DNA of 64,000 nt, taken from positions 3,175,725-3,239,724 of the forward strand of contig CM034129.1 of assembly GCA_019914995.1 (NCBI GenBank). Direction: 5' to 3'. Position 1 is the first letter of the stretch. Every line of letters begins with the position of its first letter. Positions 1 to 64,000 of the stretch are shown here, one piece after another. The translations under genes and the position numbers were made by a program. The stretch comes from Acanthochlamys bracteata. Its lineage: Eukaryota; Streptophyta; Magnoliopsida; Pandanales; Velloziaceae. A model generated the notes under the pieces. The model worked only from the letters and a program-made list of their open reading frames with translations, did no database searches and was not told where the DNA came from.

Positions 1-1812
1 GCTTAAATAAAAGGTATAATCAAGTTAGAGTTTTCATGTTTTACTATAAATTGTTGGACAGAGAATGTTTAAGGTAGGTGGTTAAAAACAGCATGTTTGC
101 TATTCTTTGTTGGAGATGTTGGTGTTTGTCTTTAGAGTGCCTCGTCGAGTTAAACATTCATTCAAAAGATGCATGAGCAGTGAGATGGATTGGATAGATG
201 GACTGCCTTGTCACATAGAGTGCATTGCATGAAATGTAGATAGCATACCTATTTGCATGCGTTGGTTACAAGGTAGAAACTCATATTAATGACTACCTGC
301 TATTTAAGCCATACTTCATTGCATGAACGATTAATAGGATAAGCTTTTATAAGCTTTAACAATATGATAGAAGCTTTCAATGCCATATGATGCCTAACAT
401 GCATTGCTATGCATGAAAAGTATACATGATAACCTTTTGCACATATTGAGTATATTAAGAAAACTCTTAATGACATCCATATGATCGCAGTTATCACTAA
501 TGTCCAGGAAATAAAAAAGGTGAGCTTCTGAACTTTCAGGGGTGTTATGTTTTCCAGTTCTTTCCTTTATTAGTAGCTATCCGTAAAGGTCCCTGCTATC
601 TGGAGAGAGAAAAAAAAACTCTTCTAGATGTCTGAAAGTAGCTGCTTTTTATGGAAGATAATAGAAGTTGTTATTGTTGAATTGCATAGAGATATTGTCA
701 TTGCCATCCGTTAGTTTTGTCTCAGTAAAGTGGATTAATGGAATCTTATTTCTGGTTTTACTACTGGTGGCACAACATGATCTGAAATATGTGCATTATT
801 GTATGAGACACATTGATAAGTATAAAAACACTGCAAATCTACAGCTATCAGTCAGGAGTTGCTAGGCTGATGGCTTTTGCATAAGATGCATGCGCCTATG
901 ATACTTCATCACTGTGAGTATCATAAAGGCATATTGTTTCAATGATCTTGAAAGCCTATTAATATGCTAATGCCAGTCAAGAAATCATTAAGGTCAAGTT
1001 TCATATTATATCTTACTTAAAAACTCTAATTGGATATTGTAAGGGTTTCTATAATCAAACTCGGTTGGGACCTTGTTGTCAGATGTTTTTTTTTTTACTA
1101 TTTACATCGCTGGAAAATTGATGAAAGGAACAAGCCTCCCCTAGAAATGTTGCTTCATCGGATTCTTCTTCAAGTTTTTGTTCAATTACATTAAATGTGG
1201 TCAGAAGTTTCCGCGGATGAAACTAATTGATCTCCTACTTTTTCATGCCTATAGTATAGAGTCATGCCGATTTCATGATTTTAGATGTAGAAATTATTCT
1301 AAATAAAATGCTGAGGACTATGAAGAAATTAAAGTGAATGGAACCATCTCTTCTTTGTACATCATAAGAGGAAGCTATGAAGAGATAGAGAGTTGAATGT
1401 TAATCCTGATATGAATCATTACGTTTAGGAGTTATAGAATCTATAGCTTATCTCTGAAGAATTATGTACTTCCTATTTGCAGTATTGTTTATTGTAATGG
1501 GATGCTATTTTTATTAGTTAACCTTTATATTTACTTGCTTTTTCTTATTAGTCAGTGGTCAAAATAACTATTGCGATTGTGAACTATCTCTCTTTAAGCG
1601 CCTTATATATGAACTTATACTAGCAATGGTCTTATTGGTTAGCCATTTTATTTAGTATTAAACTCTGTGCGGCGAGCATTATCTGGACAGATTTGAGTAA
1701 AACAAACATGACAATTGGCCTTGTCGCCATGTTTGTTTGTGCTTATATTCAAATGTATATTTTCACTAAAGCTATGAATTACCTAGTCAATTTGATGTCC
1801 TTGGCTTTCCAG
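1..1812. other. Non-genic stretch upstream of prefoldin remnant
   Basis: I see no recognisable coding exon. Short open frames of about 65 codons occur on both strands but none resembles a known protein. The last bases before 1813 read like a plant 3' splice site (pyrimidine-rich, ending in AG), so part of this stretch may be decayed intron of the prefoldin copy that follows. The upstream prefoldin exons were looked for and not found. Confidence 0.6.
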
Positions 1813-2068
1813 GAACTGAATGAAAGTTTAGAGGATGCTGGAAACGAGTTGATACTATCTGATGAGGATATGATGAGGTTTCAGATTGGGGAGGTTTTCG
1901 CCACATGCCTGGGGAAGAGGTTGAGAGCAGGATAGAGAAGATGAAAGATGATGCTAGCAAGGATCTAGAAAGATTGGCGGAAAAAAGGAATAGGTTCTTG
2001 CTCAGATGGCCGGGCTCAAGAAGATTTTGTACGGAAAGTTCAAGGACTCCAACTTGGAGGAGGATTAG
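1813..2068 (+). pseudogene. PFD4: Prefoldin subunit 4 pseudogene (5'-truncated, two frameshifts)
   Basis: Prefoldin subunit 4 is a coiled-coil subunit of the cytosolic chaperone that hands unfolded actin and tubulin to the CCT chaperonin. The stretch encodes its C-terminal half: [14 protein letters not shown] and FQIGEVF in one frame, then [14 protein letters not shown] and DLERLAEKRN in a second, then QMAGLKKILYGKFKDSNLEED and a stop in a third. Each frame change fits loss of a single base, near 1900 and near 2000. The first homologous codon follows directly on an AG at 1811-1812, as at a normal exon start, so this looks like a truncated genomic copy and not a retrocopy. The N-terminal helix is absent upstream. 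With two frameshifts and no 5' end it cannot make the normal protein. Confidence 0.85.
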
Positions 2069-3076
2069 GATCATGACTAATGAATTAACCATGCTATTGA
2101 CTGCGTATGGTGTCTTACTAGATGAATTAAACGATTTCTTTCTCAAGGTGAGGCCATATAGTGCTGATGGTGTTGTGAATTTTAAGAGCGTCCGTTTTAA
2201 TCTAGAAACGGGCTATGAATTCACCGCAGGTGCGCTTACTCATTGCTCTCATATTGCGCTACTTTTTGGTCGTCAGGTGTGAAATTGTTCTGTGAATTGC
2301 GAACGTCTACTATATTCGGAGATATTGGCGTTAAATTGTTTCAGCATTGGTACGGTTTTAATTGATCAGGTCAAAAATAGTATTATTCATGCTTAGTTAG
2401 AAACCCGGGAGGTAACTTTACAGAAAGTGATTTACAAAAAAAAAGATTAATTATAAAGAATGAGTTATATATTATAAAAAATATAAGAACTAAAGAAAGT
2501 AATCTTTTGGTGAAAATAAATTGCTTTAGGATTATGTAAAAGCCTAAGAAAGTCTAACCAAGATACATAATTTTGGACACAGCGTTCAATTTTCTCCGTA
2601 AAAGTAGTCTACTCAAAAGTTATATTTCTAGTTCGGTCTTGAATTTCCTGTAATTTTTACGGAATATATTTAAAAACGTTTCGTAGTATTTATAGAAAAT
2701 ATTTTTTAAAATAAAAAATATTTTTATTTTATTTTTAATTAAAAAATCATAAGAATAAAATAAAATTTTTTTTATTTTTTAAATTTAAAATAAAATTTTA
2801 AAATATTATATAAACTTTATTAAAAAATATGAAGTTAAAAAATTAGTAAGTGTTTTTTTAAACGCATAGCCAAATTCATCCAATAATAGGAAACTAAAGA
2901 AAGGAAAATTTTTATTGAAGTGAATCCGCACCATAAGTCTGTCGTCTCCTGTTCAAATGGGAAAATTTTGAGTCATTTTTCTTCAGATTCTTCCTCTACA
3001 TATAAAATTTGAAGCCCAGAATTAACTTCCCAACAAAAAAGAAAAGTATATCAAACCCGTTTTCTTCGAAATTGTT
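2069..3076. other. AT-rich spacer
   Basis: No gene seen. From about 2640 to 2870 the sequence is nearly pure A/T with runs such as TTTTATTTT and AAATATTT, like the AT-rich miniature elements found elsewhere in the window. The rest is ordinary spacer leading into the E2F-containing promoter. Confidence 0.6.
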
Positions 3077-3105
3077 TTTCCCGCCAAAAAGACATACTTC
3101 CCGCC
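3077..3105 (+). promoter_or_regulatory. Two E2F binding sites, probable MET1 promoter
   Basis: TTTCCCGCCAAA at 3077-3088 matches the canonical E2F consensus exactly, and TTCCCGCC at 3098-3105 is a second site 21 bases downstream. Paired E2F sites mark S-phase and DNA-replication genes in plants. Maintenance methyltransferase genes are a known class of E2F/RBR targets. A TATATTA-like stretch near 3171 and a CT-rich leader follow about 100 bases downstream. Assignment to MET1, whose coding exons begin at 11101, is inference. Confidence 0.6.
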
Positions 3106-3169
3106 ACACGGCTAAGCCTAAAAAGATCCTTGGATTCACAATCAATACTCGCCTTGCTCTATTCGCCCC

Positions 3170-3283
3170 CCTATATTACTAATTTCACCTTTTTTTTGTA
3201 AAACTCTCTCTCTCTCTCTCTCTCTCTATCGATGTCTCTCCAGCGGAGATCAACCGCCGCCGCTCTCTAGGTCTCAACTATAG
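3170..3283 (+). other. MET1: Probable non-coding first exon of MET1
   Basis: A CT-rich leader (3203-3227) and a GC-rich segment with GCCGCCGC are followed by a good splice donor, ATAG then GTTAGT at 3284. An ATG at 3232 opens only a 12-codon frame that ends at TAG (3268-3270), so it would be an upstream ORF and not the protein start. No other gene begins nearby on this strand. The pairing with the MET1 exons 7.8 kb away is inferred from the E2F sites and the absence of another candidate. Confidence 0.45.
3203..3227. repeat. (CT)n microsatellite in leader
   Basis: An uninterrupted CT dinucleotide run, typical of plant 5' leaders. A second CT run lies at about 3833-3857, inside the presumed intron. 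Confidence 0.9.
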
Positions 3284-6200
3284 GTTAGTTTGTAGTTGCT
3301 GTTTGATTGACGATCGTTGATCTTTTTTTCTTTTGTGGAGTTTGTTTAGGGCTTTGCTTGTTTTGATGAATTGTTCTAGAGCCACTTTCATCTGTGTTTT
3401 TCATTGATGCTTGTTTTTATTCTTTTCATTCATGTTATTGTTTCCATTTGATTTAGAGTAATTTCTATCGCGTATAGGGAGTTTCTGTCGCGTATAGGGA
3501 ATTTGCTAGTTGATGAAATAGATTTTCCCCTCTTTTTTCTGGGGCTATATATGTGTTGTCTATGATTATGGGTTCGTTGCTTGCTGTGGAGTTCTGTTTG
3601 GGAAAATGATCAGCAAGCGAGGCTGTTATCCCGGTCTAATGAAGTTTTCAGCAATCTTTCTCTCTACTTTTTTTCTTTTTTTTTGGTTCAAAAAACAGAG
3701 ATTGAGTATGGCAATGATTGGGAAACGGTATAAAGTTCTTGCAATTCTTGGCAAACACTTTGTTCGCTCAATCCTAGCGATTACCACAGAATTTGTCGAC
3801 TTCCCAAATCCCTGATCCGAGAGATACTGCAACCTCTCTCTCTCTCTCTCTCTCTCATATGATTGAAGGAAATTGAGCAAATGTCTTTTTTATCATTCAT
3901 ATTTTAACAATTGATAGGTTGCTTTTATACTTCAAATGTGGGGTATTTTGAGTTTTTCAATTGCTTTAAATATTGACTGGTTGCCTGTATGTGGCGTTTA
4001 GGATTACATATGATCGTGATAGACTATGTTGCGTGCTGGATTGTGCAAACATTTACAACATTGGTGCACTCTTTAGCGGTTACTTTTGTATTCTAACAAG
4101 TACCATGGCATCTTCCTTCTATGTGTAATCGCTAGAATGATAAAAATACGATTGCATTTGTCTAATAAAGAAACAACTAGCAGAAGATCTCCATAGACTT
4201 CAGCAAACAAATACCATGAAATTAATGTGTCTAGTGGTAAACCATACAACTCATCTAGATACTTTGGAGCAAGCTGTCTGTGGTGTTGAACAGAAGCTCC
4301 ACATTGTTCTTAAATGATACTGCTAGTATTGATTTCTTGTATCATCACACTCTTACCTATTCAAATAATATCTTTCATCAGTGTTGCTCTAGATTTGGGA
4401 GGGACACCTTATAGAATCCTTCATTGCTGCTTGGATTGGCTTGGAATTTTACATTGCAGAGGCACCTATGGCAAGGGATATGTACTCGACAACTTCTATG
4501 GGTTTGACTCTAGAGATGTTATTTATGATATTTCACATATAATTTTATGGCTTCCTTTCGTATCTGCCAAAATTGAATACCGCTTTCATGTAGATAGCTG
4601 CTTTTGGTAATTTAGTTGTTAAAGTTTTTCTTTGAGAAGTTTGATTATCATCCTATATTTATTGTATCAGTAAGGAGTTTTGCTTTGGTGAAGTGTAACT
4701 CCAAGGTATTGTGATGAAGTGTAACTCCTAGGTATTGTGTCACTAGTCACTAGCATTTTTAGGGCATTGTCTCTTCAAAAAGCAAATAGATAATGAGTTT
4801 CTAATTTAAACCCTTAATAATTAGCCTTCCTTAATTGAGACCACATTAGAGCTCGTTTACTACAACATTAATGCAAATGTTTGACTAGACTCCGCTTGTG
4901 CAATGATTGATGATTATATGTTGTATTTTGTAACTAATAGTAGTTTTGCTATGTCCTTGTCAATATTCACTAAAGTTTCTGATATTTCTTATCTGAGAAA
5001 CTCTTTCATAGGTGAGAAATTTACATGTTTAGGGAAAGAAATTTGATAGATAAGAATCCTATGGTGATAATGTTTGATGTCATTCTCTTGAAGTTGTCCT
5101 TTTTGACCAAAATGTTTGGTTAAGCTGCTGCCGTGGTTTGCAATACTTTTTGTTGACCATCAAAACTTATGTTTACTTGCCTTTTTGCAAGCAGTGATTG
5201 CCTAAAATAACAGGTATATGTTGTCTAGGTTACCACAGTTATACTGGAAAGTTCTTAGGCTAGTTTGTGTAAATACGAACTTCATCTTATGCCATAAACT
5301 ATCATATGCAATCAAAAGTGTGGGCATAGGATTAAATAGTATTTTGAATACAGTGAAGTAGTATATCATTAGATGTGAATAACTTGCTATTTAAAAGTGA
5401 TGAATATAATCTCTGAAATGTTCAAATAACCCTTTCTAGTTGTGATGCAACACTGCATTTTCAGATAAGTTATGTTTTTACAGATTTATAATTGAAAGCT
5501 ATGGCGATGTAACTTAAATTATGAACAAGCATGCTTATTAATTAGTTTTCCTTTATGTGACTGATGTTTTTTCTCTATGTCCCATCTAATTTTGCAATAT
5601 TGCTATTTATTACAACTCGCTGCCACATTATCATGTGGTTATGACTAGGATTTTCATCGGCGTTCGAATTTTACACTCGATCAATGTGGACACACTGGTG
5701 AAGAATGGTGTATAAACGCCATTTAGTTTGTTCTTCTCCTTGTTTTCCTGTTTAGTAAATCAGTGTTCATGAGATTTGAAACCCCAACATGCTTTTTGGT
5801 GAGTGGATGCCCTGCCACCCACCCCTTGGGTGGTTGGCCTTACTCTTTTTAGTCTATCACTTTAGACATTGTATGGTTATTTCAAGAAACAACAGACTCA
5901 TGTAGCCTTTCACATGCTGACCAGATCCATGTTTATCACTTAATCTTGCATCCTACACTGTATTTCCTTTTGTTATATGATATATTTGAGGAACTGTTTG
6001 ATGGAATTCTTTTATGACGTATTATTTTATGCTTAGGTTCTTTGGATGCTTGTCTTGTGATTGGTTTCTCGTTGATGGTATAATTGCTTTGCTTGTCTTA
6101 ATGTTGTTTTATAGCATTTAGGCAATTTTTGTTTAGTAATATTACACTGAAGTCATAAGCTTTTGTTATGCATATGAAAGATTTTGAAACACCAATTTTA

Positions 6201-6973
6201 ACACCATTTTTGAAGTGTTAAACCATCAACCGTACGAAAGATGTGGCTGAAACTGATAGCTAACCTTTGGTGCATGAGGCTACAATGTTTGTGGGAGTGA
6301 ACTAAGCAACATTTCATAAGACAAACTAGTAAATGCCTACATAAAACAAAGGAGCTCTTCCATTTTAATGGAACTATTGCTATGCTGTTAAACTAATTTC
6401 CAAGTCATGCCTGGTATGCTAAAAATTGTTGTCAAACTTATTTTTAATGTTGTGAAATTGTGTTGATAATATGACCTTTTAGAAGAATTTGAAGTTTGTT
6501 AGCCCATGATTCTTTGTTTGACCACTAATACACAAGGCTTGGAGTATGAAATAGATAGTAATTTGTTAGACGGCCACTTGAAATGCCGAAGAAGCAATGC
6601 CTTTTTTGTAGGTATATCTCAAACAAAGGCAAAACTAGTTATTATATCAAGACCATTGTTATCTCAGGCCTCTTGGAGGGAGTTTTTTAGGATTTTAAGA
6701 ACATATTATCGCTGAATAAGGCAGTATTGATGTATTTCTTAAGTGGTCTAGAGGGGCTAAATGCGTATAGCATTATGAAATCACCTATTGCATGATGTAT
6801 AGGAAAATGGAGCTGATACCCTATACCTGCAAAACCATGTGTACTCACTGGGGATGGGAAACTTTACCTCAAGTGGAGATTGGGATGGGGCAGGTATAGT
6901 AATTTCCATAACCCTCCGATGCATTCTTTAATGGGTTTAAAGAGTAAGGACGCATGGAAATGAATGGGAATGA

Positions 6974-7490
6974 TCAAGGTTATCAAAATCCTGATTTAAA
7001 TCTTAAATCCTATGATTTTACGATTTTATTTCACCAAAACGATTCCAATTTCAAGTAAAATATTTTTTGAGTAAAATCTCATCCGTATTTCGATTTAAAT
7101 TTTAATATCGGTAAGATCTCGATTTTTTTAATGATTTTATACGATTTTATTTTTGAAGAAAATTTTGTAATTAACTAGAGTCTTTTGTAAAATTTTAGAG
7201 AGTTTTCTATAAAATTTAAGAAGATTTTCTAGAAAAGTGTAATTTTGAGGAATTTTTTATAAAATATAGAGTGATTTTTATAAAAAAAATTTAAAAGAAT
7301 TTTATTTTTTTAAAAAATGTACTAAAAAATATTAGAAATTTTTTAATAAAAAATTCTTAATAGTATTAAAAAGAATTATTTATAAAATTTATTGGTATGT
7401 AAAATTTTATGATTTTATTTTAAAATCTTGATTTTACGATTCTATTCAAACGAAACGATTCTACCTAAAATTTCAATTTTGACAACGTTA
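6974..7490. mobile_element. MITE-like element with 7-bp flanking repeat
   Basis: This is an AT-rich, non-coding 517-bp element. Its ends are imperfect inverted repeats: GTTATCAAAAT near the left end and the reverse complement GTTGTCAAAAT near the right end. It is flanked on both sides by GGAATGA (6967-6973 and 7491-7497), consistent with a target-site duplication. Subterminal ACGATTTTAT and AAACGATTC motifs recur at both ends. The superfamily is not certain, since 7 bp is shorter than the usual 8 bp for hAT or 9 bp for Mutator. Confidence 0.6.
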
Positions 7491-8881
7491 GGAATGAATG
7501 TTTCCCTTTTCTAGCTTTTGGTTAGTGAAAACTTTGTTTTGATTCCCTTTCCAACTCATTATTATCTAAGATAGTTGATTCCAGTTTTCCCATCTAATTC
7601 TTTTCATTTTGAATTTTATCATAATTATCCATTATTTGATTTTGTTCCATTTTCTCTCTCCTCCTTTCACGTTATATCTATTACTTCTCCATGGCATAAC
7701 AATTTAAATATTAAATCATTTATATAAAACGTATATAGTTCTAAATCATTTTGAACTTGTAAATTTGACGTCAAACAATGGATTTGAAACTAATTCTAAC
7801 TAATTTAAGCATATCGTATCCTTTTCAATTCTAGTGTATTTGGTAAACATATTGGGAGTTATACGTATCTTGTAATATAACATCACCCGCAACTAAAAGC
7901 TTTTGTAGTTTGCTTTGTTTTGAGACTATAAAGGGGATATTATATAGTTAATCAGGCAAAATAAGGAGACATTCAGGTATCACTTGATGTAAATTGGAAT
8001 CATTAGATGGTTGAAAATGAATCATAACCACTGCATCAATAGTTTCCTTACTTTTGGGGCCTTTTATTAGAAGCATATTGCAGTAAGTTCTTATAAGGTT
8101 GTTTTATGTGCACTCCAAATTTTATAGTTGTGTATAAGTGGCATGATATTTCTGAACAAACAATCTGCTATAGGTTTATATACTCCATTTCAAGATAGAA
8201 CATTCATGTTATATAATGAGGGATCATCATATCCTAATCTTCAAAAATATTGCACCAAGTTTTGTTTATTAGCAACAAGTAAAAAATTATACAAATGCCT
8301 ATAGTAAAATATGTAACATATACCTTTTAAGTTATGATATTGCCATTTGAATAGACTTTATTCATTATTACCATTTGAAGATGTTCTTAAGTGTACTACT
8401 AAATGGAACAATTTTAGAGCTTAAAAGGATCGATGTGCGTAATAGAAGTCTGCAATCTTTGGTTTCTATAGCTCCCATATGTAACATATTTTGAAAAAGC
8501 TATATATTGCAATAAGAATGCTGCGTTAATGCAACATGGTTTCTATAAGTATTAACATACTCTAGTTTTCAAAATGGTTAGTCTCTACTATAATATTACC
8601 ATTTCTAAACTTGTCAATAAAACTCTGCATCTGCAAAAAGCTAACAATCTTGACAGACTAAAACATGATTGGTGAAACCAAGCTTTTACCAATCCCTTTA
8701 ACTCTCCCCCTTCTATCTGTAATTCCATGCAACATTACTCTGTTTCATCTCTTTCTACCTACCAATTTCTAAATTAATGATAGAGAAAATGGTTATCTGA
8801 AGGCTTGGCCCTATTCGCTTGGTTTTGCATCTAGTAGATGGAAGGAGATATGAGGTGCGAACGGGTCCTAAAGAAACCTTG

Positions 8882-9325
8882 CTAGATCATCAGAAAATTA
8901 AATTCTTTCATCCGTTCTTTTCAGATAGTAGATAGGTTCCAGATCCATAGATCCTAACAAAATTATTAGTCTACATCCATTAAAAATCTGCTCCCATCAT
9001 CTCCTCTAAATACCAAATTTGAAAATCGCAAAGTCTATTTTAGCGCAAAGGTTTTAACGGAAGTAGTTTCAAGGAAATAAATCTTGAAATTAGAAAGAGC
9101 TCAAATATTGAGGGTTCTTCGATGGTCTTGTAATGTATTCTGTCCTCGATACCAAATAAGATGAATCTATCCATCTATTGGGTAGAGGGTTTATAGTAAG
9201 CAGACATTGGCTAGTCATCGACAAGCTCCACCTTGCTGATTTTGATGTAGACAGATTTTGAGCAGTGAATTGTCTCATTGACTTAATTTTCTTCCTCTAG
9301 CAACAATGATGCAATTTGTTTTATT
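8882..9325 (-). pseudogene. MET1: Antisense MET1 fragment (decayed copy of MET1 exon segment)
   Basis: Read on the minus strand, this stretch follows the first large MET1 coding exon colinearly over about 440 bases, corresponding to 12047-12535. Shared strings include GTCTACATCAAAAT (9239-9252 against 12132-12145) and GAGGAAGAAAATT (9285-9298 against about 12069-12081). Also visible are counterparts of the segments coding [33 protein letters not shown] and IKEWMIEF. There are several in-frame stops and indels. I judge similarity by eye at roughly 70 percent, so it is an old non-functional copy. It covers part of the second replication-foci-targeting domain. No adjoining MET1 exons in the same orientation were found with confidence on either side. 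Confidence 0.85.
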
Positions 9326-9611
9326 GCCCTAAGGTAGATGGCACCTCTCGGTCCTCTCCTACATCATAGAACCACATTTACTTCAAGAATGCAATGGATA
9401 AGCATCAAGTAGCAATCAACTCTCATCGTCTCCTATTGTAGTTCCTGATACACGAATTGTTCAACTTTAGGACAAGTTTTCTCTTGAAGTAGCTCCAAAT
9501 GAACCTAAACTTGGCTCTCCTTTGGTACCTAAATTACTTGTTTTTTTTAATGGTTTTGCATTGAGGTATGTTTATTTTTGTTAAAAAGTTCTCTTTTGCT
9601 AAAGTGATGTC

Positions 9612-10190
9612 AAATAACCTATTTTTGGTATACTTCAAAACATCTGTTGGAGGTTGTTAGTCTTTTTGGTATACCTTCCCTTCTTACTTGTCGTAAAGGT
9701 CATGTTTGCATTGCATTATATCCATCTATGCTTCTGTATTAGCTGATGTTTGAATAAATAACTGCACCATATGTGCCTATTGCATGTTGTGTAGTAGAAG
9801 CACTTTTAAGCACTTGCTAACATAAGTCCAAGTACATCTACAACCGATATCTACTTTTTATTTAAGTAATAGTTACAAAACATAGAATATTTCTTTCCTA
9901 TTTATTAATCTATTTTTGGCATATTGCCATATTTCAAGGCATTCTACAGCATTATTTAATTGTTGTTAACATTTTTTGTATTGCCTTGTCTTGTTGCGTC
10001 ATCATAAAGGCCATGATTATGTTTCATTGTTCCCTTCATGCTTCTGTATTGATTGAAATTTTTAATGAATAAACATATGGAACTACTGCATGCCAACAAG
10101 TGCTTCGGACCACTTGCTAACAGAACTACATGTGCATATACATTGGATATATTCTTTTTGTTTTAAGTAACAACCATTATTTCTTTTCTA
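9612..10190. repeat. Diverged tandem duplication (~300-bp unit)
   Basis: Two diverged copies lie end to end, about 9612-9905 and 9905-10190. They share, in order, CTATTTTTGG, TAAAGG then CATG, CATGCTTCTGTATT, GAATAAA, CACTTGCTAACA and a T-rich stretch before AAGTAA. Neither copy codes for anything recognisable. Confidence 0.65.
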
Positions 10191-11100
10191 TCGCATGATG
10201 CTTCTCTAGTGCTTATATGGCAGGCTTAAATGATTCATACTAAAAGAACGCGCTAATATAAATTACTTTGAACTTGTTTCATGTAGATTTATCTTTTAAT
10301 CAATCATGAAAGCCACCATGTTTGCATTAAACATTAACATGCACCACAAGATAGGTTATGTAAGAGAATCGCTGCACCTTAAGTTCCTCATGCTCCTATG
10401 CTGAACTTCTATCCTCAACTCGTGTAAGTATGTTGCTCGGATTTTTACGCAGATTGGAATAAGATGATTTAACCAGATCCATTACGGAGTAAGAAATTAG
10501 CCTATCGATGCTTGAAAATGTTACCTTTGTGATCCTACGGACTATACTACAACTTGACAAGTAATTACGCTGTGTAGGTTCATATGTATAACAATATGCC
10601 ATTTCTGTTAATAAATCCTTAATGAATTGTTATGTACTCTTCTAGCACATAGCCTTTTCTTTCTAATTTGTGCTTTGTTTATTATAAGACTGGATGCTGA
10701 AACATTCTGTATGACAACCTCCTCTGTGGAGTATGCTCCTAGTGCTCTCTGTTTGTATGGTTACTAGTCAGGAAAATGTCAAATCTTTTGTCTTGAGAAT
10801 TATGCATGTTTAGTAATCTGAGTGTGCTTTTTAATTTTGAATCTTATCTCATCTTCTTTTTTGTTACCCCCAATAATGCAATTAAGATATGATGAATTCC
10901 AATTTAACTGCATATTTTGTCATCTGGTGTTTGTGTGTCTGTGTGTGTCTGTCTATGTGTGTCTGTGAAATTTCCTTGTAATAGCCCCTCTTTTGTCCAG
11001 TTCAGCTACTGCATTTCTTTCAACATAGAGGGTAACTGTAGTTGCTTTTCTAGTACAGTTCATTGTCTAGGCTTTTACAGTGAAGTATGCTCTCTTTCAG

Positions 11101-14100
11101 GTTCAAAGAGGAAACAAAACGGAGACGCTTCATTGAACAGAAGTAAAAAGTTTGATAATGATGATGAACTCCCAGCCAGTTCTCTGGATCAGAAGGCCAT
11201 TAGGAATGGTCACGAGCCTAGTGTGCAGAAGAGGCCAAAGCGAGCTGCTGCCTGCTCTGATTTCAAAGAAAAGTCTATCAGAATATCAGAAGAAACATCC
11301 GTGGTCGAAATTAAGAAGAATCATGTTGAAGAAGAGGAGGTGGTTGCTGTTGAGCGGACAAAACTTGGTCCTGAGGAACTTCCGCCATCTAGAAAAATTA
11401 TGGATTTTATATTGCATGATACTGATGGTAACCCTCAACCTTTTGAAATGTCAGAACTTAATGATTGCTATATTACTGCTCTTATCATGCCCATGGATGA
11501 TGACTTGGAGAAAGAGAAAGGCAGAGGTGTTAGATGTCATGGCTTTGGCCGGATTGAATCCTGGTCCATTTCTGGATATGATGAAGGTTCTCCAGTGATT
11601 TGGGTTTCCACTGAAGTTGCGGATTATGAATGTGTGAAACCTGCAAGTAGCTACAAAAGGTTCTATGACCTTTTTTATGAGAAGGCATGGATATGTGTAG
11701 AGGTGTTCAGAAAGTTGGCCAGGTCTGCTGGTGGAAATCCGGAGTTGACTATTGAAGAACTGATTGCTGGGATGGTTCGCTTTTTGAGCAGAAAGAAGTT
11801 TTCTGATGGATTATCCAGCAGAGACTTTGTGATCTCCCTCGGTGACTTTATTTACAAACAGCTGATTGGATTGGATGAGACCTCTGGCAAGAATGTTGAA
11901 AAATTGGCCACTTTACCAGCTCTTATTTCTCTAAGAGATCAATGTAGAGATAAAGTTGAAGGTAACCAGCTGGTTCAAAATGTTACCAAATCAAGCCTGA
12001 AAATTAATGAGACGCGTACTTCTGAAATCTTTGAAAATGAGGACGAAAAATTGGCACGACTACTGCAGGAGGAAGAAAATTGGAAGTTGCTCAGACAGAA
12101 CTCTCGACGCACAGGAACCAACAAGAAGAATGTCTACATCAAAATAAGCGAGGCGGAGCTTGCAAACGACTATCCAATGCCTGCTTATTATAGACCCTGT
12201 GTCCAAGAGATGGATGAATTCATCTTTTTTGACATTGAGGACAGCATATTCTACCCAGATCTTCCAAAAAGGGTCCTCAATAATTGGACACTTTATAATT
12301 CGGACTCGAGACTTATTTCATTGGAACTGCTTCCGATGAAACCATGTGCTGAAGTTGATGTTTCAGTTTTTGGATCAGGTTATATGAAAGAAGATGACGG
12401 GAGTGGATTTTGTATTGATGCTGATCCCATGCAGTCTTCTTCAAGCATGTCTAGTTCTATGGATGTTGAAGGTGTGCCAGTGTACCTGAGTGCCATAAAA
12501 GAATGGATGATAGAGTTCGGTTCTTCAATGATCTTCATATCAATCCGAACAGATGTAGCATGGTACCTTTACTCCCCTCTCGCATCTTATAGATAGCTTT
12601 AGTCCAGTAAATAGGAACACACAAAGTTCAAGTTGCTTGAACATATTTCAGTTTTTAAAACAGTGATTTGTCCTAGAACCATTGTCTAGCATGAGTACAT
12701 GAAGACTTTATATTTCTTGGTGGTTGGTAGCTTATTGCTAAATAGTATTTGATATTTGATTCTCTTGCTTTTGTAAGCATGACAATTTACCAAATGAACA
12801 AAATAACTTCCACTACCATATAGTAGAACCATCTAGGGGTCTATGCCTAATCCCATCCTTCCTGAGAGACTATTGTAGAGCCATTACAAGGTTGCTTCTT
12901 AAAAGTAACCTTCTGGCTGGACATCCTAATTGTGCAATAATATGATCAGGACCTAAAACAGTGCCTCATGAATGACTTTCGAAATAGCAAATGATGTTGT
13001 AGAATAGTGCTTTCACTTCAACTGAGCTATTGCCAGTTCAAGTGCGTGTAGTTGATTTGTTTTTTCTCAGGTGCCTTATGTGTTCTCTTGTCTTACAGGT
13101 ATAGGCTTGGGAAGCCAACAAAGCAGTATGCTCCATGGTATGAACCGGTTCTCAGGACTGCTAGGCTTGCTATAAGTATAATTACCTTGCTAAAGGAGCA
13201 AACCAGATCATCGAAGCTTTCATTCGCAGATGTGATAAAGAAAGTAGCAGATTTTAGCAAGAATCATCCTGCACATATTTCTTCAAACCTGGCATTGGTA
13301 GAGAGGTATATTGTGGTTCATGGCCAAATTATACTCCAACAATTTGCTGAATACCCTGATGATACAATTCGCAAGTGTGCCTTTCTTTCTGGCCTTTTAT
13401 GCAAGATGGAAGAGAGGCATCACACGAAACTTGTAATGAAGAAAAAAGTTGTGATGCAGAAGGAAGCAAACTTGAACCCTAATGCATCAACAGGGCCTGT
13501 AGTATCAAGAAAAAAACTGATGCGTGCTACCACAACAAAACTTATAAATAAGATCTGGGGAGAATACTACTCAAATCACTTTCTAGAAGATCTCAAGTCA
13601 GAAAATGGAGAAGAAGAAAAGGATGAAGAAGTGGAGGAAGAGCAGGACGAGAATGAAGATGAGGATGAAGAAACTGAGCCTGAACAAGAAGAGATAACTC
13701 CAACTCGCAGTTCTAGCCGCTCCCTCAAATTACAACTCAGTAGTAAGGAAATAGCATGGGAGGGAGAATCAATGGGTAAAAGGAAGTCCGGGGAGGCCCT
13801 CTATGGAAGTGCAAATGTTCGTGGAGGTCAAATTACTGTTGGTGGAGCAGTTATGATAGAAGCTGATGACTCTGATCAGCTACCAGTTATTGTATTTGTT
13901 GAATACATGTTTGAGAAACTTGACGGGACAAAAATGGTTCATGGAAGGGTGTTGCAGAGAGGTTCACAAACAATTCTCGGTAATGCAGCAAATGAAAGAG
14001 AGGTATTCATGTCCAACGAGTGTTTGGAGTTTGAACTCAGAGAGGTCAAGGAATCTGTGACTGTTGATATATGTCTTCGACCATGGGGTCATGAGTACAG

Positions 14101-17100
14101 AAAGGAGCATGCTAGTGTTGATATCGCAGATAGGGTAAGTGCTGAAGAGAGAAGAAAAAAAGGACTACCACCAGAGTACTTCTGCAAGAGCCTCTATTGT
14201 CCTGAGAAAGGTGCATTCTTTGTACTTGATCTAGAAAACCTGGGGCGAGGAACAGGGGTCTGTAAGGCCTGCAATGATAGAAGTTCTCAAGAGGCTGTAT
14301 TTAAGGTGCTTTCCAAGGAGAGCTTCTTTTACAACAATGATGAGTACACTCTCCATGACTTCCTATACGTGAGACCTGAATTTTTTGCTTCTGAGAAAGA
14401 GGACCGTGGGACCTTTAAAGCTGGAAGAAATGTTGGTCTCAAAGCCTATGTTGTTGCCCAGTTAATAGAGATTGATGTTCCACTTGTTTGTAAGAAACCT
14501 AAACCAGAGTCCACCTTTGTCAAAGTTCGGAGATTTTATAGACCTGAAGATGTTTCAATCACAAAGGCGTATACCTCTGATATCAGAGAAGTATGGATTT
14601 TGTGCAATATAAGTGCATTTTCTTTACATTCTATTATAAATATGGTTTGATTGTACTCAATACTGGTGGTTGTGGATAGGTATACTATAGCGAGGAGCTT
14701 GTTGATGTACCTGTTGAGATGTTGGAAGGAAAGTGTGAGATTAGGAAGAAAGCTAACCTTCCAAGTTTGGATCTGCCTATAGTTGTTGATCATGTGTTCT
14801 TCTGTGAATATTCCTATAGTGCTTCTACTGGAGCAATTAAACAGGTATGACAGGTACAGTTAATGATTATTTGCTTTATCACTGTGTTGACTGTATTACT
14901 TTCTGCACAGTTGCCAGCCAATGTGAAATTTGTGTCACTGATTCGTAAGGCAAGTACTTCAGTCAGGAGAAAAGGTAAGGAGAAATGCAAGGAAGGCGAG
15001 GAGAATGGTTGTCATCAATGGGAGGATTCTCATTGTGAAAGTCGACTAACCACTTTGGATATTTTTGCTGGTTGTGGGGGCTTGTCAGAGGGTTTGCAGA
15101 AATCTGGTGAGCTATTATTTTCTTGTATGTTGTACATGTCTTAATCAGAGATCTATTGTATCTATGACAACTCTTAAACTCCCAGGTGCATCACTTACAA
15201 AGTGGGCGATCGAGTATGAACAGCCAGCAGGAGAAGCGTTTAGTTTAAACCATCCTGGCACATTCATGTTTGTTGATAATTGCAATGTCATCTTAAGGTA
15301 AATCATAACTCAATTATCTTATGTAAAGATCATCGCCCGTACCCTGGGTTTCTTGGACCTTTCTCCTCTTATCGTTCGGATTTTGCCAGGGCTATTATGG
15401 CAAAGTGTGGGGATGCTGATGATTGCATCTCCACGCCTGAGGCTGATGAGTTAGCTGCAAAGCTTGATGAAAACAAGTTGAGCAATCTCCCAATGCCGGG
15501 GCAGGTGGATTTCATAAATGGAGGGCCTCCCTGTCAGGTAATGCAATTTCTGTTGTAAAACTTTTAAGAGCTTTTCACGAAATTTTCGGAGTTTGTTAAC
15601 AAATTTATCTTATCTAAACAACCTCGTTCAGGGGTTTTCAGGAATGAACAGATTTAATCAAAGCATGTGGAGCAAGGTCCAGTGTGAGATGATTCTGGCA
15701 TTTCTGTCATTTGCTGATTATTTCCGGCCACGGTTCTTCCTTCTAGAGAATGTCAGAACTTTTGTTTCTTTCAACAAAGGACAGACATTCCGCTTAACTC
15801 TTGCTTCTCTTCTAGAGATGGGTTATCAGGTTTAGATCCTTGGACCTAATATGTAATGGAAAGTTGCTCCATTTTATCTTAGTTGTTCAACTATATGCTG
15901 ATCCAGTTTGCAACCTCAACTATGCAACTTTCTTTTATTTAGGTGAGGTTTGGCATTCTTGAAGCTGGGTCATATGGAGTCTCACAGTCAAGGAAAAGGG
16001 CCTTTATATGGGCGGCGGCACCAGGGGAGATGCTTCCGGAATGGCCAGAGCCTATGCATGTATTTGCTAGCCCTGAACTGAAAATTGCTTTACCTAATAA
16101 TGTTCGTTATGCAGCAGCTCGGAGTACTGCTGGAGGTGCTCCATTTCGTTCCATAACTGTTAGGGACACTATTGGAGATCTTCCACCAGTTGAAAATGGG
16201 GCATCCAAAATTGAATTAGACGTAAGTTTGTTTCATACCAAATATTTTGTTTTATTTTGTAACATTATATGGGTGTAAATGGGCAATGGTCAATTGTCAT
16301 GATGTCTCGTAGAATCTTTATTTGGATTCAAGTTTCTGTTTCTTTCTCCATAGGAGGATTGGGTGATAAGCATTACCCTCGTTTCTTAGTTTTCTCTTTC
16401 TAGCAAGGATTGTTTACCGGTTAACATGCATGTGTTCAGTATGCAAAGTTTTCTTATATATTGTACTTCTAGGCTTAATTGTTCTCTTTAGTTGACACAT
16501 TATGCATCATTCACTAGGATTGTGTACAGTATAGCAACAAACATGTTTAACTTCTTTTTGTTTTTTAGTATTTGGACAATCCTGTGTCGTGGTTCCAGAA
16601 GCAAATAAGAGGAAACACATCTTTGTTGAATGATCACATATCCAAAGAGATGAATGAACTAAATCTCATTCGCTGCCAACGAATTCCAAAGCGTCCAGGT
16701 GCTGATTGGCGTGACCTTCCAGATGAAAAGGTATCTGCTTTTGTTTCAGCATATATGCCGTTAATTTCAACGCAAAGTCTCTGATGACTTTTTCTGCAAA
16801 ATGCAGGTGAAATTATCAGGTGGACAGATGGTGGACCTTATACCCTGGTGCCTTCCAAACACTGCAAAGAGGCATAACCAGTGGAAAGGTTTATTTGGGA
16901 GGTTAGATTGGGAAGGGAATTTTCCAACCTCCATAACAGATCCCCAACCTATGGGCAAAGTTGGCATGTGCTTCCATCCTGATCAAGACCGCATTCTCAC
17001 TGTACGTGAGTGTGCGCGTTCTCAAGTAAGCTCATATCCATTCTTTATTACTGCAACAACTGCATGTTGTTCTCATGTGTGTCGCTATGTAATGGAATCA

Positions 17101-17504
17101 TTCCAATTCTATGTGTGACATTCTAAGCATTTCCTGAAAGAGAATCTAACATAAAAGCTGTTTTTGCTATGAATTCTTCTCGGATAGCAATAAAGTAATG
17201 AAACAGATAGCTAGTTGATGCTGTCATATCAAACTAATTGTGGTCCTTTAAATAAAGTGGTGCAAGCGATGCATGTTTGCATACTCATGGCATCAATATG
17301 GTAGTATCTATTTGCATTGTTTTACTCAGCTTACTCTACACCAAATTTCACCTTTTAATGCAGGGTTTTCCAGATAGCTATAAATTTTGTGGCAACATTC
17401 AGAACAAACATAGACAAATTGGGAATGCTGTGCCTCCTCCACTGGCATTTGCACTGGGAAGAAAACTCAAGGAAGCTACTGATTCAAAGTTAAGTACAGG
17501 TTGA
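11101..17504 (+). CDS. MET1: Maintenance DNA (cytosine-5)-methyltransferase, MET1/DNMT1 type (initiator exon not located)
   Basis: This nuclear enzyme copies CG methylation onto the daughter strand after replication. Exons: 11101-12562, 13099-14590, 14680-14844, 14911-15106, 15186-15297, 15390-15537, 15632-15829, 15943-16221, 16569-16730, 16807-17025, 17364-17504. The frame closes across all ten introns, giving about 1523 residues plus a short missing N-terminus, close to the roughly 1534 of Arabidopsis MET1. Domains in order: basic N-terminus ([18 protein letters not shown]), two replication-foci domains (about residues 90-480), an acidic linker near 13600-13700, BAH1 (about 734-870), BAH2 (about 894-1045), and the catalytic domain. 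Catalytic motifs: [25 protein letters not shown] with the nucleophile cysteine (split by an intron after the Q), [40 protein letters not shown]. The first exon enters in codon position 2, so the initiator exon ends one base into a codon. It is apparently intact. The reading from 10917 through the GT-rich tract is intron, not protein. Confidence 0.95.
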
Positions 17505-20291
17505 TATATTACTTGCAGTTTATCTGCTCACATTTGTACATAAACCATAGGGCACCATTCGCGCATCATCATGTACAATTTTCTTGGAGTACGCGCTGCG
17601 GATGACAGCTGCGTTAAATGACTTGAGGAATTCCAACCTTTTTAGTGAGTGCAAAAGTTTTGGGGTGTCAGATTTGTAATATACCTTTTCGAGAGCGGCG
17701 AAATTCTGATATAATGTTAAATTGACATTGTTGAACTTTTATTTCCTCGGAAGAACATCTTGGAAAATGCCCTATTGACATTGTAAACTGACGTTAAGTG
17801 TTGATACTGATTTATGATAGGAATGGCATTTGTTTTTCATCTCTTTCTCCGCTTATAATGAGGAGCATTACTCGTAAGTTGCTTCGTTCTTGTTATTTAA
17901 GGCTTGTAAAATGAAGTTTTATTAAAGTGTAGTTTGGTGAGAAATAGAGTTAGAGTGGTAATTAAAAAACGTGGAGTTTGGTATGAAGTAGAAGTAGAAG
18001 TAGAAGTAAATTTTGGGTGATAATTAAAATTTATGAATTTAGTCAAATTTAAAATCTAAAAATAGAAATTAGAGTTTCTTGTAATCGAAATAATCAAATT
18101 TTGTTTAGCTGTCTGGAAGTAATAATAAAATAAAAATTTTTTAAATAAAAATATTTTAGAATATTCAAAAAATAAGTTTTATTTTTATTTTAAAAATTAT
18201 ACAATCTTTTAATACTTTTAAAATTTTTAAATAAATTTTATAATATTATAAAATATTTATTAAAAATTTTAAAATAGAAGCTTGAAATAACAAGTAGTTA
18301 GAACATCAGTACCAAACGTCATCTAAATTTTGCGGCCATTTAGAGTGGGACAAGGATATTTGGAATACTTTTTCACTATTTTTTATTCCATAAAAGTATT
18401 CTATATTTTTTAGTAAATATTTATAAATATTTTTATAAAATTTATTTATAATTTGTAAAGTATAGAAAAAATATATATAGTAAGATCTCATTATTATTTA
18501 TTTATATTTTTTTAAAAATATTTTTATATTAAAAAAATTATTTTGTAAATACTTCAAAACGTTCAAATAGACTAGTATTCGTGTTCTTTTCCTATGCAAC
18601 TTTTCCTTCATGAATGGGCTCTAGAGAAGCCAAAGAGCCCAGAACCTGAGCGCATCTGGACTCTGGAGTCACGGGACGTCGACGTTTATATATAATAAGA
18701 GTGGTACTGCAATGTTGCTTCCTTTGCTAGTCTATCGGTTTATCTACTTTCTTTTTGTAAGGAATAACAATGATTTTCTTTTTCTAAAGTCTGTATTCTG
18801 TCTTATTGCTACTGGTTTCCAACACATGGTTGCTTTTATGTTCTCATCATTTATTTACAGAGTTCAGAATTTAGGTTCAAACTTTGATTTATGCTGCATT
18901 GACTGTACATCACATCGATTTACTACAGAAATCTAGAGCTCATGACAATTGCAAAGCATTCAGAATAATTCTTAAGTATCATGATTTGAATGTTGTCAGG
19001 ATATATTTTAAACGTATATATGTTCCTGGATCTGTTTTTTATTGCAGCTAGATCATAGGTGAAACAATTTGTTTCGAGAATGAAACACTATCAGAAATTA
19101 AGTAGAAAGCCTTTCTATATGTTTACAGGCATGTACACAGTTTCAAAGACCTAGATGTCGATAACTCTTTATGTTCCCTGCAATAAAGGAGGGGAAGAAA
19201 ACAAGGACTTCTTAATTCAGGTTGAATACCAAGAACTGTGAGACTTAGAGATACATATCGCACAATTCTTGGAAAAGTTCCATCTTGGTATTGCACTTGT
19301 TCTGGTTTAGCACCTTTCCCTCTCGAATCTTTATGATTGATTTCTCCATTTTGTGTATAATCCATAATTTCCAAGTATATTTTTGAAAGGATCTTTTATC
19401 TACTTTATGGTAGTTGAAATCATCCCCTCTTACTTGGACAACAAAAGTCGAAAGTGGTTGTTTGTATTTGAGCAGGTTTTGGGAATCAAAACCTACATAT
19501 GACTTGGAAGAGGAAGACTTCTTAGCTGTGATGACTTGTTATGCACTGAATACCCTCACTCAGTCTCCAGAGTGTTGTGGTTCCTTGTCAGAATTCTCAC
19601 ACGGCATAATTATTGTATCTGTGATTTGTTTTTCTGCAAATATGCACAACTTCCTGCTGTAAGATAACTCATTCACTATCTAAATGTCAATTGCATTATC
19701 CATTCCTGCAATCTCAGTATTCAATGAAGTGCATGTTTTTGTTGTGGGAAGCTTGTCCTTGAGGTCACTGCTATCAAAGAGACATCTCAAAATCTCTATC
19801 TTAAGTTCACTTCCACAATATGTATTTTTTACTAGATAAAATGTAGTCTAGATCAAATCTGAAAGCAACTGCTGTGTTATCTAAACTAAGAACTAACTAT
19901 TGAAAAGTTTGAGTTGATCTGAGTTGAAGAGAAAAAAAAGCGTCGATGCAAGAGAGTGGTGATTGTGGGTACAGACTCTGATGGTTAAGCAATTGAATTC
20001 ATTTCTGTCATCTACTTTTCAGTAGTTGTGATTATGGCTGGTTTGTTGATGCCTAGAAATTCTACCTCTTCGATCATCTAGTTGGAATGTTTCTGTGATG
20101 AGGGTTGCACCCAATCTCATTTCATGAAAAAATATTGAGGTCTTATTTAGGATTTAGGATCTGCTATGACTTGTTATTGCACATTTCTTAGTAATTTTTC
20201 TCGTATGCTCTCCCCCTGTAACATATCTTTACGAACTTTTGATATAATAACTTCTTTGGATAACAAGTAAACGCAGTCTGTTGCTTAAACA
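17505..20291. other. Spacer downstream of MET1
   Basis: This holds the MET1 3' UTR, then AT-rich patches at about 18020-18300 and 18360-18560. The first is bounded by GTTTGGTA near 17976 and its complement TACCAAAC near 18311, suggesting a miniature element. Open frames at 18712-18936 and 19414-19662 match no family I know. No gene called. Confidence 0.55.
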
Positions 20292-20408
20292 TGCAGAGAA
20301 ATTGGGAAGTGGTCTTCAAAATCGTATCATTTATTTGGATGAACTTATTGCTGTGAGGTCTTCGCAGCTCAGAAAAATTGCTCTGTCAGACCACTTCCAA
20401 TTTCTGCA
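20292..20408 (+). ncRNA. Candidate small-RNA-like hairpin
   Basis: The arm at 20292-20315 pairs with the arm at 20388-20408: nine base pairs (AAGTGGTCT), a one-base bulge, seven pairs (AAATTGG), a two-base bulge, and five pairs (TGCAG). The loop is about 72 bases. The size and loop are possible for a plant MIRNA precursor, but I recognise no known microRNA in it, and the asymmetric bulges are marginal. It also lies in a 70-codon open frame (20281-20493) of unknown meaning. Confidence 0.25.
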
Positions 20409-20856
20409 CGAAAGCACAGAGGTCAGAATAGTTCTTCATTTTAAATTTGCCTTTTTCTTTTTGGTATTCTCCTTTCCTGTTTATACCGGTTAGTCTATAG
20501 ATTCACTTGTTACCAGTTGATTCGTTCGAGATACAAAGTCATCATTATTTGCGGCCGACATTTTTGAAGCTTCACAAAAGGAATGAAGATTGTAGTTACA
20601 ATTGGTGTCTTTTTCTAGCCTCTACTTTTCTTGGTGGTTTCGATCTTCTATATTTTAACATTCTGCATTGCTGAAGCTGTATACTCATATCTAATTCTGG
20701 AGTAACTTAAGCTTTAGAGATAAAATATGGGAAACAGCTAAACCTGTCAGATCATATCTTAAGCAAAAAAGTTGCAGGGTTTCTGAAAGTGGATCGAGGT
20801 ATGGACTGCTCTAGCAATCTCCTTCGTAGTAAATGGACTCAATAGGATAGATCATG

Positions 20857-20896
<40 letters not shown>

Positions 20897-21838
20897 GGCT
20901 CAACCACTAACTTATTTTTGGATCCCAACTTTATTTATATTCTCCATCGATATTGACTAGGTAGCTAAACGGGGCAGGCAGACCCTTTCTTTTGATTGAC
21001 ACGAACCACAAAAACTGTATACGAACTTGCTGCTAGTCTATCGATGGATGTTATAGTGTAACCTTCATACGATAACAGGTAACTGAATGCTATTATTACT
21101 GATAACACTGTGTTTTATCTTATTCATGAAAAAACAGTAAAGATTTCAAGCATCAATGAATAAATCCAGATTGGAATAAATGAGCTTTTCTCTTATGGAA
21201 GTTGGTCCAGTAATGGATTAAATTTATAAGAAAATTGTGTCGGACTTTTTATATGTTATGCATGAAGAGAGTGTTAAATTGTCTCATGTTGTTAGTTTAT
21301 CAAGCTAAGTTGCTATTATTAAGTTTTATCGAGGACTGCCTATAACAATTCACACATACGTGTTATGCTTGTTATGTGCACAATCATTCTGCACAAGTCG
21401 CTTTCTCAACAGCTCCTAAAACATTGGCCTGGTGCTTCACTGGGAAGTCCTTCTAGTTAATTGTCCTGTATTCCCACTTCCGTATTGTGCACATTTGAAA
21501 AATTCATGATATGCTTCTTTCAATTCAAAGTGTTACATATTCAGCTCGGTAGAGGACAACATGACGAGAAAGACCATTTAACAATTTGGTTGTATTAGAT
21601 TTTTCACTACTGTTTAACTTTGAATTTTGGTAATACATATATTGATTTGGGAGCCATTTGGGGACCAGTGATTGCCATCATAAAGACTTGCCATCTGTTT
21701 CGAGGAAAACAAAATCCTGAAGCAATTTATCCCTTCCTTAGCTGATGGATTGCAAGCTAACATTCTGAACATTGTTGAAGCAACAACAATCTATATTGAT
21801 ATCTATTGCAATAACAGAAGACCTCATGTTTATGTTTT
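20409..21838. other. Spacer with TA microsatellite
   Basis: No gene seen. A perfect TA dinucleotide run occupies about 20861-20890. The rest is ordinary AT-rich spacer. Confidence 0.6.
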
Positions 21839-22079
21839 GGGCATGTTTCAATTGCAACGAAATTTCACTTTTTTTATTCAAATTTTAAGTTTAATATTAC
21901 ATATTTTAATTATTATTTTATTTTTATTTTTTATATTAAATTTTAATTTTATTAAAATTATATTTATATATTTTAATTATCAATATAGATTTATTTTTAT
22001 CGAATTTTATTTCTCGCTAAATTTTGGTTTTATAAAATTGATTTATGCGAAACTTATTTATTTGATTGAAGCATGATCC
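21839..22079. mobile_element. MITE-like AT-rich element
   Basis: The left end GGGCATGTTTCAAT matches the complement of the right end ATTGAAGCATGATCC with small differences. The interior is about 240 bp of A/T-rich non-coding sequence. Its left terminus resembles the GGGYRTGTTT end of the elements at 28091 and 51927. No matching target-site duplication is visible, so the assignment is tentative. Confidence 0.4.
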
Positions 22080-25000
22080 TAGTTTTTGTTAGAGTAAAGA
22101 TGATTTAACATTCCTTTTTAGTAAGAAAATAACAACAAAGTAATATAAAAGAATTATGATTAAGAATATAAACACCATTATTGAAGAATTTTGTTCTACA
22201 ACTGATTGGCTATAGCGTTACAGGAATTTTTACTTTTCAATACTTCTAGTGCTTTTTCTCTTTCTCTTATATAGTAAGACTTCTTTTTTAGCCACAAAAA
22301 AAAAAAGACTGAAAAAGCAGATGTTGGATAAAATGAAAAGAAAAAGAAAGAGTTCTGGGAATGAGGAAAAGGTTAAAACTCATAATTGCCTGATGCTGTT
22401 GATACTTGTATTAATAAACAAATTATTATTAGAAAAATACAACATTTAAAAAATTAAGTAAGATAAAATATCTTAAAGAGTTTGGTCTATACATTAAAAA
22501 TATTTTCATTAAATTCAAAATTTTAAACCTAATAATAATTTTGATATATTAATTTCTTTTTTTATTTAATATAAAATTAATTTATTCATTTTAATTTAAA
22601 ATTATAAGAGATAAATAAGCTATGATGTAATGATGTGAAGATGATAATAAAATTTGTTTTAAGAGCATTATCCATTCGTTCCTTAATACTATCAAACAAT
22701 GCTGGTAAACACTACAAACGCTAGTTCAAAAAAAAGTAAATTAGTTCTATATTAAGTAAATAAATAATTAATTAATATATTAAAAAGTTTTTTTAATTTA
22801 TACTTTAACTTCGTTTCTTTGTAGTTTTTGTCGTCGATCAAAACTTCTAAAACCTTGACGAGCTTGCAAGTTGCAACTAGATAAATGGTGGTTGAAGTAG
22901 TGATGGAAGTTTTCATGAGAGAGATATAACAGGGAAGATTGATGATGATGATGATGAATTAAAGCCTATGTTGATGATGCATGGAAATCATGACAAATTT
23001 GTTGACTTTCACATATATTCGATTTTACGTGCATCACATGCAACAAGCTAGTAACACTTCATCGTCATCATTATCATCCATTAAAATGTCTACTATCTTA
23101 AGCATGCGGAACTACAGCTTCTCACAGTCACGGTTTGTTTATTTTGATATAAATTTATTTTTTAAAATAATTTTCAAAATAATTAAATATTTAATAAAAA
23201 ATTTATTTTATATTTATTTTATATTAAAAATAAATTAAAAAATAAATTTGATCAGTTAATAAACATGTTCTTAACTTTATATTTTAGTGTAATCAAATTT
23301 CAAAATTTTAAATTTAATTCAAATTATTTATATTTTAATTATTATATTATATTATATTTTTTTTATATAACTTTTATAAAAAAATTATTGTAAATTTTAT
23401 TTTAGGTATTTTAATACGACTTCAAATTTAGGTTTATTGAATTTTATTGAATAAAACTCACTCAAAAATTATGCAGGTGTTAAACAATAAATAGGCATCA
23501 AGAAGTTCGATCTCCGCTGCTGCACGTCTACACCTTGTCGGCAAAGATAGACAGGCCGTATTGTGAATATTACGAATATATTTTTTGTTAATTTATAAAT
23601 TGTATTATTCTCAAGTGTTGATCTAAGTTACAAAGGTGCTATTCATACACTGACAATTATTTTTGTCGCTTTAGCTAACGGTCCAAACAGCACAACGTTA
23701 CATTTATCAACTATAGGATTAATTAATTATTCATTAAACATGAAAAACAACAAAGTGAAAAGTTAACAATGGTCACCAAAGCAAAACAAAAAAAAAAGAG
23801 TCAACGCTCGTTCCAACTCTGTGGACCCCACAGTCGTTGTATACCCACCTCCATCGTGCCAAAGGCTGCTGTAGTCAAAGAACGCAGCTCTCGACGGTGC
23901 AGATAACGACACGTCTCCGTTTCCCACTTAGCCCAACGACGGCAACGGCTCTGTTGTTCAAAGCTTACAGAACTTCCAGCTACATTCCCCGAACACCGAA
24001 CATTAAAATAAACCAACTTAAATTCACATCTATCCTAAGAGGCGTTAAATTGTTGGTTTTTATTATGTGTGATGTTTGCAACGGCATTATATAACTTTGT
24101 GGTCCTAGTTAGTGGCGGACGATTCAACGCAGGAGAAGCAGGAGTAGTAGAGCTGGAAGGAAAAACAAAGAAAGTGAGGGAGCTAACAGTAAAACAATAA
24201 AATATTTTAAGAAAAAGATAAAAGCCCACACTCAAAGACTCAACTCTAAACCCGAATTCCAAAATCAGAATATTCCGAAACTTGAGGTGGGAAAAAGTAA
24301 AATACGGAAAGATACTTTGCAGCTTTTGTCCTGTAGATTTGTTTATAGACTATATAAGGCTCCGTTTAGAATGCAAAAACATATTGTTAACCTTTTAGTT
24401 CGTATTTTTAAATAATTTTTTATAAAATTTTATAAAATTAAAATAGGATACTTTTATTTTTTATTTTTTATTTAATTATTTATCACTAAAACAGAATCGT
24501 GTATATATTATTATGTCTTATATTTTATATATGTGAAGAAGACCCACGGAGAAATCACGGTTGTAATATTTAAAATACCAGGTACAAGTTTTTTCTAGAA
24601 CGATTGTTGTTATTATTTAATTTTTTAATTAAAGTAAACTTGGACCTTTCAGAGCATAAACCTATATGAATAAAAAAATTATCAATATAATATTATTTTA
24701 ATAAGTAAAGTAGAGACGCAAGAAAGATGAACATTTTCTTCTCCTTCTGCTGCTACTTGTTCTTGTTGTTGTCTGGCTGGCTTCTCTTTCACACTTGTTT
24801 CTTTCAATTTCAATCCTTCATTATTCATCAACATCAAAGTTGCCAAACCAATCTCAACTCACTACCAGGTGTTAGTTTTTTTTTCTTTCAGAGTGGAAAG
24901 TTTTTTTTCACTCTAGAGAAACATTCTTTGTTGCTTGTTTGTATAATAACAACATTTTTTTTTAGAGTAGAAAGTTTTTTGAATATTATGTCCACAAGCA

Positions 25001-25160
25001 AAAAAAACTCATGGAGAAATCTCATATGGGTAGCTGTTACTTTCTTGATCTCTACTTTAAAGTTTCTCCTCTTTTTTTCCAACAGATGTTTTTGTTGGCT
25101 GCCATGAAATGATGAAGTGAGAATCTGTAGCTGTTGGGGAAGGTTCAACATTGGTGTTTT
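22080..25160. other. Spacer and 5' region of the WRKY gene
   Basis: No gene seen up to about 24700. There is a GAT trinucleotide run near 22943 and AT-rich tracts at 22740-22800 and 23150-23460. From about 24720 to 25160 the sequence is probably the WRKY promoter-proximal region and leader. It contains a 126-codon open frame (24727-25107) rich in F, L and C, with no recognisable domain, and T-rich runs. Confidence 0.5.
23800..23878 (-). promoter_or_regulatory. Two W-boxes upstream of the WRKY gene
   Basis: On the minus strand TTGACT occurs at about 23799-23804 and again at 23873-23878. TTGAC followed by C or T is the DNA site bound by WRKY proteins, and clustered W-boxes are common in WRKY promoters. 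They lie about 1.3 kb before the start codon, so a role in auto- or cross-regulation is only inference. Confidence 0.35.
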
Positions 25161-26745
25161 ATGGTCGGAATGGAAGAGGTCGAAGAAGCTAACAGAGCTG
25201 CAGTTGAAAGCTGCCACAGAATTCTAACCCAGCTTTCCCATCCTCATGACGACCCTCATCAGTCGAGAAATTTAGTTGCTGACACTGGCGAAGCTGTTTC
25301 AAGATTTAAAAGAGTAGTTTCATTGCTTGGAAACAGTCTTGGACATGCCAGAGTTAGAAGATTGAAGAAACCTCAGTCACCATTCAATCATAAGATTTTC
25401 TTGGATAGCCCTGTAGCCACAAGACCTAGCTCTACTAATCAGTCTAATCCTATCAAGCCTCTTCAACTGTTTCCTAGGAATGTTATCCTTGGCCAAGGAC
25501 AAGAGATTGATTCTAATTCGAAGATCCCCAACAATTTGTTCCTTAAGAACCCGATTCCTGAAAGCGGTTCAAATTCTTATTCTAAGAACAGCATCCACTT
25601 AGGGACCAGTCCACATCACTTCCAGTTCTTGCAACAGCAACAACAGCAGAGCAACCAGCAGGTGTTCCAGGTTCAACAGCAGCAGATTAAGTTTCTGGCA
25701 GCGGATGTGTTCAAGAGGAGCAGTAGTGGGATTAATCTAAAGTTCGATAACTCAAGCTGCACTCCTACTGTGTCATCTGCTACAAGGTCGCTTGTTTCGT
25801 CACTGAGCATGGATGGCAGTCTCACGAGCTTAGACGGTAACCACTTGATTGGACCACAATCTTCGGATCCTGGAGCAATGCCACATCCACATAAGAGAAA
25901 ATGCTATGGAAAGGGCGAGGATGGCAGCGGCAAGTGCGCGGCAAGTGGAAGGTGCCATTGTTCGAAAAAGAGGTTGGCTCCAATACTTGGAAGAAATAGT
26001 TATTCAGTTTTTATTAAGTGTCTATATCTGTTTTTAAGATTTTCTTCTGCGAATGTGGATTACAGGAAGCTGAGGGTGAAGAGATCAATTAAGGTTCCAG
26101 CGATCAGTAACAAGCTAGCAGATATACCCCCTGATGAGTATTCATGGAGAAAATATGGTCAGAAACCAATTAAAGGCTCTCCCCATCCTAGGTACTGCAT
26201 ATTCGTAAAATTATTACAATCTCAGCTTTGTGATTTAACCATGATGCTACTTTAGAAGTTTATTGCGACAAAGCAATACCTTACGATGTCATTAATGATC
26301 CAAAGCAAAATGCTTGCAATAGCAATCCTACTAGGTCTATGTCCCCCTGCAAAATTATTAATGACAATATGGAGCTAGGATCCGCATATTCTTTTAGTTA
26401 TTCAAGTGGAAGGTTTTGGGTTTGTTTTGTTGATAAGCAAAGTTCAACATTTGTTCTTAGCTGGTTAAAATTTTTAAATTGATAAAACCGCGCATACTGC
26501 TGCTTCTTTCATAGCATCTGATTATAATCATCTTCATGTCTCCTGTTATGTGAACTTTTTTGGAATATGTGAATGAAGAAAAATGTGCATAATATTGCAG
26601 AGGTTATTACAAATGTAGCAGTTTAAGAGGCTGCCCTGCAAGGAAACACGTTGAGAGGTGCTTGGATGATCCTTCAATGCTGATTGTTACATACGAAGGC
26701 GAGCACAGTCACACCAGGTTGCTGACTCAAACTGCGCAAGCTTGA
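25161..26745 (+). CDS. WRKY transcription factor, group IId (WRKY21/39/74-like)
   Basis: This nuclear DNA-binding protein recognises W-boxes. Group IId members also bind calmodulin. Exons: 25161-25972, 26066-26191, 26601-26745, giving 360 residues with the frame closed. The N-terminus [18 protein letters not shown] is typical of the WRKY21/39/74 branch. [10 protein letters not shown] (residues about 70-80) is the HARF/calmodulin-binding region. A polyglutamine-rich stretch sits near 155-180. The basic plant zinc cluster ([12 protein letters not shown] to CHCSKKRK) precedes the WRKY domain with WRKYGQK and a C-x5-C-x23-H-x-H zinc finger. The last intron falls at the conserved site between PHPR and GYYK. 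Translation may start at 25161 (MVGMEEV) or at 25170 (MEEVEE), and the second matches relatives better. The reading from 25134 depends on a TTG and was not used. Confidence 0.93.
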
Positions 26746-28090
26746 AAGTGAATCCAAATCATGGTTTCAAACCATTCAAAATGCCATGCGCTGACGTTTA
26801 TAGCTGAGAGAGCCACTTGAGGCTTTTGGCATTCAAGGAACACCATTGATATGATCTACAAAGAATTGCTCAGGGGTTCAACGGACCGTTTTGTGATGAC
26901 ATTATGTTTTTCTAGGCTTGCTTATATTCTTTAGTTAGTTTCATATGATGAAGACAAAAAAGGGAAAGGTGTGAGGAAGGATAGCTAGGTAGTGATGCAA
27001 ACGGTAACGAGAACATGTACAATATCGTTGGTGGATATTAAAAGCTTTATTTTGTTTTTTCCTTTTGGCTAAATTCAGAGTTTTATGTTTTCTTAGTTTC
27101 ATGAGCTGCTTGAAGTCCATGGTTGCCTATTCATTCCAAGCTAGACATCTGCTGCACAAGCTTCGTGCATTATTTTGCTTTTCATGTTTAAGATTTCTTG
27201 TTTTGAGTACTTGAAACATCCCATGAAGCATCAATCTGATTCTGCTTTCTGTACTCCCTCTTTCAGTGATTGCGCTTGTGTGTCAACTTAGAAAAGGAAA
27301 ATTGTGCAAGATGTCCATTAACAGTTACGCGTCAATGGAGTTCTCTGAGATGCTGCTTCAACCATACATGAATGACAAACGGCTGAGACAAGTTACGCAT
27401 TCAGTATTAATAGAGTCAAGCTTAAGGCAATCAAATTTAAATAGTTGTATAATATGGTCCACCTAACTCATGATATTAAAATCTTTTCCACTGGTCCGAA
27501 AAATCCAAAGTATTATTTATATCTTTTGTCTATATGTTAATTTTATCCGAGTGAGGCCCTCATTATCCTCAAATATTTCGTCGAATAAGCCAATTACTAC
27601 AAATTGTTCAATATTTCTGTGTAAAGAACATTTTCGCCGTTTCTTCTACAGAATTGTTGGCGGGAATATGAGGATATAAAGAACACACGTCGAGAAAAAT
27701 TAACTAAAAAAATATATAAACCGTTGGATTAATAAGTAAGCGTGCATACAGACGTAAATGAAGAGGATCCGGACCCTCCATGATACTGACAAAGCAAATT
27801 GACGCGAAGGTTCATGAGCTTCATGACAAATATTATAAGTAGTATATGTATGTTCACTTCAGAAGTTCAGAACAAAGTATCAAACTTTATGAGTACGAGT
27901 TTTGTAAATCGTTATCTACCTATACGTAGTGCATGTTTACAAAGCACTCCCACATTGGTCTAAGAATCGTTATCTAATTTTGTTTGTAAAGTCTATTATT
28001 TATGAAGGCCAAAAATTAATTACAGCTGAATGAAAGTTACAAGAGATGTATTGAAGATTCTACTTATGATGTAGATAAGGTATTGCAATA
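26746..28090. other. WRKY 3' region and spacer
   Basis: About 300 bases of probable WRKY 3' UTR are followed by spacer. Nothing else recognisable. Confidence 0.6.
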
Positions 28091-28368
28091 GGGCGTGTTT
28101 TAAGTTGGTAGAACTTTAATTTTTCTCGCCGGAATTGAAGTTCCACTAATTTTTTATGTTTTAATTGTAAATAGAACTGAGAACTCGAGTTTCTCAGTTT
28201 TATACAAATAGAATTTAAGTCCACTATATTTTTCTTTTTGAATTCGCTTCTAACTAACTTCAAGAATTAATTAAAACATAAATATTAAACTCCACTTTCA
28301 ACTTATATTTTAAGAAATTTTACTTTTTATTTTTCACTTTCACAAAACTCAGGCATTGAAACACGCCC
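28091..28368. mobile_element. Tourist-like MITE, copy 1
   Basis: It has perfect terminal inverted repeats: GGGCGTGTTT at the left and AAACACGCCC at the right. The flanks are ATA on the left and TTA on the right, an imperfect form of the TWA target typical of PIF/Harbinger elements. The right part (TAAGAAA, CACTT, TATTTTTCACTT, AAACTCAG in order) aligns with the element at 51927-52217, so both belong to one family. Non-coding. Confidence 0.7.
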
Positions 28369-29084
28369 TTAATAAAATATACCTTTCGATTGTTGCCAAA
28401 TAAAAACAAAGATACGTCTTTCTAAAGCAGCCTGCAGTGAAGCAATTCTTTCACAATAGGTAGATTATTATAGGCATACATTTATTACAAACATTGACAT
28501 AACATAGTATGGCGATCCATCAGGTATCACCAGTAAAGTAATGGTTCTTGCTCCTTGTAGTTTAAGAAATAACAACAGTGCTCCAAGATATTCCTGGTTT
28601 GGCTAATTTAAGCAAGCAAGCACTCCTGTAGCTTGACAGGCGATCCTGTACAATCAAGCAAGCATGCCTACACACACTACCATCTTAACCCAATAGAACC
28701 GAATTTAGCCATAAATGGAGCCAGAGAGCAGTCTAAAACCACCTAGTTCAGATTACTAGCACAAAATACAGATGAACGGTCTTACACATAGTTCAAAACT
28801 TAAAATCATAACAACAGATGCAACATGCTCAGCTAACTATACCACGTCATCAGTTGTTACCAGTTGAACACTCGACCTTGATAAGCTGACAGTTAATAAA
28901 ATGCAAAACACACCATACAACAGAATCTGAATTTGAATTATTCCACCAAACCGACCAACAGATAACTACATGTCGACAATTTCATTCATTAATAGTATCA
29001 GCTTTGGGATAAAACAAAATAGAACCACCATTCAGGTGAAAAGGAAACCCTATTACTATGCATAGTCGAGGATTGGCTGATACT
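28369..29084. other. Spacer, probable decayed 3' UTR of the S15 copy
   Basis: No gene seen. It lies just downstream of the S15 pseudogene on the minus strand and may include its former 3' UTR. Confidence 0.5.
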
Positions 29085-30200
<1,116 letters not shown>

Positions 30201-30962
30201 CCAAAGTAGAAATCAGATTTGATAATTATGAAGATCAGACAAAATTACTACATTTCACCTAGAAAACTTAAATTTTCCGCTTCAAATAGATAAAACGTTA
30301 ATTTCTATCTCATACGTGAGAGCTTAACATATGTGATAGATGTAGCCTTCTAAACAAAAGGAATTGCTCATTGTCACATTAGTTGATTTCCTCTTCACTT
30401 GGAACTCAACTAAAACCGGTGCAATCTTATCTTATTTATCACATACTGAATCCCTTGATTGAAATAAATAAAGATATAGATTCAGAGCTCTTTTTTTCAC
30501 TCATCCAAGATTATTTCCAGTGCTTGAGAAGAAAACAACAGTATCACCATTTTCAATCTTCCATGAGATCTCTGATACACAAACGATTAGAGTAATTCCA
30601 CGAATCTTAATTTCAAATCTCAAAACCTAACGAGTCAGTACTGAGACTACGAACATCGCAAAGGACAAATCTCATTTCATTACCAAAACAATAAACATAC
30701 AGAGAAACTAGTTATCACCATTACATACCAGAGATGGTTTTGCACAGAATCCATGAACATTTTCCCTAAACCAACTTGTTTCTTCACAATCTTAATTCCG
30801 TCATAAAAAATCAGAAGTCGTACAAATGAAACATACGAGATCCGAACGAGAAGGGAGAGGCAGAGACAGATATACATTGGTTGTCACTGCAAACATCGAG
30901 ATGTCAGAGAGAGAGAATGGAACATGGGAAAGCGGAGAGCTGGAGAGAAGAAACGGCGTGAA

Positions 30963-30970
30963 CAGGGTTT
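30963..30970 (-). promoter_or_regulatory. Telo-box upstream of the S15 pseudogene
   Basis: AAACCCTG on the minus strand matches the telo-box core AAACCCT found in promoters of plant ribosomal-protein genes. A CT-rich leader-like stretch follows. The position, about 760 bases upstream of the first S15 exon, allows for a 5' UTR intron. It suggests that the copy still carries its ancestral promoter. Confidence 0.45.
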
Positions 30971-33900
30971 GTGCGAGAGGGAGAAGAAGCAACTATTTTG
31001 TGTTTGGATATATGGATAATAAATAAGCGTAAAACAACCGATAGAAAAAACTAGATGACGATAGAAACGGTAGTTATTTAGAAAATATTTGAAATAGTTA
31101 TTGCAAATAAGCTTTTTTGAAAATAAATATATATTTAAAATTTTAGAAAAATAATTTTATTTTTTATTTCAAAAAAATAATAATAATAATTAATAATAAA
31201 ATTTTACGATATAAAAATTTTATAATTTTTAAATTTAAAATAATTATAGAATTATAAAAGTTTTATTTAAAAAATATAAAATAAAAAAATTTGAATAAAA
31301 ATGAGATATTAAGCTCTTTTTATCTTAATATTTGAATGTATAATAAAAGTAACATATTAACTATATTTAAATTGGTGTATAAATAAATGAGCAACAAAAA
31401 TAAGTTTTTTATAAAATGTTCAAATGGTTTTTTTTTTATATTAATACTTTTTATTAACATAATTTTAAATTAATTTTATTAGTATAACTTTTAAATTATT
31501 TTTTATATTAACCTATTTTTATATTAATATTAGATATAAATTAACAAACTAAATCAATTTTTAAATATAAAAAATTGATCATATAGTTTTATTATTTTTT
31601 ATAATAATTAAAATTAATTGAAATTAACATTAAAAAAATTATAAACTATTATAATAAAAATAACAAGTATTAATTAAAAATAAATTTTAAATTAAATTTA
31701 AAAAAAAAAATAAGATAAATTTATTTTTCTTTTATCATCATGTGTATCTATCGTATTAGTAGCTAGGCATTTCCTCACCATGTATGGAGAAGGAAGAGAA
31801 ACTGTTTCCCTCCATTTCTTTAATAAAACAAAAATAATTAAGGTGAAAAAATACTTCAGCATCTTCATTATTTCTCACCTTTACTTATAAATCAAACAAC
31901 CGTTAAATCTAACGGGAGAGACGATGAATCAGCCGTTGAGCTTTTAGATCAACAGTCTATATTTAGTGCTAACCATGCGGGCAGATCTACATGAATTTAT
32001 ATACGAAATGAGTAGGACTTGATTGAGCTGGATTGGACTTGTATCTTAAGGGTTTATTTGAATAAAAAAATAATAAATATGAGTAAATAAGAAAAAGAAT
32101 AACTAGAAAAAGATATTATGATAGAGATGAAAGTAAAAATAATAATTTATTCTTATTTTATTTGAATATATTAATAAGAATAATAAAAAATAAATAATTA
32201 TTTTTTTTGATAAAAATAGGAGTAAGTAAAAGTAATTTTTATAAAAAGTTGAAATATTTTTTATAAAAGATCTCTTCTTAACTAAAAAAAAAAAAGAATT
32301 TTAAATTTTCACATATGAATAGCTGTTGATATAGCTTGCAGTATTAGTACAAAAGATATCATATAGTTTTTTATTTATTTTAGTTTTGTACTACAGATCA
32401 TGCAGTTTTTGTACTGTTCTAAAAAGCAGTAGCCAAAGATCAAGAACGAGATCAACAGCGGAGATGCGAGAGGCGGCGAGAGCAGAGGCGAGCGGGTGCG
32501 CGCGAGCAAGTGAACAAAGAAATAGAAGCCCTATCCATAAATACAACAAAATAATACGAATAAGATTAAAATTTCATAAATTTAACAGATTTAAAATTCT
32601 TTCTTTAGTTACACTCTATATTGAAGTGTAACCGATTATTTTCCATATAAAATAACATAAAAAAATTACTCTACTTTTATAAATTCGTTATCAAAGAAAA
32701 CCAACAAATGAATTAATTCTCTTAATTTCTATTGTTCTTATGTGCTTCCAATCCAAACGGCTCATAAGCGAGCTTGTTTTGGACTCGCTGCATTCATTCA
32801 TGTTGAACTCAAACTTAGGTCACTTGAAAGTTATCATGAAGAATTCGAGCTGAGCTTAACTGGTAGTCTGCTAGTTTTTTTAAAGGTAATTAATTATTTT
32901 TCTGTTTTTTGAGATAAGGATTCACCTACTAGTTATTTGCTTAATTACATAAACACTAAAACTTAACAAAAAACATATATAGGATACGAAGCTTAGTATC
33001 GATGGGCATTAAAATCGAATATTGAAACCATAGAATGTTATGTAAATACGTGTATGAGATTATAAAATGTCGCAAATTTTAAGGTTAATTTTATACGTAC
33101 AACTAATATTAAAATGTCTCATACATATATATCATCAACATCGTCTTTTCATTTCACTGAGTGCAAATAGTGTCACTCTTTTGTTTTCTTCAGGTGACGT
33201 CCCATCAAATACCTGCTCTTTTTGTGCCAAGTTGAAATCTTCAATGCGCCCAAGTTGCTCAATCAGTAATATGCACCTTTAAACTTCAAATTTTTACTGA
33301 TGATTAGCGATATTTATCCTAAAAGTTCTGTACGTCCTTGCCTTGGGTTCAGTTTTGCCTTGACCAACCACGATTTACACTCTTGGGGAACGACCTCCTA
33401 TCCAGAGATCAACTGTTAAGTTTTTATAACAACATAGATCATGTGAAGTAGTTTCTGAATCATTCATACAGAACACCACATTTGGTATTCATGGATATAC
33501 AGCTCAAGGTCTTGTTGAATTACTCTATATATTGCTTATTTGCTGAACTAGATCGCTATTTGTATGGATTTGAGCACCTTCACCTGGTAGTTAGTTTTTG
33601 AAATTGAATTCTATGTAAGACCCATCTAACATGTCCATCTTTTTCTTAAGGTTTACAAAGTTAAATGTCCATCGGCGATGGACTGATCTGCCTTGTATTT
33701 TATATGTCCAAAACATTGTGTGGCCTTCTCACAGTACATGTAGCTTGTTAATTTCGTTGCTGGTTATCAGAAGAGACTATGGGAAATAATGGATAGATTT
33801 GTTTTTTAAAGTTGTGGTCTAATCTTGAACTATTTCAGATAAGTCTTAGAGGGAAAAGATTTTAGTTGCAGAAGACATAAATATCAGAGTCAGAGCTATT

Positions 33901-36640
33901 ATAAAGTAACAATGGGATGTGGACAGGCATATGATTCTATTGCAGCTTCAACCATTAACCAGGATAGCAATTAACTTCAAAGTTAGTGACATCGAAGATT
34001 CACGACATGGTTTTTCATCACCATCCTTCCTAGACATTTCTCAGCTAGTCCTATGCATAAAATCATGGTTACTAAATGTTATACACTATACTCGCGACAT
34101 GTTCATTCGACAGTTGTAGGAAATAGGGATCCGAATCAAAATCATCAAACCCAGTAGCAAAGGAGAGTATCCAGGTTGGTGTCAACAAATGAAGTGCAGA
34201 CTTGAACTACTGATCCTTGAAAGACATGGTAGATAAATTTCCTTGTAAAAATTTAAGGGAGTACGTTGTGCCTATAGTAAACGTGGTATGTTCTCTCGCA
34301 AATACGCAGATGCCTATATTGGAAGTATGACCAAATTGTTCCTAAAACAGTCACCCATTAGTCTTGTTGTTATATGGGTAAACGTAATTCTTGCTTTGGT
34401 ATTCAGTTAAAACCAAGGTAGGTTGTTGTTAGTATAGCGCGTATACCTTGAATTACTCTTCCACGAGTAAACGCGTGTCAGCAATTCATCATGATTCATG
34501 TATTTTAGCTACTTGTGGTTGATGTAATAGCAAGCAATCAAGGACTTTTACTGAAATAGGAGACTGGAGATAACTGTGTCCCATACTGTGAAAGCTTGTA
34601 ACTAGACAAGTTCAAGTAAATGTGTTTGTGCGTCTTGAATGAAATATATGTGTTTCTTAAAAAGACATGGAGCCAGAAATCAAAGAATTGGACTCAGCTG
34701 AAAGAGTGCGGTGAAGATTTTAATGCTAATGTCTACTATATTTTGCTTGAACTACCCAAGTCTTTACGAAGTTAATATTGCGATGATACTGCAACATCTG
34801 GTGTTAGAGTTTCGTGATAGCAATTTTCTCGGTTGTCAGATGACGCATCTACAGAGTTTCTCAGTGTAGAGTTCATTATTCGAAAGTTGATTTCGGTCTG
34901 CTTTTAAAAACTGCTCATAATTCAGAAATTGAACAAGGCTGCTTCTGTTAGGCCAAATTTTTATTAACATGAACAAGGGGGAAACAAATCATATCGAATG
35001 TTTTGCTGTTGATAGTATTGATTACATTAAGGATATATCAGGTTACGCCAATGATCACACTCTTTTAGTGTTAGCGAGATATATAACACCGAAAGAATTA
35101 ATCAAAATAACACATCCTGAAGTGTCCGATCTATATACTAAAAAGCGCAATTCAATCCAAAAATTTAAACCAATAAATTATGAAACTCTCTAATATATTA
35201 ACCTCATTCTTATCTTATCTTTATTCAATGTGGGCTACTCACTCTTAACTCAATATTTAGAAGTACCAATGACTTGTTCAACGGGGGTAAAACTTGACTT
35301 CCGTTACTATGATGTAATTAAGGTTCATATTCAGATAAACTGTAGCAATTTAAAGCTTCCATTTACACAAAATCAATGTAGTATATCTATTATATTGTTC
35401 AAAAGATACACAGTTTACAAATTTCTCTATGCAAATAGACATTTTCAGAAATTATGTGGTATTTGCTACCTTCTGTTCTTTTCGTTAAGCATCTCAGCTA
35501 GTACATACTACTGGCATACAATATTTCAGTGAAAGATAAAGAATGCAGAAAGTTGTTACCATGAAAACTTTTGATAGGCACGACATGGCAAGAGATGCTT
35601 AATTATAACAACAATGATCCACTAGCGAGTATAAGCGAACCCAAAAGCAATATAAAAACATAGCAGAGACATTGAGCATATCAACAGCTTGTCAGCAAAG
35701 TGATGTATTTTTTCTGAAAATTTTCAGGATTATCTTAACAGCAATGATTCAAACAATTTCACATAAGAGTTTAATTCAATCCATCTCATTCTCATGTATC
35801 CTAACTGATAACTATTCATTTTATATGTATAAACATTTGTAGTTTGACGCAATTCGACGAGAAACTAACTTAGTTTACAACAGGAAACACTTTGTCACAC
35901 AGCAGAGTGAGTTCATTGACCTTCTGTAATATTTAGAGTAATTTAACAATGAATTAAACATGAAACAAGTACAAATTTAATTCATTCTGATATTAATTGA
36001 TTGTTGTATCATGCAAGCAAGAAATATTGAATCGATTTTAAGAAATTAGTCTGAAAAATGGCTTGAAACTCAGAGCAGGAAACACTTCCCTCTTTGAGCT
36101 GTGTCAGTTGGGTCGCATTCAATAGGTAATTTAGAAGCCGTTTCTTCACCGATTTTTCTAATTCAAGTTTCTGCGGATTCCTCAAGAAGTCTACTACAAT
36201 CCTCAAGAAACAAAAATGAAAAATATCTATTAATTTCCAAGAAAGAGCTGAATAGCTCTTGAAAACTCAGACAAAAGACCATGCCGGACATCTTCAACTT
36301 CCAAACAAAAATTCTCACAGTACAAATAACCAAGGGAAACAAATCTTCACTCATTTGAAAGCTAAGGTCCAAATCTTCCATTGAAAACAATTTTAAGAAA
36401 TATTGATCAACTACATCTCGAGATATTAGAAATTGAATCCAGAACAGAAGCACACTCAGAGCTAACAAGTCATCAATCTCAAATCCAACTTCAATCCACA
36501 CGACATTGACCTCAATTCCAGAGCCGTTGAAAATTTTGATCAAACGGTTGATATTCAAAGTTGAGCGAATGGTTACCGATCCGTGTCGAGCAGCTACTAA
36601 CCAATTGCATTCGCACTGGTCTGTATTACTCTCCACCGTC
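30971..36640. other. Gene-poor AT-rich spacer
   Basis: No supported gene in 5.6 kb. Very A/T-rich tracts lie at 31080-31320, 31430-31720 and 32060-32300 and look like decayed miniature elements. The region 33050-35550 has open frames up to 100 codons (for example 34969-35193 and 35230-35532), none recognisable. The minus-strand frame 36636-36163 (157 codons) is the longest here. It resembles no family I know and overlaps the histone H1 upstream region. Confidence 0.5.
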
Positions 36641-36643
36641 TCG

Positions 36644-36650
36644 TATATAA
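36644..36650 (+). promoter_or_regulatory. TATA box of histone H1 gene
   Basis: TATATAA lies 130 bases before the H1 start codon. Upstream, GATCCGTG (36578-36585) differs by one base from the reverse complement of the plant histone octamer CGCGGATC, and AACGGTT near 36544-36550 resembles the core of a mitosis-specific activator element. Confidence 0.55.
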
Positions 36651-36779
36651 TCCCCTCATTTCCAAGACTTCCTCTCCCACCATTACGACACCTGCGCGAT
36701 CTCGATCTTTTCCTCTTTTATCCGTTCTCTGTCAATTGAAAGCTTTCTTCCAATCTGTTTGTTCTGGTTAGGTTTAGTA

Positions 36780-37816
36780 ATGGCGATAGAAGAAACAGCG
36801 GCGGCGGCGACTGCAGCGGAGACGGCGACGGAAGCAACTGATACCGATGGTGGGAATCCGAAATCGAAGAAGGCTTCATCGAAGAAGGAAAACAAGGCAA
36901 AGAAACCTGCTGCTCCACGTAAGCGTTCTCCATCTGCTCACCCGCCTTACCTCGAGGTATATATACTTGTTCGATTTTGTTCCAAATTATTTAATTAGAT
37001 TGAGATTTGATTGGTTTCATCGGATTAAATTTGGTTGCTTAGTGTTTTAGTGTTGTTGATTTTGGGTGTTAGATGATTACGGAAGCGATTGCGGAGATGA
37101 AGGAGAGGACTGGTTCGAGCCAGTACGCGATTAACAAGTTCATCGAAGACACGTACAAGGACAAGCTGCCGCCAAATTTTAAGAAATTGCTTCTGGTTCA
37201 GCTGAAGAAGCTTACGGCTTCAGGCAAGCTTACAAAAATCAAAGCCTCTTACAAGCTTCCTTCTGCTAGTTCTAGAAAAGCTGCAGCTTCTCCGGTGAAG
37301 AAACCTGCTGCCTCTACCACTGCTTCTAAGCCCAAGACAGTTGCCAAACCCAACACCAAAGCTAAAGCCAAGACTGCAGCCGCCAAACCGAAACCAAAGA
37401 CCGCTGCTGCTGCAAAACCTAAGCCCAGGTCGAAAGCAATGACTACTGCTGCTGCTTCTGCAAAGTCGAGATCTACTTCTGCGGCGAAGCCGAAGACAAC
37501 TGCAGCAGCAGCGAAGGCGAAAGCTAAAGCTCCACCACCAAAACGGAAAGCTCTGGCGGCTAAAGCTGTGAAGCCGAAGTCGTCAACTGCTCGTCCGGCG
37601 AAGGCAGCGAAGACTTCTGCTAAAGACACTCCCGGGAAGAAGACTTCTGCTGTCGCAGCAAAATCTAGTGCTGCAGGAACAAAGAAGAAGGCTGCAGCAC
37701 CGGTTGCTAGGCGGCCTAAGAGCGTCAGATCGGGAACTACTCGGTCGACTTCCGGCAAGGCTCCAGCGGCGGCAACAAAGAAGAAGGCTCCAGCGAAGCG
37801 TACAAGGAGAGTGTAA
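36780..37816 (+). CDS. Linker histone H1
   Basis: Histone H1 binds nucleosomal linker DNA, compacts chromatin and limits access of DNA methyltransferases. Exons 36780-36956 and 37073-37816 give 306 residues. After an Ala/Thr/Glu-rich start and a Lys-rich stretch comes the winged-helix globular domain, about residues 50-120 (HPPYLEMITEAI, KERTGSSQYAINKFIE, LPPNFKKLLLVQLKKL, KLTKIKASYKLP). The remainder is a long Lys/Ala/Pro tail with repeated AKPKPK and TAAAAKAKAK motifs and S/TPxK-type sites, ending KRTRRV. The single intron lies inside the globular domain, as in other plant H1 genes. Length and layout match canonical plant H1.1/H1.2. The long open frame on the opposite strand (37758-37249) is a codon-bias shadow. 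Confidence 0.96.
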
Positions 37817-38010
37817 TGCTTGACAAGATCCTTTTTCTTTGTTTGTGTTGTTTAATTTGTAGTGCCAGCCTGATGTAAATTTAATGGAGTGGTAGTGATT
37901 TGCGCGGTGTACTTGTGCGGTGGTAGTGTTATTATTATTATTTTTTTACTTTTGAAATCACAAAGCTAATGAATTTGTATACCTTGTTAGAAATCTTTTT
38001 TTTCTTTTAG
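37817..38010. other. Histone H1 3' region
   Basis: Probable 3' UTR and transcription end of H1, T-rich. No other feature seen. Confidence 0.6.
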
Positions 38011-38748
38011 GCATAGTAAAAATCGGATTGAATATCGAATGGATTGAACATTGAATTGAAAAATTATTCTGGTCATAATTTTTGAATTAAATTATCGGAT
38101 CAATCGATTGAATTATAGCATTAATAATATTAAAATATTTTTAATTAATAATAATTATTATAATAAAAAATTTATTATTAAGAATACTAATAATAATAAT
38201 AATTAAAATTTATAAATAAAAATATTAAAAAAAATTAATAGATTAGAAAAAAATAAAATATAAAATAAATAAATCATAAAAGAGATATAATTAATTTTTT
38301 TAAATATATATATTTGCGTCTAAATATTTTTATAATATACGAAATTTTAAAATTACTAATAATTAATATTTACAAATAAGAAATAATTAATTATATTTTT
38401 GTATTATCATATTTAAATGCTAAATTTAAATTACATATCATTTTTCAATATAAAAACTATAAATAATTATTTTTATATTAAATATATTATCAATTTAAAA
38501 TTTTTTAATTAATTTAAAAAAATTTTTTTTAATTAATTTAAAAAAAAATTTTTTAATTAATTTAAAAAAAAATTTTTTAATTAATTTAAAAAAAATTTTT
38601 TTAATCAGATTTGACTTATTAAAATTTAAAGATCAAAGATCGGATTGATTACATAAATAATTTTTTTACAAATTTAGACCGATTTACTGTCTGAGTCAAT
38701 AATTTTTAGATGGATCCGGACGGATTGGTCCGAGTTTGACAACTATGA
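38011..38748. mobile_element. MITE-like element with internal AT palindrome array
   Basis: The ends are imperfect inverted repeats: CATAGT followed by an ATCGGA motif at the left, and the complement of CATAGTTGTCAAACTCGGA at the right. TTTTAG occurs just outside both ends (38005-38010 and about 38749-38754), a possible target duplication. The terminal motif TTGTCAAA is shared with the element at 6974-7490. The interior is about 740 bp of A/T-rich non-coding sequence. Confidence 0.5.
38494..38605. repeat. Tandem array of palindromic AT units
   Basis: Four or so near-identical units of about 27 bases, each with TTTTTTAATTAATTTAAAAAA. Each unit is nearly self-complementary and lies inside the element at 38011-38748. 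Confidence 0.85.
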
Positions 38749-40884
38749 TTTTAGATCTCTTATTAACTACTAAGACTTTAATTAATCGTAGAAGAAAAGC
38801 TTATTAGCTTGTTGTTATGTTAAGTATTGAGATTAGCGTGTGTGTGCTATGCGTTGGATTTTTCATCTCTTTATCCCTTTTTTGGATTTCGGTGGCCAAA
38901 AAGAAACTTTGCGACTGAAGTCCATAAAATTTCGGGTTTGCATGTTATAGTTAGTTAGCGTATGCATACGTACGTACCAAACGTAAACTAGTCTTTTCCT
39001 GTAACACGTGGGCGACTGCCTGGACAAACGAGTGATTGTATTTTAGTTTAGGGTGAAAGATTAAGAAGTAAGACAGCGTACACGATCCATATTAAGGGAA
39101 TCGGAGACAGATTAGAACTTTAAGCGGATAACAGTGGACCCACATGCATAGGCTAAGATTAGGGAGGTGCGTAATCAGAAGCGGACACAGGTTTTGTATT
39201 CAGCCAACATTCTGTTTTGTCTTTCCTCGATTTTTCCGAAAACAAACACATTCTGCTTTTTCTCATATGATCGGGAGACGTTCGCTGGTTGTCGCCGAAG
39301 AATAGATTTTAGAATTGAGGAAGAATGCAGTAAGGTACCAGTTTCCTGAAATTCTAAGTTAAATTTGTCAAGTGCTCTTCTGTGATTATTATTTTTTTTT
39401 TTAATTTTTACTTTTAACTAAACTTAAATTTCAAAGAAGTTTGTGGTTGTCGCCCTTGTTTGGTAGCATGAATTATTTTAGTCAATTATAGTTGCCTCCC
39501 TCGTAAGTCGGTCTAATGGGGGGTATGTTGTTGGTCATGATGAAACTATAACAATTCTATAGACATACAACAGTTGCGAAAACAAAGCACCATATGCACC
39601 ATTGATTTCTTTACAATCTTAAACAAAAAATGAGACTAATTTAGGTTCCATGTATGGAGTGCAAGCTTTTCCAAACTATTATGATGGAAAAGTTTTAATC
39701 GCAAGTCAGTACTTGCAACTCAAATGTCAGATAGATTGCTTACCACTATGTTAGGGTACTCTATACTTGCTCAAGAAAGGTTGGCTAATTACTTGACTAG
39801 ACAGTGCATAAATCTTATAGATATTTAATGTTGCACATGGTGATGTGCTAATCATAGTCATTATGATCTAAGTTGGGTCTGTTTGTATCTAAGACATCCG
39901 TTGTTGCTTTCCCCCTTATATATATCATTCAGGACAATTATCTAGATAAGGGTACATGTAAAGGGAGTTACAAATATAATTGGAAAAGTTTTCTTAATAT
40001 CAGCTGATTGTGATTATTAACATGATTTGTTTGATTTTACATTCTTATTGAATCTGTGATTAGTCTGGAGATACATTTAAAAATCTCACATGGCAGAGAG
40101 AACAATGGGTTCAAATTTTATAAGGCTTAAAGACTGCGACAATATAGACTATGATTAGAAGTACAGATCAGGTTATACCCATATCAGATACCATATGATT
40201 AATTGAAGGTTCATCTCAAAATTATTTGGCAAATATAGGAGTTAGCCCAAACTTTAAAAAGTCTAAAGGTGCGAATCATATAGTTAATGTGAGACTAAGG
40301 CGCTGGAAGAATTTTTCTTTCACTTTTTATTCCACCAAAATAATTCATATATTTTAATAAAAAGAATTTTTCTTTCACTTTTTATTCCACCAAAATAATT
40401 CATATATTTTAATAAATTTTTTATAATATTATATAAAATTTATTTAAAATTTTAAAAAATAAAAGATTTTATATTGTAAGATTATATTTATTATTATTAT
40501 ATATTTTCAGATAAAAAAATTTATTTACCGAAATAGAATATAATATTTTTTATTTAAATTTTTTTTATAAGCAATCTCGAACGACCCTAAATCTCTTAAC
40601 ATATAGGCTACAGCATAAGCCCATACACTAACACTGCTCCTGTCTTAATGCTCGAGCTTTTGACCATGTTTAATCGTTGGGCATCTTTGGTGGGTTGATA
40701 TCCCTGTAACTAATGAGAAGTATAAACGAAACAGAACTGTGCGTTAATGTTTAGTTTATAGAAATGAATACAAAACTTTGGCTTTGTGGTGCTTATGTTG
40801 TTCTACCAGTTCACCGATTCACTTAGTTCTCAATCATATATGGCTTCAGTACATGTTGCTGACTTGATAATGGCGGTATTGCTG
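38749..40884. other. Spacer between H1 and the glycosyltransferase remnant
   Basis: No supported gene. A G-box CACGTG lies at 39005-39010, and 39150-39340 looks leader-like (GAATGCAG then GTACC), but no coding exon follows it. The missing N-terminal part of the glycosyltransferase remnant was looked for here and not found. Confidence 0.5.
40307..40416. repeat. Perfect 55-bp tandem duplication
   Basis: Copies at 40307-40361 and 40362-40416, each starting AAGAATTTTTCTTTCAC, appear identical. They sit at the left side of an AT-rich element-like stretch that runs to about 40580. Confidence 0.9.
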
Positions 40885-42395
40885 CAGCGGCAACTCTTGA
40901 TTCCTACTTTGCTAGCCTTGAAGAAGTCAGCGCTCGAACATTGGATGAGCTGATCGTCGAGACGCAGAGAGCTCAGTTGGCGTTCCATTCACTTGCTTAC
41001 TGTATGACACAATCGTACCGTGGGAGGTGAAGGTGGCGACGAAGCATGGGTTGCCAGTGGTGGCATTCTCGACACAGTTATGTGTTGTTAGCTCTATATG
41101 CTACTACAATAGCGCCATTGCAGTAGCAGGTCTGCCGCCGTTCGGGAGATCAGCTTCCACCGCTTGTATTCAGGGAGGGGTCATACACAGTCACTGAACC
41201 AGTTCACCGCCGGTGAGGTTGATAGGGTTCTGTTCAACTCATTCGATGAGCTCAAGATCAAGGCACAATGACTGCGTGCTCCATATTCACCAATGCTGAT
41301 AATAATTTCTTTAATTCTTTTTCACTTTTAATAATTTTGATGACATCATTATGCAATGAATGAATGATGGGTAAACACATAACTGACCATTTTCTTATAT
41401 TAGCCTGCTTTATCAAGTATTGAATATGCATGTGTTAGTATTTATCTTCCCACCTGTATAGCACGACAATTTTATCATAGAGAACATATGTGTTGTATAC
41501 ATGGTTTATTCATCTCTCTCTTTTGCCAAAAATTGTACAATCATACTAGTCACTCACTGATTGGACATTTGTGTTATGCTTATTATTCGTCTGTGTTTGC
41601 ATTTATGCATACAGATCAATTATCTGTTGACATCTATAATCTGTTCTGTTATAACTTAGACAGAACCTAACATATTCATGTTATTTAGGTGTTGTAGACC
41701 TTGAAGGGCTAGTGGAGAGCAAGGGCAATAACACCAGCGTTCCATTCGCTGTTACTAGACAGACAGGTGACCAGAGAATGCATACACCATGAACCTGCTG
41801 CACCCGGAGATTGAAACATGCATGCAGTGGATTGACAGAAAACCTGCTAGCTCTGTTGTGTATGTTTCCTTCGGCAGCTTTGCGAGCTTATCTCAAGAAC
41901 AAATGTCAGAGCTTACTCATTGCCTCCATGCCAGTGGCTAGCCTTTCGTTTGGGGCATACGTGCTTGAGAACATCAAGGGCGGGATAAATTCTTGCCTGA
42001 ATATTCTGAAAAAGGATTGGTTGTTACTTGGTGCCACAGCTTGCTGTGCTGCAGCGTAAGGCGTGCTGTGCAGACGGTGGCTTTGCCTCAATGGACTGAC
42101 GCCGACGAATAGAAAGTTCATTGAAGATGTTTGGAGAGTTGGCATCAGAGCAAGGCCAGACAGTGGTGCAAACAAGAAGACTGTTCGAAACGGAGAAATT
42201 GAAAGGTGCATAAAAGAGGTGATGGATGGAGAGAGGGAAAGAGAGATCAAGAAAAACGCCGAGTGGTGGAGGAAGGCTGGAACAGAGGCTGTCTGTAAAT
42301 GCGGAAGTTTCGATTAGAAGAGCCTGAATGAGTTTGTGGAGTACCCCAATGACAAGACCAAAGAGATGAAGGACGAACTCTACATGCACGTTTAG
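40885..42395 (+). pseudogene. UDP-glycosyltransferase (UGT74-like) pseudogene
   Basis: Family 1 plant glycosyltransferases add sugars from UDP-sugars to hormones and metabolites. Fragments run in order through several frames: SYFASLEEVSARTLDELI and YDTIVPWEVKVATKHGLPV, VAFSTQLCVVSS, LPPFGRSAS (40890-41170), and FTAGEVDRVLFNSFDELK near 41260. After a probable intron ending near 41699 come LLHPEIETCMQWIDRKPAS, VVYVSFGSFASLSQEQMSEL, LPEYSEKGLVVTWC, LPQWTD, KFIEDVWRVGIRARPD and IERCIKEVMDGE. Stops interrupt many frames. The PSPG sugar-donor box has lost its centre, including the HCGWNS segment, so no active enzyme is possible. The N-terminal region with the catalytic histidine is absent. The PQWTD and FIEDVWRVG motifs fit UGT74. 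Confidence 0.88.
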
Positions 42396-42796
42396 TTGTG
42401 TAAGAAGTAATTACCTGGCATTATGTTGCTGCATTTTACTACAGGTACAAATTTTAGATAACAAGTTTCAAAATAAAATAGTTTATAGAACTGTGATGAT
42501 TTAGGTAGGTAGGTACCTAAAGAATACTCATAGTTTGATTCTACAATTTTAATATGTCATGATGAATAAGACATGAACAAATCAATGTCATCAAGTCAGA
42601 CCTCTACAGGTTGAGCACCACAAAATTGGACTATATATTACACCAGTTCGTACAATGATCTTAGAATATATACGAGTATCCAACTGGAAAAGATCAACTC
42701 TTCACTATAAAAACGAAAATGAAGTATTGTATACAATATTACTCTTCAAATAACATCCGAAACTGTATGACTACAATTCGGCACATTCTGATTAGC
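42396..42796. other. Spacer and 3' UTR of the START gene
   Basis: About 400 bases, probably the 3' UTR of the minus-strand START gene. No other feature seen. Confidence 0.6.
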
Positions 42797-45700
42797 TCAG
42801 GCTCTGGCGAGTCTCCTTGCAGCTCCGAACAGCAGAGATTTGCCTATCAATCCTGTCTGGAGACCGCATGCTACAGCTACCCCTCCAATAACAACCCATT
42901 TCCAATCAATTCCAGGATGGGACCTTTGAAGATCAAGTGCCTGGCCTTTATTTTCTCTAGATGATGACTCATTATCCGAGACACTGATGGTGCCATTGGC
43001 GGGGATCTTTGTCGTCATCCGTGCCATAATTGCACTCTTGGAGAGCAAAGTCTCAGACTTTCTTGTGAGCTGATAAGTTCTCATGCCAGACTGTAGTCTC
43101 TTGACAGCTCCCCACATTCCGTGACGAACGCCAACCTTTGCGACATCCTTGGGAATGCCCATATCCTCATAATGGATCAATGTCACCTCACAAGCTGAAA
43201 GCTGTCCGTCCTGCTTGCGTGATTCCACTGTACTTACGAGGGTTTGTCAGATGGTTTATTATTAGTAAAACAAAAATGGTTTTAACAAAATTAGATGAAG
43301 AGGGTACTCTATTAGGTTAACCTGTGTAAGAAACTAGAAGGGTATATCAGGTTCTAGGAACATGCATTGATGATGGCCTGCCAACTATGGGCATGTACTA
43401 TACTGCAACATCTAGTTTCATAAACACTAGTCACTATTGTAGCGTCTTAGTGATGCATTGCCAGAAACAGTTCTTTCAAGATATGAAAACACAAAACTAT
43501 TCTCTGCAAACTGAAAATTAAGGCAATACGTTATGCACGGACAACATGCATACCAGCTCTGATGCGCCAACTTGAGAAATACAGTTCCACACGTCTTGGC
43601 TTGTCTCTTCTAGGTACAGATGGTGAATCTACTCCCTGAAAAAAAAAAGTAAATTAGCTCAAAATCTCAAATAGTTTTGGCATTTTTGACTACTCGCAAC
43701 CTCTAGCGAGTATGAAGAAACTGCTTGCAAGAAAGTTGTCAATCCAAGAAGAATATATGGCTCTTCATTCAGAAATGGAATCTCCGACCCCTTTAATAAC
43801 AAAATTTATAAGTATAAGAAAATTCAGAAACCCAATTCCAGACAACTAGAACTCAATAGAGTTGCAACTCGACATGGCACCTCCAAGTCTACTATGCCCC
43901 TGTTCTAAGAGGTTTCTGGTTTGAATGCAATCAGAGGATTGCATTTCCTCAGGTTTCTCACATCTAAAAAAGATCAATAACCAAATGACTTCTATTACTG
44001 GATTATAGGCAAGACTATGTCACCAACACAAGACAGACAAATACTTACGCAAGCCATAGAGAAACTTACATGATTACACGGCTTGCACAAGCATTAATCT
44101 TTCAGGACGAAAAACGTAAAAACTCTACCTTTGTCACACAATAATAAGTGTTTCCAGTCTCCCAGATGCGTCTACCAATAATATACTCCCGATCACCGCA
44201 GAAGAAAGGAAACTACAGAAGGCAGGAAACAGAAAATCAGTTTATCAGCTGGATTACAAATTAAATAGCAAAACCATATGAACAACGACTCATTCTTATA
44301 GAACCTTTTTAATCCAGTGAACTGTCATCATTCCATTATCTGGATTTTCCTCCAAAACTTTGAAGCGTGCAAGCATGGCATCCCATTTAAGACGGAAACC
44401 ATCATCCCAGAAAAAATCCCTTACCAACTCAGGACTAGCATCCTCAAAGATAGTTTTGCTGCGATATACCACAGGGCCTTCCTGAAAAAACAAAGTTAAC
44501 AGGCTAAAGTTGCAGGCAGTAAAATGCGATGGAAGAGCAAAGCAAGAAAGCAGTTACATAAAACTTAATGAAATTCTTAGTGAGATATTAAGCTCATCAT
44601 TTAATCTGCGTAAACCTTCTCCAATAGCTAGGATGTGTAAGATTATAATAGTTACAGAATAGAGCATATACAACATGATGATATAAAAGAAAACAGTAAG
44701 AAAATTTACAAAAGCACTTAATAATGATGGACAGTAGGATGACCTAGCCATACAAAAGTTATAACAAACATAAACATTTCTTTGATCCAAGCAGCCAGCA
44801 AATTACAAGAACAAGTTCATGCCAAAGTCATGAATTACCTCAGGTTCAAGACGCCAAGCTTGGTATGTCATGTTTGGTGTGGTCCTCTCCATCATATGTT
44901 GCCAAGCTGCATCTCCAACCCGACCATCTAAAAATTGCAGTAGATGCTGTAGATCATTCTCAGTCACTAAATCTTGTTCTCTGTCAGAGGTTCCACTGTG
45001 ACAACTCAAAAGGCAAACAAATCAGGTTAGTTTCTACCACAAATGAGAATTGTTTACAGAAAACATGGAAAAGAGAATCTCTAACCAACATGTTTTAACT
45101 GTATATAACCAACATGCACGCATGAAAATGTTGTTATATCCTTAATCAGTTATACAACCAGAGCTTGTTGCATATACCACATCCTGCAGAATGCATAAAC
45201 AGCATATCCATTCACAACCAACAGAATAAATTACAGAACAGATTATATTCATCAATTCACTATGAAGACATATAAATGAAACACCGAAGGAACCACCATT
45301 TTTACTTCTTCCCATGTAAAAGATAAACTTTAAGCTGAAAACAAAATTATTTATTTTTCTAGCTCAATTAAATGCAGAAATAATTAACTAAGATTTCAGG
45401 ACTGAGGATTCCCAGTCTTTCCAATCATAAAAATATCACGAGATCGAACAGTATGCGCAGTTCACAAAATCAAACTAGGAAATGACGTTTCTCCTAATTA
45501 AACCTAAACCCAAATTCCCAACTTTCCAATCATAATCACTGAAAAAACGGACAGCACACCAGAAGCACAACCAACCAACCAAACAATCCAAACAAAAAAA
45601 AGGCCATTTAATATTTTTTAAAAACATAAATTATAATAAAAGATCAAATTATCCCCAAACCTGATTCCGGCATTGTCGATCAAAGGCAACGAAACAACTC

Positions 45701-46121
45701 TCCTCAACGTCGATCCCGTAGCACCACCACCATCAGCAGCGCTGTCTTCTTCAACTCCGTCCCCACTAACGCCAACATTGTTATTAACTTTCCCGCTGAA
45801 GAACGAAGACGAAGACCACAACCGTCGACAAAGTGAGAACGCCGAGAGCGCAGTGAAGGCAAACCAAAGCCGGGGAGCTCCGAGAACAGAGAAGGTAGCC
45901 GGGGCCCATAAGAGGAGCAGAAGCCTGTTGAGCCTGCCACGTAAGCCCAAGAAGAGCAATCCGGTCCACCTCGGCCTCCAAGACCAACCGATCAACAGCC
46001 CGATCATCACAGCGGCCCAGATTGGAACGATACAAACGATCACGTCAACAACTGCTTCCCATACCGCCGGCGGCTTCATCATCACCGTTATTAGCTCACT
46101 GTACCAATCTCCTCCCCCCAT
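42797..46121 (-). CDS. Membrane-anchored START-domain lipid-binding protein
   Basis: START domains form a pocket for a lipid such as a sterol or phospholipid. The ligand here is unknown. Exons on the minus strand: 46121-45661, 44995-44839, 44481-44305, 44212-44129, 43635-43554, 43227-42797, giving 463 residues with the frame closed. The N-terminus has a hydrophobic segment (VVDVIVCIVPIWAAVMIGLLIGW) followed by WRPRWTGLLFL and a second hydrophobic stretch. The START domain spans about residues 160-370 (ENDLQHLLQFLDG, WQHMMERTTPNMTYQAWR, VYRSKTIFEDASPELVRDFFWDD, FFCGDREYIIGRRIWE). The C-terminus carries a last membrane segment (WKWVVIGGVAVACGLQTGL). This matches the plant polyketide cyclase/lipid transport family that includes Arabidopsis CP5 (At1g64720), At4g14500 and At3g23080. 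Start chosen at MGGGDWY because the upstream MICLIEEK lies in the leader and is not conserved. Confidence 0.92.
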
Positions 46122-47531
46122 TTTCTCTTCTATCAAACAAATCAATCAATCACAGAGAGAGTGAGAGTGGGAGATCTAACCACATGTATATGAATCAATC
46201 AATAAAACGTGAGGGTGTTTTGTTGAAGAAAGAAAAGAAATTGAAAGGGAAGGAGTGATACAGAAGAAGGTTTAGAAAGAGAGAGAGAGAGAGAGATCTT
46301 GGTGATTGGATTAAAGGAATGAAGAAGACGGAAAGAGACGACAAAGAAAAGAGGAGAGATAAAACAGTTGAGTTTATCCAGTTCATCGAGTCTTGTGGGA
46401 TCTCTTGTTGTTCAGAAACCTGAGAATGGTATGTTAAACAAGCAGGTATACCATATCCCTACCTTCTGGCATCTGGTTGTTGGATATTTCGGTGGAAGCC
46501 CCATGTAAGCAAATAGATGACGGACACGTGTAAGGGAATTGATGTACCTTTTTCACAATGATCCTCCCGTACTAGGTGTTTTAGGAACGAACCTACCAAC
46601 GATTAACGAATGATGCTTCTGTTCTCTTTCTGGTTTCTTCTGTTCTTCTGTTCAGATCTTTGTTTTTATTCTGAGTTGGCGCGACACGATGTAAGCCCAA
46701 TCAATTTGATATATCAGGCCAGTACAATCAAGCCCACTGTAACTCAATCTCCTGGCCCACGGTCTATATATCAGCAATTTTTTTTGTTGTAGAGTGGCGC
46801 ATGTGCACATGGGTTTGGACGCTGTGTCGCAGATTATTCTCGAGAAAGTAAAAACAGCAACTGCTACTCGGACTCTAAAGTTGTGCAGAAGAAATCTGAA
46901 CTGTAATTCACTGCAGATAGAGGACCAATATACACACGCAGAAGTTTCTAAGAAGGAGAGGTACGAAAAAAAAAGATTATATTTTTGAAAGACCAACTAA
47001 TTAATTCATGCTACTTCAGCTAATTACTTTCCAAGCTTTGATCTTTATTCGTATACCAAATGAGTTCTTCGTTTTGAATGATGACCAAGAAATAACTCGC
47101 TTAAGTATACACAAACGGCTAACTATTCAAACTTTTTATGTGAAAGTTGCAAAGGAGTTATATCTATTAGACGCTGAAGCTTGAGAAAATTAAGCACGAT
47201 ATTAAAATATGTAATAATTTCGACATTTTAAGAAACTGGAAATCAAAAGAAGCTGCGTAGTGCTGTTCCAGTCAAACTTCCATGCAATTTATCAAATGCT
47301 CAATGCAGAAAATCTTAAAGAATTTTCAGTCTATATGACTTTGTAGTAGTACGTAGACATTGAATTCCAACACCGTTATCTCATCTATATATATAGATAT
47401 ATATTGCCCTCGATACGAACTAATTTCCCTCACCATTCCAAATTCCAACAACAACAAACCAAAGGCCTCTAACCCAAGTAATTTGCGCTAGCTAGTTTTG
47501 AAAGTTTGTGCTCGTATATGTTCTTTAAAGC
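46122..47531. other. Intergenic stretch between the START and peptide genes
   Basis: Next to the START gene is a leader-like region with a GA-repeat (about 46276-46294). Frames at 46794-46988 and others are unrecognised. A TATATATA box lies at about 47386-47394, followed by an ACAACAACAA leader of the peptide gene. Confidence 0.55.
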
Positions 47532-47553
47532 ATGGCTACGGCTGCAACGCTGA
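47518..47553 (+). other. Upstream ORF overlapping the peptide start codon
   Basis: ATG at 47518 opens an 11-codon frame (MFFKAWLRLQR) that ends with TGA at 47551-47553, past the main start at 47532 and in a different frame. If the transcript begins near 47420, scanning ribosomes meet this ATG first, so it could damp translation of the peptide precursor. Confidence 0.5.
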
Positions 47554-47783
47554 AACAAGTTATGGTGATTATGCTGGTGGTCTCAAGTTTGCACCAGCCA
47601 TTAATGGCAGCAAGGCCTTTGCTGGTCAGCGACAACTATGGATACTCACCACCAGAGATAGTTTTAGGTTATAATATTAACCTTGTGCTGCAGGCTTTGA
47701 AAGGCCCTGAGACAACTTCAGGGCCATCTGGCTGCACTCATGATCCCAACAAGACTGGCGGCAACTGCCCACCTACGCCGTAG
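47532..47783 (+). CDS. Small secreted peptide precursor (SGPS / Cys-containing C-terminus)
   Basis: This 83-residue single-exon protein looks like the precursor of a secreted signalling peptide. Residues 1-26 form a signal peptide (hydrophobic VMVIMLVVSSL), probably cut near LMA-ARP. A variable middle (GYNINLVLQALKG) is followed by a conserved-looking C-terminus, TSGPSGCTHDPNKTGG then NCPPTP, with two cysteines. The SGPS motif recalls the PIP/PIPL phytocytokine family, while the G-C-T-x2-P spacing and second cysteine recall CTNIP/SCREW peptides seen by HSL3-type receptors. I cannot decide between them. A broken paralogue lies 1.2 kb downstream and keeps the ARP and THDPN elements. An overlapping uORF precedes the start. 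Real gene status is supported by the TATA box, leader, signal peptide and paralogue. Confidence 0.75.
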   Translation: MATAATLKQVMVIMLVVSSLHQPLMAARPLLVSDNYGYSPPEIVLGYNINLVLQALKGPETTSGPSGCTHDPNKTGGNCPPTP

Positions 47784-48972
47784 CAGAACATATGTTCATT
47801 CTTTCTTTCTTGAGGGATCATTAATGTAGTTAGTATATATGTAGTGATCATTGGATTCATTTTTATGAGCGTGAATAACGATGTATGTTTCTGTATTACT
47901 GATTCTTTTATGATTAAATGAATAAAAATTAACGATGATTATGGTACTATTGTTTTCAACATATTGTTCTCGAACTCTGTTTTTTCAGTTCTTTCACTTG
48001 GTTGACTTCATGATATATCATGATTTATGCGTACACGTTTTCTGTTTTGAATATTTGCAAGCTCACTTTGTCGTCAAACAACCAGCATGCTACGATAACA
48101 ACAACCGAGTCCAGAGATTTCAGACCAATATTGTTGTTTTGTTATGAATAATGTTCACGTTTATGAACAAGCAAAACAATGTATAATGGCTTTGTAAAGT
48201 TTACATGGACCATTTATAAACAGATAGGACAGGTAAAATGTTGCAGCGTATTGTAACAAGCATTTCATGCAGATCGGTGAACTTTGATGCAGAAAATCAA
48301 GGTCAATATCTCAACTTCATATATTAGCTAATTTTCTCTGTTAAAAGAATGTGTTAGGTATATAGTGTTGCTCTAATGCTGTTTAAAGCGCTATTATAGG
48401 TCAGCTCCGCTCTTGTTCATTGAACCCAAGTGAGACACAGATATAAATTCTTGAACAGCAATACTGTAGTATAAGCAAGCATTCTGAAAAAGCACATGAA
48501 ATTCATTTTTCAAACATGTGGACTTTCTATTTACCTGCAGGTTCATGGTCCAAGTCATAGCTTCTTGCTGGAACATAGAAATTCAAGCACGCATCAACAA
48601 CTTAATTACGTATGAACTTTCAACTCTTACATACAAGAACGATCGTGTCTTTTCTTATTGTATGTTTTCTTCTCCAAAATTTCTGAGAACTAATAGAAAG
48701 AATATATAGCAGCATTAACTGCTTAGGATCGAGTAACAATATTAGTCAGGCATGTCAACTTAGTTTTAGTTTCACCAACAGACTAGCAGACAATTGATTT
48801 CAAGCATGCTCACATACGTCGCAAGGAATTCAAAACCCATTCTCACGCATTACCAAACACTATAAACACCAACATAGTCTCATTACTCTCTCATCAACAC
48901 AATAACATACACCATCCATCTCATACCTTAACAAGAACTCACCTTTCGTCGACTAGAAAGCATTCAACACAA
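47784..48972. other. Spacer between the two peptide copies
   Basis: It contains the 3' UTR of the first peptide gene (AATAAAA near 47920) and about 1 kb without any recognised feature. Confidence 0.6.
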
Positions 48973-49209
48973 ATGGCAATCTTCTCCAAGCAGAGTTTGG
49001 TTCTTCTGCTGGTGATCGCAAGCTTGCATTACTGTTTTCTCTCAGTTAAAGCAAGGCCAATTGGAACCCTGCAATGGAGGTAGACTAGCAACGATGGCAG
49101 GTTATTCTTTCAATCTCTTGCTAACGGCAGCCTTGGGTCAGGCTCTGGCGCTTCGTGTCCCACACATGACCCTAACCACCATTGTCTAGCACCGAACTCC
49201 TCCAACTGA
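48973..49209 (+). pseudogene. Frameshifted paralogue of the secreted peptide precursor
   Basis: ATG at 48973 opens a clear signal peptide (SLVLLLVIASLHYCFLSVKARP) that ends in ARP like the upstream gene, but the frame hits TAG at 49081-49083. The neighbouring frame then reads GYSFNLLLTAALG, aligning with GYNINLVLQALKG of the intact copy. The first frame resumes as SGSGASCPTHDPNHHC and ends at TGA (49207-49209). The pattern fits two compensating small indels, an inserted base near 49068 and a lost base near 49135. Alternatives are a very small intron or a sequencing error. Without correction the product stops after 36 residues, barely more than the signal peptide. Confidence 0.7.
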
Positions 49210-50770
49210 CTTCTAGTACATCAGTCTCTACAATTTGATTAGATAGTAGAATAAAAGGGACCAGTAGTGTTCGTTCCTAGAGAGTATTCAATTTATTGTT
49301 TATTCCAATCAAATTGAGGATTCAACTGTTCACACGCAAGATGATTGTTAGAAATAAAGAAGCTTTGTAGTAAGTCTTGATGACACGCTTGTCATGAGTA
49401 GGGAAAGAAGTTTATCACTCGTTCACTTCATTCCCAAGTTTGTATTCTCTTTTTCCAGGCCAGAAACAAAATATTTGGGCAGGTTTTTTGAATTCTAGGA
49501 AGTACATATACTCAATATTCTCCCTTGAACATTGCCATTGTAAGACAATAAACGCAGAGAAACTTTCGACATGCTGGGGGTTTAGTATGAGTGTACTCCC
49601 ACCTAACAGTAACCACGGTCTATGATGTTCCAGACAAACTAAAGTAAATCAAGATGAACACTGCTGTTGTGCTAAGCTACCTGCCTGGCGAAGGATAACC
49701 CAACTAACTAGAAAACAAATTCCTTTTGAGTTTTTACTAATGGTAAAAATTTTGCAATATACTTGGTCGAATAACAACAACCCAGGATATTTTGGTTGTA
49801 TCGGCTACATCTTGCCAACTATTAACCCAGTTTGGGTCCTCAACGATCTCCCTCATCAGACATAAGGATTCAACACAGACGACTTAACAATGTAAGAGAT
49901 CCATGCTCTAGGGAGGTCAAACTATGACAATTGATGCTCCAGGGAGGTCAAACAAGAAAGAAAACTACCTAAAGTAACTTCAAGAGAGAGAGGTTTCGAC
50001 TACGAGACACCTACCTTTAGGGATGCCAGAACCTCAGTGATACACCATTCTAAATTGTTAGCATTAAATGGAAAATAGCAGGGTGTTTAGTACATCAGTA
50101 CAACAATACACCCTGCCATGTCAGTTCATCAATACAACACTATGTCGTATTCACATGTCTATAAGGCAAGCATCCGCTAAAAGAAATCCAAAAACCCAAC
50201 CATTAGTACCTCCTGTCTCTCCATATCAACATTACCAAAAGCCACATGTATGCCAGAAGACGACATATATCCTCCCTGTGTAAAAATTATGAATTGGAAA
50301 ATGACGCACTAATCAAAGTCACAATTGCAAGAATTTGTCACAGACGCAATCTATGATCATGACTGGCGTTGAATTAAGCTAAACCCAACCCAACCCAACA
50401 AGCCTATTCAAACTAACGCTAGATAAAGTCAATGATTTATGTCTTTCCTTAAACTTTTAAGTTGAGACTGTGATATCTCTTGCATACCATATAATACCAA
50501 CATCTCAAACACTTCCCCAGAATTCACAAAAGTCCAAAAAGAACCAGTATATCTGGTCTAAAATTAACAGGAGTTAACATTAGTACACCATATAATAGTT
50601 GATTAATTAGAAATACAAATTAAACCAATTATAAGTCCAAACAGATAAAATTTCAACATAACTTATAACCTACGTCTTACTACTCCCAACATAGTTGCAA
50701 ATAATCCTATAAGAAAGCAAACACTCACTAAACTCTTGTAATAATCAAGCCTCCCCCACACTTGAAGAGT
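49210..50770. other. Spacer, no gene seen
   Basis: No recognisable coding sequence. A short near-duplicated phrase (GCTC then AGGGAGGTCAAAC) occurs at about 49905-49955. The part nearest 50770 may be decayed retroelement sequence. Confidence 0.5.
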
Positions 50771-51530
50771 GACAAAACCTCACGCCTGCTCGTCATTGCC
50801 TGAAATGATCAAAGGGGTGAGTCCATAAAGGTAGTAGGGGCATTTGCTAGACTAAATGACATCACCCAACATAATGCCTATAACGAGTCCTGAAAGCCAT
50901 CTTCGAAACATTTTACCCATTAATCTTTAGTTGATGATAGCCAAATGAATCAATTTTCGAGAACATTTGCTCCCAAAAAGCTGGTCAAATAAATCATCAA
51001 TCCTATGTAATGGGTGTCAATTGCGCACTGTCACCTGATTAAGCTGCCAATAATCAACACACAACCTCGTCGATCCATCCTTCTTGCGAACAAAAAGCAC
51101 TGGAGCACCCTATGGAGAAGTACTCGCATGTATAAACCCATTGCCTAGCAAATCCTGCAGTTGTTCTTTGGATTCAGTAGGGACCATATGACAAGGTGGT
51201 ATAGAAATAGAAGCAGTTCCCAAAAACAAATCAATGCAAATTTGACCTCATGTTCAGGTGGCAATTGTATGAAGTCATCAGGAAACACCTGAGGAAATTC
51301 CTTGACCACAGAAATTTTACCAAAGGTAGATCTACTGTAGTGGTGTCCCATACAATGCTAAATAAGCTTAACTGTGCTTGCACAACAACTTACTAGTCTT
51401 CACCCATGAGACCAAATTGCAAGGAGCCACTAACTGTTCACCCTGAAAGACAAACTCTGGAAGTCCTTTGAACTTGAAACTAACTGCCTTAGCATAGCAG
51501 TCTAACCTTGCATTGCACCTTAACAATTCA
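50771..51530 (-). mobile_element. Ty3/gypsy retrotransposon pol remnant
   Basis: The minus strand encodes scattered pieces of gypsy protease/reverse transcriptase. In order: LDCYAKAVSFKFKGLPEF (about 51510), VVKEFPQVFPDDF and LPPEHEV (about 51330-51260), [20 protein letters not shown] (about 51115-51055), and RIDDLFDQ and FSKIDSFGYHQLKI (about 51000-50940), then TRYRHY-like residues. Stops and shifts interrupt all frames. The catalytic YxDD region, RNase H, integrase and LTRs were not seen, so this is a dead internal fragment. Similar decay may extend to 51780. Confidence 0.85.
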
Positions 51531-51926
51531 TCCGCAAGTGGACCTGTGGTTTAGTACTTATTTGGACTCTTTTTAGAATTTGAAGTATTACAGAATTTAT
51601 ATAGACTAAGAGCCAATCCTCACTAACGGTTAGCATGACAAAATGAATGTCCCAAGTCCTGTGAGAACCATTAACAAGTTTCAGTCTTGACCACAGGTAG
51701 ATCTTATCTATCATCCAATGGAGGCTCATAGTTTCGCATTGAAAGATTGCAATATCACTAGGATCATGAACCACAACTCACCAAAAGCACTGGAAGCCTT
51801 CTTACTCAAACTTGACATATGATTTCAGATCAAAAGTCTTACTCTAACTGGATAACCAGAAGTTTTACTCATACATAATCATAAAAAAATTGATCTATTT
51901 TGATTACTAATCTTAACTTTTATTTA

Positions 51927-52217
51927 GGGTATGTTTCAATCGTCTAGAACTCCAGCTTCTCCCGTCAGGATTGGAGTTCCGGAAAATTCATATGTTTTAT
52001 TTACAAGGAACTGAAAACTCTACTTCCATACACATAATTCCAGTTCCAACTTTCTTATTTGCACAACTCTCAATGCAATTCCATCTTTCAATTTTCAACT
52101 CACTTTCAAAAATAATTGAAACACAAAAACTGAACTTCACTTCCAACCTATTTTTTAAGAAACTCCACTTTCTATTTTTCACTTACGCGAAACTCAGTTA
52201 CGGACGTTTGAAACACC
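51927..52217. mobile_element. Tourist-like MITE, copy 2, with TTA target duplication
   Basis: A 291-bp non-coding element flanked by TTA on both sides (51924-51926 and 52218-52220). The left end GGGTATGTTTCAA and the complement of the right end, GGTGTTTCAA, form the terminal repeat. The right half aligns with the element at 28091-28368. The TTA target and GGG-start terminus fit PIF/Harbinger (Tourist) elements. Confidence 0.75.
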
Positions 52218-53042
52218 TTAACAGTAAACGTCCGCCACTACAACTACATCTATAAAGCTTATTCTTCTCCCCAGCAGCTCAAACTTAAATTATGTCATAT
52301 AATTTCACACTACCAGACAACTACAGAAGTCGCCAGAAGGTACAGGATTGCATACCTTCTCTTCAACTACTGCTCCACTTCTTCTCTTTTATTTACTTAA
52401 CATGTGTCAGTTTCATCCTATGACATTTCACCAATATCATACTCTAACCTCTGAGCTATCCAATACTCCCCTTAATAAGTGAGGCAAAGCTGATGCTAAA
52501 ACCAATCAAACTCTGGTCACGGCAGTCTTCATGACGACAGGTACTAATCAAATCAACATGATACCTAATACTTACTTATGACACAACAGTGTAATTCATT
52601 GAAACAGCTATAGCGTACAGATTCTAGTAGAAACAGATGATCTAAACACAACATTTTGTGGTAAATTTGCATCTTCTTTATACAAAATCCATAGCATTAC
52701 TACTGTAATAATTCAACTATTCTGGAACAATTCACTGGAGCCTTGCAAACAACATAAGACTACTAAACGTAATCGCCATAACAAACTAGATAGCATATAG
52801 AAGCTCATGAACAATAGAACTATAATTGATAAAAGCACTTAAATACTCATAAATCCAACTATATCAAGAACCATATGCAGTGTAAAGCATAAATCTTTAC
52901 TTTTGTAACCACGTAACAGTAACTCATCAACTGATATGGTTTACACAAAACCACTACACAAAAAAATTCCCTAATTTTAGGTGTGGCGAACAAAATCATC
53001 CAAGAAACAGTATAACAACCTGGAAAAACCTCTCGAAACAGC
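52218..53042. other. Spacer and YlmG 3' UTR
   Basis: No gene seen. The part next to 53043 is probably the 3' UTR of the minus-strand YlmG gene. Confidence 0.6.
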
Positions 53043-53702
53043 TCAGTACATGCCACGGCTGTTGTTCAGGATAGACCCAAGTGTTCCGAGGACTGCAAAG
53101 GCGGCTAGAGGGCTGATATCGATGGAATCAAACACCGGAGGCACAAAGTTGCGGAATAGATTGAGGTAAGGGTCACAGAGATCCCTAATCGCAGATAAAG
53201 GCTGCCTGTCCCAGGGGATGTTGGGGAACCAGCTCAGCAGAACTCGAACCATCAGAACACCGCTATAGATATCTAACCATTTCGCCATGCCCGCAGCGAC
53301 AACAGTGAGCGGAGTGTTGAGGTACCCGCTGGGACGGTCTTTCAACCGCGCGAAGAACAACGGGCCGGCGACGGCGGCGGTGGAGGAGAGAGCACGGAGA
53401 GCGGAGGTCAAGTCAGAGGAAACGAAACGGTGGAGAAGGAAACGGGAGACAGTGTAGGAAACGGTGAGGATAGTGGTGACCGTGCGGGTTGATTCGGTGA
53501 GGAGAGATTGAGAAGCAAGAGGAGGAGCAGGAGATGGAGGAGAGTCGGCGACGGTGGTGGCGGAGATGCGGAGGCGGGGAAAGGAGCGAGAGGTGGACGG
53601 GAAAGGGAGATAGGGAGGAGAAACGCGGCGGTGGACAGAGTGGGAAGGAGAGAAGGGAGAGAGGCAAACGGCAGCGTTGGTTGTTGAGATTGCTGTGGCC
53701 AT
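53043..53702 (-). CDS. YGGT/YlmG family protein, chloroplastic
   Basis: A single-exon gene of 219 residues. YlmG proteins are small membrane proteins from the cyanobacterial ancestor of plastids. Arabidopsis YLMG1-1 sits in thylakoids and affects nucleoid distribution. Residues 1 to about 55 are Ser/Pro/Thr-rich with few acids, typical of a chloroplast transit peptide. Two hydrophobic segments bracket the conserved YGGT core: WLDIYSGVLMVRVLLSWFPNIPWDRQPLSAI then DPYLNLFRNFVPPVFDSIDISPLAAFAVLGTLGSIL. The LSWFP and DPYLN-FR motifs are family hallmarks. An extra hydrophobic stretch (VTTILTVSYTVSRFLL) lies before the core, as in plant members. Start chosen at MATAIST, which gives the transit peptide. 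Start, frame and stop look intact. Confidence 0.93.
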   Translation of the reverse strand: MATAISTTNAAVCLSPFSPSHSVHRRVSPPYLPFPSTSRSFPRLRISATTVADSPPSPAPPLASQSLLTESTRTVTTILTVSYTVSRFLLHRFVSSDLTSALRALSSTAAVAGPLFFARLKDRPSGYLNTPLTVVAAGMAKWLDIYSGVLMVRVLLSWFPNIPWDRQPLSAIRDLCDPYLNLFRNFVPPVFDSIDISPLAAFAVLGTLGSILNNSRGMY

Positions 53703-54692
53703 GGTGGTGGTGTTGGAAGGAGAACAGCGAGAGATGAAAAGAGTTTCTTCGAGAAGAAGTTGAAAGAAGAAAAGTGAAGGGTGCCTTTGAGAAAGACGAT
53801 AATGTAAAGAATCAATACGGTGTGATAAAATTGGAGATGAATTTAAGAGGTTTCGTCCGAAATTAATAGGACGAACCGGAAACCGACTTTACAATATCAA
53901 AGAACTTTAAATTATATAAAAGATATATTATATAAAGAGCTTCCTAGTCCACGGGTCGGTTTCAATGCAACCCGCACCCAACCAAACCATACTCAGGTAT
54001 TTCAAAAACAGGTAAGTTAGCAACAGGTATAGTATAACTGATTTCTCCAAAATTTCGGATGAGTTTGGCTAAATTTATCGCAGCTTTTCAAATTTTTTTT
54101 TTATTATACTTTTAATAATATTTTATAAAATTTATTAAAATTAAAAAAATTTAAATTATTTTACAAAATAAAATAAAAATATTTTTTGTTCTAATTTTTT
54201 TTATAACCAATTCCAAATATCCCCAAGACGAGATAATAAAGAATATAAATAGTTAGTATAGTCAGTATATTAAACAAAAGGAAGCAGCTGATAATGGCGG
54301 GAAAGCAACTAAAACCAGCTCATACGATTTCACTGCAACCTTTTCCGAATTGTAAATGCAACACATTCGAAGCACACAGATTTTGCTACAACTACTACTT
54401 ACAAACTGCAAACAGGATATAGCAACCACAAAAAAATATACTACAAAGCAAGAGCTCAGAAACTTCAAACAGATTTTTGCAATAAAACTTAAAAACACCC
54501 ATGCTTGCTATCACCAAACAAAAGTAGAACTTCAGATAGAATAACAACGCAGGGAGAAAGACTCCTGTTTGGTATACATAACGTACATCACTAAGGAACA
54601 AATTTGATCAAATTAGTTATCTACTATTGTCACAACTCCACATCATAAACCCTCTGCAACAATTGTCATAGTTCACCGACATTATCAGTAAT
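53703..54692. other. Spacer between YlmG and FLK
   Basis: This holds the YlmG leader, then an AT-rich element-like stretch at about 54080-54215, then the probable FLK 3' UTR up to 54692. No gene seen. Confidence 0.55.
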
Positions 54693-57600
54693 CTAATATC
54701 CATAGTTGCCACCATACCCAGAACCATATCCTCCACCATAAGCAGAATTACCAGTATTAGTCAGTGGAGAAGTATACATGGAACCGTGTGAAGAGTAGGA
54801 GCCATAGCCTTGATCAGTAAGAGGTATTGCATTGTGTGACAGAGCTGTTCCTGGTCCAGATGGTGGAGCTGCAGCTTCAGCCATGAAATTCTGAAATTGC
54901 AAGATTTGAAACAGAAAATGAGCTCAATGGAACGTCCAAATGAAATTGTACACTGATCACTCCCAGTCTATCAAATCCTAACATACAGAAAGCTACGTTT
55001 GACCATAAGGACAAAAAGGGCAAAGTCAGCCAAGATTGGAAAGAGAATGAGACATATATAAAATAGTTGACTGGTTTAGAAAGACATATGCAAAAATTGA
55101 TAAAAAAGAATATGTTTAAAATTTGCAATCAGTGCTTCACGAATCAGATGTAAGACTTGTATTCACCAAACCATGGAAAACTATCAGTATAGCAGTGTGA
55201 TTCATACATGAATATAACAAATCTCAAGACACCAGTTGCACAGCTTGTGCTTAAAAGCTTTACCCGAAAAGGCAAAAGCTAACAACAAAAGGGCCAGTTA
55301 AAGGTAGTTACTTAAAATGTAGGGGATGAAGTAAAGAATGATTTCACCAAACAAATTTCAGTGGTACAAGATGGATACAATATTATATGTAGTCAAAACC
55401 AAGTGAAAGTTAAATATACAGATATCTTACCTGAATCAATTGCTGAGCTGTCTGAACTTGGGAAGCAGTCCCATTAATCTCTACTGTCATCTCTCCAGGA
55501 ACACCCCTTGTTTCTTGTATTGTAATGGTTGCTCCACTAGCACGACGAATATAGCTAATACTTGCACCGGCTGCTCCAATTACAGCATCAGCATAGGACA
55601 GCGGAATTTGCATGTGCTGCGTAACCTGCAAAGAATCCATCAAAACAAGAAGTTCCAGCCTTCTGCTTGTCAGAAGATATTGCATTAAATGCACTTGTCC
55701 TTCAATGAAAAAACTGTTGCAAGAATTCACCTGAGATACCATTGATGACGGCTGCTGATTAGATGAAGAGTGAAGCCCCATTGTTGGTGCTGCTTCACGC
55801 CCATATGTGGATATACCATAATGACGTGGCTTCTCCACAGGAGGCAGGTCAGTTGGAGGGTAAAAACCGTCAGGAGGCCGCAGAGGCATATACTGATGAT
55901 TGCCACCATAGCCAGGACCACCAGCATGGGGAGGAGGGGGACCTTGAGGGTGTCCCCAAGGTTGAGGAGGCGGCACGTTATGTTCCATAGGGGGATGTGG
56001 CGTTGCCATCTGCAAAACTCATCAATCACATAAAGAATATATAACAAAAGAATGATAGTAATGCTACTATAAGGTTGCATAATATGCTTGCTCCCCAAAA
56101 CTTCAGTTGACAACTAAGACTTTTAAGCTGATCAACTTACACGTACTTCGAATAGAGGAATTACACTATGATCAACCAAAAATCTTCTTAGGTGGCCAGC
56201 TATTAATTCTACAGCCTTGTGCAATCCCAATGGTTCTCCTTGTATCTCAACAACTCTATCATCTTGTAAAGCAAAGGGAGGTAGATCATCTGCAGTTTAA
56301 ACAAAAACTGGTTGAGGCTTTTCATGTATGTATATTTAATAGATACTCCTACAACATTAGAGGTTCGAAGAATAATACTTCATAGTACAGCAGATCACGA
56401 GTTATCTTGGAAACTAAATTATCTGCATGCCTAAATTCAAGCAGGTAACTTTGTAGTTCAAAATTCTGAACCTTTCAAATTAAGCATGCTAAAAAGGCTA
56501 CTTAAACCATGATGCTTACAATGAACACCCACTTCATTGTAAGGCTTGTGTATTACATCTACACTTTCGAGAAGCCAAAACAAAGGCATTTACAAAAGGT
56601 GAGTAATGGGAAGCGAAATTGTATAGGTGGTAACTACAAGCTTCTGTCAATTACATGTTGAGCGCAATGTTAAGGGTATAGCATTTCCCATACCTAAGGC
56701 CCTATACCAACCCAACTGGATTACAAGATCAGGTAAGGACCCACCTGTCCATTTTTACCTATTGTTAAGGGTGAACAAACCATGCGCAGACAAAGGCTAC
56801 ACTATATTGGAAAACAAAACGCATCAACTTCTTCATCCAATAAAACAATGGGGCAAGAATATAACGTAATATATACAGAACTTTAATGGGTAAGAATTGT
56901 ACCTAGAACACGGACAACAGTGCTAGAAGATTCTTGGATAGATTTTATAGTTGATCCTTGCTTCCCGATCAGGCTTCCAGCTTGTGTCGCAGGCACCACA
57001 AGTCGAGTTACCAATGGTTTTCCCATACTAGGAGGAACGTTTTCACTATCAATTCCATCTACTACACGCTTGTGAACCCTAAGTAGACCATCCATTGCAG
57101 GAGATATTGCAGCATCAGGCTCTTCTTTAGCTGAAACCATCACCTTCGCATATCCAAGAAGATTATAAAACTTAACTAATTAAGAAATAGAGGAGAAGCC
57201 TACTGCATATAAATACCAATAACAATTCTATGCAACAAATACCCACAATATTCTAGATTAAGACAACATATATACACAAATCTCTACAACCAAATGCATT
57301 CCAAATAAATTCATATACAGAAAGATGCTAAAAAATAAATGGACATATATTACATTGCAAAGAAAAAATATAAAATCATCAGGGAACCAACAAACTATAT
57401 GTCGCCCCACAGCTTTCCAACTATTCATGGAAATGTCAACCAAGCGCTGAAGCAGCTAACAAATAAGAAATATTCACTTTGAACAAACTTCACATCCAGT
57501 CCAATTGACTGTGAACTTTTTTATATGGAAATTTTCCAACATTGAACAACATTTCTTTACATATAAACATATAATAAGTAAATGTACAAGTACCTACACA

Positions 57601-60126
57601 ATCACAAGAGCAAGATTGGAGCAGCAATCTCCCTAAGACAACCCTAAGAGATGGCAAATGGGAGTGCACCAACTCAGAGACATAAACATAACACAAAAAC
57701 CTGAGGCACATTTGGGCTCAACAAAACAGAAGAATGAATGGAGATTCATTGGACTTTTTTGTCCATGCAATTTATGCACACTCACTGAAAAGATACCCTA
57801 AGAAAGAAGAATTCCTCATCAAAGAATTTGCATTTTATAAAGATATTCTATGGCCAAACACAATTCCTAAAGTCAACTTTTGCCAACAACTTGTTGGTTA
57901 TCGTCTTATTTACAAACAACAACAAAATGAACTTCGAGCTCGAAATAACTTTTACTTTTTATTAGGTCAAATCTAGGGAAGCTAGTGCTCTTATATTTCC
58001 AAGAATCTTTGATTAGTTGTTTCAAACTGAGATTATAACAAACAATAACGGTATCAAAGCCAACCCAGTTTTTTCTTCATAAGGAATAACTGGAACAAGA
58101 TAATTTTTCCTATAGGATTGGGAATCAACCACTTCACGCAATTATTTCATTATTACTTATTTCACTTTCATCATCGCTCTTCCCCCAAACACGCTTAGAT
58201 CCTGCCACAAAACTTCCAAAGAAACTAGGTATCTCTATCATAGATGGTGGGTACCCTATTTCAAAGTGTTAAAATCTTATACAACTTTTAAGAGCAAGAA
58301 AATTGATTAAATCAAGAAATTTATCTTTCCCAGGAGCATCATTAACTTCATGCCAATAACCTTCCTCATATTATTCTCATAACATTCTAGTCAAGACATC
58401 TTCTTCATAAAATTGTTTATTCGCATTAACAATAAAACCCTGTTTCTTTCTTGTCTAAGTTAGAAGTAATTTGTAATGTATAATACAATTAAATAAATAC
58501 TTTAATTCACATTACAATAAAAAAAAAAGTTTTCAAGTTTTGTTCTATTGTATACTCCTGAAAAATGGAATCTTATTAGTTGGACTTAGTCATAGAGCTT
58601 AGAGAAAGCATTCAACCAGGTTTTGAAGTTACCGTAATGAAGAGCAGCTGGCAAGGACATCGTCCATGATTTTGAACTGCTTAGACAGATGAAAATGTTG
58701 TAATCTGGATCTTTGTCCTTCTAATTTGCAGCTAATGACAAGTTGTCCTTAAGTCAGCAGAGAAGACCTGCACAGATTCATTAGGTTATGATGATGAAAG
58801 GTGTATCTTCACTTCCAGCCCAAGGCTTCTTTGAGGTAGTATTTTGATTGTTAGAACCTTTTGATATCACTTGACCATAAGTTCACCATACTAGCTTTCA
58901 ACATAATTGTTGTACTGTTATTTAATCTTTATAGATAACATAAACCTTTTCGGTTTTAAATATTTTTATGCCACCATAAAGTAGGCATATAACCAACTTG
59001 AATTTGTGTCTCTTTTTTTATGCTTCATCACCAAAGAACATTCCTCGTACCAATGTAATCCAGTCAATGCTACCTGAACACAAAATTGCTCTACATGCTA
59101 CATACATTATAATGTACATCATAAGCGTCATATCAACAAATATAACAAATAAGGTCAAATCAGACCCATGGATAAGCTGTTAAAATCAATCTCATCATTT
59201 GCTTGAAAAGGTCATAGACCAAACTAGCAAAACTGGAGAGCTTCCCTCACCCCATTGTAGACTACCACTTAAACTTCAAACTGTAACTACAGAACTTCAG
59301 TTGGTTTGTTTAGCATGTTGCTTCCCATTATAATATTGAAATTATTATATCAGTTCAGTAGGAAGTTAGTGTACCCTATTTCCTCTTTGAAATTTACATA
59401 AAGAGAAAGACCAAAAATAAGTACCACTAAGGGCTACATGTCCAGAGCTTCAAATGCCAAGTTTATATTACACATTTCTGCAATATCCATTACCCTAAGA
59501 GATACTGTAGTCTACAAATCAAATATTATATTCAAGCCCAACATAAGGTGGTCAGTATCAGATACCACGAAAGGAACGTCACTCTTAAGGCATGCTAATG
59601 TTAAAGATGAAGCTTTATAATCATCCACTCAGAAATGCCAATTAATATATCAATCTACTTAATTTCACGTAGAAGTCCTGGTGTGATCACTCAGATTAAC
59701 AATCATGTGATGACATATCTCTACCTTAACCACTAAACAAGCATGTGGCAAGAATTGCTAGATTCTACCACCATACAGAAATCTATTGGGATATAAGTCT
59801 AATCAAGTCAAACTTACAGCTCTTTCAGGTGCACCATGAGGAGCATCAAGGATCTTGATGCGGGCCTTAGACTCTTCGCAGATTTTCTTGATGAACTCTC
59901 CCTTCCGACCAATTAAAGCTCCAACTTTCAGTGAAGGAATCAGTATACGGAAGACACTGTCTCCAGGCCACCCAGGCCACCTCTTCTCAACAGGATTTGC
60001 TTCTGTTTCCTCTGTATGATACTCTTCATGTTCTTCTTCTTGTTCCTGTTCCTGCTTATTGTCATTTATCTCCTCAGTTGGTTCTTCCACCACAGGATCA
60101 GCAAATTCCTCTGGTGAAGCAGCCAT
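54693..60126 (-). CDS. FLK: FLK, three-KH-domain RNA-binding protein (flowering time)
   Basis: In Arabidopsis, FLOWERING LOCUS KH DOMAIN is a nuclear RNA-binding protein of the autonomous pathway that lowers FLC expression and so promotes flowering. Exons on the minus strand: 60126-59818, 57143-56903, 56289-56141, 56009-55731, 55625-55431, 54890-54693, giving 456 residues with the frame closed. After an acidic Glu-rich start (residues 10-45) comes [17 protein letters not shown] and KH1 with GRKG at 73-76. KH2 has GKQG at 163-166. A Pro/Gly-rich linker ([19 protein letters not shown]) is followed by KH3 with GAAG at about 343-346. The C-terminal tail is rich in Gly, Ser and Tyr and ends GYGGNYGY. 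The RVHKRVVDG and [13 protein letters not shown] segments match FLK better than the related PEPPER or HEN4. The first coding intron is 2.7 kb and contains an unrecognised plus-strand frame at 57734-57976. Confidence 0.94.
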
Positions 60127-60660
60127 CACTATGCTGTAACAAAATGCCAGCTCCAAACTTCAGAATGGAGTTTGAAAATATAAACTTAACTAACTTCGTA
60201 ATTTATTAATAATATACTCCGCAGCAGCAGTTATCATGTGGAGAATGTAAAAAATGCGAGATTCGCTACAAATTCAAATATACAAAACCAAATATTGTAG
60301 GAGAACTCGTAGTTAGTTCATGTTAAGATAAAAACAATATCAGATTAACTAACCGTTGCAATCTAAAGCTAAACTACAGATATTCGAACGAAGTAACACC
60401 AGCTCTACAGCTATGATCTATCCAAACTAACGAGTTTCAGTATAGAATACAGAAAACCTACTTGAAATCGTAGACAGTAGCAGTACTCTCTGGAAAAACA
60501 GAAAACTCTAGCAAATTGAGATCGAGAACATGAATTCAAGAAGAGAAACAAGTGAATCTGAAGAACATAGCGGGAAATTTAGAAATTCTTACCGAGCTGG
60601 GGAATTTTAGAGGGAGAAGGAGGAGTTTTGAGGGTTTCGCGAGCTCTCTCGTCGAAGGAG
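60127..60660 (-). other. FLK 5' UTR with leader intron
   Basis: On the minus strand a non-coding exon ends at 60593 with donor CTCG then GTAAGA. The acceptor TTACAG ends at 60134, so exon 2 starts at 60133, seven bases before the ATG. The leader contains CGAAACCCT, a telo-box-like AAACCCT. Exon structure is inferred from the splice sites. Confidence 0.6.
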
Positions 60661-62410
60661 GCTTGATTGTGTGGCAGCAGCGCCGGCGCGGATTAGGAAT
60701 CTCGCTGGCACACGCCTCGTTTAATAAGCGCTTCAACTGTGTTTTTATGTTTTCATTTTTAATATTTCCAAAACATTTATAATCTTGTTTAAATTTAGAT
60801 AATATTATAATATCATTTTATAATTTATAAAATTTATATATCATAACAAATTATTTTCAAAAGTATTTTATACGAGGATCCTTAAAAATCTTTTCGTTTG
60901 AGATTCCGCTTGACAAATTACTATGTTTTATTTAGTTTTTTAAAATTTATTCTAAAATTCTCGATTCACTTTTACAACCTTTTCTAAAATTTTTCTTCTT
61001 CTTCGACCAGCTCTCGAATCAAACTTGAAAGATGTTCACCGAACATGTGTCGCAACATCATCTTTCTAAAAATAGTCCAAACTATGTTTCAAACTCAATA
61101 CCAAATAGAACTTTAATACTTTAAATTAAATTGCTGTTAGTTCAAATAGTAATTTTGAAAGATTTATTATTATTAATTCAATCATAGCCGTATATTTATC
61201 AAGAACAATTTGACAATAACCATTTTTGAAGTCACGAATCATTGATATGGCAACCACTAATTATCATTAGAATTATTCACAATTCTGTAAGAAAATTATT
61301 TTATTCATAATATCAGTCATATCAATATAAATAACATTGAGTTTTATCATAAAAATTGTGTATGTTTATTGAAAACATTACTTACGTCAAATTAAATACG
61401 TAATTAGCCACATTAGTAATATAAATAACAACTAACTATTGGTCTTTAAATATTACAGACACTATTTATTCTAAAAGGAATAGTGGATAAATCACCACAT
61501 ATTCAAATATATATTATTTATTTATGTGACAAATATTTCGAACATTAGTCGTCTTTAATAATATAGTTTTTTTTTAAATTGCATACTTTTGGCTTTAAAA
61601 ATAGCCTTTATTCTATCAAAGAAATAAACAATAACCAACACGCTATTAAAAATTAATAACCAACCCTCGCTATTGAAAATAATCACAAAAAATTGAAATA
61701 AACAATAACTAAGAACATATTCGACTTTATTTTATTAAAAAAATTTTATTTTAAATTTTTATTTCATATTTTATAATAAATTTTTATAATATAAATTAAA
61801 TTTATTTTAGAAGACACAAAAAAATGTTACCTCATAAATTATATTATAATTATTTTAATACTTTTAGTTAAAAAATATAATTTATTTAAAAGTATAAAAA
61901 ATATTTTTAAATATTATAAGTAGGAAATAGTTTTCAATCCAATACTTGCCACGACTACCAGCAAGTATCAGTTTACAAAAGTAAATCGGTAATACCTAGA
62001 AATAAAAATTAAGTTATCGATTTTGAGATTGCTTATAGAAAAGTATATTTCGAGAAAACAAAAATTTTTGTAAAATTTTTTATAATGTATAATTTATTAA
62101 TATCTTTTAACTTTTAAAAATTTATAAATATCATAAAAAAAAATTAGTAAACGAAAAACTTAAACAAAAAAATAAATAAATAAAAAGCTAAAAATACTCG
62201 TAGGTAGCCCCAAAACATAATAGTTCCGTTTCCAAATATTTTGGGCTTGGGTTGGGTTCCATTTGACGGTTAGGCCCAAAGTTTAGCCCAGACGTATTCA
62301 TAGTTGGCCTGGTTTCTCCACTCGACAACTCTGTTCTATCTCCTTCTCTCTCTCTCTCTCGCTCGCTCATCAGCTGAGCGATCGACTGGAGCAACTGGCG
62401 TTTCACAGCA
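60661..62410. other. AT-rich spacer between FLK and UAH
   Basis: No gene seen. Very A/T-rich stretches lie at 60780-60870, 61720-61930 and 62035-62170. GAGATTGCTTATA at 62025-62037 is the exact reverse complement of 40566-40578, suggesting a shared element family. The last 80 bases form the CT-rich leader of the next gene. Confidence 0.55.
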
Positions 62411-63200
62411 ATGGCAAACCTGTTCAATCTCTTTTTGTCTTGCTTTCTCATTCTTGTCACGAAGTCTACCGCGATCAGTGATGAAATTCCCAACAACATC
62501 GAGAGAACCACCGAGCAATTCTCGGGTTTGTACTTCCCAACTGAATCCGATCACTCCACTTCTCCACTCGCCGTCGATTCCGGCCGATTGCAGACACAGG
62601 TTGAATTAAAATCATTGATTTTCTGTTTAGTTTAATCTTTCGTAGTCGTTGAATGCTTAACTTTTATGGAAAACTGTATATTGTTAATCAACTTTGGAAT
62701 TTTAGTTATCGGTATTAGCTTTGACTACTGGAACTATAACTATTTTATAGTTGAGTTGGAGGTAGAAGAGTAATCTACATAGATCATCTTTCTGTATACG
62801 ATGACTTGAGTTGTTGCGATATGACTTTTCATGTCCATCTAATTAACTAAATTGTCAAATTGAGGTCTTACTGATTTGATCAATTAAAAATATTTGTTTG
62901 GAAATTGTTGTTGGTGATGTTTGCCACACAGCTTTTTGTTCCAGCTTCTTTTACGCCTTAGTGTTACGAAGAGGGATCTTCTAATGCAGCATGCCCTGGA
63001 ACTTTTGACTTTGATTTCACCTAACTTTCAGATTTATAATATGCATTTTTTCTTTGAGTCATCTCATAAGAATTAGCATTGACGAAGCTGAATCACTAGC
63101 TGTGGCTGTTGTAGATAGATGAGCTATCAACTTTCTCTGATACTCCAGCTCCATCTGTCACTAGAATTCTGTACTCTGAGATGGATGTCTCTGCTCGAAG
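62411..63200 (+). CDS. UAH: Ureidoglycolate hydrolase, N-terminal exons (truncated by window end)
   Basis: UAH is the last enzyme of ureide breakdown, hydrolysing ureidoglycolate to glyoxylate, CO2 and ammonia in the endoplasmic reticulum. It recycles purine nitrogen. Exon 1 (62411-62599) encodes a signal peptide (NLFLSCFLILVTKSTA), then FSGLYFP and VDSGRLQTQ. Exon 2 (63115-63200) encodes IDELSTFSDTPAPSVTRILYSEMDVSARR, matching the start of the plant UAH/allantoate amidohydrolase-2 mature protein. The metal-binding residues of this M20-like amidohydrolase lie in later exons, beyond the window. Start chosen because it opens a signal peptide of normal length. Only about 92 of roughly 480 residues are visible. 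Confidence 0.85.
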
Positions 63201-64000
63201 GTAAACAAATACTTGGAACTGCAAATACCTTATGAATACAAGACTTCACATTTCACTTTTGCTTTGTGCAATGTATATTTAGATCCTCGCTATTCTTCAT
63301 GCATTAGTTGTTGGTTTGAACTGTTTCTGACATTAGCCCTTCATATGTTGTAACCACTTCCTGCATACTGGCCCAATTAGGGGTTATTGAATTCAGAGAT
63401 GTTACATAGGTGACCTGCACTTTTAAAGTCAATTGAATCCTTCAACTTTTCTCATATTCTTTTATTGTTTCTGGCTTTTTTGTCAATTCTTCCTTGCATT
63501 TGACTGCATATTAGCATGGTATGCTAAATATCTATAGGCATTATACATCACACCACCTGCACAGACTTGGCACCTTCGTGTAGTATTATTGTATACCTAA
63601 TCATACTGCATCATTTTCTAAACAAGTCTCCCACTCATCTGGAGTGGTATTTATGTGATATGGTATGATGTAGCCTTAGGCAATGTGGTGCCAATCCGAG
63701 AAGATTAGTTAAAGAAAACAAAAAATGGATAAGACTAATCGAGCCTACTGGTCATATTTATTATATGCCATGGAAGGAATTTTGTTAACTTTTACTATTT
63801 GTGTCATCATTATCAAGTGATCGGATGAAGGTCTATTCGTAATCCGATCGAGATGAAATTTTGTCAGTATGTTAACGACTCGTAGTTCTTCATATCCAAC
63901 GGTAGAGATTGGATTTGAAGGTCTTCACGGCCACAAACGGTCATAGAGTGTGCTGGAGTGTGCATAAGGATTGGAGTGCCCCTGTCCCTTTCCATATATA
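63201..64000 (+). other. UAH intron 2, possibly with a transposon insertion
   Basis: Begins with donor GTAAAC and has no further exon before the window ends. From about 63760 the composition changes to less AT-rich text (for example CCGATCGAGATGAAATTTTG), which reads like repeat or retrotransposon sequence, but I could not identify it. Confidence 0.4.

Follow-up and report, generated by a model that had tools for sequence, protein, structure and literature searches.

Does a stretch of a gene that lies backwards within one of the gene's own introns still act on that gene, or is it debris? The question is raised by the window, a 64,000-nucleotide stretch of the genome of Acanthochlamys bracteata (contig CM034129.1) that contains MET1. 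A sequence-only reading of the window had proposed that the long first intron of MET1 holds an antisense piece of the gene's own exon, that the unspliced transcript thus carries an inverted repeat of itself, and that the resulting hairpin might form a self-sensing loop; it allowed that the piece may equally be an inert relic. Our results favour the last of these suggestions. Whatever its origin, the antisense block at 8884-9503 is very probably an inert relic derived from MET1. Among the papers listed by a literature search, judged by title and the beginning of the abstract, none dealt with an antisense piece of MET1 within a MET1 intron.

We aligned the reverse complement of the relic with the MET1 exon, as the earlier reading had suggested, and the similarity was far from absent. 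Local alignment of the minus strand of 8800-9330 paired 8884-9317 with exon positions 12048-12534 colinearly, with 324 of 433 aligned bases identical (75%) and a score of 140.5. The top score among 120 control alignments, made from 60 overlapping intron starts on both strands, was 19. The colinear match read by eye between 8882-9325 and 12047-12535 is therefore real, and the estimate of about 70% identity was right in outline but not as a figure. Identical strings had been put at 13-14 bases; the longest in the local alignment runs to 15 bases. Gapped BLASTN of the core of this piece against the exon matched 212 of 291 columns (E = 2e-47), and the best ungapped stretch pairs 9136-9253 with 12131-12248 (118 bases, 81%).

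The arm of about 440 bases that had been described is only the first of two pieces. A second piece had been missed; it aligns with the same exon at 131 of 178 bases (74%) with a score of 56.3, again well above the controls. In the copy's sense direction piece 2 comes before piece 1, and the two assignments overlap by 2 bases. The whole block, about 620 bases, thus consists of two partial copies of the MET1 exon placed head to tail, some 2.7 kb from their template, a distance that had been given correctly. Translation of the relic match runs into two TAG and two TAA codons. With its similarity to a parent gene, its broken frame and its relaxed constraint, the block is a decayed partial gene copy. 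An antisense coding gene at this position was rejected on the broken frame. A known RNA family was likewise rejected, as the whole window gave no match to an Rfam family at the gathering score, a search that a new family would escape.

Table 1. Features of the MET1 region, in window coordinates
Feature	Position	Strand	Remarks
Two E2F-like sites	3077..3105	+	TTTCCCGCC from 3077, TTCCCGCC from 3098; pattern scan
Antisense relic, piece 1	8884..9317	-	Decayed copy of MET1 exon 12048-12534
Antisense relic, piece 2	9316..9503	-	Decayed copy of MET1 exon 12317-12503, head to tail with piece 1
Diverged direct tandem duplication	9653-9947 and 9962-10240	+	Same intron; 199/272 identical, score 74.4; not part of the relic
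MET1 exon with source stretch	11101..12562	+	Open frame 11103-12560; putative acceptor before 11101
Source stretch inside MET1 exon	12048..12534	+	Linker and start of second DNMT1-RFD (probable domain placement)

The exon that was copied has DNA (cytosine-5)-methyltransferase 1 as its top match among solved structures (E = 4.4e-131). A domain search placed DNMT1-RFD in two stretches of it (E = 1.7e-59) and a BAH domain in the exon that follows. Of the 486 residues translated from the exon, piece 1 corresponds to roughly 316-477. The exon's frame, followed back to its upstream stop, offers no ATG in the interval 10908-11103, and MET1 therefore needs one or more exons further upstream. The placing of the relic in an intron holds, but the sequence leaves a range of possible starts for that intron. 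A mechanical search, restricted to exons with a final G ahead of a GT, returned 27 candidate first coding exons, of which 22 lie upstream of the relic, 2 within it and 3 downstream. None of the 27 has a full GTAAGT donor. With three candidates downstream, a MET1 start beyond the relic may also be compatible with the search.

An E2F promoter had been proposed near 3.2 kb. A pattern scan of 1-12000 found the two E2F-like sites, of which only the first (3077) fits TTTSSCGC, and their role as the MET1 promoter is likely. It is also likely that the relic is transcribed within the MET1 pre-mRNA. In what is probably the 5' leader, 3232-3270 forms a short upstream frame of 12 codons from ATG to TAG.

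We searched the genome (195.5 Mb in 557 contigs) for further copies. The query 8882-9325 matched itself and the MET1 exon, while 9316-9560, 8550-9000 and 9560-10400 each matched only itself, in a search insensitive to diverged copies: the piece 2 query missed the MET1 exon that it matches at 74%. A dispersed repeat was rejected because no further copy of the relic or its flanks was found, within that sensitivity. The protein of the MET1 exon, searched against the genome, matched a diverged gene on contig C18 besides MET1 itself and the relic. The C18 gene is 34% identical to MET1 in this exon and 48% in the one that follows. The alignment scores rule out this paralog as the source of the relic, as piece 1 scores 140.5 with MET1 against 23.7 with the paralog, and piece 2 scores 56.3 against 15.3. 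The C18 gene itself (L009, C18:1318000-1327999) is of a diverged DNMT1 type with long open exons, and is possibly a second maintenance methyltransferase.

Decay has reached all codon positions. Piece 1 differs from the exon at 30/149, 35/145 and 44/139 of codon positions 1, 2 and 3, and piece 2 at 15/59, 13/60 and 19/59. Pooled, the differences are 93/413 at positions 1 and 2 against 63/198 at position 3 (Fisher p = 0.017), a pattern that fits free decay of the relic together with mostly silent change in the working exon. Piece 1 has 19 deletions and 1 insertion, piece 2 has 4 of each, and some of these indels break the frame. Changes from C to T and G to A outnumber the reverse by 44 to 23 in piece 1; the corresponding counts for piece 2 are 9 and 8. 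Past methylation, or a drift towards the AT-rich composition of the intron, could account for the excess in piece 1. There is no clear loss of CpG, the observed/expected ratio being 0.50 in the relic and 0.53 in the source. The Jukes-Cantor distances of the two pieces from the exon are 0.31 and 0.33. At rates of 5e-9 to 1.5e-8 substitutions per year, a hand estimate suggests that the relic is roughly 15-50 million years old.

The two pieces share 153 ungapped sites. Piece 1 has the base of the exon at 112 of them and piece 2 at 116, and the two pieces are alike at 101. Neither piece was therefore copied recently from the other, and the counts fit two copies taken from the exon that decayed separately afterwards. 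Sixteen of the 153 sites differ from the exon in both pieces, where 9.9 are expected under independent decay, and this excess leaves room for some shared history of the pieces or for change in the exon. At 10 of the 16 both pieces have the same differing base, 5 of which would be silent, too few for reconstructing the state at copying. The C18 gene served as an outgroup. Codons whose residue is common to MET1 and C18, a choice that biases towards a MET1-like outcome, contain 51 differences; C18 has the MET1 base at 42 of these, the relic base at 2 and neither base at 7. In the remaining codons it was uninformative, with 29 MET1-like, 30 relic-like and 31 neither.

Inverted pairs are not peculiar to MET1. 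Twenty-one other 10-kb loci of the same genome, a non-random sample of 210 kb, gave 19 inverted-repeat rows. Dropping 15 with a first-arm G+C below 0.28 and 1 with a spacing above 5 kb, limits that were set after the rows had been seen, left three: L014 (287 columns, 76%), L028 (138, 70%) and L030 (335, 65%). The first is stronger than the relic core. Inverted pairs of relic-like strength are therefore present at other loci, with one of matching strength in 210 kb. Closer by, the tandem duplication lies 150 bases from the relic. The stretches 7121-7367 in the MET1 intron, 17998-18569 beyond MET1 and 38111-38595 are AT-rich and mutually about 61-63% alike, and may represent either an old repeat family or merely a shared composition. 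Among the neighbours, the open frame 25131-26255 holds Plant_zn_clust and the start of a WRKY domain, both in keeping with plant DNA, and 37073-37816 a linker-histone domain.

Repair of chromosome breaks can leave templated or filler insertions, in which copied sequence, sometimes inverted, is joined from several pieces at short overlaps. We lean towards such a repair as the origin of the block. Two adjacent pieces of one MET1 exon would have been copied in reverse into an intron of the same gene as a break was repaired on the nearby exon, with one template switch, and the block would then have decayed through substitutions and small indels. The 2-base overlap of the pieces is a weak sign of this. 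The likeness to templated break insertions would lie in inverted copied pieces with a short overlap. In published work on such insertions (PMC11724301, PMC5217109), the inverted duplications of a yeast study are reported as mostly 5-34 bp, whereas the MET1 pieces span 487 and 187 source bases.

Delivery by a mobile element, or reverse transcription of a piece of MET1 mRNA, would leave an equally inert fragment, and we consider this route rather unlikely. The source lies within a single exon, so that a spliced template is possible, and a diverged element could have escaped the genome search, just as the exon escaped the piece 2 query. However, no further copy of the relic or its flanks turned up there. 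A comparison of 8301-8884 with 9504-10600 found one perfect inverted match of at least 11 bases, a chance-like one of 11 bases, although the ends of an element may have decayed. There is no T run beside 8884, the side on which the tail of a minus-strand retrocopy is expected; a T run near 9541 flanks the opposite end of the block. The antisense orientation next to MET1 would also suit the vestige of a complete second copy of the gene lying inverted, but this is extremely unlikely and we rejected it, as no other antisense exon was found in 2901-11100. A translated search of that region with the next exon (from 13100) gave nothing at E < 0.4, and blastn against 11101-18000 gave no antisense stretch at E < 0.1 besides the two pieces, exons beyond 14.7 kb being compared at the DNA level only. 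The same blastn comparison gave a same-strand match at 7181-7235 (55 bases, E = 0.009). MET1 residues 290-305 also matched 10715-10668 on the minus strand, but weakly (E = 1.2), and this was taken as chance.

If the block is transcribed, it could still pair with the exon in the unspliced transcript. Cofolding 8884-9503 with the exon in silico gave a gain of -143 kcal/mol over separate folding and 340 intermolecular pairs, against -6 to -18 kcal/mol and 28 to 130 pairs for nine control intron stretches. The minimum-energy fold of 8884-12534 contains 331 arm-exon pairs (291 Watson-Crick and 40 G-U), divided among 54 helices, the longest of 18 pairs and none from piece 2, and closing a predicted loop of about 2.7 kb. 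This modelling suggests that a long arm-exon hairpin is energetically possible. If the block is inert, the fold also carries a caution, that a spectacular predicted hairpin can be obtained even from arms that are only 75% identical. Plant microRNA genes are recognised by a 21-nt duplex with few mismatches within a compact foldback. Here no more than 5 positions on each side are unpaired in 209 of the 599 windows of 21 bases, but the loop spans about 2.7 kb.

Neither of two tests suggests that the pairing has been kept. Transitions that retain a G-U pair number 46 against 38 that break a pair (p = 0.45), which is no significant bias. With a gain of -146.2, piece 1 forms a weaker duplex than any of 160 simulated decayed copies (mean -182.8, SD 17.1), which carried the same number and kinds of substitutions (strand-symmetric) and deletions in random places, the single insertion being left out; the counts came from the optimised alignment, in which real divergence is understated, and the comparison is tilted accordingly. 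What can safely be concluded is that there is no sign of maintained pairing, which is not to say that selection has acted against it. Of the self-sensing loop first proposed, the inverted repeat and a possible hairpin stand and maintained pairing finds no sign. The decay at all positions, the duplex weaker than every simulated copy and the lack of an Rfam match favour the alternative that the same reading had offered, an inert relic.

A working loop would require the nascent MET1 transcript to fold the relic onto the exon and a Dicer-like enzyme to cut the hairpin, giving small RNAs that lower MET1 or methylate the locus. We think this very improbable. The predicted arm-exon pairing, with its gain far beyond the nine controls, is strong for arms so diverged and would supply many 21-base windows with few unpaired positions, the E2F-like sites lie upstream of the relic, and the C-to-T excess of piece 1 is in the direction that methylation would give. 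A natural VIM inverted repeat in Arabidopsis Cvi-0 is also reported to yield siRNAs against the same pathway (PMC13213937). Against this stand the many short helices and the wide loop, the lack of a pair-keeping bias, a duplex weaker than in every simulation and the absence of clear CpG loss; moreover the antisense arm, being intronic, would be lost on splicing. Just as improbable is a feedback in which, where splicing is slow, an intron-exon hairpin of about 330 pairs is cut to small RNAs or holds splicing up, and MET1 output is thereby restrained when transcription of the gene increases. An effect on splicing alone, in which the pairing would loop out the acceptor at 11100 and retard or change removal of the long intron with no small RNAs involved, is not at all likely either. 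The predicted pairing does enclose that acceptor, but places it in the loop, not the stem, and the pairing partner is transcribed 2.7 kb later and, again, shows no sign of having been maintained. The inert relic therefore remains our preferred reading: splicing would discard the block along with the intron, and it most likely has no effect; it would then be a tidy example of intron growth through local copying.

How does the relic compare with systems that are known to work? An intron of DCL1 contains miR838, an intronic foldback that acts on its own pathway, and young MIRNAs originate through inverted duplication of target gene sequence. These are compact foldbacks with observed small RNAs, whereas the MET1 relic has a loop of about 2.7 kb and is known from its sequence. 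The intron-split microRNA of Solanaceae is similar in that intron sequence separates the pairing arms in the transcript (PMC11706861). There, as reported, the intron lies between the arms and must be removed for efficient processing (PMC11706861), whereas in MET1 one arm is itself intronic and would be lost with the intron.

The nearest living case is the VIM4-VIM2 inverted repeat of Arabidopsis thaliana Cvi-0, which is reported to make siRNAs and to lower CG-maintenance genes (PMC13213937). Like the relic, it consists of inverted copies within a gene of the CG-methylation maintenance pathway, and a transcript hairpin has been proposed for it (PMC13213937). The two VIM genes are described as 99.86% alike from start to stop codon, in a repeat of about 6.4 kb that has a middle segment of 50 bp and gives read-through transcripts (PMC13213937). 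The MET1 block has no such near-perfect long arms; it is a 75% copy broken into short helices, within the intron of one gene and with a 2.7-kb spacer, whereas VIM4-VIM2 comprises two neighbouring genes with observed siRNAs (PMC13213937). Were the relic active after all, it would form a self-limiting circuit in the main gene for CG-methylation maintenance, comparable to the natural VIM4-VIM2 case.
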